Notes under the pieces: model-generated
Told to the model about the DNA's origin: nothing
Databases searched by the model: none
What the model saw: the letters and a program-made list of their open reading frames with translations, nothing else
Program-made: the position numbers and the translations under genes
Source of the DNA: a bacterium
GTDB taxonomy: Bacteria > Bacteroidota > Ignavibacteria > Kapaibacteriales > Kapaibacteriaceae
DNA length: 45,056 nt
Assembly (NCBI GenBank): GCA_024711065.1
Contig: JANJTN010000108.1
Location: forward strand, 1 to 45,056
Direction of reading: 5' to 3'
In this document: one piece after another, positions 1 through 45,056 of the stretch
How positions within the stretch are numbered: the first letter of the stretch is position 1
Layout: each line of letters opens with the position of its first letter

Positions 1-1
1 C

Positions 2-670
2 ACCGAGTACGACCTCGCTGTAGAACGGATGCTCTTCGAGGCGCTCCAGGAGATCGCTCCCGGCTCCGCCTTCCTCGGTGAGGAAGGGGGCTTGCACCGC
101 GGCACGTCCGACGTGGAGTGGATCGTTGATCCCTTGGACGGAACGGTGAACTTCGCTCATGGCATCCCGATCTTCTGCGTGAGCATTGGTGCTCGTATCC
201 AGGGCGAACTCGCACTCGGAGTGATCCATCAGCCGCTACTCAACGAAACCTTCACCGCTACACGCGGTGGTGGCGCCCACCTGAATGGCGCACCGATCCG
301 TGTGTCGAATACGCCGCGCCTTGCCGACAGTATCCTGGTCACGGGCTTTCCCTACAACGTGCACACCAACCCCCAGGGCTGTATCGAGCAGTTCGCTACC
401 GTTGTGCGCTCGGGTCTCCCGGTACGACGCCTCGGCAGCGCCGCGCTGGACCTGGCCTACATCGCAGCAGGAAGGTTCGATGGTTATTGGGAGGTTGAAT
501 TGCAGCCGTGGGACATGGCGGCCGGCTCTCTGCTCGTACTGGAAGCTGGCGGAGATGTGACCCACTACGGCGGTCGGCCCCTCGTGCTGGGATCGGATTC
601 CATCATTGCAACCAACGGCCGGATCCACCACGCGCTTGTGGAACTCCTGGAACGGCAGGACGCGCCATGA
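2..670 (+). CDS. suhB: Inositol monophosphatase family protein (5' partial)
   Basis: Mg-dependent phosphatase of the inositol-1-monophosphatase/SuhB family, hydrolysing inositol phosphates or related sugar phosphates in the cytoplasm. The frame is open to the left edge, and the residues before the first visible ATG at 29 (TEYDLAVER) look like normal family sequence, so the true start lies outside the window. Visible motifs: metal-binding GEEGG, the signature WIVDPLDGTVNF, and the C-terminal QPWDMAAGSLLVLEAGG with the third metal-binding Asp. 222 residues are visible of a usual ~260. The stop overlaps the dapF start (ATGA), so the two are translationally coupled. The exact substrate cannot be told from sequence. 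The family assignment is secure. Confidence 0.93.
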   Translation, partial: TEYDLAVERMLFEALQEIAPGSAFLGEEGGLHRGTSDVEWIVDPLDGTVNFAHGIPIFCVSIGARIQGELALGVIHQPLLNETFTATRGGGAHLNGAPIRVSNTPRLADSILVTGFPYNVHTNPQGCIEQFATVVRSGLPVRRLGSAALDLAYIAAGRFDGYWEVELQPWDMAAGSLLVLEAGGDVTHYGGRPLVLGSDSIIATNGRIHHALVELLERQDAP

Positions 671-1479
671 TCGCCGACCTTCGACACATGTCCGGTGCCG
701 GGAATACGTTCCTGGTCGGCCACCTGCTTCACGATCCGCAAGCCGACATCACCGCAGCAGACATTCGCGACCTCATCGCCAACCATCCACGGTACGACGG
801 ACTGCCGATCGAAGGCGCATTGCTCTTGCGAACGATCGAGGGCCACACCTTCACAGCAGATTACTACAATCCGGATGGCTCTCACGGCATGATGTGTGGC
901 AACGGATCGCGGTGTATCGTACGCTACGCTGTTGACCACGATGCTCGCCCACAGGATGGACGCCTTGACTTCACCCTCAACGGCGCTGCCTATCACGCCA
1001 TGCTGGCCCCGGATCACCGGATCGCGATCACGTTCGGTGCGCCAGCGGCAGAACAGACGCATCCCGCCGCGAGTCTTGCGGATGTGGATGTGGATGCCTG
1101 GTATGTGAACGTGAACAGCGATCATGTGGTGATCGACGGCCCACTCGACCCTCGCCGTCCGGTAGTAGCCGCTTTGCGACATCATCCGGTGTTTCCGCAC
1201 GGGGTCAACGTGAACATGGTCGAGATCGCTGCACCCGATCGTCTTCGCCTGGCCACCTTTGAGCGTGGCGTAGAGGCCGTTACCGGGGCGTGTGGTACCG
1301 GGGCGATCGCCACGGCGATCACGATGTGGCGAAGGGGGCTTACCCACGACCACGTGACCATTTTGCCGCCCAGCGGACGTCCGCTCGAAGTCCAGATCCA
1401 CCACCAGGCCGATCGCGTCACGTCCATCACCTTGATCGGCGACGCTACCTACGACGAACCAGGAGTCCACCTGCCATGA
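667..1479 (+). CDS. dapF: Diaminopimelate epimerase
   Basis: Converts LL- to meso-diaminopimelate for lysine and peptidoglycan synthesis. The 270-residue protein shows an N-terminal SGAGNTF (a variant of the family GNDF motif), the first catalytic cysteine in MMCGNGSRC near residue 76, and the second in ERGVEAVTGACGTG near residue 210. Both halves of the pseudo-symmetric fold are complete. I chose the ATG at 667 because it overlaps the upstream stop as ATGA and leads straight into the first family motif; the longer in-frame extension from 508 lies over the phosphatase gene. The 3' end overlaps the next start by ATGA. The role is certain from the two cysteine motifs. Confidence 0.96.
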   Translation: MIADLRHMSGAGNTFLVGHLLHDPQADITAADIRDLIANHPRYDGLPIEGALLLRTIEGHTFTADYYNPDGSHGMMCGNGSRCIVRYAVDHDARPQDGRLDFTLNGAAYHAMLAPDHRIAITFGAPAAEQTHPAASLADVDVDAWYVNVNSDHVVIDGPLDPRRPVVAALRHHPVFPHGVNVNMVEIAAPDRLRLATFERGVEAVTGACGTGAIATAITMWRRGLTHDHVTILPPSGRPLEVQIHHQADRVTSITLIGDATYDEPGVHLP

Positions 1480-2639
1480 CAACGACCATTGCCGAGAGCC
1501 TCTTTGACACCATGCAGAGCACGCGCCGCCACCTGCATCGGCATCCAGAGCTGTCGTTCCAGGAGTTTGAGACATCGACGTTCATCCAGCAACGACTCAC
1601 CTCCCTCGGGATCCCGTTTCGGGTGGTCGCAACGACCGGCGTGGTGGCGCACATCGGACATGGTGAGCGTTGCGTGGCACTGCGTGCGGACATCGATGCG
1701 CTTCCGATCACGGAGGAGACCGGCCTGCCGTATGCCTCCGAACATCCAGGAGTGATGCATGCGTGCGGACACGACACGCACACCACCATGCTACTGGCTG
1801 CAGCAGAGATCCTCAAGGCTCAGGAAGACAGTCTCGGAGGAGTGGTCAAACTCTTGTTTCAGCCAGGAGAGGAAAAGACGCCGGGCGGAGCCAGCCTGAT
1901 GATCGCCGAAGGAGCACTTACCGACCCTGTGCCGGAGATGATCTTTGGCCAGCACATCAATCCGGATGCTACGGCAGGAGAGGTCTCCTTTGTATCCGGA
2001 CCCATGATGGCGGCTGCGGATGAGCTATACTGGACCATCAAGGGATATGGCGCGCATGCAGCACAACCGCACCTCGGCAAGGACCCGATCCTGGCGGCCG
2101 CAGGCCTGATCCAGCACCTGCAAACGCTGATCACCAAGCAGCGCAATCCGCTCCACGCTGGTGTCCTTACCGTAACCTCGATCCATGGTGGTCATGCCAC
2201 CAACGTGATCCCGGAGGTCGTGGAGATGAAGGGTACCCTTCGTGCATTCGATCAAGCCTGGCGAGAACAGGCCTGGACCTATCTCGAAGAGCAGACGGCA
2301 GCGTATTGCGCGTTGTATGGCTGTGAAGGACGCCTGGAGATCTCCAAGGGCTATCCCCCGCTGGTCAATCACCCAGAGGCAACGGTGTTCGCCCGATCCA
2401 TCGCTGAGCAGTTGCTTGGCTCCGGGAGCGTTTCGGAGTTCGAACCCAAGATGTGGGCAGAGGACTTTGCCTACTACAGTCAGCAGATGCCGGCCTGTTT
2501 CTGGATGCTGGGTGGCCGTCCATCGTCGCAAACCACCATGCCGGGGCTACACCACCCCCGCTTTGCGCCGGAAGAACGTGCCATGATCTCTGGCGCTGCC
2601 CTTCTGGCCGAAGTGGCTATCAGAGCTCTGCAGCGATAG
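1476..2639 (+). CDS. M20 family metallopeptidase / amidohydrolase
   Basis: Zinc-dependent M20 amidohydrolase of the hippurate hydrolase / IAA-amino-acid hydrolase / N-acetyl-diaminopimelate deacetylase group, 387 residues. Metal ligands are visible: Cys and His in HACGHDTHT, the Glu pair in QPGEEKTPGGA, His in HGGHATNVIPE, and a C-terminal MWAEDFAYY with a ligand Glu. The start at 1476 overlaps the dapF stop (ATGA). Sitting directly behind dapF, it could deacetylate N-acetyl-DAP in lysine synthesis, but the family is broad and no other acetylase-pathway gene is seen here, so that is only a hypothesis. It ends 3 bp from the convergent outer-membrane protein gene. Confidence 0.9.
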   Translation: MTTTIAESLFDTMQSTRRHLHRHPELSFQEFETSTFIQQRLTSLGIPFRVVATTGVVAHIGHGERCVALRADIDALPITEETGLPYASEHPGVMHACGHDTHTTMLLAAAEILKAQEDSLGGVVKLLFQPGEEKTPGGASLMIAEGALTDPVPEMIFGQHINPDATAGEVSFVSGPMMAAADELYWTIKGYGAHAAQPHLGKDPILAAAGLIQHLQTLITKQRNPLHAGVLTVTSIHGGHATNVIPEVVEMKGTLRAFDQAWREQAWTYLEEQTAAYCALYGCEGRLEISKGYPPLVNHPEATVFARSIAEQLLGSGSVSEFEPKMWAEDFAYYSQQMPACFWMLGGRPSSQTTMPGLHHPRFAPEERAMISGAALLAEVAIRALQR

Positions 2640-2642
2640 ACG

Positions 2643-3215
2643 TTAGATGATCACCCACGCAACGTAGAAGTGCGTGACGTTGAGGCCCAGGTCGTCGATG
2701 CCATTGATACTCAATGCCGACAGACTGGGTTTGAATCGAGCGCCGATCCGGATCGGCTGGATCGGATGCCATGACAGGCCCAGCAGCGCCAGACCCTGGC
2801 CATCCTCAGGTACGCCCGGAGTGTCGCCAAGGAAGTGCGCATACTCCACGCCCAATTCCGCCGACAGGCCCAATGGCAGGCCGATCCGCACGAACATGGG
2901 GATGTTCAGCGTAGAGGCATCGAACAGTGTGGACTGTTGCGAGCCGTCCGGCACCGTGGTGGTCAGCGTAAAGTTGCGTCCCTCGTACACCAGTTCGGCA
3001 CCAACGGCCAGCAGGTCAAAGAAACCGAACTGAGCGTACGCACCCGCGAGGTAGGTCAGTTCGCTGGTCGACGAGATGCCGTCGGCCAGGCCTCGCGGAT
3101 TGGTCACGTTGGCTCCAACCTTGATACCGACCTCAAGGAGGTCTCCGGATCGAGCCGTGACGGCAAGGCTGCACAGCAGCACCAACAGGGCCAGCAATCG
3201 ACGCATACGTTTCAT
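2643..3215 (-). CDS. Outer-membrane beta-barrel protein, small (PorT/OMP_b-brl-like)
   Basis: 190-residue exported protein. Residues 1-23 form a signal peptide (basic MKRMRR, hydrophobic core, cleavage near ARSGD). The rest has alternating hydrophobic residues and glycines typical of a small 8-strand outer-membrane barrel, ending in a hydrophobic, aromatic-containing strand (HFYVAWVII). No enzymatic motif is visible. Starts at M1 or M4 are both plausible. It is the last gene of a leftward group with the metallophosphoesterase, whose stop is 28 bp upstream, and it converges with the M20 gene. A weak TAACTTCG element about 19 bp upstream resembles the TAnnTTTG promoter. The specific function is unknown. 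Confidence 0.75.
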   Translation of the reverse strand: MKRMRRLLALLVLLCSLAVTARSGDLLEVGIKVGANVTNPRGLADGISSTSELTYLAGAYAQFGFFDLLAVGAELVYEGRNFTLTTTVPDGSQQSTLFDASTLNIPMFVRIGLPLGLSAELGVEYAHFLGDTPGVPEDGQGLALLGLSWHPIQPIRIGARFKPSLSALSINGIDDLGLNVTHFYVAWVII

Positions 3216-3243
3216 TCCGTGAGATGTACCGGCACGAAGTTAC

Positions 3244-4536
3244 TCAGGCGTTAGCGAACCGATCCTGCAAAGTTGGTGCGCGTAAGGTAAACACCGTGAT
3301 CTCCGGAGGAATGCCGATCCGGATCGGCGGTCCCACCGTACCCAGCCCCCTATTCACATACAATGCCTGGTCGCCCTTGCGGTACAGACCGGCCCATTGT
3401 TCATACACGTACTGAGCGGGGCTCCACTCAAAACCAAGGGCTTGCACGCCAAACTGACCGCCGTGGGTGTGGCCGGCCAGCATCAGGTCTACGCTACGCT
3501 GAGAAACCACCTCTTTGTCCCAGAAGGTTGGATCATGCGCCAACAGCACGATGGGCTCTCCCTCCTCCACGCCTTGCAAGGCTTGATCGAGATCACCGAA
3601 GTTCTGGCGGAAACCGGTGTTATCCGTTCCGGCGATCACCACGGAGGCGTCACCGTTGCCAATGCGGCGATGTTCGTTCACGAGCAGGTCGATCCCGAGT
3701 TCTCGGATCCCCTTTACCAGTGCCTGATGCTCGGACGGAGTGTTGTAATGGTCGTGATTGCCAAGCGAGGCCAACACTCCCTCCGGAGCGCGGAACCTGG
3801 CTAGCTCGCCGGCAATGATCTCGAGCTCCTTGGGATGGCTATTCACAAAATCGCCCGTGATGACCACCAGGTCGGGGCGTTGCTCCTGCACCAGGCGTCG
3901 GGCTTCCTGCATGGGCTGGTGGTCGAGATAGGATCCGGCATGCAGATCCGAGATCTGCACCACGCGCATTCCGTCCATGCTGCGAGGCAGGTTTGGCAGG
4001 GTGATGTCGACGTTATAGACCTGGTAGTCATACAGCGTCCGATACAGGCCGTTACCGACAAGGAAGTAGGGTACGGCGGCCAGTGACCATGCGGACTTTT
4101 CCAGAAACGCTCGTCGAGTGGTGCCTTCCGCCGAGACCATCTCATCGACGTCGGATGAGCCATCAGCGTCCGTAACCAGCACGAGGCGCTCCGACTTGCG
4201 AGCCCCCTTCCAATGAAAGAGACGCGCCACCAGTCGTACCAGGTCGCGCAGCAGCAGCACCACCACGATGCCGAACTTGGGAAGGTACCAGAAACTGGAG
4301 ATTCCGATCAGAACGGCATCCAGGCCATCCACGCGGAAGAGGTGACGCCGAAAGACCACCCACGAGGTAACGCCGACCATCACTCCGGCGATGGACCAAG
4401 GGATCACGCGCCACAGGTGGTGCATGGCGTTGCGTTTGGTGAACGCCGACCATCGCGATAGCGTATAGAGATCCATCGCAATGAAGATCAACCCCATCAC
4501 GATGGAGAAGACCAGGATATTCGGAGCGTTATTCAC
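3244..4536 (-). CDS. Membrane-anchored metallophosphoesterase (YkuE/YaeI-like)
   Basis: 430-residue calcineurin-like phosphoesterase. The N-terminal part has three hydrophobic segments (about residues 6-26, 42-63 and 75-100), then a linker and a further hydrophobic stretch near 146-163. The catalytic domain follows with all metal-ligand blocks: DLHAG (~197), GDFV (~228), GNHDHY (~259), LLAHDP (~331) and GHTHGG (~355). This matches the YkuE/YaeI/TMEM86-neighbour type of membrane phosphoesterase, some of which act on UDP-diacylglucosamine-like lipids; the substrate here is unknown. It lies 6 bp downstream of the thioesterase fusion gene, probably in the same transcript. The fold assignment is firm. 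Confidence 0.9.
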   Translation of the reverse strand: MNNAPNILVFSIVMGLIFIAMDLYTLSRWSAFTKRNAMHHLWRVIPWSIAGVMVGVTSWVVFRRHLFRVDGLDAVLIGISSFWYLPKFGIVVVLLLRDLVRLVARLFHWKGARKSERLVLVTDADGSSDVDEMVSAEGTTRRAFLEKSAWSLAAVPYFLVGNGLYRTLYDYQVYNVDITLPNLPRSMDGMRVVQISDLHAGSYLDHQPMQEARRLVQEQRPDLVVITGDFVNSHPKELEIIAGELARFRAPEGVLASLGNHDHYNTPSEHQALVKGIRELGIDLLVNEHRRIGNGDASVVIAGTDNTGFRQNFGDLDQALQGVEEGEPIVLLAHDPTFWDKEVVSQRSVDLMLAGHTHGGQFGVQALGFEWSPAQYVYEQWAGLYRKGDQALYVNRGLGTVGPPIRIGIPPEITVFTLRAPTLQDRFANA

Positions 4537-4542
4537 TAGGGG

Positions 4543-5418
4543 TCAGGTAGTACCGATCGTGATGAACAAGGCATGAGCGTCGGCAACGACCGTTCCGCTG
4601 ATCGCGCGGATCTCTCCCCGTAGGATGTTCTTGCGTCCCTCCTGGCGTTCGATCCATGCCCGGACCTCATACTCCTCGTGTAGACGCATCGGCGAACGGA
4701 AGTTTACGGTCAGTTTGGCGGTGGGTGCTTTCAGACGCTGCACGCTCAGGCACTTGCCCATGCACTCGTCGAGCAGCAGCGATACGAAGCCCCCATGGGT
4801 GATTCCCAGAGAACCCTGCATGCGCTGATCAGGTCGCAGGTAGGTACTCACCTGTTGCTGTTCCAGATCGTGCAGAAACGACAATCCCAGCGAGAACGGA
4901 TTGGCGCCGCCACAGCCCACACAGCAGTTCTCCTTGCGGGGATACAGCACGCGGAAGCGCTCCCTGGCGTAGAGGGGCAAGAACGGGGTTACCCGAAGAC
5001 CCGGCTGTTCGGTGCGAAAACCATAGAACGGTCCCCAAGGCTCGATGAATCGCGAGAGCTCCATTGCCACCTGCGGAACGACCCTGCCCACAGCGCCAAC
5101 GGGCGCATCGTAGTACAGCACTCCGTCTTCGCTGTACGACAGCCGATCCGGGTAGAATGGCACGGACAATGAGGCTGCGTAATGCAGCCGCTCGCCGTCG
5201 AAGGCGGTAAAGACAATCGGCGTATCCGCCGGCCGCAGATAGTTCATCTCGTCGCCGCACCGACTTACGAAGGGATGGTCCGGATAGTGCGGATTCGCCG
5301 TTGGTGCCAGACGCCGAAAGAAGAAATCCACGAACCATGGGTCGTCCTGGATCACTCCGTCCAGCGTAAGCACACCGCGCTCGTCGATCTCGTAGTAGTA
5401 GTCTCGGGATGGTGCCAT
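4543..5418 (-). CDS. DUF4505 (UPF0598/C8orf82-like) domain fused to PaaI-type hotdog thioesterase
   Basis: 291-residue two-domain protein. Residues ~4-150 resemble the UPF0598/DUF4505 family known mainly from animal C8orf82: RDYYYEIDERGVL at the start, then FFFRRL, PFVSRCGDEMNYLR and an IVFT block. Residues ~164-291 are a hotdog thioesterase: a CVGCGGANPF opening, then the catalytic-type GITHGGFVSLLLDE near 204-217 and the characteristic VNFRSPM strand. I chose the internal ATG at 5418 because the DUF4505 motif begins there; the 15 residues before it look non-native. Likely acyl-CoA hydrolysis in the cytoplasm; the role of the N-terminal domain is unknown. It heads a leftward transcript with the metallophosphoesterase. 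Confidence 0.8.
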   Translation of the reverse strand: MAPSRDYYYEIDERGVLTLDGVIQDDPWFVDFFFRRLAPTANPHYPDHPFVSRCGDEMNYLRPADTPIVFTAFDGERLHYAASLSVPFYPDRLSYSEDGVLYYDAPVGAVGRVVPQVAMELSRFIEPWGPFYGFRTEQPGLRVTPFLPLYARERFRVLYPRKENCCVGCGGANPFSLGLSFLHDLEQQQVSTYLRPDQRMQGSLGITHGGFVSLLLDECMGKCLSVQRLKAPTAKLTVNFRSPMRLHEEYEVRAWIERQEGRKNILRGEIRAISGTVVADAHALFITIGTT

Positions 5419-5452
5419 AGGGGTTGGGTGGCATCGACGTGTAGAAGAACCG

Positions 5453-5460
5453 TAAATTTG
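5453..5460 (+). promoter_or_regulatory. Candidate Bacteroidota-type -7 element for the thioredoxin-fold gene
   Basis: TAAATTTG matches the TAnnTTTG -7 consensus of Bacteroidota primary-sigma promoters and lies 36 bp before the ATG at 5497. The nearest upstream TTG is at 5424-5426, a 26-bp spacer that is longer than the usual 17-23. Weak candidate on its own. Confidence 0.35.
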
Positions 5461-5496
5461 CATGAAAGCGTTCCAACCACCTCTCTGGAGGATATG

Positions 5497-6048
5497 ATGG
5501 CATCCACCCTCTCAACCATGATGCCGTTGGGAACGATCGCTCCGGACTTTACGCTGTTCGATACCGTGAGCGGACACCATCTCGGACTGCGCGACACTGC
5601 CGCTCCGGCAACAGTGGTGGCGTTTTTCTGCAACCACTGTCCGTACGTCCTGCACATTATCCACGGCTTCGTGGAGTTTGCCAAGGAGATGCAGCGCCTG
5701 GGTGTGCGCGTGATCGCGATCTCGTCGAATGATCCCGCCCAATACCCGCAGGATGGTCCCGAGCAAATGACGTTGTTCGCGCAACACCATGGTTTTACGT
5801 TCCCCTATCTCTACGATCGCACGCAGGAGGTTGCCAAGGCCTATGGCGCTGCCTGTACGCCGGATCTGTATGTGTTCGACAAAGACCTGACGTTGGCCTA
5901 CCGCGGTCGGTTCGATGCCGCAACACCGGGGAATGCCGAACCGGTTACCGGCAACGATCTACGGGCTGCTACCACGGCCATCATCGCTGGAGACCCGGTC
6001 GGTCCAGACCAGATCCCCAGCATCGGCTGCAGCATCAAGTGGCGTTGA
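5497..6048 (+). CDS. Thioredoxin-fold redoxin (AhpC/TSA, PRX_like1 type)
   Basis: 183-residue cytoplasmic thioredoxin-fold protein (no signal peptide). It shows a GTIAPDFTLFD opening typical of redoxins, a CNHCPYV active-site CxxC near residue 47, and a cis-Pro-type block GAACTPDLYVFD. This pattern is that of the PRX_like1/AhpC-TSA family often annotated as thioredoxin family protein; the physiological substrate is not known. Two adjacent ATGs exist at 5494 and 5497. I chose 5497 because GGAGG at 5487-5491 gives a 5-nt spacing to it but only 2 nt to the first. It is transcribed divergently from the thioesterase gene and its stop abuts the convergent argS stop without a gap. Confidence 0.85.
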   Translation: MASTLSTMMPLGTIAPDFTLFDTVSGHHLGLRDTAAPATVVAFFCNHCPYVLHIIHGFVEFAKEMQRLGVRVIAISSNDPAQYPQDGPEQMTLFAQHHGFTFPYLYDRTQEVAKAYGAACTPDLYVFDKDLTLAYRGRFDAATPGNAEPVTGNDLRAATTAIIAGDPVGPDQIPSIGCSIKWR

Positions 6049-7695
6049 TCACATCTGTTCCGGCGCACCCACGCCGAGCATAGCCAGGCCATTCTGCATC
6101 GCTCGGCGAGTCACATCAGCCAGCAGCAGACGAGCCCCTTGCACTGGTTCCTCACTGCCGAGGATCCGGCAGTCGTGATAGAACAGGTGGTAGGCTGCCG
6201 CTAATTCTCGGAGATATTCTGCTACGGATTGTGGTTCGAGTTGGTCGCACGCGCGTTCGACGGTGGACTGGAAGCGGCCAAGCAGATCGATCAAGGCGAT
6301 CTCTCGAGGATGTCTCAATACCGAAACGTCCGTGGCATGGTCAAGGGACACGCCTAGGTCAGCAGCCTTGCGCAGGATCGAGCAGATCCGAGCATGAGCA
6401 TACTGCAGATAGAACACCGGATTCTTGTCTCCCTCTTCCTTGGCCAGTGACAGATCGAACTCCAGGTGCGTTCCTACGGCCCGCATGATGAAGAAGAATC
6501 GCACCACATCAGCGCCAACCTCGTCGATCAGCTCGTCCAGCGTAAATGAAGTGCCAGACCGCTTGGAGAACTTCACCACCTCGCCATTCTCGATGAAGGT
6601 GACCATTTGGTGGATCACGGTACGAACACGGTTGGCATCGAAGCCCAGGGCTTGTACGCCGGCAAGGACGTCCGGGATCGTGGCGATATGGTCGGCACCG
6701 AAGATGTCGACCACCAGGTCATAGCCCCGTTCAAGTTTGTCGCGGTGGTAAGCAATATCGGGTAGCCGGTAGGTCGGCTCACCGGAAGACTTCACGATCA
6801 CCTTGTCTTGCGGGTTTCCGAGTTGCTCGAGCGCGAACCACAAGGCACCATCCTTTTCGTACACCAGACCTCGATCCCGCAGGGCATCGATCACACTCTG
6901 CACGTTCCCACGAGTGTACAGGCTGTCTTCATTGAAGAACTCATCGTGCCGGATGCTCAACCGTTCCAGTGTGCGCTGAATACTGGCAAAACACCACGTC
7001 TCCCCCGCCTTTCGACAGAACGCATGCCGGTCCTCTGCCGGTAGGTCTTCGAAGGCATCGCGCTGGTGGCGTACGATCTGCGCGGCGATCTCGGCGATGT
7101 ACTCTCCGTGATACCCATCATCGGGGAACGGCCAGTCGGCCTGACCCAGCTGCTGCATCACGCGGGCAAGGATACTCTCGCCCAGCTTGTTCATCTGGTT
7201 GCCGGCATTGTTGAAGTAGTACTCCCGCGTGACCGAAAAACCGCACCAGGCATACAGGTTGGCTACCGTATCACCCACGGCGCAATTGCGGCCATGGCCG
7301 GCATGAAGGGGGCCGGTCGGGTTCGCACTCACGTATTCCACGTTCACCGTTCTGCCCTGCCCGATGTGGCTACGGCCGATGGCATCGGACTGTGCGTCGA
7401 GATCCCGCAGGATCTGGTGAAAGACCGTACGGTCGAACACAACATTGATGAAACCCGGACCGGCGATCTCCACGGAGGTGATCTCCGGTATCGTTCGCAG
7501 GTGCTCGGCGATCTGTTCGGCGATCTGGCGAGGCGCTTTTTGCAGCGGACGAGCAAGGGACATCGCCACCGTTGTGGTCAGGTCTCCGTGCCCCTCCTGC
7601 CGAGGAACCTCGATCGGAATGGGATGGGCTGGATCCACACCAAGAGCTGTGAGAACGGTGCGGAGGTGAGGTTCGAGGTAACGAGACAGCATCAT
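6049..7695 (-). CDS. argS: Arginyl-tRNA synthetase
   Basis: Class I synthetase charging tRNA-Arg, 548 residues, a normal length. Visible parts: N-terminal additional domain (IPIEVPRQEGHGDLTTTVA), the HIGH-type motif NPTGPLHAGHGRN, the KMSK-type loop KFSKRSGTSFTL, and the DALR anticodon-binding domain beginning YLQYAHARICSI. I chose the ATG at 7695 because AAGGAG (7710-7705) sits 9 nt upstream and the start overlaps the rsfS stop as ATGA; a further in-frame extension to 7860 lies within rsfS and is not synthetase-like. It is the last gene of the sigma factor-LytR_C-rsfS-argS block. Confidence 0.96.
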   Translation of the reverse strand: MMLSRYLEPHLRTVLTALGVDPAHPIPIEVPRQEGHGDLTTTVAMSLARPLQKAPRQIAEQIAEHLRTIPEITSVEIAGPGFINVVFDRTVFHQILRDLDAQSDAIGRSHIGQGRTVNVEYVSANPTGPLHAGHGRNCAVGDTVANLYAWCGFSVTREYYFNNAGNQMNKLGESILARVMQQLGQADWPFPDDGYHGEYIAEIAAQIVRHQRDAFEDLPAEDRHAFCRKAGETWCFASIQRTLERLSIRHDEFFNEDSLYTRGNVQSVIDALRDRGLVYEKDGALWFALEQLGNPQDKVIVKSSGEPTYRLPDIAYHRDKLERGYDLVVDIFGADHIATIPDVLAGVQALGFDANRVRTVIHQMVTFIENGEVVKFSKRSGTSFTLDELIDEVGADVVRFFFIMRAVGTHLEFDLSLAKEEGDKNPVFYLQYAHARICSILRKAADLGVSLDHATDVSVLRHPREIALIDLLGRFQSTVERACDQLEPQSVAEYLRELAAAYHLFYHDCRILGSEEPVQGARLLLADVTRRAMQNGLAMLGVGAPEQM

Positions 7696-8141
7696 GCGCC
7701 GGCACTCCTTCGCGGGACGGTCGAAAGCTCGTGCGGCATACCATCCGGGGTCAAGCCATAGGCCTTTGCGTCGCCCCAGAGTCTCTCCAGTCGATAGAAG
7801 TCCCGTGCATCGGCCATCATGACGTGCACCACGATATCGAAGTAGTCCAGGATATTCCATGGCGATTCTCGGCCACCTTCCGGACGAGTAGACCCGGCGC
7901 CAAGCTCTTTCATGGCGCGGGAAATGGCCTGGGTCACGGCCTGCATCTGTGCATCCGACGTAACGCTTGCGATCACGAAGACGTCCGCCGGAGCCCCTTC
8001 GATCTCGGTCATATCAAGTAACAGAATATCCTGAGCCAGCTTGTCCTGTGCTAGCCGTGCACACAACACGGCTCTGCCGAGTGTGGTGCTGGTATCGAAA
8101 GCCAAGGGCGCTCCTTGTGTATCAGTTGGACGTTGGTTCAT
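7692..8141 (-). CDS. rsfS: Ribosome silencing factor RsfS (Iojap family)
   Basis: 149 residues. Binds ribosomal protein uL14 on the 50S subunit and blocks subunit joining when nutrients are scarce. The family core is clear: DMTEIEGAPADVFVIAS, then ESPWNILDYFDIVVHVM and DARDFYRLERLWGDA. About 20 residues before the core and a short C-terminal tail are unremarkable. The start overlaps the LytR_C gene stop and the stop overlaps the argS start, both as ATGA, so translation of three genes is coupled. Placing a translation-silencing factor with an aminoacyl-tRNA synthetase and a sigma factor makes functional sense for growth-rate control; that is inference. Confidence 0.95.
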   Translation of the reverse strand: MNQRPTDTQGAPLAFDTSTTLGRAVLCARLAQDKLAQDILLLDMTEIEGAPADVFVIASVTSDAQMQAVTQAISRAMKELGAGSTRPEGGRESPWNILDYFDIVVHVMMADARDFYRLERLWGDAKAYGLTPDGMPHELSTVPRRSAGA

Positions 8142-8578
8142 TCTTCAAACGGTTTCAAAGTTGTCAGGTCCTTGCCGAGCACCACGCTCGCGTGCACGAA
8201 CATCATCGAGTCGATGCCCGTAACCACCAGGGAATCCGGAAGCCCAAGGACCGAGGCGATCTTCAGAGCCGAGGCTCGATCGCCGATCCGGTCGATGATC
8301 GTCGAGGAATCCTGGAGCGACGATGAAGAAGCCAGCTCCACGACGTCGAATCCCCGCTCGCGCAAGTACTCCAACGCTTGGCGTCCGGCTCCGTTACGTC
8401 CCGAGGCATTGACCACGTTCACCTGGATCACCGTGATCTGGCCATCCGACTCCACGTAGGGCTGAACCGGCGGGTTGAGCATGCGCCAGACGAAGGAACC
8501 CAGAAAGACCACGACCACCAGGCCTGCAACGATCACGAGGATCCAGGGCCAGAACCGGCGCCGACGTTCGCCGCTCAT
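8138..8578 (-). CDS. LytR C-terminal-domain protein, single membrane anchor
   Basis: 146 residues. A basic N-terminus (MSGERRRRFWPW) and one transmembrane helix at about 12-33 anchor it, with the rest outside the cytoplasm. Residues ~50-140 match the LytR_C fold (PF13399-like): VNVVNASGRNGAG, then YLRERGFDVVELASSSS and ALKIASVLGLPDS. This domain is usually the tail of LCP wall-polymer ligases, or stands alone as here; its ligand is unknown. It overlaps both the sigma-factor gene upstream and rsfS downstream by ATGA. Its place directly after an ECF sigma factor, where an anti-sigma gene is often found, is notable, but it has no zinc-binding anti-sigma motif. Confidence 0.82.
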   Translation of the reverse strand: MSGERRRRFWPWILVIVAGLVVVVFLGSFVWRMLNPPVQPYVESDGQITVIQVNVVNASGRNGAGRQALEYLRERGFDVVELASSSSLQDSSTIIDRIGDRASALKIASVLGLPDSLVVTGIDSMMFVHASVVLGKDLTTLKPFEE

Positions 8579-9219
8579 GCGGCGTCCTCGTCGTCGGACA
8601 TGTACTCTTCAAAGTGCGACCCATGCTGCATCAACTTCTTGTACAGCATCTTTCTGGCACGGAAGAGATGCGCTTTCACGGTGCCCAGAGGATGTCCGAG
8701 TTTATCGGCGATCTCCTGGTACTCCAGTTCTTCCTCGTGCCGCATACGGATCACGATCCGATACTTGTCCGGCAAGGTTTCCAGAGCATCACGCAACATC
8801 TGCGCTCGCTCCTTGGCCAGAAGCATGTCGTCGGCCTTGGGTCCTCTATCCGGGGGCTCCATCGTCAGCTCTCCCCCATCGCTCGTCATGATCGGCTGGT
8901 CCAGCGATACCGCCTGAAAGCGTTTTCGCCGCAGGTGGTCGATACATCGGTTCGAGGCGATCTTGTACAACCACCGCGAGAACGGGTACTCGAACTTGAA
9001 TCGAGGAAGCGCATTGAAGGCCTTGATAAAGGTCTCCTGCGTTAGATCGTTCACGTCCTCTTCATTGCGGATCATCTTTCGGATCAGAAACGCCACGATC
9101 CGCCGATACTTCCGCTCGAGCAACGCGAAGGCATCCACATTACCAGCCAGCACATCACGAATGATGCGCTCATCCTCGGCCGCCGATTCCACTGCGTCCG
9201 GCTGCGGTTCTGTCTTCAC
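8575..9219 (-). CDS. ECF-type RNA polymerase sigma factor
   Basis: Sigma-70 family group 4 (ECF/RpoE-like) factor, ~214 residues from the GTG at 9219. Region 2 is clear: DLTQETFIKAFNALPRF followed by YPFSRWLYKIASNRCIDHLRR. Region 4 has LPDKYRIVIRMRHEEELEY and the helix-turn-helix EIADKLGHPLGTVKAHLFRAR. The frame stays open through the upstream tRNA-Ser gene to 9312, but that stretch encodes tRNA sequence, so I reject the ATG there. GTG at 9219, preceded by GGAG about 12 nt upstream, is the best start; TTG at 9237 is an alternative. No adjacent anti-sigma gene is seen; a LytR_C membrane protein follows instead. Confidence 0.9.
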   Translation of the reverse strand: MKTEPQPDAVESAAEDERIIRDVLAGNVDAFALLERKYRRIVAFLIRKMIRNEEDVNDLTQETFIKAFNALPRFKFEYPFSRWLYKIASNRCIDHLRRKRFQAVSLDQPIMTSDGGELTMEPPDRGPKADDMLLAKERAQMLRDALETLPDKYRIVIRMRHEEELEYQEIADKLGHPLGTVKAHLFRARKMLYKKLMQHGSHFEEYMSDDEDAA

Positions 9220-9248
9220 GTGTAGAGCTTGCTCCAAAGAGGAGTGAG

Positions 9249-9335
9249 CGGAAAGGGAGGGATTCGAACCCTCGGTACGGTTTCCCGCACACACGCTTTC
9301 CAGGCGTGCCAATTAAACCACTCTTGCACCTTTCC
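9249..9335 (-). tRNA. tRNA-Ser (anticodon GGA)
   Basis: 87-nt class II tRNA read on the minus strand. The 7-bp acceptor stem GGAAAGG/CCTTTCC is perfect. Anticodon stem CACGC/GCGTG encloses the loop CTGGAAA, giving anticodon GGA (serine UCC/UCU). A long variable arm follows (TGCGGG...CCGTACC), as expected for Ser. The T arm is GAGGG-TTCGAAT-CCCTC. Discriminator base G; CCA is not encoded. It lies 29 bp upstream of the sigma-factor start on the same strand, so both may share a transcript. Confidence 0.95.
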
Positions 9336-9544
9336 GAATGGGCACGAATATACGGCAAGGCGGCGATTCGCCTTCGGTGATGGCTGCTGAGCTTTCCACA
9401 CCCACCTCCCGAACAAGCAACAGACGTAACTCCCCCGTTTGCGAAGGGTTAGTCCGTTGGGTCGCGGGCAGTTGTCCGGCAGTAATCTGGCGCGAAATTT
9501 GGTATTTTACACGGTTCTACGACCTCTTCACCAAGTGGACCGCT

Positions 9545-10594
9545 ATGTCGTTGCAGCGCAGAGACTTCCTTCGCACGATCGGAGCAGCCGGAGTGGTATC
9601 CGCCCTTGGGCGAACCACCGCTCATGCCGCCGCTCCGGAGCCCGTGCCGTCTCCACTGCTGCTGCGCCGTCCGCAAGCCCTTCAAACCGGAGCGCGGATC
9701 GGGATCGCGGCACCGGCGAGTGGTGTGACGAAACGCGAACTCAAGGGTTTCTTCAGTATCTGTGAAACCGAAGGCTTCGAGCCGGTTCTGGGGCGGAATA
9801 TCGATCACAGTATCGGATATCTCTCCGCCAACGATCAGCAGCGTGCCGACGAGTTCATGGCGTTCATTGAAGACCCAACGATCGATGCCATTGTGTGCGC
9901 GCGGGGTGGATACGGCGTGATGCGGATCCTTCCCATGTTGGATTACGCAGCGATCGCCGAGGCGAACAAGATGATCATGGGGTTCAGCGACATCACCTCC
10001 TTGCTGATCGCCGCCCATCAGCTGAGCGGGATCGTTACGTACCACGGCCCGGTGGCTTCGTCCACGTTCGATCCATTCACGGCTGAATCCTTCCGCACCA
10101 CGATCCTCGGCCAGCCGACGGCAGTGGAAGGCGCCGGAGGAGACGTCCTCTGGACGTTCTCTGATGACCGGCTAACGGTTCTGCAATCCGGGTTTGGCCG
10201 CGGGCGCCTCACGGGCGGCAATCTGGCGATGGTCGTTGCCACGCTGGGAACAGCCTACGAGATCGACACCCGAGGAGCCATCCTCTTTCTGGAAGAGATC
10301 AACGAGGAGCCGTATCGGATCGACCGTATGCTGACGCAGCTGTGGCTCGCAGGAAAATTGCAGACATGCGCCGGCATCGCACTTGGGAACTTTCGGAATT
10401 GCGAAGCAAAAGGCATCTCGATCTCCGGTCCATCATTCACGCTTCGAGAAGTGATCGACGAGCGCACCAAAGACCTCGGTATTCCGGTGGTCTACGGACT
10501 CCCCTTTGGTCACGTCAAAAGCAAACTCACGATCCCCGTTGGCCTTCGCGCCGAACTCGACGCCAGCAACAAAACGTTACGTGTTCTAGTCTAG
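9545..10594 (+). CDS. ldcA: Tat-exported LD-carboxypeptidase (peptidase S66)
   Basis: 349-residue S66 serine peptidase that removes the terminal D-residue of murein tetrapeptides during peptidoglycan recycling. The N-terminus MSLQRRDFLRTIGAAG is a twin-arginine signal (RRDFLR at residues 5-10) ending near TAHAAA, so it is predicted to fold in the cytoplasm and be exported to the periplasm. S66 catalytic groups are visible in the right order and spacing: Ser in GFSDITS (~147), Glu in EEINEEP (~251) and His in GLPFGH (~323). Cytosolic LdcA of E. coli lacks such a signal. I chose the ATG at 9545 because the Tat motif begins there. The 209 bp between the tRNA and this start hold no gene. Confidence 0.92.
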   Translation: MSLQRRDFLRTIGAAGVVSALGRTTAHAAAPEPVPSPLLLRRPQALQTGARIGIAAPASGVTKRELKGFFSICETEGFEPVLGRNIDHSIGYLSANDQQRADEFMAFIEDPTIDAIVCARGGYGVMRILPMLDYAAIAEANKMIMGFSDITSLLIAAHQLSGIVTYHGPVASSTFDPFTAESFRTTILGQPTAVEGAGGDVLWTFSDDRLTVLQSGFGRGRLTGGNLAMVVATLGTAYEIDTRGAILFLEEINEEPYRIDRMLTQLWLAGKLQTCAGIALGNFRNCEAKGISISGPSFTLREVIDERTKDLGIPVVYGLPFGHVKSKLTIPVGLRAELDASNKTLRVLV

Positions 10595-10657
10595 CCATTC
10601 GATCGACGACCACACAACAAGCAACAGCATAAAGACCACCCTTTTCCCTACGCCCGT

Positions 10658-13600
10658 ATGATCAGATCCTTGTTCACCACCGTGTTGATCGCCTGCTTCG
10701 GCCTGGCCGCTGTTCCGATGGCTGCCCAGACGCTTACGATCTACAACGTCGACGCTTCGGGGTTTCCCAGAGTCTCCGCCGACTATGTCTATTTTGATTC
10801 GAACGGCCAGCCGCAGACCGGGTTCAACGCCACGGATTTTTCCGTGGTGGAGCGCCACACGGATAACTCCACGGTGGATCTGTCGGCAACGCTCACGCAC
10901 GAATGCGTGACCATCGATCCCGAGGCGAGCATCATCCTGGTCCTGGATCGCAGCAATTCGATGCGCGACGAAGTGAACGGCAAGCCGCGATTCCGCTATG
11001 CCCAGGACGCCCTCATCAGCTTTGTGAACCGCGTGAATTTCATTGGTGAGACCCGGGTCTGCCTGGTGACCTTTGCCGGCAATTACGAGGTGAAGGTGGA
11101 CTGGACCGCCAACCGGGACGAGATCATCGACACGATCAACAAGCTCGAGCCACTTACCTCGACGGACTACCGACTCCCGTTCGAGAGCCCGAACAACAAC
11201 ATCTACGAGAAATTCCGCGAGCGCCCGGTCAACATCCCCAAGTACACCTTCTTCCTCACCGATGGCTATCCAAATCCTGCCATCCCGGACGAAGTGAAGT
11301 TCGCCGAGAATAATATCGACAGCCTCCTCAAGCAGGCGATCCGGTTCTTTGCCGTTACCATTCTGCAACCCAACACGCATCCGGTGCTTACGGCCATGGC
11401 CGACGGAACCGGCGGCAAGGCCATTGTGACCAACGAGGCCGGCCTGGTGGATCTCTTTGCGCTCCTAGCCCTTGAGACGCAGATCAAGGAAGCATGCCGC
11501 CTCACCTGGATCGCCCCGTATGCCTGTAGTGAAGGTGACCGCAACCGCTCGGCTACCATTACGCTGAAGAAGTTCAACAACCCCCAGGCCAATGTGTCCT
11601 ACTTCGTTCCCGACCAGGGGGTTGCCTCCGTCGACATCTCCGAGCCGGTCCTCTTCTGCGGCGATCCAGCCGTAGGGGGCTCGTCGTTCGCCAACGTAAC
11701 CATCACGGCGCGGAACGCGCCATTGAACGTTACGGCGTTCAGCATCACGCCGAACACGTTCTTCTCGGTCGTAGACTGGAACTTCCCTACCGCGCAGACC
11801 AATTTCGCCCCCTTCACCTTAGCGCGGAATGCCACGCGCACACTTCGCGTCCGGTTCCAGCAAGGGGGACAGCAGATCTTCCGCCAAGCCAATCTGGAAA
11901 TGTCCGGTACGCCTTGCCCACCCAAGATCACCCTTGTCGGCGGCACGGGTCTGGCGATCCTTTCGAGCCCCAACGGTGGAGAGCTGTTCTCGACATGTGA
12001 TTCTGTGACCATCACCTGGGCCGGCGTCCTACCAACCCAGCCCGTCAAATTGGAGTATTCCACGGATGGCGGCGCTACGTGGACGGTGATCACCACCTCT
12101 GCTACCGGATTCAAATACAAGTGGCTGCCGCCGCAAGCCGGGACCCAATACAAGGTAAAAGTGTCTGTCGAACCAACGGATCAGTATCAATGGGCGGCGG
12201 GTATCGGTGGCACCGGCACCGAAACGGCCACGTCCGTTGCCGTTTCGTCGGATAACGTGCGCATCTACACTACCGGCAACTTCGACGGCCCGTTCAAAGC
12301 CGGCACCACGACGGCAAACAATGCCGTGGGCAATATGGACGGTTACCTGATCGAGTGGACGGCAGACGGCAATATCACCAAGACAACGCTCCTGGTCGGC
12401 TCGGGTAACTCCGTCGAACACATGACCGGTGTCGTCACGGATGAGAGTGGCAACTACTACGTTGCCGGGGACTTCGCCAGCCCGTCGGCCATGTTCGGTA
12501 CGCAGAACATGAGCAAGCCAGGCGGCGACGTGAGCGACTGCTTCCTGTTCAAGTACAATGCAACCGGATCGCTGCAATGGGCCAATTATGCCCGCGGCGA
12601 CGGTCTGAACAACTGCACAGCAGAGTGCACCAACATTGGCGTTCAGGTTGCCGGCGGCGTCACCCGCGTGATGCTCGTTGGCCGGTTCAAGAGATTCGTG
12701 CGTGTCGGTCTGCGTCCAAACGGTTCGTTTGAGCAGTCGGCAACGTTCAACGACACGCGCTGGCGGAACTTTTGGGTGGTCTACGATGAAGCCGGCAATG
12801 CCATCCAGGCAGCCTATGATGCCATTCCCCCGGCGGGATGGACATTGAAGTCCTTTACGGCAGACGACGACAACGGATTTACCTATACCACCGGCGACTA
12901 TACCGGTTCGAAGACCTTCGCTCCGCCAACGATCACGATCCCGGGCTTCGGTGGTCAGGACGTGTTCCTGTCCAAGTTCGGCGCCATCCCGGCCAGCTCT
13001 GATGAGAGCGACAATGTCTTTACCGTGGCCTCACCGCAGATCACGTTCAATCAAACGAGCGTGACCATGGATCCGATCGCTGTTGGCCAGACCTCCAGCA
13101 AATCCGTGACCGGCGTGCTGTGCAATACCGGCAACTTCCCGGTCGTGATCTCGCAAGTGCGGTTCACAGGCGCCAACAACGCAGACTTTACACTCACGGG
13201 CAATCTGAATGGGGTGCGCCTCAAGCCCGGTGAGTGCACGTCCATCGAGCTCTTGTTTGCCCCATCGGCGGTCGGTACGCGAAGAGCAACACTCGAGATC
13301 TCCGAGACCTGTGGCTCAACAGCCACGTTGGCCTTGGACGGCGTCGGCCTTCCACCCTGTGCCTGGGAAGTGCAAGCCAGTGTGAACCTAGGCAACCTCC
13401 CCAAGGGCCAGTCGCAGTCGTACCCGGTTACCTGCGTGCTGCGCAATACCGGTCCGGCAGCGATCTCGGGAACGCTCACGGCCCAGGGCTCGGCAGACCT
13501 GGTGGTGGCTCCGTTGGGCGCCTTCACGCTGCAGCCGAATCAGTGTCTGGATGTGACCGTGAACGTCAATGCCAACACTCCGGGCGTACAGGCCGTTACG

Positions 13601-15325
13601 TTGGACTTTGGCTTGCCCGCAGAATGTGGCGGACCCACCAGTGCTATCTCCATCCTGGTAGTCGAGCCAGACGTTCGTATCTCGTCCGTGGACTTTGGGC
13701 GTCATCGTCTTGGAACGATTGCCAACGATGTGATCGAGATCGAGAACCGCAACACCGATCCTGTCCGCATTACCGACGTACAACTATCCAATGCCTCCGA
13801 CCCGAACTTGCAGTTGGTGTTGCCCACGCCGGTGCCGTTCGACCTGGCCCCTTCCGAGAAGCGTACGATCCCGGTAACGTTCAGCCCGCAAACGCGTGGC
13901 TTGCATGTGGTCACGGTTACCGCAACGGTTCTGGGCCAAGCCGACCCCTTGGTTGGTGAGGCACGCGGTGTTGGTTTCCTGCCGGCGATCGACGCAACGG
14001 GATATGACTTCCAGGCATGGACCGTTGGCCTGACGTCATCGGAGATCGGCAAGGTGACCATCACCAACACGGACACCGACGCAGCCCTCTTTGTGAAGAG
14101 CGTGGCTTTCGCCGGCCCGACCACGGATTTCGCTTGGGCAACCGGCGCTCCATCCGATGTGACGATCCCAGCTGGTGGCTCGATCGAGGTAGACGTTACC
14201 TTTACACCACAAGCAGCAGGTACACGCTCCATCCAGGTCTGCATCGAGCATGATGCTATTCCAGGCGACGTGCCGCCATACACCACGACCTGCGTGAACG
14301 TGACGGGTATCGGCGCAGAGCCGTCAGACATCCAACCCGTGAACATGGGCAGTGTGCTGACGTGCGTCAGCAAGACAGCAACGGTCCGCATCGTGAACCC
14401 GAACGCTTCGTTTCCGCTCAACTGCGACGCTCCTGTGGGCAGTGGCGACGTGAGCGAGATCACCATCTCGGAAACAGCGCCGTTCACGATCCCACCGGGA
14501 CAGTCGCGCGACGTGATCGTAACCTTCACACCGAGCGGTGTTGGGCCGTTCGCGGCATCGTATGCCATTCCCAACGATCAGGGCCTTGCCCTTAACGTCA
14601 ATGTCAGCGGTACCGGTATCACCACCCCGGCCGACTTCCGATTCAACAACATCGTATCCGGTATCATCGGCCAGGCTGCGGTCATGCCCGTCACGGTCAC
14701 CACGGGTGATCTGACCGGCGTTACCATGGGTACCGTCACGCTGGTCTTCAGCTACTCGTCCGAGTTCGTCGCGTTCAAGGAACTCACCACGCCGCAACAG
14801 GCTGGCTGGACGTTCCAGACGGACGCCACGGTCCCCGGCCAACTGACGGTGATCGGTACGCCGGACGTGGGGGCCACCCTGACGAACGGTGCCTTTGTGA
14901 CCCCATCCTTCAACGTCTACCTGACGTCCGAGGACCGTCTGCCGGTGACCTTTACGGCCCAGGCGGATCCGACCTGTATCGTGGCTACCGGCGACAATAC
15001 CGGAGAGATCGCCGTCGAGCAGGTCTGCTACGCCGAAGGACGCCTGATCAAACTTGGGGCAGCCCCCTTCACCATTGGACACGCCAAACCGAACCCGGCA
15101 GCCGATCACACCACCTTCGCTTATTCCACCGGGATCGCCGTGGCTACGGTGTTCGAGGTGGTGGACGCCATGGGCAACGTGGTTCGCACGATCTCTACCC
15201 CGGTCCTGCCGAGCGGCGTCTACGAGTTGAACCTGGAAACCGGCGACCTTGCCAGCGGCCTCTATGTGGTCCGGATGGTCAGCGGACCGTTCGTCGAGTC
15301 CCGCACGATCTCGGTGATCCGCTAG
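10658..15325 (+). CDS. Giant secreted VWA / choice-of-anchor-D protein with T9SS sorting domain
   Basis: 1555-residue secreted surface protein. Signal peptide at 1-24 (ends MAAQ). A von Willebrand A domain (~85-270) carries the MIDAS motif DRSNSM. An Ig-like segment [18 protein letters not shown] (~434-500) follows. Residues ~512-780 look like SBBP-type beta-propeller repeats ([15 protein letters not shown]). Residues ~790-1320 are repeated choice-of-anchor-D/ASPD Ig-like modules with phrases such as [20 protein letters not shown] cohesin-like domain spans ~1322-1460. The last ~80 residues are a T9SS type A sorting domain ([14 protein letters not shown], then [10 protein letters not shown]). 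It probably mediates adhesion or surface display; the ligand is unknown. The start is the ATG at 10658, where the signal peptide begins, and a strong terminator follows. Confidence 0.9.
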
Positions 15326-15350
15326 GTCGGAAACACCATCGCTACAGAAC

Positions 15351-15383
15351 AAGGGCAGCCCTCGGGCTGCCCTTCGTATTTTT
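15351..15383 (+). terminator. Rho-independent terminator of the giant T9SS protein gene
   Basis: AAGGGCAGC (from 15351) pairs with GCTGCCCTT (ending 15374) around a CCTCGG loop, followed by CGTATTTTT. It sits 25 bp after the stop at 15325 and just before the aldolase gene, separating the two transcripts. Confidence 0.88.
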
Positions 15384-15408
15384 GCCCCTCATCAACTCCG
15401 GAACCGTC

Positions 15409-16473
15409 ATGATCGACCGCATCACCGAACTCCTGGCCGATACCGCCGACCACTATCTGAACCACACCTGCACCACGATCTCCAAGGATCAACTGCACCT
15501 GCCGTCGGCTTCGAGCGTCGACCAGATCTTCGGCATTAGCGACCGCAACAGCCGCGTGCTGCATAACCTTCATTGGATCCACAACACCGGACGCCTTGCC
15601 GGCACCGGCTACGTGTCCATCCTACCGGTCGATCAAGGTATCGAGCACTCAGCGGGTGCCTCCTTCGCCAAGAATCCGATCTACTTCGACCCCGAGAACA
15701 TCGTCAAGCTGGCCATCGAAGGGGGCTGTAACGCTGTAGCATCCACGTATGGCGTTCTGGGCAGCGTTGCCCGCAAGTACGCCCACAAGTTCCCGTTCGT
15801 GGTCAAGATCAATCACAATCAGCTGCTCACCTATCCGAACGCCTTCGATCAGATCCTGTTCGGCACGGTGCAGCAGGCTGCCGACATGGGTGCTGCCGCC
15901 GTGGGAGCCACGATCTACTTTGGTTCCGATGAAAGCAATCGCCAGATCATGGAGATCGCCGAAGCCTTTGCCATGGCCCATGAGCTTGGCATGGCCACGA
16001 TCCTGTGGTGCTACCTGCGCAACCCGGCGTTCAAGGCCGACAAGGACTATCATGTGGCTGCCGACCTCACGGCACAGGCCAATCACCTGGGCGTAACGAT
16101 CGAAGCCGACATCATCAAGCAGAAATTGCCGGAGAACAATGGTGGCTTTGCTGCCCTGAACATGGGCGGTTCCTCCTACGGCAAGTTCGACAAACGCATC
16201 TACACGGAACTGGCATCGGATCACCCGATCGATCTGACACGCTATCAAGTTGCCAACTGCTACATGGGTCGCATTGGCCTGATCAACTCCGGCGGAGCAT
16301 CCGGTAATAACGACCTGGCCGAGGCGGTCACCACGGCCGTGATCAACAAGCGTGCCGGAGGCATGGGATTGATCAGTGGACGCAAAGCGTTCCAGCGTCC
16401 GATGGCTGACGGCGTCGAGATCCTGAACGCCATCCAGGACGTGTACCTCACGCCCGAGGTCACGATCGCCTGA
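15409..16473 (+). CDS. fbaB: Class I fructose-bisphosphate aldolase (DhnA/FbaB type)
   Basis: 354-residue Schiff-base aldolase of the archaeal/bacterial DhnA group, cleaving fructose-1,6-bisphosphate in glycolysis or making it in gluconeogenesis. Visible features: [14 protein letters not shown] near residue 75, the catalytic-Lys-type strand FVVKINHNQ, the phosphate-binding end [10 protein letters not shown], and [10 protein letters not shown] chose the ATG at 15409 because the preceding in-frame codons lie in the terminator tail. The stop shares one base with the ABC transporter start (TGATG). Length is normal for the longer FbaB group. The assignment is firm. Confidence 0.93.
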
Positions 16474-18242
16474 TGACCAAGGCTCCTTCCGGTGCGCTCT
16501 CCGAGCTACGACGACTAGCCCCCTACCTAAAGCGGTATCGCCGCAAGGTTGGCTGGGGGTTATTCTTCATCACGTTCTCCAACATCTGCTCCACAACGAT
16601 CCCGCGGGTAGTTGGGCAGGCCGTAGATACGCTCAAGGTAGAGTCCTTCACCACCGACCAAGTGTTGTGGCTGATCGCCCAGATCCTGCTACTGACCATT
16701 GGCAGTGGTGTGGGCATGTTCGCCACACGGCGGACGCTGATCGTGATGTCGCGCTTCGTAGAAGAAGACCTCCGCAACGATTTTGTGGCGGCGATTCAGG
16801 TGCAGGCGCAGCAGTTCTATCACGACCGCTCCACCGGATCGTTGCTGGCCCACTTCACCAACGATATCAGTTCGGTCCGCGAATTCATCGGGCCGGCCAT
16901 CATGTACACGGCCAATACCGTGACCGTGTTCCTGTTCGCCCTCTCGTGGATGATCTCGATCAGCGGGATGCTGACACTGGCCATCGTGTTGCCGATCCCG
17001 TTCATCGCTTGGGCCACGTATACACTGGGGCGCAAGATCCATCGCGGGTATCGCACCGTGCAGGAACAGTATGAGCATGTGACCACGCAGGCTCAGGAAG
17101 CTTTCTCCGGTATCCGCGTGGTGCGTGCCTATGATCGCGAACCGTTCGAACGCGATCGCTTCGACGGTATCAGCCACGACTACTATCAGAAGAGTATCGC
17201 GTTAGCCCGCATCCAGTCCCTCATGATGCCGTCGATGACCGTGCTCTTCAACCTGACGTATATCGTGGTGATCGCTCTTGGTGGCGCACTGGTGATCGAC
17301 AGTGAACTGACCGTTGGAGACCTGACGCAGTTCTTCATCTATCTGAACCAGCTGATCTGGCCGATCGCGGCCATCGGCTGGGTCACGGGCATGATCCAGC
17401 GTGGAGCGGCCTCGATGGGACGTCTCGGTGTGATCATGGATGCCGTACCGGACATCCGGAATACGGACCGCACGGACCATCGGATCGAACACCTTCGTGG
17501 CCATATCCACTTCGACGATGTTTCACTCGATTATACCGGCACCGGCTCACGACCGGTCTTGCAACACATCGATCTCGAGATCCCTGAAGGGGGCTCACTG
17601 GGCATTCTCGGCAGCGTGGGTAGTGGCAAGTCGTCCCTGGTGAACCTGATCCCCCGACTCTACGAGGTTAGCTCCGGATCTCTGACCATCGACGGACACG
17701 CGATCCGGGCGATCCCCTTGCAGGTGCTGCGCCGAGACGTGGCAGTGGTCCCGCAGGAGTCCTTCCTGTTCAGCGAAACGATCCGCGAGAACGTCCGGTT
17801 CGGCGATCCGGATGCCACGGAGGAACAGGTGTTGCGCGCAGCGCGTATCGCCCAGCTGGATGCCGACGTCAAGAACCTCCCGCTCGGCTACGATACCATT
17901 GTGGGTGAACGAGGTGTAACGCTGTCCGGTGGACAGAAACAGCGTACGGCGCTGGCACGGGCGATCCTCAGCGATCCGCGGATCCTGATCCTGGATGATG
18001 CGCTATCGGCCGTGGACACGGACACGGAAGCACGGATCCTCGGCGGTCTGACCGAGGTCATGAAAGGTCGTACCACCATCCTGATCTCGCACCGAGTGTC
18101 CACGCTCAAACACTGCGACCGGATCATTGTACTACATGCCGGACAGATCGTGGAAGCCGGCAGTCATCAGGAACTCATTGCACTCAACGGCCGCTACGCC
18201 GACACCTACGAACGTCAATTGCTGGAAGAAGAGATCTCATGA
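16473..18242 (+). CDS. ABC exporter, fused permease-ATPase
   Basis: 589-residue half-transporter of the MdlB/MsbA-like type. Residues ~20-320 hold six transmembrane helices, and the ATPase domain spans ~340-589. Walker A GSVGSGKSS, Q-loop VVPQESFLFSETIRENV, signature LSGGQKQR, Walker B ILILDDALSAVD and the H-loop ISHRVS are all intact, so it should be active as a homo- or heterodimer. No second half-transporter lies next to it. The substrate (lipid, peptide or drug) cannot be inferred. It is coupled to the aldolase upstream by TGATG and to the cystathionine beta-synthase gene downstream by ATGA. Confidence 0.95.
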   Translation: MTKAPSGALSELRRLAPYLKRYRRKVGWGLFFITFSNICSTTIPRVVGQAVDTLKVESFTTDQVLWLIAQILLLTIGSGVGMFATRRTLIVMSRFVEEDLRNDFVAAIQVQAQQFYHDRSTGSLLAHFTNDISSVREFIGPAIMYTANTVTVFLFALSWMISISGMLTLAIVLPIPFIAWATYTLGRKIHRGYRTVQEQYEHVTTQAQEAFSGIRVVRAYDREPFERDRFDGISHDYYQKSIALARIQSLMMPSMTVLFNLTYIVVIALGGALVIDSELTVGDLTQFFIYLNQLIWPIAAIGWVTGMIQRGAASMGRLGVIMDAVPDIRNTDRTDHRIEHLRGHIHFDDVSLDYTGTGSRPVLQHIDLEIPEGGSLGILGSVGSGKSSLVNLIPRLYEVSSGSLTIDGHAIRAIPLQVLRRDVAVVPQESFLFSETIRENVRFGDPDATEEQVLRAARIAQLDADVKNLPLGYDTIVGERGVTLSGGQKQRTALARAILSDPRILILDDALSAVDTDTEARILGGLTEVMKGRTTILISHRVSTLKHCDRIIVLHAGQIVEAGSHQELIALNGRYADTYERQLLEEEIS

Positions 18243-19603
18243 ACGTCTACGACAACGTCCTCAGTCTGATCGGACGCACACCCTTGGTGAAGCTCAATAC
18301 CGTAACGCACGGTATCGAAGCCCAGGTCTACGTCAAGCTCGAAAGCATGAATCCCGGCGGATCCGTGAAGGATCGCATCGGTATCGCCATGATCGAAGCG
18401 GCCGAGCGTGACGGACGGATCAAACCGGGCGATACGATCATCGAACCCACGTCGGGCAATACCGGGATCGGCGTCGCACTGGCAGCCCGTCTGAAGGGCT
18501 ACAAATGTCTGTTCGTGATGACGGACAAGGCTTCACAGGAACGTGTCCGCTACCTGAAGGCTCTTGGCGCTGATGTGCTGATCGTGTCGAGCGCCGCCAA
18601 GATGTCGTCCCCAGAGTACTACTGGAACACCGCCAAACGCCTGTCGGAAGAGATCCCAGGGGCGATCATGCTGAACCAGTACGACAACCCGGCCAACCCC
18701 GATATTCACACGGCTACCACCGGTCCAGAGATCTGGGCCGACACGGACGGTACGATCACGCACTTCATCGCCGGCATCGGCACCGGTGGCACCATCACCG
18801 GCACCGCACGGTACTTGAAGCAGCAGAATCCGAACATCAAGGTGATCGCGGCCGATCCGGTGGGATCGGCGATCAAGACCTACAAGGAAACCGGACGACT
18901 GGTGGACGCCCTCCCCTACCTGATCGAAGGTGTGGGCCAGGAGCGCATTCCCGGTAACCTTGATCTGAAGGTGGTGGACGAGATCATCAATGTGAACGAC
19001 AAGGAAGCCTTCTCCATGGCCCGTCAGCTGGCCCGGGAAGAAGGGATCTTCTGTGGCGGCTCCTCCGGCATGAACATCGTGGCTGCACTTCGCGTAGCCA
19101 AGCTGTTACCGAAGGAAGCGGTGGTGGTGGCGATCATCTGCGACACAGGCGAGCGCTACCTGACCAAGCACCACTCCGATGAGTGGCTGAAAGAGAAGGA
19201 CCTGCTGGACGACAGTGTGGAGTTCATGATCCGCGATGCCGTTGCCGCCAAGCGCAGCCGTGGCACGCTGCCGGCACTCGTGTCGGTTCCCCCGCTGGCC
19301 ACCGTGCAGGAAGCCCTCTCGTTGATGAGCTCGTACGAGCTGAGCGAGATCCCGGTGATCGATCAGGGCACGGTGGTAGGTACCGCTCGCGAGAACAAAC
19401 TCATGGCCGCCGTGATCGAAGAACGGCGCGTGATCGAGCGTCCGGTGCAGGACGTGATGGATAAGCCTGCCACCATTATCGATGCCCATGAGGACATCAC
19501 CAAGGCGATCGAGCTACTGCGCAACGAACCCATGATCGTCGTCAGCGAGTTCAACAAGCCATCGGGTGTTCTTACTCGGCACGACATCCTCGAGTACCTG
19601 TAA
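18239..19603 (+). CDS. cbs: Cystathionine beta-synthase (PLP domain plus CBS pair)
   Basis: 454-residue PLP enzyme of beta-family fold type II, joining serine and homocysteine (or acting as a cysteine synthase). The PLP lysine is in NPGGSVKDRIG, the substrate loop is TSGNTGIG, and the phosphate loop is GTGGTITG. Unlike plain CysK, it carries a C-terminal pair of CBS motifs (~residues 335-454, for example SYELSEIPVIDQGTVVG and PSGVLTRHDILEYL), which usually bind adenosyl ligands for regulation. This architecture favours cystathionine beta-synthase over cysteine synthase, but activity cannot be separated by sequence alone. The start overlaps the ABC gene stop by ATGA. Confidence 0.9.
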   Translation: MNVYDNVLSLIGRTPLVKLNTVTHGIEAQVYVKLESMNPGGSVKDRIGIAMIEAAERDGRIKPGDTIIEPTSGNTGIGVALAARLKGYKCLFVMTDKASQERVRYLKALGADVLIVSSAAKMSSPEYYWNTAKRLSEEIPGAIMLNQYDNPANPDIHTATTGPEIWADTDGTITHFIAGIGTGGTITGTARYLKQQNPNIKVIAADPVGSAIKTYKETGRLVDALPYLIEGVGQERIPGNLDLKVVDEIINVNDKEAFSMARQLAREEGIFCGGSSGMNIVAALRVAKLLPKEAVVVAIICDTGERYLTKHHSDEWLKEKDLLDDSVEFMIRDAVAAKRSRGTLPALVSVPPLATVQEALSLMSSYELSEIPVIDQGTVVGTARENKLMAAVIEERRVIERPVQDVMDKPATIIDAHEDITKAIELLRNEPMIVVSEFNKPSGVLTRHDILEYL

Positions 19604-19656
19604 CTGAAACTTCGTGCCAGTGCATGCGTTTGGGGCCTTCATCTTTTGGAGGTCCC

Positions 19657-20109
19657 ATGAAAACGCTCTTGCTCCTCGTTGCCACCGTCAGCATACTGGC
19701 CGTAGGCTGCACCGAGTCTTCCACCGATCCCGTTCCGGGATACTACGTGTCTTCCCGCGTGAACGGCTCCTCATTCGATGCCGATCGCATGAGTGCCACT
19801 ACTACGTCGGACATGATCATCATTACGGCTCAAACGTCCGACGGAAAACGCCTGGAGCTGATGCTGCGCGACACGCACATCGATCAGTTCGACCTGGGCA
19901 GTGACTCTTACAATCAGGCGGTCCTGCAGGTTGGTCCCAACCCGGCACAACGCTACGTAGCCAAGTACAAAGTGGGCGAAGGCCGCGTGGTGATCTCTCG
20001 CCGCATCCCCTCGGAAATGACCGGTACGTTCGCCTTCACAGGCAAGAATGCCAATGGCGAATCGCTCAAGGTGGAAAGGGGCTCGTTCCGCGTCCGCCTG
20101 ATGCAGTAA
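19657..20109 (+). CDS. Putative lipoprotein, DUF6252-like
   Basis: 150-residue predicted lipoprotein. The signal MKTLLLLVATVSILAVGC ends in a lipobox-like VGC, so Cys18 would be lipidated. The mature part has the pattern SRVNGSSFDADRMSATT, then IIITAQTSDGKRLELML and a GTFAF strand, resembling small beta-rich DUF6252-type lipoproteins of Bacteroidota. The start at 19657 is supported by GGAGG at 19648-19652 with 4-nt spacing. No function is known. A 7-copy 14-bp tandem array begins 23 bp after its stop. Confidence 0.72.
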   Translation: MKTLLLLVATVSILAVGCTESSTDPVPGYYVSSRVNGSSFDADRMSATTTSDMIIITAQTSDGKRLELMLRDTHIDQFDLGSDSYNQAVLQVGPNPAQRYVAKYKVGEGRVVISRRIPSEMTGTFAFTGKNANGESLKVERGSFRVRLMQ

Positions 20110-20132
20110 GAGCTGGAAGTCTGAGTCGGGAA

Positions 20133-20230
20133 GTCAGCGACGGTAGGTCAGCGACGGCACGTCAGCGACGGTAGGTCAGCGACGGTAGGTCAGCGACGGT
20201 AGGTCAGCGACGGTAGGTCAGCGACGGTCT
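20133..20230. repeat. Tandem array, seven 14-bp units (GTCAGCGACGGTAG)
   Basis: Seven contiguous 14-bp copies. Units 1 and 3-6 are identical, unit 2 ends CAC instead of TAG, and the last ends TCT. It fills most of the gap between two convergent genes (lipoprotein stop 20109, SDR stop 20242). No spacers, so it is not a CRISPR. Confidence 0.97.
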
Positions 20231-20241
20231 ACCAAGTGCGC

Positions 20242-21063
20242 TTACTCCGTTGGCTTCCACCAGGTCAGGTCGATGGCGTCTTCGCCACCGTCCACACCCA
20301 GCACTTCGCCGTTGATCCAGGCCGCTTCGTCGCGCACCAGCAGCGTGAGCACATTGGCTACGTCTTCCGGCGTGGTCAGCCGGTGGTACGGATTGCGCAT
20401 ATGGGCGTTGCCCATGATCAGGTCGTTGCCCGGGATCTTGGCCAGGGCCGGCGTGTAGGTAACCCCAGCACGGATGGCATTGGCCGTGATACCGTAGGGG
20501 GCTAGTTCGAGCGCGAGTTGGCGGCAGTAGCTCTCCATGGCAGCCTTGGCGGCCGACACGGCGCCATAGGTGGGCAGCACACGCGTGGAGCCGGCAGAGG
20601 TCAAGCCGGCGATGCGTCCACCACGAGCCATCAAGCCGTTGGTGACCACGTCCTGGGCATAGTAGACCAGGGAGTTGGCCATCACGTCCAGCGTCATTTC
20701 CAGGTTCTTCTGCGAGATCACGTCGGCGCCTTCGTGGGACACGAAGGGCTTGAGCGTTCCGAACGCCAGCGAATGCAGCATCAGCCGGATCGTTGCCCCG
20801 TCGTGCTTGGCAAACTCGTCCTTGATCGCCTCCATCAACTCAGCGCGCTTTTCAGCGTCGGCTGCGTTAACGTTCCAGAAGTGATGCCGCACGCCGATCG
20901 CGTCGAGTTCGGCACGCAGTTCTTCGACCTGCTTCATTCCGGCAGCACGGTCCAGGTGCACGCCCAGGATGTGATACCCCTGCTTGGCCAGCGCCAATGC
21001 GGCAGCTTTGCCGAAACCGCTGGAAGCGCCAAGAATGAGAACGTAGTGATTGTTCGATGCCAT
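20242..21063 (-). CDS. SDR-family enoyl-ACP reductase-like protein (FabL/FabI type)
   Basis: 273-residue short-chain dehydrogenase/reductase. The nucleotide site is GASSGFGKAAALALA at the N-terminus. The catalytic pair is Tyr and Lys in TYGAVSAAK, spaced Y-x6-K, which is the enoyl-ACP reductase spacing rather than the classical Y-x3-K. A HSLAFG motif also matches FabI/FabL. It therefore most likely reduces trans-2-enoyl-ACP in fatty-acid synthesis, though a non-fatty-acid SDR cannot be excluded. A good TTG/TAACTTTG promoter lies upstream (21107-21137 region), giving it its own start of transcription behind the CpcT-like gene. Confidence 0.85.
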   Translation of the reverse strand: MASNNHYVLILGASSGFGKAAALALAKQGYHILGVHLDRAAGMKQVEELRAELDAIGVRHHFWNVNAADAEKRAELMEAIKDEFAKHDGATIRLMLHSLAFGTLKPFVSHEGADVISQKNLEMTLDVMANSLVYYAQDVVTNGLMARGGRIAGLTSAGSTRVLPTYGAVSAAKAAMESYCRQLALELAPYGITANAIRAGVTYTPALAKIPGNDLIMGNAHMRNPYHRLTTPEDVANVLTLLVRDEAAWINGEVLGVDGGEDAIDLTWWKPTE

Positions 21064-21106
21064 TGCTGATCTACGCTGGAAAGAGGAACATGTGCAGAGC
21101 GAAGCG

Positions 21107-21137
21107 CAAAGTTAGCACCTCGACCCCGAACCAAGCC
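21107..21137 (-). promoter_or_regulatory. Bacteroidota-type promoter for the SDR gene
   Basis: On the minus strand TTG is followed by a 17-bp spacer and then TAACTTTG (21114 down to 21107), matching the TTG-N17-23-TAnnTTTG consensus. The ATG at 21063 lies about 43 bp downstream. The upstream end touches the AGGGGGCT motif at the CpcT-like stop. Confidence 0.6.
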
Positions 21138-21139
21138 CC

Positions 21140-21790
21140 CTACTTGCGCAGGAACACGTAGCCGCCTTTGACAGCACCCCAGACCTGTTCGTCGGCAGCA
21201 CTCCAGCCACGGTCCCAGCTGAGCATGCCTTGAGCGCGGATCTCGACCTCGGTGGTGGCATAACTCGCCCCCTGCAGGTCGGACCGACACGCGGTGCCGT
21301 GCGTGCGGCCGATGAACGACTCTCCGGTGGCCTGCAGGTATACTTCACAACCGCGACGCAAGCGCAACGCGTCCGGGTCAAGACCATCGAGCAGCGACGG
21401 ATCCTGCCAGGCACCGATCACACTCTTCGGATCCGGCAGTTCGTAGATCACACTCTCGAACATGCCTTCTTCGACGCGATTCACATGATAGATGCGCTGG
21501 CGATATGGTGCTTGGGGTTTGCTGGCCATCGCCTGTTCCACGTAGAACCATCCACCATCGGTGCGGTCGGTCCAGATCCGCTTCATGTGCAGTTCGATGT
21601 GGAGGTAGGTGGTATCGGTTCGGCTTTGGCGTTCACTGGAGAAATCGCCATCCATCCACGTGAGGAGCGAGTCCAGATCCTCGTCTCGCTTCGCGGTCTG
21701 CGCCATGCCGGGAAGTGCTCCGCCAAGACAAGTCAGCAAGGCAAGGCCAAGCATCCACCTGTGAGCTCTGCGTCGTGCGTGTGTACTCAT
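21140..21790 (-). CDS. CpcT/CpeT-like (chromophore lyase family) exported protein
   Basis: 216 residues with an N-terminal signal peptide (hydrophobic stretch at ~13-30 ending GMAQT). The mature part carries CpcT/CpeT family features: LLTWMDGDFSSERQ near the start, then GGWFYVEQAM, PYRQRIYHV and the late GCEVYLQ and FIGRTHGTAC blocks. In cyanobacteria the family attaches bilins to phycobiliproteins, but many non-phototrophs carry exported homologues of unknown role, and no phycobiliprotein is seen here. The start overlaps the mutL stop by ATGA. The stop codon is part of a TAGGGGGCT motif copy. Confidence 0.78.
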   Translation of the reverse strand: MSTHARRRAHRWMLGLALLTCLGGALPGMAQTAKRDEDLDSLLTWMDGDFSSERQSRTDTTYLHIELHMKRIWTDRTDGGWFYVEQAMASKPQAPYRQRIYHVNRVEEGMFESVIYELPDPKSVIGAWQDPSLLDGLDPDALRLRRGCEVYLQATGESFIGRTHGTACRSDLQGASYATTEVEIRAQGMLSWDRGWSAADEQVWGAVKGGYVFLRK

Positions 21791-23568
21791 CGGAATCGTT
21801 GGGTTAGTTCGTCGATCGGGATCACCACGTAGGTTGGCAGACCATGCGGTGTGAGTTGCGGCACCTTGCAGGAGAACAGGTCCTGGATCAGCGCCCGCAT
21901 CTCACTGGCAGTAAGGGGCTGACCACGCCGTATCGCCTGCCGAGCAGCAAATGCAGCAGCCACGCGTTCGCGACGCTGCTCGCGCGGTAGACGTCCAGCC
22001 TCCTCCAGGGATTGCAGGATCGCATCCAGCGTCTGCTGCTCATTGCCCGGCTGGACGTCGATCGGGACGGCATGGATCTCGATCGGACCCTTGGACGTGA
22101 TCTCTACGCGGAACCCCAGAGCGGTAAGCTCATCGAGATACTCACGCAGAATGGCCACGTGCGATGGCGACAACCGCACATCCACCGCGAACAAGAGCGC
22201 CTGACCGCCACGGTCGCCTTCGTTGCTTCGGCGCATGGCTTGTTCGAAGAGGATCCGCTCGTGTGCCGCATGCTGATCGATCACGACCAGGCCCTCGGCC
22301 GACGTGGTCAGAATGTACTGCCGACCTACGTGCAGCGCCTCCCCGGCGTCGGTTTCCTCACGCCCGAACAGGGCATCGATCCCACGCTGCTCAGCCGGTG
22401 TTACGGCACGCACGTCGGACCCGCGGGATCGTAGCGGAGGGACACCGCTGGCGAGATGTCCCGTCTGGATCTCACCCGTGAGCCGGTTCACCACGGTGGG
22501 TGGCTCGTTGCCGTGGCGAGGGAGCGATTGCAAGGGACGCTCGGCCAAAGGGACGTCGGCCAGGAAGGACGGGATCACATTGTGCTGTTGCAGGGCCGAA
22601 GTCACGGCGTGCTGCACCAGCAGGTAGATCGAACGCTCGTCCTCGAACTTGACCTCGTGTTTCTGGGGGTGGACGTTCACATCCACCCGTTGCGGATCCA
22701 CCGTGATGTGCAGGACGAACAACGGATGCTGTCCGGCGTCCAGCAGGTGCTCGTAGGCCGAGATCACGGCGTGTCCCAGAGACCGGCTGGAGATCGGGCG
22801 GCCGTTCAGAAAGAAGTACTGGCCGGAGCGGCTCTGGCGTGCCACCGACGGCAAACCAACGAAGCCCTCTACGGCAACGTCTCGGTCGCCCCCTTCCACC
22901 GACACCAGATCCTGGGAGCGCACCTTGAGCAGGTCCTGCATGCGACGTCGGAGCTCTGCGGGACGCACGTCGAACACCAGTGTGTCGGCATCGTAGAACG
23001 TAAAACGCAGGTCGGGCCGTGCCAACGCCATACGCTGCATGGTCTCGCTGATGTGTCGGAACTCAGTCAGATCGCTCTTCAGGAACTTGCGCCGTGCCGG
23101 CACGTTGTAGAACAGGTTGCGCACCAGTACCTGCGTGCCAACGTCTCCGCCGCCGGGTCGGATCTCGGCGGGTGTACCGGGACGCGAGATCAGTTGATAG
23201 CCAACATCTTGACCGATCCTTCTGGATCGAACCTCAAGATCGGCTACGGCGGCGATCGATGCCAGGGCCTCTCCGCGAAAGCCGAGCGTGCGAATGGCAT
23301 GCAGGTCCTGATCGGACGCGATCTTGCTGGTGGCATGCCGTACGATGCTGAGCTCGAGATCTTCCCGGACCATGCCCTTGCCGTCGTCGATCACATGGAT
23401 CAGCTGTTTGCCGGCCTCACGAACGACCACCGTGATGGACGTTGCCCCGGCATCGATGGCGTTCTCCACCAGCTCCTTCACTACCGAGTCCGGACGCTGC
23501 ACCACCTCGCCGGCGGCGATCTGGTTGGCCAGGTGGTCTGGCAGGATCCTGATGAGAGCGTCAGACAT
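21787..23568 (-). CDS. mutL: DNA mismatch repair protein MutL (endonuclease type)
   Basis: 593 residues. The N-terminal GHKL ATPase shows IAAGEVVQRPDSVVKELVENAIDAG, the DDGKGM motif and GFRGEALASIA. The C-terminal dimerisation/endonuclease domain carries DQHAAHERILFE, a fit to the DQHA(x)2E(x)4E metal site, so it should nick DNA itself, as in MutH-less bacteria. I chose the ATG at 23568 because MSDALIRILPDHLANQI is the canonical start; the in-frame extension upstream lies over the CrtC-like gene. It overlaps that gene's 3' end by 8 bp and the CpcT-like gene by ATGA. Confidence 0.95.
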   Translation of the reverse strand: MSDALIRILPDHLANQIAAGEVVQRPDSVVKELVENAIDAGATSITVVVREAGKQLIHVIDDGKGMVREDLELSIVRHATSKIASDQDLHAIRTLGFRGEALASIAAVADLEVRSRRIGQDVGYQLISRPGTPAEIRPGGGDVGTQVLVRNLFYNVPARRKFLKSDLTEFRHISETMQRMALARPDLRFTFYDADTLVFDVRPAELRRRMQDLLKVRSQDLVSVEGGDRDVAVEGFVGLPSVARQSRSGQYFFLNGRPISSRSLGHAVISAYEHLLDAGQHPLFVLHITVDPQRVDVNVHPQKHEVKFEDERSIYLLVQHAVTSALQQHNVIPSFLADVPLAERPLQSLPRHGNEPPTVVNRLTGEIQTGHLASGVPPLRSRGSDVRAVTPAEQRGIDALFGREETDAGEALHVGRQYILTTSAEGLVVIDQHAAHERILFEQAMRRSNEGDRGGQALLFAVDVRLSPSHVAILREYLDELTALGFRVEITSKGPIEIHAVPIDVQPGNEQQTLDAILQSLEEAGRLPREQRRERVAAAFAARQAIRRGQPLTASEMRALIQDLFSCKVPQLTPHGLPTYVVIPIDELTQRFR

Positions 23569-24517
23569 GTCGGAAGAATGGGAGTCTGAGAAAGGGTTGT
23601 ATCCACGCGGAGCCGAGTCGGTCGGCTCGCATATACTCGGAGGTTCCCAGTCCTTGCGGAACTCCATCGAGCGTCCAGACGGAAAGATACCGTTGATAGA
23701 ACGGACCGTGCTCCACAATTCGCCGCTGATCGCAGACCACCGTGCGCAGAGTACCATCCGCGGCGCGTCCTCGAATCACGATCCGCCGGGCGGTCCGGAG
23801 ACCCATCATCGTAAGTCTGCGAGCCTGCAGGTCGATCTGCAGGTCCGTCCACGGCTGCACGTGATCAGCCCCCTGCCGAACCTCTCCGCAGAACAGGAAG
23901 GGCTCTGCGGCATTGGGCGCGAGCAGGTACACGAGCGTGCGGTCGGGACCATGGACCCGACCCCAGTACCAGTCCTTGAAGTCGGCCTGCAACGGTCGGC
24001 GTCCGGTGTTGTGATCACGATACGCCAGCCCTGTCCACCCGGCCGAGGCCAGCTCTACACCGTGCTCGCGCAGGGACAGCTCCACCGTGGCCTGCACGCG
24101 CGGCGCCACCAGCACCCACGCATGATCGGCTTGGTACGACCCTTTGGATCGCAAGGGGCTTTCCTGAGTGGTCACGCGAGCCACAAGGCTGTTGGTCTGA
24201 TCCGGAAGCGTGGTATCGATCTCGAAGGTCTGATCCGGAACGCAAAACGCCGATTCGGGAACCTCGCGAAAAGCAAAGGCGACCCGCCGGCCGTGGTGAT
24301 ACGCGCTCACGGCGTATCCGCAATGGTTGTGGGGTGGAGCGTGACCGCTGTGCTGCGCCTGTAGGTACGCCGGCGACATCGGCATGCCACGGAACACGAT
24401 CATCACTACGCCCCACGCCCCATCGGGCGAGAGCGCGTCGACGTACCACCATTCATACGCACCATGTTCGATATGGCGGTGGTCGATATCATGATCGGGT
24501 CCGAATAACAGATCCAT
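23561..24517 (-). CDS. CrtC-like carotenoid 1,2-hydratase
   Basis: 318-residue protein resembling carotenoid 1,2-hydratase (CrtC/CruF functional group), which adds water to the terminal psi-end of carotenoids. Visible family features: AYEWWYVDALSPDG near residue 20, an internal PHNHCGYAVSAY block, WTGLAYRDHNTGRRPL and FKDWYWGRVHGPDRTLVYLL. No signal peptide. I chose the ATG at 24517, which abuts the divergent CATATG dyad; a 7-codon extension would overlap the divergent region. The neighbouring glycosyltransferase supports a carotenoid-glycoside role. Confidence is moderate because related hydroxyneurosporene-synthase folds include enzymes of other function. Confidence 0.75.
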   Translation of the reverse strand: MDLLFGPDHDIDHRHIEHGAYEWWYVDALSPDGAWGVVMIVFRGMPMSPAYLQAQHSGHAPPHNHCGYAVSAYHHGRRVAFAFREVPESAFCVPDQTFEIDTTLPDQTNSLVARVTTQESPLRSKGSYQADHAWVLVAPRVQATVELSLREHGVELASAGWTGLAYRDHNTGRRPLQADFKDWYWGRVHGPDRTLVYLLAPNAAEPFLFCGEVRQGADHVQPWTDLQIDLQARRLTMMGLRTARRIVIRGRAADGTLRTVVCDQRRIVEHGPFYQRYLSVWTLDGVPQGLGTSEYMRADRLGSAWIQPFLRLPFFRHV

Positions 24518-24537
24518 ATGAACCTTCCGGCAGGTCA

Positions 24538-24545
24538 CAAAGTTA
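24538..24545 (-). promoter_or_regulatory. Candidate -7 element of the CrtC-like/mutL operon
   Basis: TAACTTTG on the minus strand matches TAnnTTTG and lies 20 bp before the ATG at 24517. No well-spaced TTG is obvious upstream, so only the -7 box is supported. Confidence 0.45.
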
Positions 24546-24574
24546 TCACCTCAACCTTCGTAGGTTTCTTGAAC

Positions 24575-25777
24575 ATGTCCACGCCCGAACTGGTTCTCCT
24601 CGGCTATCAAGGCTTGATCACGGCAGTGATCCTGGGGCTTCTGTGGGTTACCCTGCTGAACCTGCTGCATTTCAAGCGCTTGCCGTTACGCGGACGGATG
24701 GATCGTGCAGCAGCACCTCTGGTATCGATTCTGATACCGGCGCGCAACGAAGAGCGCTGCATCGAAGCCTGCGTGCAGAGCGTGTGCTCGCAGCACTACC
24801 CTGCCGTGGAAGTGATCGTGCTGAACGACCACAGTACCGATGCCACGGGCGAGATCCTGCGTCGGCTGCAGGTGAAATACCCCTCGCTGCGTGTGCTCGA
24901 CGGCAGCCCCCTTCCCGATGGATGGGTGGGCAAGTCCTGGGCGTGCCAGCAGCTGTCCGAACAGGCCACGGGCGAATACCTGCTCTTCACGGACGCCGAC
25001 ACGGTTCACGGACCCGAGACCGTTGGAGCCTCGGTCGATCTGGCTCATGAGCACCGATTGGACCTGTTCTCGATGATCCCATTCGAAGAGATGGGCACGT
25101 TTGCCGAACACGCCGTGATCCCGATGGTCCATATGCTGTACTTCAGCTACTTGCCGAATCATCTGATCCTGAATGATCGGCGGACGTCCCTGAGTGCCGC
25201 CAATGGCCAGTTCATGTTCTTCCGTGCCGAAGCCTATCGCGACATCGGCGGACATACTGCGGTACACGACGCGTTGGTCGAGGATGTGTTCCTTGCCAAG
25301 GCCATGAAGGGGGCCGGCAAGCGGATCGCCCTGGTAGACGGTTCTCGGCATGTCTGGTGCCGCATGTATACGTCGGCGCGCGAGGTCACACGCGGCTTCT
25401 CCAAGAACCTCTTTGCCGGAACGGGCTACAATCTGCCGCTCACGCTGCTCTTCCTCGTGCACCTGATCACGGCCTTCGTCGTGCCGGTGGTGTTCGTGTT
25501 GACCAGCGCATACCTGCTGACCACCACGCCCCGAGCCATGATGAGCGCTGCGTATGAGTGGGGCTTGTTCGCCCTGCCAGCCACTCAGATCATGATCGTG
25601 GCGATCATTCGTCTAATGATCGCCCGGCGATTTGGCATGCCCTGGTGGCACCTGTTCCTTCAGCCGATCACGGCCATCTGGACGGTGATAATCGGGATCA
25701 ACGCGATCCGCTGGGCGTACTCGGCTCGAGGATCCGAGTGGAAAGGTCGGCATTATACACGACAGCGAACCCTATGA
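24575..25777 (+). CDS. Membrane glycosyltransferase family 2 (CruC/CrtQ-like)
   Basis: 400-residue GT2 enzyme. An N-terminal helix (~8-30) is followed by the nucleotide-sugar domain: SILIPARNEE (~52), NDHSTDAT, the DxD-type FTDADT (~139) and EDVFLAKAM (~236). Three or four C-terminal helices follow. The PDGWVGKSWACQQLS segment is typical of carotenoid and lipid glycosyltransferases (CruC, CrtQ, HpnB-like). I chose the ATG at 24575, which leaves room for divergent promoters; an earlier in-frame ATG at 24518 directly abuts the CrtC-like start. With the divergent CrtC-like gene it suggests synthesis of a glycosylated carotenoid. The acceptor is inferred, not shown. Confidence 0.82.
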   Translation: MSTPELVLLGYQGLITAVILGLLWVTLLNLLHFKRLPLRGRMDRAAAPLVSILIPARNEERCIEACVQSVCSQHYPAVEVIVLNDHSTDATGEILRRLQVKYPSLRVLDGSPLPDGWVGKSWACQQLSEQATGEYLLFTDADTVHGPETVGASVDLAHEHRLDLFSMIPFEEMGTFAEHAVIPMVHMLYFSYLPNHLILNDRRTSLSAANGQFMFFRAEAYRDIGGHTAVHDALVEDVFLAKAMKGAGKRIALVDGSRHVWCRMYTSAREVTRGFSKNLFAGTGYNLPLTLLFLVHLITAFVVPVVFVLTSAYLLTTTPRAMMSAAYEWGLFALPATQIMIVAIIRLMIARRFGMPWWHLFLQPITAIWTVIIGINAIRWAYSARGSEWKGRHYTRQRTL

Positions 25778-26181
25778 GACAACCCTCCAAAGCCGAGCAG
25801 ATCCTGGACCTGTTCCTGCTGCGCACCACTCCTCCGGAGTACGCCGAGGAACAGCCCTATTACACCACCGGCTCGATCGTAGCCGCAGCGCTGATCCGTG
25901 TAGCGTTGATCGGCACCGCCGCCACGATCCTGAATGTGTCCTACGGCTCGACGACCTGGTGGTGGACCGCCGTGCTCTTTGCCTTCTGGGGTCTGGGCGT
26001 GTATCCCGCCTGGGTGCAGTATCAGCGGTTCAACGATGCCGTGGAGCAGCTGCACATCGATACGCTCTGCGGTCAATGCCGCCACTTCAATCCGACCAAC
26101 CAGTTGTGCATGATCCTGGACGTGCACGTGACCACCGAAGCACCGCCCTGCGAGGGTGAAGGTTGGGAACCCAAGGGGTAG
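25774..26181 (+). CDS. Two-helix membrane protein with C-terminal Cys4 motif, unknown
   Basis: 135 residues. Two transmembrane helices (about 34-53 and 60-78) are followed by a C-terminal tail with CGQCRHFNPTNQLC and a later PPCEGEGWEP, i.e. a CxxC...C...C set that probably binds zinc or an iron centre. I do not recognise the full-length family. The start overlaps the glycosyltransferase stop by ATGA, so it is coupled to it and may assist the same membrane pathway. No paralogue is visible in the window. Confidence 0.7.
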   Translation: MRQPSKAEQILDLFLLRTTPPEYAEEQPYYTTGSIVAAALIRVALIGTAATILNVSYGSTTWWWTAVLFAFWGLGVYPAWVQYQRFNDAVEQLHIDTLCGQCRHFNPTNQLCMILDVHVTTEAPPCEGEGWEPKG

Positions 26182-26203
26182 AAGAGAGGGTGAGAGGGTG
26201 GCG

Positions 26204-27619
26204 TTAGCGGTTTTCGGCTGGAGGGATCTCCGGTGCGTTGAACGCCGTGGCTCGGCGGATACGATAGATGCCCTTGTCATCGATACCGAAGGTGATCACC
26301 TTGTTCACCTGGTTGGCATACGTCCACACCACGCGGGCTTCCCCATCTACCGGGAGCTCGTTGCGGATATCGGTAGGTGGGCCATACAACACGTAGATCC
26401 GGCCCCGTTCAGAGTTGGCTCCATCCGGTTCCTGGATCGTGCTGAAGGCGAAGAATGCCTGGTCGGCACGTTTGTAGAACTCGGCAAGCCGCTCATTGAA
26501 CGTCGTGGTCAGCGTCGGGTCCTGTGTACGCCACCATCCCATCAACTTCGTGCGGCGCTCTACGTCACTACCGTCATCCAGCGAGTCTACAGTTTCCTCG
26601 GAGACGATATAGCGCATCAGATTGATCGCATAATCGATGTTGCGCAGGGCTAGCGGCATCATCTCCCACATGATCCGGAACGGCATTGTTAACGTGTCCG
26701 TGGTTCCTGCACGCACCAGTTCGATCTGGTAGTTACCGGGAACGAGCACCGTAACAGGGATCGGGATCTCGACCAGCGCGATGTCGACGGATCGATGCCC
26801 CACCTCGCCTACCTCCAGATATGGGTCGTGCGTGGTAGCCTGATCCGATACGCGAGGGAAACGCGTGGTTGACGAGCGGACGTCGCCCTCGGTCTCGCTC
26901 ACGCTCCACCACTGAATGTCGCGTGGACCATACGGCAGCTGGCGGATCACATACCGATAGTCCACACTCTCGCGATCATTCAGCAGGATCAACGCCCGTG
27001 CATCTCTGGAACTGAATGCAACATTTCCACTTAGCACAAAGGGCTCCAGCAATTCCACACCCCCTTTGGACACCGGCATGACGAACAGTGGTGCCGTAAG
27101 CTGGCGCATTGGCCGACTGGGGTTGAAGGACACCGTCGGGATCGTGATCTTCTTCTGACTGCTCTCCTTCTGTTGCAGGATCTCCAGCGAGATCCGATAA
27201 CTACCGGGTGGCACCGTGAGCACCACCCAACCATAGTGATAGGCATTCTTGCTGTTGGTCTCGTCGAACGTGGTGGTGTAGGCAATGTCTTCCCAACGAT
27301 GCCGCTGACGGATCACACCAAGCGTATCCCGGACTTCGATCCCGACGGCCATGGGCGCTTTGTAGTTACCGGCAACGTCGTTGGGATCGGTGACCTTGAC
27401 GAAGGTGAGAAAGTCGTTGGCCATGCGGAAAAAGACGGCGATGCGAGCCGAATCCGGAGACTCGGTCGGAACCACGTAGGCGTCGGCGTGAAAGCGTTCG
27501 CCATAGTCTACGAAGATCGTTTTATCCAGAATGCTCTTGGGCTGGCCGTAAGCCGGCACGCTCAGGACCAAGCCCCCTACCATCAAAAGGATCAAGCCGA
27601 CAATGCTAGTGCTGTTCAT
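26204..27619 (-). CDS. GWxTD domain-containing exported protein
   Basis: 471 residues. Signal peptide at 1-25 (ends VPAYGQP). The central part is beta-rich, with repeated phrases such as VPPGSYRISLEI and LVPGNYQIELVR that suggest Ig-like strands. The C-terminal domain carries MGWWRTQDPTLTTTFNERLAEFYKR (key residues W, T and D around 358-366), then GRIYVLYGPPTDIRNE, which is the GWxTD domain found in Acidobacteriota, Chlorobiota and relatives. Function is unknown. It overlaps the ruvX 3' end by 14 bp and is the last gene of the ispF-kinase-ruvX transcript. Confidence 0.85.
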   Translation of the reverse strand: MNSTSIVGLILLMVGGLVLSVPAYGQPKSILDKTIFVDYGERFHADAYVVPTESPDSARIAVFFRMANDFLTFVKVTDPNDVAGNYKAPMAVGIEVRDTLGVIRQRHRWEDIAYTTTFDETNSKNAYHYGWVVLTVPPGSYRISLEILQQKESSQKKITIPTVSFNPSRPMRQLTAPLFVMPVSKGGVELLEPFVLSGNVAFSSRDARALILLNDRESVDYRYVIRQLPYGPRDIQWWSVSETEGDVRSSTTRFPRVSDQATTHDPYLEVGEVGHRSVDIALVEIPIPVTVLVPGNYQIELVRAGTTDTLTMPFRIMWEMMPLALRNIDYAINLMRYIVSEETVDSLDDGSDVERRTKLMGWWRTQDPTLTTTFNERLAEFYKRADQAFFAFSTIQEPDGANSERGRIYVLYGPPTDIRNELPVDGEARVVWTYANQVNKVITFGIDDKGIYRIRRATAFNAPEIPPAENR

Positions 27620-28043
27620 GGAGGAATTCCTGCAGGATCACGGCAGCAGCCACCTGATCCTTGGTACCCTTGGTGTGACGTTTCTTCCTGGACATCCCTG
27701 AGGATCGCATCACCGTGAGAGCGTTCTGTGTAGAGAAGGCTTCATCGACCTCGATCACCGGGATGTTGGTGCGTTGACGCAGCTCCTGGATAAATCGTTC
27801 GATGGTCTCGATGATCTCCGTGGAACGGTCGTCATGATGACGTGGCACGCCCACCAGGATCACATCGACTCTGTCCGCCTGGATCCTGCGCTGGAGCTGG
27901 TCCCACACGCTGGCATCGTTCACGATCACCGGCCGCGTAGAGACCACAATGTGCAGCTCGTCACAGACCGCAACTCCGATCCGTGCTTTGCCGAAGTCGA
28001 GTGCCATCAAGCGCTTGCCGTGTACAGACACACCGGAGGTCAT
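27606..28043 (-). CDS. ruvX: Holliday-junction resolvase-like protein RuvX/YqgF
   Basis: 145-residue RNase H-fold protein acting in pre-16S rRNA 5' maturation and/or junction resolution. Catalytic acidic residues are in LALDFGKARIGVAV-type sequence (MALDFGKARIGVAV here), in IEVDEAFST (usually DERFST) and in the C-terminal KDQVAAAVILQEFL. The Arg to Ala change in DEAFST is a small departure from consensus. The start overlaps the sensor kinase stop by ATGA. Confidence 0.92.
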   Translation of the reverse strand: MTSGVSVHGKRLMALDFGKARIGVAVCDELHIVVSTRPVIVNDASVWDQLQRRIQADRVDVILVGVPRHHDDRSTEIIETIERFIQELRQRTNIPVIEVDEAFSTQNALTVMRSSGMSRKKRHTKGTKDQVAAAVILQEFLHEQH

Positions 28044-30313
28044 GCGGTTACGGTCTCCATCGCTTCATCGGAGGTGTGGCGAGCCCCCTGCATCATATGC
28101 GGGATCCGAAAGACCACTTGCGTGCCGTGGCCGGGTTCGGAGGTCACGCGTAGTGAACCACCATGCAGATGGGTCACATGTTGCATGATCATCGTACCGA
28201 TCCCGGTTCCGCTGCCATCCTTGGCCGTGGTGAAATACGGCTTCATCATGTGTTCCAGCGTAAGCGTATCCATGCCTACCCCTGTGTCGCTCACGCGGAT
28301 GTACACGTGCTCGCGATCGGACCACGTGGCGATCTCCACCGTGCCCGGCTGACCCCGTAGCGCCTTGATCGCATTCTCGACCGCGTTGCGCACAGCCCTC
28401 GACAGCTTGAGGCGATCCACATTCATCATCGTACCGCGCAGCTTCATCGAGAACGTCACGTGTGGGAACATCTCGGGATCGAACTCGTGCCGGATCTGTG
28501 TACAGAATTCCGCGCTGTGCACCGGAGCGCGCACCAGTTCTTCCGACCGACCGACCGACACCAGGTCTCGTACCCGCTGCGTAAGCACCCGCGTCTGGAA
28601 CAGGATGCGGCGTACTCGCTCGTTCCCGCCTTCTGCGGCCTCCCGGGCCAGCTGTTCGGCATTCAGACGGATGGTGGACAGGTTGGTCTGCATATCGTGC
28701 GCCAACTGAGCCCAGTTCACCAGACGTCGGCGTTCCAGCGCCTCGGTGATGTCTACGCCAGTGATCACGATGCCACGGAGGCGACCGAACGTGCCGAACA
28801 TGGGAACGGACGTGAACACATACTCGCGCTGTTCATCGCCGTCGTCGACGTGTACTTTTTCTGAAAGGGGGCGTTGGTCGGTGTACGCCTGCGTCAGCAC
28901 GGCGCGGACACCTTCTACACCGCGATGCTGCACATAGGCATGAAAGGAACGGCCCATGGGTACCTTGCCGGAGATCCTCAACAGTCGAGCCGCCAACTCG
29001 TTGGTCCGGATCAAACGACCACTGGCATCCAGCATGAACAGGAGTCCAGCGCCAGGCACTTCCAGCATGGTATCGATGAAGCGACGCAACCGCCGCTGGC
29101 GCAGCCACAGGACCAGGATCACGGCACACAGCACGATCGGTACCAGAAAGGCCCCGATGGTCTTCATCGCCCGCATGGCCCACCACAGCGGTTGGCGATG
29201 CTCGATCAGCCGCGCCGATCCTGTGAGACTGGTCACATACGTCACCCCGCTGCGTTCGAGCACCTGGGCAGAGCGGGCATCGATATTCAGCTCCATCGGA
29301 TCGCGGGACTGGATAGCCCCCTGCAGATCAGCGGTCACCAATCCGGCACGGTCGATCACATAGATCCGACGGCCGAGAATGCGCAGGGCGACCGGCAGGC
29401 CCAGATCGCGATCAAGTACCGTCCCGCTCGGGATGCCTTCGGTGAACGCCGCTGGCGAACCGACGGACAACACATAGTGTCCCTGCTGGAGCGACACGGC
29501 AGCGATCAGCGGGTCCTCCGCTCCGGGTGCGATATCGATCAGCGAGGCCGTGGTGGCCACCGTGAGCGTACGAGTTTCGTTGGTCTCCGGGTCCACAAAA
29601 GTGATCTGTGTTTCGGTAGAACCGTCTACCTCGGAGACCACGGCAATGGTGCGCTCCAGAGCGATCACGGTCGACATCGGCGCACCCGGTACGGTGGTGG
29701 CCGCCCGCGTTTGTTGCCGAGCGTCGCGCACCGTCAGAAACGCCGTGCCCCCTACATCATGCACGATCGCGATCTCTCCGTGAGCCATCGGTGCAACCGC
29801 GACACCCTGCACGCGCCGTTCGATCAACCGGGGAGATGCACCGCGTCCGGACGGATCGAACACGAACACATCCGTCCCCAGCAAGACATAGGCATTGCTC
29901 AATCGATCATCGCAGGCCAGTACCACACGGTCCGTTGGCTGAAGGGGGCGATCCAGGGGCACTTCCCGCTGAGAGCGGATCGTAAGTTCCATATCCAGTA
30001 CCAGCACATCGGCACCGGACGATTGCACGCGGAGAGCAATGATGGCTCCCCGCCAGATCGCGGCATCGCGGATGTCCATGCCGGGCAGAGCCGAACGCAG
30101 GACGGTCGACGACGTCGAGATCCGCTGCAGCGCCGGTTCGGTGGAGGTCCACGCCGGCTTGGATCGATGCAGTAGAAGATCCTGAGGCGTCAGAAGGATC
30201 CGGCCGGACCATGAGGACGCCATCCCGAATCGGATCGGGTCGTCGGTATCGCCGCGAGCCGCCGCGATCACGAGCGGCATCAGGATGATCACGATCAGCA
30301 GCCGTACGGTCAT
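28040..30313 (-). CDS. Sensor histidine kinase with periplasmic propeller-like domain
   Basis: 757 residues. A signal-like N-terminus (1-20) precedes a ~360-residue extracytoplasmic region of repetitive beta segments that looks propeller-like. A transmembrane helix at ~385-408 is followed by a PAS domain (~420-525), the phospho-acceptor in AQLAHDMQTNLSTIR near 541, and an HATPase domain with NAVENAIKAL, VSDTGVGMD and GSGTGIGTMIM boxes. All kinase motifs are present. No response regulator is next to it, so it is an orphan. It is ATGA-coupled to ispF upstream and ruvX downstream, an unusual setting for a kinase. The signal sensed is unknown. Confidence 0.9.
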   Translation of the reverse strand: MTVRLLIVIILMPLVIAAARGDTDDPIRFGMASSWSGRILLTPQDLLLHRSKPAWTSTEPALQRISTSSTVLRSALPGMDIRDAAIWRGAIIALRVQSSGADVLVLDMELTIRSQREVPLDRPLQPTDRVVLACDDRLSNAYVLLGTDVFVFDPSGRGASPRLIERRVQGVAVAPMAHGEIAIVHDVGGTAFLTVRDARQQTRAATTVPGAPMSTVIALERTIAVVSEVDGSTETQITFVDPETNETRTLTVATTASLIDIAPGAEDPLIAAVSLQQGHYVLSVGSPAAFTEGIPSGTVLDRDLGLPVALRILGRRIYVIDRAGLVTADLQGAIQSRDPMELNIDARSAQVLERSGVTYVTSLTGSARLIEHRQPLWWAMRAMKTIGAFLVPIVLCAVILVLWLRQRRLRRFIDTMLEVPGAGLLFMLDASGRLIRTNELAARLLRISGKVPMGRSFHAYVQHRGVEGVRAVLTQAYTDQRPLSEKVHVDDGDEQREYVFTSVPMFGTFGRLRGIVITGVDITEALERRRLVNWAQLAHDMQTNLSTIRLNAEQLAREAAEGGNERVRRILFQTRVLTQRVRDLVSVGRSEELVRAPVHSAEFCTQIRHEFDPEMFPHVTFSMKLRGTMMNVDRLKLSRAVRNAVENAIKALRGQPGTVEIATWSDREHVYIRVSDTGVGMDTLTLEHMMKPYFTTAKDGSGTGIGTMIMQHVTHLHGGSLRVTSEPGHGTQVVFRIPHMMQGARHTSDEAMETVTA

Positions 30314-30780
30314 TTCGGCTGCACCTCGCAGACGACCCAGGCATGGACGCCTTCCTTGCGACCGGCGTACCCCAGGTGCTCCGATGTGGTGGCCTTCACA
30401 CTCACTCGCTCAACGGGGAGCTGACACAGGGCGGCCATGGTCTGGCGCATCTGTTCCTTGTACGGCAGGATCTTCGGTGCCTGCAACACGAGCGTGGCAT
30501 CGATGTTCACCGGGGCATAACCGCGATCATGCAGCATGGCAATGGCATGCTCTACAAAGACGCTGCTACTAGCCCCCTTCCACGTGGGATCCGTATCCGG
30601 AAAGTGCTCGCCGATGTCGCCCAGCGCCAGCGCGCCCAGCAAGGCATCGACAAGGGCATGTAGCACCACATCGCCATCACTATGAGCAACGGTGCCGATC
30701 TCGGACGGGATGGGAACCCCGCCCAGGACCAAGGATTCGCCTTCAGCAAGGCGGTGGACGTCGAAACCAAGACCGATCAT
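30310..30780 (-). CDS. ispF: 2-C-methyl-D-erythritol 2,4-cyclodiphosphate synthase
   Basis: 156-residue MEP-pathway enzyme forming the cyclodiphosphate precursor of isoprenoids. Zinc ligands are in GFDVHRL (Asp, His) and in HSDGDVVLHALVDALLGA; the substrate region has DIGEHFPDTDP and the C-terminus has VSVKATTSEHLGYAGRKEG. Length is standard. Its 5' untranslated region is made of 8-bp tandem repeats starting 2 bp before the ATG. The gene is coupled to the kinase gene by ATGA. Isoprenoid supply fits the carotenoid genes elsewhere in the window. Confidence 0.96.
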   Translation of the reverse strand: MIGLGFDVHRLAEGESLVLGGVPIPSEIGTVAHSDGDVVLHALVDALLGALALGDIGEHFPDTDPTWKGASSSVFVEHAIAMLHDRGYAPVNIDATLVLQAPKILPYKEQMRQTMAALCQLPVERVSVKATTSEHLGYAGRKEGVHAWVVCEVQPK

Positions 30781-30782
30781 GT

Positions 30783-30838
30783 TAATCTGCTAATGTGCTA
30801 ATCTGCTAATCTGCTAATCTGCTAATGTGGTTATCTGC
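30783..30838. repeat. Tandem array, seven 8-bp units (TAATCTGC) in the ispF leader
   Basis: Seven 8-bp units: TAATCTGC, with TAATGTGC, TAATGTGG and TTATCTGC as variants. It begins 2 bp upstream of the ispF ATG, inside the divergent ispF/xseA region. Copy-number change would alter the ispF leader. Confidence 0.95.
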
Positions 30839-30853
30839 TAACCGTTGATCACC

Positions 30854-30942
30854 GCTCACAGCCAACCGCTCACAGCCAACAGCTCACAGCCAACAGCTCA
30901 CAGCTCACAGCCAACAGCTCACAGCCAACAGCTCACAGCTCG
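30854..30942. repeat. Tandem array of 14-bp units (GCTCACAGCCAACA) with 7-bp half-units
   Basis: Five 14-bp copies interrupted by 7-bp GCTCACA half-units (at 30896 and 30931), showing a heptad base period. It lies just before the xseA start and directly after the ispF-leader array. Confidence 0.93.
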
Positions 30943-30958
30943 TTCGTAGTTTGTACCG

Positions 30959-32203
30959 GTGATCAACGACGTGAAAAATACCGCAAATGCCTCAGACGAG
31001 GTGGTCAGTGTCACAGAGTTAACCCATGCCATCAAAGGCCTGCTGGAAGAGGGCATCGGACAGGTCGTGGTTCGCGGAGAGCTGAGCAACTTCAAACCGG
31101 CAGCGTCGGGCCATCGGTACTTTACGCTCAAGGACGCCGACGCGGCCATTGCCTGCGTGATGTGGCGTAGCCGAACTCTGGATCTGCAGCCCCGCGACGG
31201 CATGCAGGTGGTGGTGGGTGGACGTCTGTCGGTGTATCCACCGCGAGGCAACTATCAGCTGGACTGCGTGTTCATGCGCGAAGAGGGCCTTGGCAACCTG
31301 CATGAAGCCTTCGAGCGCCTGAAGCGCACGCTCGCCGAACGTGGATGGTTCGATCCTGCCACCAAGGCGGATCTGCCGAGGTTTCCGAAAACCGTTGGCA
31401 TCATCACTTCCCCCACCGGTGCGGCTTTGCACGACATGCTGACCACCATCTCACGGCGGTATCCCGCACTCGAGGTGGTGTTTCGTCCGGCACTGGTGCA
31501 GGGCGACGGCAGTGCGGACGACATTGCCGCAGCCATCCGGGAGATGGACGATGCCGGCGTGGACGTGATCATTGTGGGTCGTGGAGGGGGCTCGATCGAA
31601 GATCTATGGAGCTTCAACACCGAGACCGTAGCCACGGCGATCCACGATGCGCGCACACCCATCATCTCGGCGGTGGGACACGAAACCGATGTGACGATCG
31701 CCGACTTCGTTGCTGATCGTCGAGCCGCTACGCCGACAGCTGCAGCGGAACTGGTCACACCGATCACGACAGCGGATCTACTGGACCGTCTGGATGGTGT
31801 CCGCGATAGGATGATCGACGCTATGGACCAGAACGTAGGCCATCTACTGGAGTCCGCCATCGCCTTCACTGATGGAACGGCCGCCCGCCGCATCCGAGAG
31901 CGGATCCTGCTCCGAGCCCAGCGGGTGGACGACCTGTCGGCGCGTTCCGCCCGAGGTATCGCTCATGCCGTGCGGCACCTCCGCAACGATCTGGAACATC
32001 TGGACATCCGCCTTGGCACGCTGCATCCACACCGTCCACTCAAACTCGGCTACGCCATTGTGGAAGTGGACGGCAAGCCCCTTACCGCATCGCGCAACCT
32101 GCAACCCGGAGACACGGCTACCCTGCTCAGATATCGCCAACAGGTGGCCGTGACCGTTGATTCAACCACCGATACCCCACCGCTCGACGACGACCATGGC
32201 TAA
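30959..32203 (+). CDS. xseA: Exodeoxyribonuclease VII large subunit
   Basis: 414-residue catalytic subunit of exonuclease VII, degrading single-stranded DNA. The N-terminal OB-fold has VVRGELSNFKPAASGHRYFTLKD, and the catalytic domain has VGIITSPTGAALHDML, the GRGGGSIEDLWSFN loop and SAVGHETDVTIADFVADRRAATPTAAAE. The helical region near 290-360 is shorter than in E. coli. The start is GTG at 30959; another GTG at 30971 is possible and neither has a clear Shine-Dalgarno sequence. It overlaps xseB by 8 bp. Confidence 0.95.
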   Translation: MINDVKNTANASDEVVSVTELTHAIKGLLEEGIGQVVVRGELSNFKPAASGHRYFTLKDADAAIACVMWRSRTLDLQPRDGMQVVVGGRLSVYPPRGNYQLDCVFMREEGLGNLHEAFERLKRTLAERGWFDPATKADLPRFPKTVGIITSPTGAALHDMLTTISRRYPALEVVFRPALVQGDGSADDIAAAIREMDDAGVDVIIVGRGGGSIEDLWSFNTETVATAIHDARTPIISAVGHETDVTIADFVADRRAATPTAAAELVTPITTADLLDRLDGVRDRMIDAMDQNVGHLLESAIAFTDGTAARRIRERILLRAQRVDDLSARSARGIAHAVRHLRNDLEHLDIRLGTLHPHRPLKLGYAIVEVDGKPLTASRNLQPGDTATLLRYRQQVAVTVDSTTDTPPLDDDHG

Positions 32204-32396
32204 GAAACAACCCTCCATCGAAGACCAGCTCAAACGTCTCGAAGAGATCGCCTCCATCCTGGACCGGGGCGATGTGCCCATCGAAGAACAACTCAAGCTG
32301 TTCACCGAAGGCATGGAGCTATCCAAACATGCCCGTACCTACCTCGAAGAAGCCGAGCTCCGCATCCGCCAGTTGGGCGGGATCGAGGAAGAGTAG
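32196..32396 (+). CDS. xseB: Exodeoxyribonuclease VII small subunit
   Basis: 66-residue helical partner of XseA. Family core: SIEDQLKRLEEIASILDRGDVPIEEQLKLFTEGMEL, with the typical acidic end LGGIEEE. The ATG at 32196 overlaps the xseA stop by 8 bp, so translation is coupled. The stop codon is the first base group of the inverted heptad array that follows. Confidence 0.94.
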   Translation: MAKKQPSIEDQLKRLEEIASILDRGDVPIEEQLKLFTEGMELSKHARTYLEEAELRIRQLGGIEEE

Positions 32397-32544
32397 CGAG
32401 TAGCGTCTAGCGTCTTTCGTCTAGCGTCTAGGCGTTAGGTGCGAGGCGCGAATCGCTAAACGCTAGACGCTAGACGCTAGACGCTAAACGCTAGACGCTA
32501 GACGCTAGACGCTAGACGCTAGACGCTAGACGCTAGACGCTAGG
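32394..32544. repeat. Inverted heptad array (TAGCGTC arm / CGCTAGA arm)
   Basis: Left arm: four to five 7-bp units of the TAGCGTC type (32394-32428), starting at the xseB stop codon. Right arm: thirteen 7-bp CGCTAGA-type units (32454-32544; two read CGCTAAA). The arms are reverse complements, so the stretch can fold into a large hairpin. It fills the gap between convergent xseB and gpsA; there is no T-run. Confidence 0.95.
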
Positions 32545-32552
32545 GCTGCTCT

Positions 32553-33542
32553 TTATTCTGCTTTCGCTGGACGCAGCATCAGCTCGCGGATCGCCGTCAT
32601 GGGGTCTTCGCCTTCGAACAGGATCGCGGCGACCTTGGAGGTGATCGGCAGCTCGACGCCGGCTTCGGCGGCGAATTCGAGGGCCGATCGTGTGGTTGGC
32701 ACGCCTTCGGCCACGGCCGTCATGCTGCCAAGCACCTCGTCGATCGAGCGCCCCTTGCCCACCTGTTCACCCACATAGCGATTGCGGGAGTGCTGCGATC
32801 CGCAGGTTACGATCAGGTCGCCCATGCCGGCCAGGCCGTAGAACGTCTCCTTGTCGGCTCCAAGTGCCTGCCCCAGACGGGAGATCTCGGCCAGCCCCCT
32901 GGTCATCACAGCCGCCTTGGTGTTATCGCCCAAGTGAGCCCCGTCGATGATCCCGGCCGCAATGGCGATCACGTTCTTGAGGGCACCACAGATCTCTACG
33001 CCCACCACATCGGTGGTGGTGTAGACCCGGAAGGTCTCCGTGGAGAACGCCTCTTGCACAAGACGGCCGGCCTGCGTGTCCTCGCAGGCACACACCACGG
33101 TGGTGGGCATGTCCTCGATCACCTCTTCGGCATGACTTGGACCGCTCAGCACCGCATAGATCTTCATGGAAGGGGCAACTTCAGCGAAGATCTGGGACAC
33201 CAACTCATGGGTACCGAGCTCGATGCCTTTGGCCACGTTCACCAGGATGGCACTGGTAAGCAGCCCGGCAGCCGCAGGGCTTTCGAAGGTGGTGCGGACG
33301 TATTGCGTGGGCGTGGCATTGACCACGATCTGGCACCCTTGCAGATCGGACAGGTCGGACGTTGCCGTGACGCCCTCTCCTAGGCCACTGCCGGGGAGAT
33401 AGTGGGAATTGGTGCCGTTCGTGTTGATATCATGCACCACCTCCGGCTCGCGGGCGAACATGATCACGGTGTGCCCATTCTCGGCGGCCACGTGGGCCAG
33501 CGCCGAACCCCAGGCACCGGAGCCAACGATGCCGATGCGCAT
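32553..33542 (-). CDS. gpsA: Glycerol-3-phosphate dehydrogenase [NAD(P)+]
   Basis: 329-residue cytoplasmic enzyme reducing dihydroxyacetone phosphate to sn-glycerol-3-phosphate for phospholipids. The Rossmann motif GSGAWGSALA begins at residue 7. NVAKGIE, the SGPSHAEEV block, the catalytic-Lys region GALKNVIAIAAGI and the GLAGMGDLIVTC end are all present. The start shares one base with the plsY stop (TGATG). PlsY, encoded just upstream, uses its product, so the two form a phospholipid-entry unit. Confidence 0.96.
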   Translation of the reverse strand: MRIGIVGSGAWGSALAHVAAENGHTVIMFAREPEVVHDINTNGTNSHYLPGSGLGEGVTATSDLSDLQGCQIVVNATPTQYVRTTFESPAAAGLLTSAILVNVAKGIELGTHELVSQIFAEVAPSMKIYAVLSGPSHAEEVIEDMPTTVVCACEDTQAGRLVQEAFSTETFRVYTTTDVVGVEICGALKNVIAIAAGIIDGAHLGDNTKAAVMTRGLAEISRLGQALGADKETFYGLAGMGDLIVTCGSQHSRNRYVGEQVGKGRSIDEVLGSMTAVAEGVPTTRSALEFAAEAGVELPITSKVAAILFEGEDPMTAIRELMLRPAKAE

Positions 33543-34225
33543 CAGGATTGTCGCTTGAAGATCTGCAGTTTGGCGAAGCGATTCTCGGTTCCTGCCAGCA
33601 ACCGTTTGATGTTGCTGCGGTGGGCAAAGATCACCAGCACGGCCAGGACCACGAAGGCGTGAACCATGAAATGGTACCCTTCGATCTCCACACCAAGGAT
33701 GTTGTACCGAAAGGCCATGGTGCCCGGAACGGCCATGGCTGCCACGATCGAGCCCAGAGACACATAGCCGCTGGCGAACAACAGCAACAGAAAGATGCCG
33801 GCTGCCACGGCCACCTCGACCGGTGCCATGGCGATCAGCAAGCCAACCGACGTATTGATGCCCTTACCGCCCTTGAATCCGGCGAAGACGGACCAGATGT
33901 GACCGATCACGGCCGAAAGGCCGGCGATGAACTTCACCACCGTAGCGTCTTCGAACGGCGTGCGGTTCACGAACGGCATCTGCGTATCAAAGAAATAGGC
34001 CACCAGGCCCACAGCCACAAAACCCTTCAGGATGTCCAGGATCTGCACCAGCAAGCCCCATTTCCATCCCATCACGCGGAACACATTGGTGCTGCCCATG
34101 TTTCCGCTCCCCTTGGAGCGGATGTCGAACCCAAAAAAGCCCTTGCTGATGATCAGGGCCGTCGGGATCGAACCGATCAGATAACTCTGAACGATGATGA
34201 TGATGAGTCGAAGAATCGGGTCCAT
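33542..34225 (-). CDS. plsY: Acyl-phosphate:glycerol-3-phosphate acyltransferase
   Basis: 227-residue multi-pass membrane enzyme making lysophosphatidic acid from acyl-phosphate. Family motifs: YLIGSIPTALIISK near the N-terminus, DIRSKGSGNMGSTNVFRVMG and FKGGKGINTSVG. About six hydrophobic segments are seen. It is slightly longer than usual owing to the loop near TQMPFVNRTPF. It starts the plsY-gpsA pair and is divergent from the ClpB-like gene, with 146 bp between them that hold no gene. Confidence 0.95.
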   Translation of the reverse strand: MDPILRLIIIIVQSYLIGSIPTALIISKGFFGFDIRSKGSGNMGSTNVFRVMGWKWGLLVQILDILKGFVAVGLVAYFFDTQMPFVNRTPFEDATVVKFIAGLSAVIGHIWSVFAGFKGGKGINTSVGLLIAMAPVEVAVAAGIFLLLLFASGYVSLGSIVAAMAVPGTMAFRYNILGVEIEGYHFMVHAFVVLAVLVIFAHRSNIKRLLAGTENRFAKLQIFKRQS

Positions 34226-34359
34226 GGTCCTCTACGTCTGTCCGTGAACTGACCTACTAAAATACGCGTCTGGTCAATATCGCCCATTGTGACCGGAGTT
34301 ACGCTATCCGTGGTGGACATTCGTCTATTCGGTTCTGGGCACCCAAGATGTGCCGTATG

Positions 34360-34365
34360 AAGGAG
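34360..34365 (+). promoter_or_regulatory. Shine-Dalgarno sequence of the ClpB-like gene
   Basis: AAGGAG at 34360-34365, 6 nt before the ATG at 34372. It matters because it shows that the shortened ClpB-like protein has its own designed start rather than being the tail of a broken gene. Confidence 0.75.
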
Positions 34366-34371
34366 TACACC

Positions 34372-35715
34372 ATGAGCGACGACGCCAAAACCTCCACCAG
34401 AAAGCGCCTGGAAGAGATCGAACAGGAACTCGAGGATCTGCGTGCAGACCGGGCCGATCTACGTTCCCAGTGGGAAACAGAGAAATTTCACATCCAGACC
34501 TTGCGGGGTCTGAAGACCGACATCGAAGCCGTCAAGCACGAAGCAGCCGAAGCCGAACGCGCCGGCGACTACGCCCGTGTGGCCGAGCTTCGCTATGGCC
34601 GACTCCACGAGCTGGAACGGCGCTTGGCCGAAGCCAATCAGCAGATGATCGACCTGCAGCAAGGCACCAACCTGCTCAAGGAAGAGATCGACGCCGAAGA
34701 CATTGCCGAGATCGTGGCCAAGTGGACCGGGATCCCCGTACAGCGCATGCTGGAATCCGAGCGATCCAAGCTCCTGCACATGGAAGACCGCCTGCACGAG
34801 CGTGTGGTCGGTCAGGACGAAGCCGTTGTGGCCGTGGCCAACGCCATCCGCCGGTCGCGCGCCGGACTGCAGGACGAGGCGCGTCCGATCGGGTCGTTCA
34901 TCTTTCTCGGCTCCACCGGCGTAGGTAAAACAGAGATGGCTCGCGCCTTAGCCGAGTTCCTCTTCGACGATGAGCATGCCCTGGTGCGGATCGACATGAG
35001 CGAATACATGGAAAAGCACGCCGTGTCCCGCCTGGTGGGTGCTCCTCCCGGATACGTCGGATATGAGGAAGGGGGCCAGTTGACCGAAGCCGTGCGACGC
35101 CGTCCGTATTCCGTGGTGCTGCTCGACGAGATCGAGAAGGCCCATCCGGACACGTTCAATATCCTGTTGCAGGTCCTCGACGATGGACGCTTGACCGACG
35201 CTCAGGGTCGATCGGTGGACTTCACGAACACCATCGTGATCATGACGTCCAACCTCGGGTCGGAGATCCTGCAAGACCGATTGATCGAGATCACCAGCGA
35301 TAATCGCGATGCCGTGATGAGCGAAGCACGCGTGCAGATGCTGGAGTTGCTTCGCAGACGGCTCCGTCCGGAATTCCTGAACCGGATCGACGAAGTGATC
35401 CTCTTCAAACCCCTCTTGCCGGAAGAGATCCAGCACATCGCCAGGCTGCAGTTGCAAGCCGTGGGGAAGCGCATGCATCAATTGGGCTACGGATTCGAGG
35501 TTACCCCGGACTGCCTGGAATGGCTGGCCAAGCGTGGCTACGACGTGCAGTTCGGTGCTCGCCCCCTGAAACGCGTGATCCAGCGTTATGTGGCCGATCC
35601 CCTTGCAATAAAGGTGCTTGGTGCGGAAGTTTCCGTCGGAGAGAAGATCGTTGTGGACTGCGACGACACCGGAAGGATCACCTTCCGGTCCGTTCCGATG
35701 GACGACGCTGAATAA
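34372..35715 (+). CDS. ClpB-like AAA+ protein lacking N-domain and NBD1
   Basis: 447 residues against ~860 for ClpB. It opens in the coiled-coil middle domain (~10-105, e.g. RKRLEEIEQELEDLRADRAD and RAGDYARVAELRYGRL), then WTGIP (~118) and a complete second ATPase module: Walker A GSTGVGKT (~180), pore loop GYVGYEEGG (~227), Walker B LLDEIEKAHPD (~248), Arg-finger region RPEFLNRIDE (~332) and sensor 2 GARPLKRVIQ (~394). No N-domain or NBD1 is encoded upstream; the 146 bp before it are non-coding. A good Shine-Dalgarno sequence supports the start. It is probably an ATP-driven unfoldase or disaggregase of unusual build. A VWA/OmpA/SPOR gene follows after 9 bp. Confidence 0.88.
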   Translation: MSDDAKTSTRKRLEEIEQELEDLRADRADLRSQWETEKFHIQTLRGLKTDIEAVKHEAAEAERAGDYARVAELRYGRLHELERRLAEANQQMIDLQQGTNLLKEEIDAEDIAEIVAKWTGIPVQRMLESERSKLLHMEDRLHERVVGQDEAVVAVANAIRRSRAGLQDEARPIGSFIFLGSTGVGKTEMARALAEFLFDDEHALVRIDMSEYMEKHAVSRLVGAPPGYVGYEEGGQLTEAVRRRPYSVVLLDEIEKAHPDTFNILLQVLDDGRLTDAQGRSVDFTNTIVIMTSNLGSEILQDRLIEITSDNRDAVMSEARVQMLELLRRRLRPEFLNRIDEVILFKPLLPEEIQHIARLQLQAVGKRMHQLGYGFEVTPDCLEWLAKRGYDVQFGARPLKRVIQRYVADPLAIKVLGAEVSVGEKIVVDCDDTGRITFRSVPMDDAE

Positions 35716-35724
35716 CGAGGACCC

Positions 35725-37323
35725 ATGATCCCTGGCCGCACTGCGCTCTGTATCCTGACCCTGTTCACCGCCACCGGCATGGGGCTGGCTCAGGACGTTT
35801 CCACCGGTCCCAGCCCCTTGCAGGAAAGCCGAACGACGTCTACCTACCTGCGCGGGGCTGCGTCGGCTTCCGCCAAACCTACCCAGGTCCGCGTCCTTGG
35901 TGCTCGCCGCACCGAGGCCGGCGTAACGATCGAAGCGCTCCTGCTCGACGCTCGGGGCAATGCTTGTCCGGCGGGGACGGAAGGGGGCTCGTGGCTCGTC
36001 CGCTCCGGATGCCGCGGCGATGCCCTGCTCTCCGAACACGAGCCGATCATCACCGGTCGGACCTGGCAGACCACCACGCCGCCGACGGCCATGCAGGTCC
36101 TGGTAGACCATTCCCTGCTCTCGGACGGTATGGCACCCGACGTTCTTCGCGGTGTCCGCGACATCCTTCCCGGGATCCTGGGAGCCGATAGTATTGGTGT
36201 GGCGGTGTTCGATCACCAGACCACGACCATCGCCGAGATCACGGCCCCCTACCTGGTAGCGCAACGGATCGACCAGGCACCGCTCGGCCCCTCTGTGGGT
36301 CTACCAGGCGTGCATCAAGCGATCCGGAACGGACTGCGTCTCCTGGCCGACCGCACCGACGAGAGCAAGATCCTCACGGTGGTCACGGCCAGCAACGACC
36401 TCACGGGCCTGGGCATCTCCGTCGGTGATCTCGTGGCCTTGGCCCGATCGAGCGGCATTACGATCCATGTGATCAAGGTTGGCTATTCGGCCCATGGCTA
36501 CCTGTATCGATATGTGTCGGCCGCTACCGGTGGACGGTTGTACACTGTTGACCCTGCTGATCGCTCTGGTGTGGTGAACATCCTGCGAGAGATCCTCTAT
36601 GGCAGCAAGCATCACGTGGAACTCTTCGTGGCACGCTCACCGATCGATCCGGCATGCCACGACCTGCTGTTCAGCGTTGGGTGGCAGGTGGCCTCCTCGG
36701 ACACGCTGCTGGCCGATACACTGATGGTACCGATGCAAGAGCGGGAATACATCACCTCCCGCGCCGTACTTGCCGTGCTTCCCGATACGAATGAAGTGGG
36801 CCTCAAACAGCATTATGCTCTGCTGACGCAGGTGGCTGAAGACCTTCTCGAAGACTCCAGCAAGGTCCTTCAGCTGGTAGGACACGTAAGTCCGGACGTC
36901 AAGAGCGACCACGATGATCGCGCCCTGGAGCGTGCGGGCTACGTTTCGGCCTACCTGCAAGCCAATGGCGTTCGGCCTTCTCAGATCCGGATCCGCTCGG
37001 CAGGTAGTCGAGAGCCGATGTTCTATCTCCAACAGGATGGCACACAACGCCTATTGAACAATCGAGTCGAAGGGTACTATCTGTACTCAGCTGACCTACC
37101 GTTCACGATAGCCGTGGGACAGTACGCTACCGAAGAACAGGCCGAAGACTGGGTGCAAACGTGGGGCGACCGCGGATACAAAGCCTATTTCGAACCGATC
37201 GTGGTGGATCGTGCTCCGGCCTACCGTGTAAAACTCTGGGGGTACGAAACGGAGAACGCGGCACTGGTGGATGCCCGCATCGTTCGAACCAAGCATCAGG
37301 CTCCGTTCGCGGTTGTGGAGTAG
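35725..37323 (+). CDS. VWA-like / OmpA-like / SPOR-domain envelope protein
   Basis: 532 residues. Signal peptide at 1-22 (ends GLAQD). Residues ~120-270 resemble a von Willebrand A domain with a degenerate MIDAS (LVDHSLLSDG). Residues ~360-455 match an OmpA-like peptidoglycan-binding domain (LQLVGHVSPDVKSDHDD, RALERAGYVSAYLQANGV). The C-terminal ~70 residues are a SPOR domain (FTIAVGQYATEEQAEDWVQ). All point to cell-wall binding, possibly at division sites where denuded glycan collects. It follows the ClpB-like gene by 9 bp with GAGG before the ATG, so the two are likely co-transcribed. Function is unproven. Confidence 0.8.
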   Translation: MIPGRTALCILTLFTATGMGLAQDVSTGPSPLQESRTTSTYLRGAASASAKPTQVRVLGARRTEAGVTIEALLLDARGNACPAGTEGGSWLVRSGCRGDALLSEHEPIITGRTWQTTTPPTAMQVLVDHSLLSDGMAPDVLRGVRDILPGILGADSIGVAVFDHQTTTIAEITAPYLVAQRIDQAPLGPSVGLPGVHQAIRNGLRLLADRTDESKILTVVTASNDLTGLGISVGDLVALARSSGITIHVIKVGYSAHGYLYRYVSAATGGRLYTVDPADRSGVVNILREILYGSKHHVELFVARSPIDPACHDLLFSVGWQVASSDTLLADTLMVPMQEREYITSRAVLAVLPDTNEVGLKQHYALLTQVAEDLLEDSSKVLQLVGHVSPDVKSDHDDRALERAGYVSAYLQANGVRPSQIRIRSAGSREPMFYLQQDGTQRLLNNRVEGYYLYSADLPFTIAVGQYATEEQAEDWVQTWGDRGYKAYFEPIVVDRAPAYRVKLWGYETENAALVDARIVRTKHQAPFAVVE

Positions 37324-37380
37324 GGGCACACCACCGGTATGCCCATGGCATGCCAAGGGCATGCCGGGGGCATGCCCCTA
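37321..37380. repeat. Palindromic intergenic element joining two stop codons
   Basis: TAGGGGCA (37321-37328) pairs with TGCCCCTA (37373-37380). The left end is the TAG stop of the VWA gene and the right end is the TAG stop of trxB. Inside are three GGCATGCC-type palindromes. It looks like a bidirectional terminator-like hairpin without a long T-run. Confidence 0.7.
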
Positions 37381-38343
37381 CGGCGTCGCCATGTGGCGGG
37401 CATGTTCCAGCCAGCGTTCGGCATCGATCGCAGCCATACACCCAGAGCCGGCGGCTGTGATCGCCTGGCGGTAGGTGTCGTCCTGGGCATCTCCGCAGGC
37501 AAAGACACCCGGTACAGTCGTATAGGTGCTTCCAGGCGTGGTCTTGATGTACCCCACGTCGTTCATTTCCACCACACCGGTAAAGAGCTGAGTGTTCGGC
37601 TGGTGACCAATGGCCACGAACGCTCCGTCGGCTTCAACCGTAGAAAGCTCTCCGGTCTGCGTATTGCGAATGGCCAGGTGGGTCAGCCGTTTGGCGCCAC
37701 CTTCCGGCGCCACGCCGATGTACTCTTCCACCGTGCTGTTGAGCAGAAACTTGATCTTGGGGTTGGCCTGCGCCCGTTCCAGCATGATCTTGGACGCACG
37801 GAACTCTTCCCGACGGTGGACAACCGTAACCGATGCCGCGAACCGCGTCAGATAATTGGCCTCTTCCATGGCCGTGTCTCCGCCACCGATCACGAACACA
37901 TTCAGGTTGCGGAAAAAGAACCCGTCGCACGTAGCACACGCGCTCACGCCAAAGCCCATGTATTCCGACTCGCCCTTGGCTCCAAGCAATTTGGCCGACG
38001 CCCCCGTGGCGATGATCACGGCATCGGCCGTGGTGAGTTCATCGCGCTCATTCCACAGTTTGAAGGGGCGCTCGGTAAGGTCCACCTTCGCAATGGTCTC
38101 GTACCGCGACTGGGCACCAAAGCGATGGGCTTGCTTGCGCATCACTTCCATCAGCTCCGGTCCCATGATACCATCCACAAAGCCCGGATAGTTCTCCACC
38201 TCCGTCGTGATCGTGAGCTGGCCACCAGGCTGCATGCCCTCAAAGACGATCACGCCCAGATTGGCGCGGCTGGCATACAACGCTGCCGTGAAGCCGGCCG
38301 GGCCGGCACCGATGATGGCGATATCCGTATGTGACTGACTCAT
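37378..38343 (-). CDS. trxB: Thioredoxin reductase
   Basis: 321-residue FAD/NADPH disulfide reductase. FAD site GAGPAGFTAALYASRANLG, redox motif CATCDG (CxxC), NADPH site GGGDTAMEEANYL, and the C-terminal FACGDAQDDTYRQ binding block. Length is normal. The start overlaps the queG stop by ATGA. It is the last gene of the VOC-HAD-hydrolase-queG-trxB run, and it should supply the thioredoxin system in the cytoplasm. Confidence 0.96.
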   Translation of the reverse strand: MSQSHTDIAIIGAGPAGFTAALYASRANLGVIVFEGMQPGGQLTITTEVENYPGFVDGIMGPELMEVMRKQAHRFGAQSRYETIAKVDLTERPFKLWNERDELTTADAVIIATGASAKLLGAKGESEYMGFGVSACATCDGFFFRNLNVFVIGGGDTAMEEANYLTRFAASVTVVHRREEFRASKIMLERAQANPKIKFLLNSTVEEYIGVAPEGGAKRLTHLAIRNTQTGELSTVEADGAFVAIGHQPNTQLFTGVVEMNDVGYIKTTPGSTYTTVPGVFACGDAQDDTYRQAITAAGSGCMAAIDAERWLEHARHMATP

Positions 38344-39299
38344 GATCCTTCCTTGGGTGCATTCGAATCGTTCTGCAGCAACGCTGCCGCTGTCCGCTGC
38401 AGACCGGCCAGTTTAGCCCGCTTCATCGGGCTGCCCTTGAACCTGTCTGCGAACTGTTCAGGAGACAAAGTTACGACGCTCTGAGGGTCCATATTCGTGA
38501 CCTGCTCACGTGGCTGGAACCGCGGTTCCGTGGTCGGCGCCTGAAAGCGGTTCCATGGACACACATCCTGACACACGTCGCAACCATACAACCATCCATC
38601 GAGGTCCTTGGCGATCTCTGCCGGCAGTGGATGTTCCGGTTTGACCTCGATCGTCCAATAGGACAGACATTTCCGACTGTCTACGACGTATGGCTCCACG
38701 ATAGCTTGCGTCGGGCAGGCGTCCAGGCAGGCCGTACACGTTCCACAGAAGTCCTCCATTGGCGCGTCGGCCACAAGGTCCGCTGTGGTGATCACCACGC
38801 CGAGGAAGAACCACGAGCCGATGTCTCGCCGCAGTACATTGGAGTGCTTGCCCTGCCAACCGAGCCCGGCGCGAACGGCCCAGGCCTTCTCCATCACCGG
38901 ACCCGTATCTACGTACCGACGCGTGGTGCTACCCGGCACGGCCGCCTCGACCTTCGCACTCAGGGCATCCAGCATTGGCGTAAGGACGTCATGGTAGTCG
39001 TCTCCCCAGGCATATCGAGAGATCTTGCCGGGTTGGTCGACGGAGTGCTCATAAGGGGTGAAGTAGTTCTTTGCGACCACGATCACGCTTCGCGCCTCGG
39101 GCAGGATCTGCGACACGTCCTGGCGCTTGTCCAGGTTCCGCTCCATCCATCCCAGCATGCCATGGCGTCCCTGTTCGATCCACGCCTGATATCGCTGGAT
39201 CGGATCCACCAGTGGCACGGCTTCGGCGATCCCCACGGCGTCGAATCCGATCGCGGTGGCGGCGGCTTTGACGTGCTCGGTTGCCTCTTGGCGCGTCAT
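38340..39299 (-). CDS. queG: Epoxyqueuosine reductase
   Basis: 319-residue cobalamin- and Fe-S-dependent enzyme completing queuosine synthesis in tRNA. Two 4Fe-4S motifs are visible: CGTCTACLDACPTQAI and CDVCQDVCPWN. The N-terminal QueG domain shows ARSVIVVAKNYF, RYAWGDDYHDVL and DTGPVMEKAWAVRAGLGWQGKHSN. I chose the ATG at 39299, where the coupled overlap (ATGA) with the upstream hydrolase occurs; a longer in-frame reading up to 40091 lies over that hydrolase and is not QueG-like. The protein is slightly short at its C-terminus relative to E. coli QueG. Confidence 0.94.
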   Translation of the reverse strand: MTRQEATEHVKAAATAIGFDAVGIAEAVPLVDPIQRYQAWIEQGRHGMLGWMERNLDKRQDVSQILPEARSVIVVAKNYFTPYEHSVDQPGKISRYAWGDDYHDVLTPMLDALSAKVEAAVPGSTTRRYVDTGPVMEKAWAVRAGLGWQGKHSNVLRRDIGSWFFLGVVITTADLVADAPMEDFCGTCTACLDACPTQAIVEPYVVDSRKCLSYWTIEVKPEHPLPAEIAKDLDGWLYGCDVCQDVCPWNRFQAPTTEPRFQPREQVTNMDPQSVVTLSPEQFADRFKGSPMKRAKLAGLQRTAAALLQNDSNAPKEGS

Positions 39300-39988
39300 C
39301 GTTCGAACACGTCGCGGCAGTGCCAGAGGATCATGTCCGTGCGGACCTTTTCGATGGGGTGTCGTGTACCCGGCAGCACGGCCAGTTCGGCACCGGGAGT
39401 TGCCTGCTGGAACAGCCGGGTTTCTTCCAGTGACACCATCTCGTCGCGATCGCCTACCATGAACCGGACAGGGCATACGACCTGATCCATGGTCTCCGGA
39501 GTCAGCCGAGGGCGATCTCCCAGGTCGATCATCATGTCGGCGGTCTTCTGCAGCACGGTGGTCCACTGGTCGGCCCCGTGACGGCGCTGAAGGTCGGCAG
39601 CGAACGCCGGCACCTTTTCGGCGATCACGTCCGGATCCAGCAATCGCGTTTCGTGCTGAGCCCCCTTCAATGACCATGAGAGTTTTGTGCCCAGCGTAAG
39701 GATGCGTCCCACAAGGTCCGGACGGCGTTTGGCCAACTCCAGAGCCACATAGCCGCCCATGGAGTAGCCGAAGATGCGCACGGCGGTCCAGGCCTGAGCC
39801 TCGAGGTAGTGCTCCAGTTGATCCACGAACAGATCCATCGTCCATGAAACGTCCGCATCCGGCTGCGCGCCGTGTCCGATGAACTCCAGCACGTCCACGT
39901 TTACACCGAGCTCCGATATCCGTGCCCCGAGCTCCGAGAATTGATGAGCCGAGCCAAGGGCTCCATGCAGGATCAACCACGGCTGCAT
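39296..39988 (-). CDS. Alpha/beta hydrolase
   Basis: 230-residue alpha/beta hydrolase with intact triad: Ser in GYSMGGYVALEL (~98), Asp in VGDRDEMV (~182) and His in GTRHPIEK (~208). An oxyanion HGALGS lies near residue 8. No signal peptide, so it is cytoplasmic. The fold resembles small esterases and MenH-like proteins; the substrate is unknown. The start shares one base with the HAD gene stop, and its stop overlaps the queG start by ATGA. Confidence 0.88.
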   Translation of the reverse strand: MQPWLILHGALGSAHQFSELGARISELGVNVDVLEFIGHGAQPDADVSWTMDLFVDQLEHYLEAQAWTAVRIFGYSMGGYVALELAKRRPDLVGRILTLGTKLSWSLKGAQHETRLLDPDVIAEKVPAFAADLQRRHGADQWTTVLQKTADMMIDLGDRPRLTPETMDQVVCPVRFMVGDRDEMVSLEETRLFQQATPGAELAVLPGTRHPIEKVRTDMILWHCRDVFER

Positions 39989-40650
39989 CAGCGAGCCTCG
40001 GCGGCGAGATTGACGATGGCCGGAACCAACTCCGTAGGGGCATGAATGGTGGCGGTGGCTCGCACCAGTTCATCGGCAGCGCCATAGCCATAGGTTACGC
40101 CGATAGCCGAGACGCCATTGGCAATGGCACCGTCGATATCGTGGTGACGGTCTCCCACCATGATCGCCTGATCAGCGGCCACACTTTCCTGACGCAGGAC
40201 GTGGCGGATCAGATCGCGCTTCTCCACATTGGTGCCATCCAGTTCCGAGCCATAGACGTGGTGGATCAGGTTGGCAAACGGCGAGGTTGCGATCACTTCG
40301 CGAGCGTACTCGTGGGCTTTGGCGGTGGCCACCAGCAGCCGGGCACCATCTCGTTGCAGTGTGTCCAGGGCCTCCACGATGCCGTCATAAACCGTGTACT
40401 CGAACATCGGCCCGTCGCGATAGATGTGGCGATACGTCGACACCGCGCCTTCGATCACTGGTCGGTCCGTGGTCTCCAGGTAGTGCTCAAAGATGGTCCA
40501 GAGAGAAGCGCCGATACACCATGTGAGGTCATGGTCGGCGGCGAGCGGCATACCGCATTCGGACAGTGTGAGTCGAAGCGAGTGTTCGATCCCGGCACGG
40601 GAATCCACCAGCGTGCCATCCAGGTCGAACATGATGATGCGAGGTAGCAT
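39988..40650 (-). CDS. HAD-family phosphatase (phosphoglycolate phosphatase-like)
   Basis: 220-residue haloacid dehalogenase-fold phosphatase. Motif I FDLDGTLVDSR (residues 8-18), motif II LLVATAK, the Lys-containing segment near VEKRDLI and motif III MVGDRHHDIDGA are all present, with a helical cap between I and II. It resembles Gph-type phosphatases, but the substrate is unclear. AGGAG of its Shine-Dalgarno sequence overlaps the stop codon of the VOC gene (40657), giving translational coupling. Confidence 0.9.
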   Translation of the reverse strand: MLPRIIMFDLDGTLVDSRAGIEHSLRLTLSECGMPLAADHDLTWCIGASLWTIFEHYLETTDRPVIEGAVSTYRHIYRDGPMFEYTVYDGIVEALDTLQRDGARLLVATAKAHEYAREVIATSPFANLIHHVYGSELDGTNVEKRDLIRHVLRQESVAADQAIMVGDRHHDIDGAIANGVSAIGVTYGYGAADELVRATATIHAPTELVPAIVNLAAEAR

Positions 40651-40656
40651 GATCTC

Positions 40657-41352
40657 CTATTCGTAGTTATCGTCGTGAGCGATCACGATCCGGGTCCTTT
40701 CCGGCATGATCAGTCGCACAAAAGCCAGTTCATCGTTCAGTGAAACAGGTTCGGCCGTCACGTTGGGGATCGACGTCAACTGCTCGAGCACATCGGCCGT
40801 GATCTCTGTTGCGTAGGCCAGATGTGGTCGGATCCGAGCTTCCTGAAAGGACAACGTGATCAAGCCATCGGTCACGTCGGACCGCTTTGGCGGCCCATCC
40901 CATTCCTGCTGTACAAAGAAGCCCATCTGTTCCAGGTTCCGGCGAGTGCTTCGCGCATTCTCGGCGGGAACGCACAATGCATCCAGAAAACCCAGGACTG
41001 GATTTCTCCCTCCCGTGGCCTCGTCGGCCTGATCGGCAGGTCTGGCATGCACATGGATCACGGGCACATCCACCAATGATAGGTCGAAGCCATCGGCACG
41101 GGTCTGCACCGGTGGCGATCCAGCGGCCTGAAGCTGTTGCTGCAGGCGGGCAGGATCGGCATGGAAATAGGCCAGCGCCGGTGTACCGACCGCCTCTTGC
41201 AGAATGGTCAGCAGGATCTGGCCGTCCGTGAGGCGAACAGCATGCTCGCTGCCGTCCTGTACGTCAAATCCCACGGCCTCCCAGGCGGAGGCTGACGCCT
41301 TGAGGTCGGTCGAGCCAACGACCACTCGGGCTGTATGACCAAGGAATGCCAT
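40657..41352 (-). CDS. Two-module VOC (glyoxalase-fold) protein
   Basis: 231 residues with two vicinal-oxygen-chelate modules: residues ~5-75 (GHTARVVVGSTDLKASASAWEAVGF) and ~115-190 (FLDALCVPAENARSTRRNLEQMGF). Metal-ligand identity cannot be settled by eye. Members act as glyoxalases, dioxygenases or resistance proteins, so no substrate is proposed. It starts the VOC-HAD-hydrolase-queG-trxB transcript 29 bp after the porin gene's terminator, so its own promoter must lie very close to, or within, that terminator region, or read-through is used. Confidence 0.75.
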   Translation of the reverse strand: MAFLGHTARVVVGSTDLKASASAWEAVGFDVQDGSEHAVRLTDGQILLTILQEAVGTPALAYFHADPARLQQQLQAAGSPPVQTRADGFDLSLVDVPVIHVHARPADQADEATGGRNPVLGFLDALCVPAENARSTRRNLEQMGFFVQQEWDGPPKRSDVTDGLITLSFQEARIRPHLAYATEITADVLEQLTSIPNVTAEPVSLNDELAFVRLIMPERTRIVIAHDDNYE

Positions 41353-41380
41353 GCACGATACCAGAGAATGCCGATGATAG

Positions 41381-41414
41381 AAAAAGGGGCTCTGTTGGTC
41401 GTCAACAGAGCCCC
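41381..41414 (-). terminator. Rho-independent terminator of the OmpA-family gene
   Basis: On the minus strand GGGGCTCTGTTG and its complement CAACAGAGCCCC (41386-41397 and 41403-41414) form a perfect 12-bp stem with a 5-nt loop, followed by TTTTTCTAT. It begins 24 bp after the porin stop at 41439. Confidence 0.95.
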
Positions 41415-41438
41415 AAGATAACGGATTCGGACGGGTGC

Positions 41439-43406
41439 TTACGGAATGATGTCCACGATCACCGTACGATTGTACATCCGGCCTTCCGGACGCTCGTTGG
41501 AGTACGGGTGGCGCGTCGAACTTTCGCCATAGCCTTTGGCACGGACGGTCGCTTTCTTACCCAACGCATTCAAGCGGCGCTGCAGGATGGTCTTGACCTG
41601 GTCGGCTCGCTCTTGCGACAATCGCTGGTTGAAGTCGTCGTTGCCAATGTTGTCCGTGTATCCGGAGATGATCACGAGTGCGCCATCCGGGACTCGCGGT
41701 GCGACGTCTTCGAGGAACTCTTCGGAACGGCCCACCGGATCGTCCGCCGAGAATTCGAAGATCAGCGCAAAACGCTCGGCCAGGGCGTCGTTTTCGTTGA
41801 GGCGCAGACCGAACTGTTCGGAGTCGCTCAAGGTGCGACCGTCAGCCGTGGTGGCCACGACTTCGATCGTATACATGCCTTCCGTTTCGCCGGCCGGCAA
41901 CAGACCGGTTGGATCCATGTAGGCATCTTTACCCGTGAACGGACCGAACGACTTGGACTGACCTTCGCCACGGACCGTGGCCTGCCACGACGAGATCGAC
42001 TCGTTCGTGGTGAGTTCGACGTAGATCTCGTTCTCCTCTGTAGCGGGACGCTCGGCACGGATCAGAGCTCGGCGCAGGATGGACGGGTCGTTGGAGACCA
42101 GTTCGACGCGACGGTTCTCTTTGGTGGCCAGCGGACGGTCGGCAGCCGGCGTACGGTCGGTACCGGCGGGCTTGCGCGGCATTACCTGGCTCTGCACTTC
42201 GATGCGGCCTGCATCAATGCCCCACACCGACACCAAATAGTTCTTGACGGTGTTGGCAAGATCGGCGCCATTCTTTTCCACCGGATCCGAACCGATCAAG
42301 GTCAGATTCGCTCCCGGCGTCTGGCTCATCCGATAGCCCACGATGTTCAGGATGTTGTAATACACGCGACCTTGCATGTACTTGCTCTCGTCAGCATCGG
42401 TAGCATGCTCAGCGTCCATCACGGTGCTGCGGGCCATGTCGATCCAGTCCTCGCGTCCCCCTTCGGAGATCAGCTCATACCGCGACTGACCGTTCCACGT
42501 GGTTGGGATCTCAACCGAACCGGAATCGAACACCACGTATGGGCGCAGCGGGAAGTACTCGTTCGTGACCCGTGTGGAATAGATACCGTCCTGCGGAGGC
42601 GACACGCGGAAAAACTTTCCAACGGCCGGAGCGGGCTGCTCGTCGCGTTTGGCTTCGCCAAGGGCAAGGTTCACGCCGGCGCGGATCGTGGGGATCGACA
42701 ACCCATCAGCAAAGCCGCTCTGCGTTTGGGTGAAGTCCACTTCCTTCATCCCGACCATGTAGGTCAGTTCAACGAACGGCGTCAGGATCCACTGCGTCTT
42801 TTCCGACGGCTCGCTCAGATAGATATCGTAGCCCAAGCCCCCTACAAAAGAGCCGACCAGGGACGATCCCTCGATATCGAACGGACCTGCTTCCGGGTCC
42901 TGGCTGTCCAGGCGATACCGGTACTCGCTTACCATCTTGAAGCCAAGTCCGCCACCGCCGGTGAAATGGAAATGATGGCCGAGGTACAACTTCGCCAGCG
43001 CTTCCAGGTTCAGCAGGCTGATGTCGAAATTGAATTCGTCGTTGTAATACGTTCCATCGGCCTTCAGGTGCGACTGATCGTCGTTCGCCGTCAGGCTCCG
43101 CATGTCGTAGGAGAGGCGTGCCTGCACTCCGAACCAATCAAAGATGTTCCATTGGGCATTGGCACCCAGGTACAGGCCCAGGCCGCTGCCGTCGTTCAAG
43201 ACCTGGGGGATGAAGTTGCCGCCCGGACGGATCGGAGCGCCGCTGGCATCCTTCATCCATTCGGCGTAACCCACGCCGGCCATGTTGTAGTTCAAGCCGA
43301 TATGCCCGCCCCAGCGCATGGGCACACTCGGCGTTTGTGCCCACGATGCGGACGCCGTCAGCACCAGCATCATCGTGAACACCGAAATCAGTCTCATAGA
43401 TCTCAT
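41439..43406 (-). CDS. OmpA-family outer-membrane protein (large porin type)
   Basis: About 655 residues. A signal peptide (ends ASASWAQT) leads to an N-terminal beta-barrel-like region (~30-260, rich in Gly and aromatic residues, e.g. GGHIGLNYNMAGVG). A middle region and a C-terminal OmpA peptidoglycan-binding domain follow (~540-655: SGYTDNIGNDDFNQRLSQER, then ATVRAKGYGESS). It links the outer membrane to peptidoglycan. In-frame starts exist at 43418 (GTG), 43406 and 43397; I prefer the ATG at 43406, preceded by AGGGCAGG. It ends in a strong terminator, so it is probably monocistronic and well expressed. Confidence 0.9.
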   Translation of the reverse strand: MRSMRLISVFTMMLVLTASASWAQTPSVPMRWGGHIGLNYNMAGVGYAEWMKDASGAPIRPGGNFIPQVLNDGSGLGLYLGANAQWNIFDWFGVQARLSYDMRSLTANDDQSHLKADGTYYNDEFNFDISLLNLEALAKLYLGHHFHFTGGGGLGFKMVSEYRYRLDSQDPEAGPFDIEGSSLVGSFVGGLGYDIYLSEPSEKTQWILTPFVELTYMVGMKEVDFTQTQSGFADGLSIPTIRAGVNLALGEAKRDEQPAPAVGKFFRVSPPQDGIYSTRVTNEYFPLRPYVVFDSGSVEIPTTWNGQSRYELISEGGREDWIDMARSTVMDAEHATDADESKYMQGRVYYNILNIVGYRMSQTPGANLTLIGSDPVEKNGADLANTVKNYLVSVWGIDAGRIEVQSQVMPRKPAGTDRTPAADRPLATKENRRVELVSNDPSILRRALIRAERPATEENEIYVELTTNESISSWQATVRGEGQSKSFGPFTGKDAYMDPTGLLPAGETEGMYTIEVVATTADGRTLSDSEQFGLRLNENDALAERFALIFEFSADDPVGRSEEFLEDVAPRVPDGALVIISGYTDNIGNDDFNQRLSQERADQVKTILQRRLNALGKKATVRAKGYGESSTRHPYSNERPEGRMYNRTVIVDIIP

Positions 43407-43446
43407 ACCTGCCCTCACAGAAATTTGGTGGGATTTGACCTTTGCC

Positions 43447-43474
43447 GCTCGTGGCTCGTGGCTCGTGGCTCGTG
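43447..43474. repeat. Tandem array, four 7-bp units (GCTCGTG)
   Basis: Four perfect GCTCGTG copies between the ychF stop (43476) and the start of the OmpA-family gene. A small member of the heptad class of arrays seen elsewhere in this window. Confidence 0.93.
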
Positions 43475-43475
43475 G

Positions 43476-44570
43476 TTAGACGTTGAAGCGGAAGTACATG
43501 ATGTCGCCGTCCTTCACGACATACTCTTTGCCTTCCACGCGGTACTGTCCGGCGTCCTTGACCGCTTGTTCGCTCCCCGCGCGTTCCCAGTCGGCATAGG
43601 ACATCACTTCAGCCCGAATGAAGCCTTTCTCAAAATCCGTATGGATCACACCGGCGGCCTGCGGTGCCTTTGAGCCCTTGCGCACGGTCCACGCACGCGT
43701 CTCTTTTTTGCCGGCCGTGAAATACGTGATTAGCCCCAGTAGCTCGTAGGCCTTGCGAATGATCCGATCCAGACCTGGTTCTTCCATTCCCAGGTCCTGG
43801 AGGAACACTTCACGGTCGGCTTCGTCGAGCAGGGCGATCTCGGATTCGATCTTGGCGCAGATGGGGATCACCACGGCACCTTCACTTTCGGCACGGGCGC
43901 GGACGGCATTCACCAGATCGTTGCCGTTCTTGGCGCCTTCTTCATCCGTGTTGGCGATGTACATCACCGGCTTGTCCGTAAGCAACTGCATCTGCCGGAT
44001 CATCGCGGCCTGCTGGTCGTCTCGTTCGAACGTCCGTGCGGGCTTGCCCTGGTCCAGATGGGCATGGAGTTCCTCAAGCATGGCGTGCTCGATCTTGGCA
44101 TCCTTGTCCTGGGCGCGGACGAGTTTCTGAACCGCCGTCATGCGCTTCTCAACAGATTCCACGTCCTTCAGGATCAGTTCCGTTTCGATGATGTCGATGT
44201 CGTGCAGTGGATCGACCTTTCCGTGAACGTGGACCACATTGTCTTCCTGGAAGCACCGGACCACGTGCGCAACAGCGTCACAGGCGCGAATGTTCCCGAG
44301 AAACTGGTTGCCGAGGCCCTCCCCTTTGGAAGCCCCCTTCACCAGACCCGCGATATCCACAAATTCCACCGTGGTGGGTACCTCGCGATCGGTCTGGTAT
44401 GAAGCTGCCAGTTTCCGCAGTCGCGGATCAGGCACGTTCACGATGCCCACGTTGGGGTCGATCGTACAGAATGGATAGTTCGATGCCTCGGCCTCGTTGG
44501 CCGTAAGCGCGTTAAATAGTGTGGACTTGCCCACATTGGGCAAGCCCACGATTCCACATGCAATTCCCAT
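43476..44570 (-). CDS. ychF: Ribosome-binding ATPase YchF
   Basis: 364-residue Obg-family P-loop protein binding ribosomes, redox- and stress-linked. G1 GLPNVGKSTLFNAL, G2/G3 region FVDIAGLVKGASKGEGLGNQFL, NTDE in place of the guanine-specifying NKxD (YIANTDEEG), consistent with ATP preference, and a C-terminal TGS domain. I chose the ATG at 44570, where MGIACGIVGLPNVG starts; a 9-codon extension to 44597 crosses a TAACTTTG promoter box. A -7 box only 6 bp before the ATG suggests a nearly leaderless mRNA. Confidence 0.96.
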   Translation of the reverse strand: MGIACGIVGLPNVGKSTLFNALTANEAEASNYPFCTIDPNVGIVNVPDPRLRKLAASYQTDREVPTTVEFVDIAGLVKGASKGEGLGNQFLGNIRACDAVAHVVRCFQEDNVVHVHGKVDPLHDIDIIETELILKDVESVEKRMTAVQKLVRAQDKDAKIEHAMLEELHAHLDQGKPARTFERDDQQAAMIRQMQLLTDKPVMYIANTDEEGAKNGNDLVNAVRARAESEGAVVIPICAKIESEIALLDEADREVFLQDLGMEEPGLDRIIRKAYELLGLITYFTAGKKETRAWTVRKGSKAPQAAGVIHTDFEKGFIRAEVMSYADWERAGSEQAVKDAGQYRVEGKEYVVKDGDIMYFRFNV

Positions 44571-44576
44571 AGGAAA

Positions 44577-44584
44577 CAAAGTTA
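44577..44584 (-). promoter_or_regulatory. -7 promoter element of ychF, close to the start codon
   Basis: TAACTTTG matches TAnnTTTG and ends 6 bp before the ATG at 44570. Transcription would start within a few bases of the ATG. No well-spaced TTG is visible upstream. Confidence 0.45.
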
Positions 44585-44677
44585 CCGCCTGCACCACGGA
44601 GTTTTATCCGTAGGCTTACGGGATTCACCGACCCACGAGTCGGTGATGACACCAAGCGGTGATCACACCGAGCCCTC

Positions 44678-45056
44678 CTATGGAAGGGGGCTTGCCACGA
44701 ACACCACATCGGCCGACCCGATGCCAAATTCCAGACCCAAGGCTGTGGAATGGGACTCGACCTCGGCAAGGACACTCGGAATACCGCGGATCTCGGTCTT
44801 GAGGCGGACCATTGCTCGGGTGAACGCATGAGCCCAGAGCTGCGGTACGAGCGTAGAGAACATCCGCACGTTCGTCGCATCAATGGTGGTCTGCCAACGG
44901 TGCGGCCTATTGTTGATCCGCCCATCGATCACAGCCAAGTCCATTCCCCAGTCCTTGATCCGCATCGCCAGCACTCCCGACGTGACTGAATCAACGCTAA
45001 AAGCGTCCCACGGTACGAGCTGATCGAAGAGCATGTTGTTCGTGAGTGCTCTTTCC
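44678..45056 (-). CDS. Unrecognised protein, 5' end outside window
   Basis: Open frame from the right edge to the stop at 44678; about 126 residues are seen. The first codons before the ATG at 45034 (ERALTNN) read as normal coding sequence, so the true start is outside. Visible parts include a DAFSVDSVTSGVLAMRIKD strand-like stretch and a hydrophobic end GIGSADVVFVASPLP. No signature motif is recognised. Between this gene and ychF (107 bp) are two short hairpins (44609-44622 and 44625-44646) without T-runs. Confidence 0.6.
   Translation of the reverse strand, partial: ERALTNNMLFDQLVPWDAFSVDSVTSGVLAMRIKDWGMDLAVIDGRINNRPHRWQTTIDATNVRMFSTLVPQLWAHAFTRAMVRLKTEIRGIPSVLAEVESHSTALGLEFGIGSADVVFVASPLP

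Follow-up and report, generated by a model that had tools for sequence, protein, structure and literature searches.

The family UPF0598 (DUF4505; Pfam PF14956) includes human C8orf82, a protein catalogued in the mitochondrial matrix (PMC7066081), for which the C8orf82 literature examined gives no function. A 2010 review knew UPF0598 from Metazoa only, and put forward, on the basis of personal communications, a superfamily that unites it with DUF1285 (PMC2954204). For DUF1285 itself a nucleotide-based ligand was proposed in the inter-domain cleft when the structure was described, and Nudix genes were noted among its neighbours (PMC2954208). As to hotdog thioesterases, those that bear on the present locus are THEM4 and THEM5 (4gah, 4ae8, 4ae7) and the PaaI hydroxyphenylacetyl-CoA thioesterase (TIGR02286). 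We found no earlier report of an architecture that combines DUF4505 with a thioesterase, and the term DUF4505 was absent from the literature searched, most subscription papers lying outside its scope; automatic domain databases may already list the combination.

The window, by which we mean the whole 45,056-nucleotide stretch of DNA that was analysed, encodes a 291-residue protein in which DUF4505 is fused to a hotdog thioesterase (Table 1). A second in-frame ATG is located at 5463, and homologues begin at about the position of 5418. The N-terminal half matches PF14956 at residues 4–125 (72.7 bits versus a cut-off of 27.3, E=4.4e-20), the alignment spanning profile positions 9–150 of 177. The preliminary description had assigned residues ~4–150 to this family from the motifs RDYYYEIDERGVL and CGDEMNYLR, both of which are present in the open reading frame; the assignment hinged on profile similarity in that region, where the match lies well above the cut-off, and only the boundary needs to be moved, as the domain ends near residue 125 rather than 150. 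The hotdog core that had been recognized, THGGFVSLLLDE, is likewise present, and PF03061 (4HBT) exceeds its cut-off at residues 205–278 (38.1 versus 20.6 bits, E=1.9e-9). The protein resembles C8orf82 in that its N-terminal half exceeds the PF14956 cut-off by a wide margin, but differs from it in being bacterial and in carrying a thioesterase.

Table 1. Features of the fusion gene and its neighbours, in window coordinates.
Feature	Coordinates	Strand	Details and basis
Fusion gene, DUF4505/UPF0598 and hotdog thioesterase	4543..5418	-	291 aa; ATG at 5418, stop at 4543-4545
DUF4505 (UPF0598) domain, residues 4-125	5044..5409	-	Pfam PF14956
CGDEMN motif, residues 54-59	5242..5259	-	Conservation across fused and stand-alone members
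Connecting segment, residues 126-158	4945..5043	-	Homologue alignment, structural model
Hotdog thioesterase half, residues 159-291	4546..4944	-	Pfam 4HBT at 205-278 = 4585-4806; structure matches
CxxCG motif ahead of hotdog, residues 166-170	4909..4923	-	Invariant in 39/39 intact fusions
HGG motif, residues 208-210 (H208 = THEM4 H152)	4789..4797	-	Alignment
D217, predicted catalytic Asp (= THEM4 D161)	4768..4770	-	Alignment
T233, predicted active-site Thr (= THEM4 T177)	4720..4722	-	Alignment
Membrane calcineurin-like metallophosphoesterase (YaeI/LpxG-like, under equivalog cut-offs)	3244..4536	-	6 bp downstream of fusion, same strand
Divergent AhpC/TSA redoxin	5494..6048	+	Conserved neighbour in window's genus and family f5

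The solved structures nearest in sequence to the C-terminal half are human THEM4 and Rhodococcus 2ov9, and comparison of the modelled structure confirmed a hotdog fold, with Z scores of 20.3 to 2ov9 and 17.3 to 4gah. His208, Gly209, Gly210, Asp217 and Thr233 are invariant in all 39 intact fusions, and in a HMMER alignment the His, Asp and Thr fall opposite the same residues at THEM4 chain positions 113, 122 and 138. Assuming a chain offset of 39, these positions are H152, D161 and T177, which we take to be the catalytic residues of THEM4. The hotdog half therefore appears to contain a THEM4-type active site, and very likely hydrolyses a thioester. The resemblance to THEM4 and THEM5 extends to an N-terminal extension that precedes the hotdog; residues 126–158 overlap the pre-hotdog N-terminal stretch of THEM4 when the model of residues 124–291 is aligned structurally. 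In contrast with these human enzymes, however, the fusion displays a CxxCG motif ahead of the hotdog, and no DUF4505 domain has been reported in THEM4. The label ‘PaaI-type’ initially applied to this half is appropriate in so far as it denotes the broad hotdog group, since the fold, the HGG motif and the downstream Asp are shared, but the protein scores only 25.8 bits against the 118.9 required by the PaaI equivalog TIGR02286, and no paa genes were seen near the fusion.

The fusion is the sole DUF4505 gene of the window's genome. Among the 123 genomes of the order to which the window belongs (Kapaibacteria), 46 contain DUF4505; roughly nine of these were assessed by open-frame length alone. 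All 29 Kapaibacterial loci that were aligned continue into the second half, with both halves intact in 28 and the second decayed in one, and further loci agree with the fusion, bar truncations at contig edges. (Contig JAGFIZ010000017 carries the title Bradyrhizobiaceae, which we rejected; it appears to be a contig of the window's genus, G005:C8, and is probably mislabelled.) The surveys covered bacterial genomes, the phylum draws being samples. In a draw of 296 genomes from the window's phylum DUF4505 matches were confined to this order, and a scan of named genomes with two strict peptide patterns placed the domain mostly in Candidatus Kapaibacterium; no match was found on plasmids. Outside the phylum, 15 of 247 Spirochaetota genomes contain DUF4505, all of them in a single order, the Leptospirales (15 of 30 there). 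Three of these (G331, G508 and G488) encode the same thioesterase fusion as Kapaibacteria, eleven possess a stand-alone DUF4505 of about 150–210 residues, and in one, G442, the domain is fused to a GNAT acetyltransferase (L090:1246-2292), a single case. UPF0598, introduced in the preliminary description as an animal protein, is thus not limited to animals. As the DUF4505-thioesterase arrangement is repeated in dozens of diverged genomes, it does not reflect chance, a frameshift or mis-assembly, and is a real, conserved architecture built from two known families.

In a tree of the DUF all twelve Leptospirales rows devoid of a thioesterase fall to the same side of a branch with support of 78/91, and the three Leptospirales fusions cluster with four Kapaibacterial rows (support 96/95). 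The simplest reading of this tree is that there was probably a single fusion event followed by transfer to Leptospirales; the transfer is unproven, however, because monophyly of the Leptospirales sequences was not rejected (AU p 0.22). The suggestion that split versions of the two halves might be adjacent genes was not borne out, as a search with a thioesterase profile around the stand-alone DUF4505 genes in the loci read identified no partner to a distance of about 6 kb. Most Leptospirales genomes with a stand-alone DUF4505 do encode a free 137-residue hotdog, which is located away from the DUF4505 gene and carries FGSG or FGIG where the fusions have CxxCG. In the decayed Kapaibacterial fusion of G058 (L007:1492-2361) the DUF half is intact, but HGG and the catalytic Asp are gone from the thioesterase half. 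Here the DUF outlives the catalytic motif of its partner, and its role therefore need not belong to hydrolysis itself, which suggests that the domain can matter without hydrolysis. Directly downstream of this gene, on the same contig (L036:6342-8367), are a nicotinate phosphoribosyltransferase gene and then an isochorismatase-like gene.

No solved relative of DUF4505 was found by sequence, and a fold search with the full fusion returned, among the matches listed, only hotdogs; the DUF was therefore modelled from a stand-alone homologue, L049 (pLDDT 94.3, pTM 0.88). The model matched the DUF1285 structures 2ra9 (E 3.5e-6, Z 11.3, 121 residues, 3.9 Å) and 2re3 (Z 10.0, 139 residues, 4.0 Å), with the next match at a Z of only 2.6. 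Comparison of the two families with hhalign showed that their profiles are collinear over 110 columns (pairwise E 0.0024, with a probability of only 12%), TPVE of DUF1285 lying opposite SPCGxE of DUF4505. The modelled homologue thus displays the two-lobed DUF1285 fold, supporting the superfamily proposed in 2010. It should be emphasized that the 291-residue protein is not a member of DUF1285 by sequence, as the PF06938 profile (the family is also covered by PF21028) matched neither this protein nor any other in the window's genome.

To DUF1285 the usual partner is a separate gene rather than a fused thioesterase. Using the residues of 2re3 as query, ten plasmid-borne DUF1285 loci were read, and in seven (L098, L099, L100, L101, L102, L105 and L106) the next gene encodes a CoA-pyrophosphatase-type Nudix protein, as judged by motif or annotation. 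All six of these Nudix proteins that were scored exceed the cut-off of the NCBIfam CoA pyrophosphatase equivalog NF007980. The Nudix gene is absent from the Paracoccus and Acinetobacter loci, and none was recognized in the Tistrella locus; the DUF1285 gene of Sphingomonas has a GNAT gene a short way upstream. Three connections thus link the superfamily with enzymes of CoA, namely the thioesterase fusion, the GNAT fusion and the pairing of DUF1285 with Nudix. The earlier hint that the DUF is related to acyl-CoA chemistry is strengthened by the latter two, although binding of CoA by the domain is still an inference. The three links are independent but circumstantial, and give CoA or acyl-CoA binding by the DUF a probability a little short of even. 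None of the genes flanking the fusion in Kapaibacteria is a CoA gene, and co-occurrence with acyl-CoA dehydrogenase gave no signal, as this enzyme is found in 120 of the 123 genomes of the order, with or without the fusion. In the literature we found neither a ligand-bound structure of DUF4505 or DUF1285 nor a binding assay or knockout for these families.

Our best reading, which is put forward tentatively, is that the protein is an acyl-CoA thioesterase with an N-terminal module that recognizes CoA or acyl-CoA. The C-terminal hotdog would hydrolyse acyl-CoA through the THEM4-type residues His208, Asp217 and Thr233, and the UPF0598 module, with its predicted DUF1285 fold, would recognize the substrate by its CoA (nucleotide) moiety, or else bind free CoA or acyl-CoA; the cleft between the two lobes is the probable site. 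The module may also tune or feed the thioesterase. It could be argued, instead, that the DUF is a structural, oligomerization or docking module without a CoA ligand, and that the thioesterase works alone while the DUF places it near a partner or holds a dimer. Numerous hotdog enzymes function without such a module, and the high pTM of the single-chain fusion model (pTM 0.87, pLDDT 94) suggests a fixed arrangement of the domains. The DUF1285 protein Sbal_2486 is, moreover, a dimer in solution (PMC2954208). However, Cys54, Gly55, Glu57 and Asn59 are nearly invariant in fused and stand-alone DUF4505, and the conserved polar motif (CGxEMN, D..P, GR) common to both looks like a ligand site; stand-alone DUF4505 also exists with no thioesterase next door. 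We consider a purely structural role rather unlikely.

The cysteine of this motif raises a further alternative, namely that the DUF, organized around the conserved Cys54, senses redox state or sulfur and gates the thioesterase. Cys54 is present in 51 of 54 sequences, a divergent redoxin is found beside the fusion both in f5 and in the genus of the window, and in several Leptospirales (L048, L049, L050, L053 and L056) the stand-alone DUF4505 is near a rhodanese gene, with SufB further on in some. DUF1285 has, in addition, earlier been tied to oxidative stress (PMC2954208). The residue is missing, however, from three fusions (it is Ser in L025, for example), and the redoxin, rhodanese and SufB neighbours may merely mirror conserved gene order, making a sensor of this kind improbable. 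In several Leptospirales the rhodanese-domain gene that faces DUF4505 has a weak DUF1858-like N-terminus.

The gene downstream of the fusion suggests another context, envelope lipid metabolism, in which the protein would deacylate intermediates, or salvage acyl-CoA or acyl-ACP, together with the membrane metallophosphoesterase. The two genes are directly adjacent in the order's families f1 and f3 and in part of f9, often with an overlap of 4 bp; the phosphoesterase resembles YaeI and LpxG, and LpxI was not found in the window's genome. However, the similarity lies below both cut-offs (93 versus 350 bits for LpxG), and the adjacency does not occur in f4, f5, f8 or f10, nor in the Leptospirales fusions. 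We regard this proposal as a slim possibility.

C8orf82 is part of the uncharacterized mitochondrial proteome. If the bacterial evidence is extended to it, UPF0598/DUF1285 could be a hitherto unrecognized CoA- or acyl-CoA-binding fold, in which case the human protein would sense CoA or acyl-CoA in the matrix, or serve there as an accessory factor, and the bacterial fusion would represent its enzyme-coupled form; this broader proposal we hold to be possible but doubtful. The CoA links described here sharpen the 2010 idea that DUF1285 has a nucleotide ligand of unspecified kind, and the thioesterase fusion, the GNAT fusion and the DUF1285-Nudix operon together give a concrete question, namely whether the domain binds CoA or acyl-CoA.
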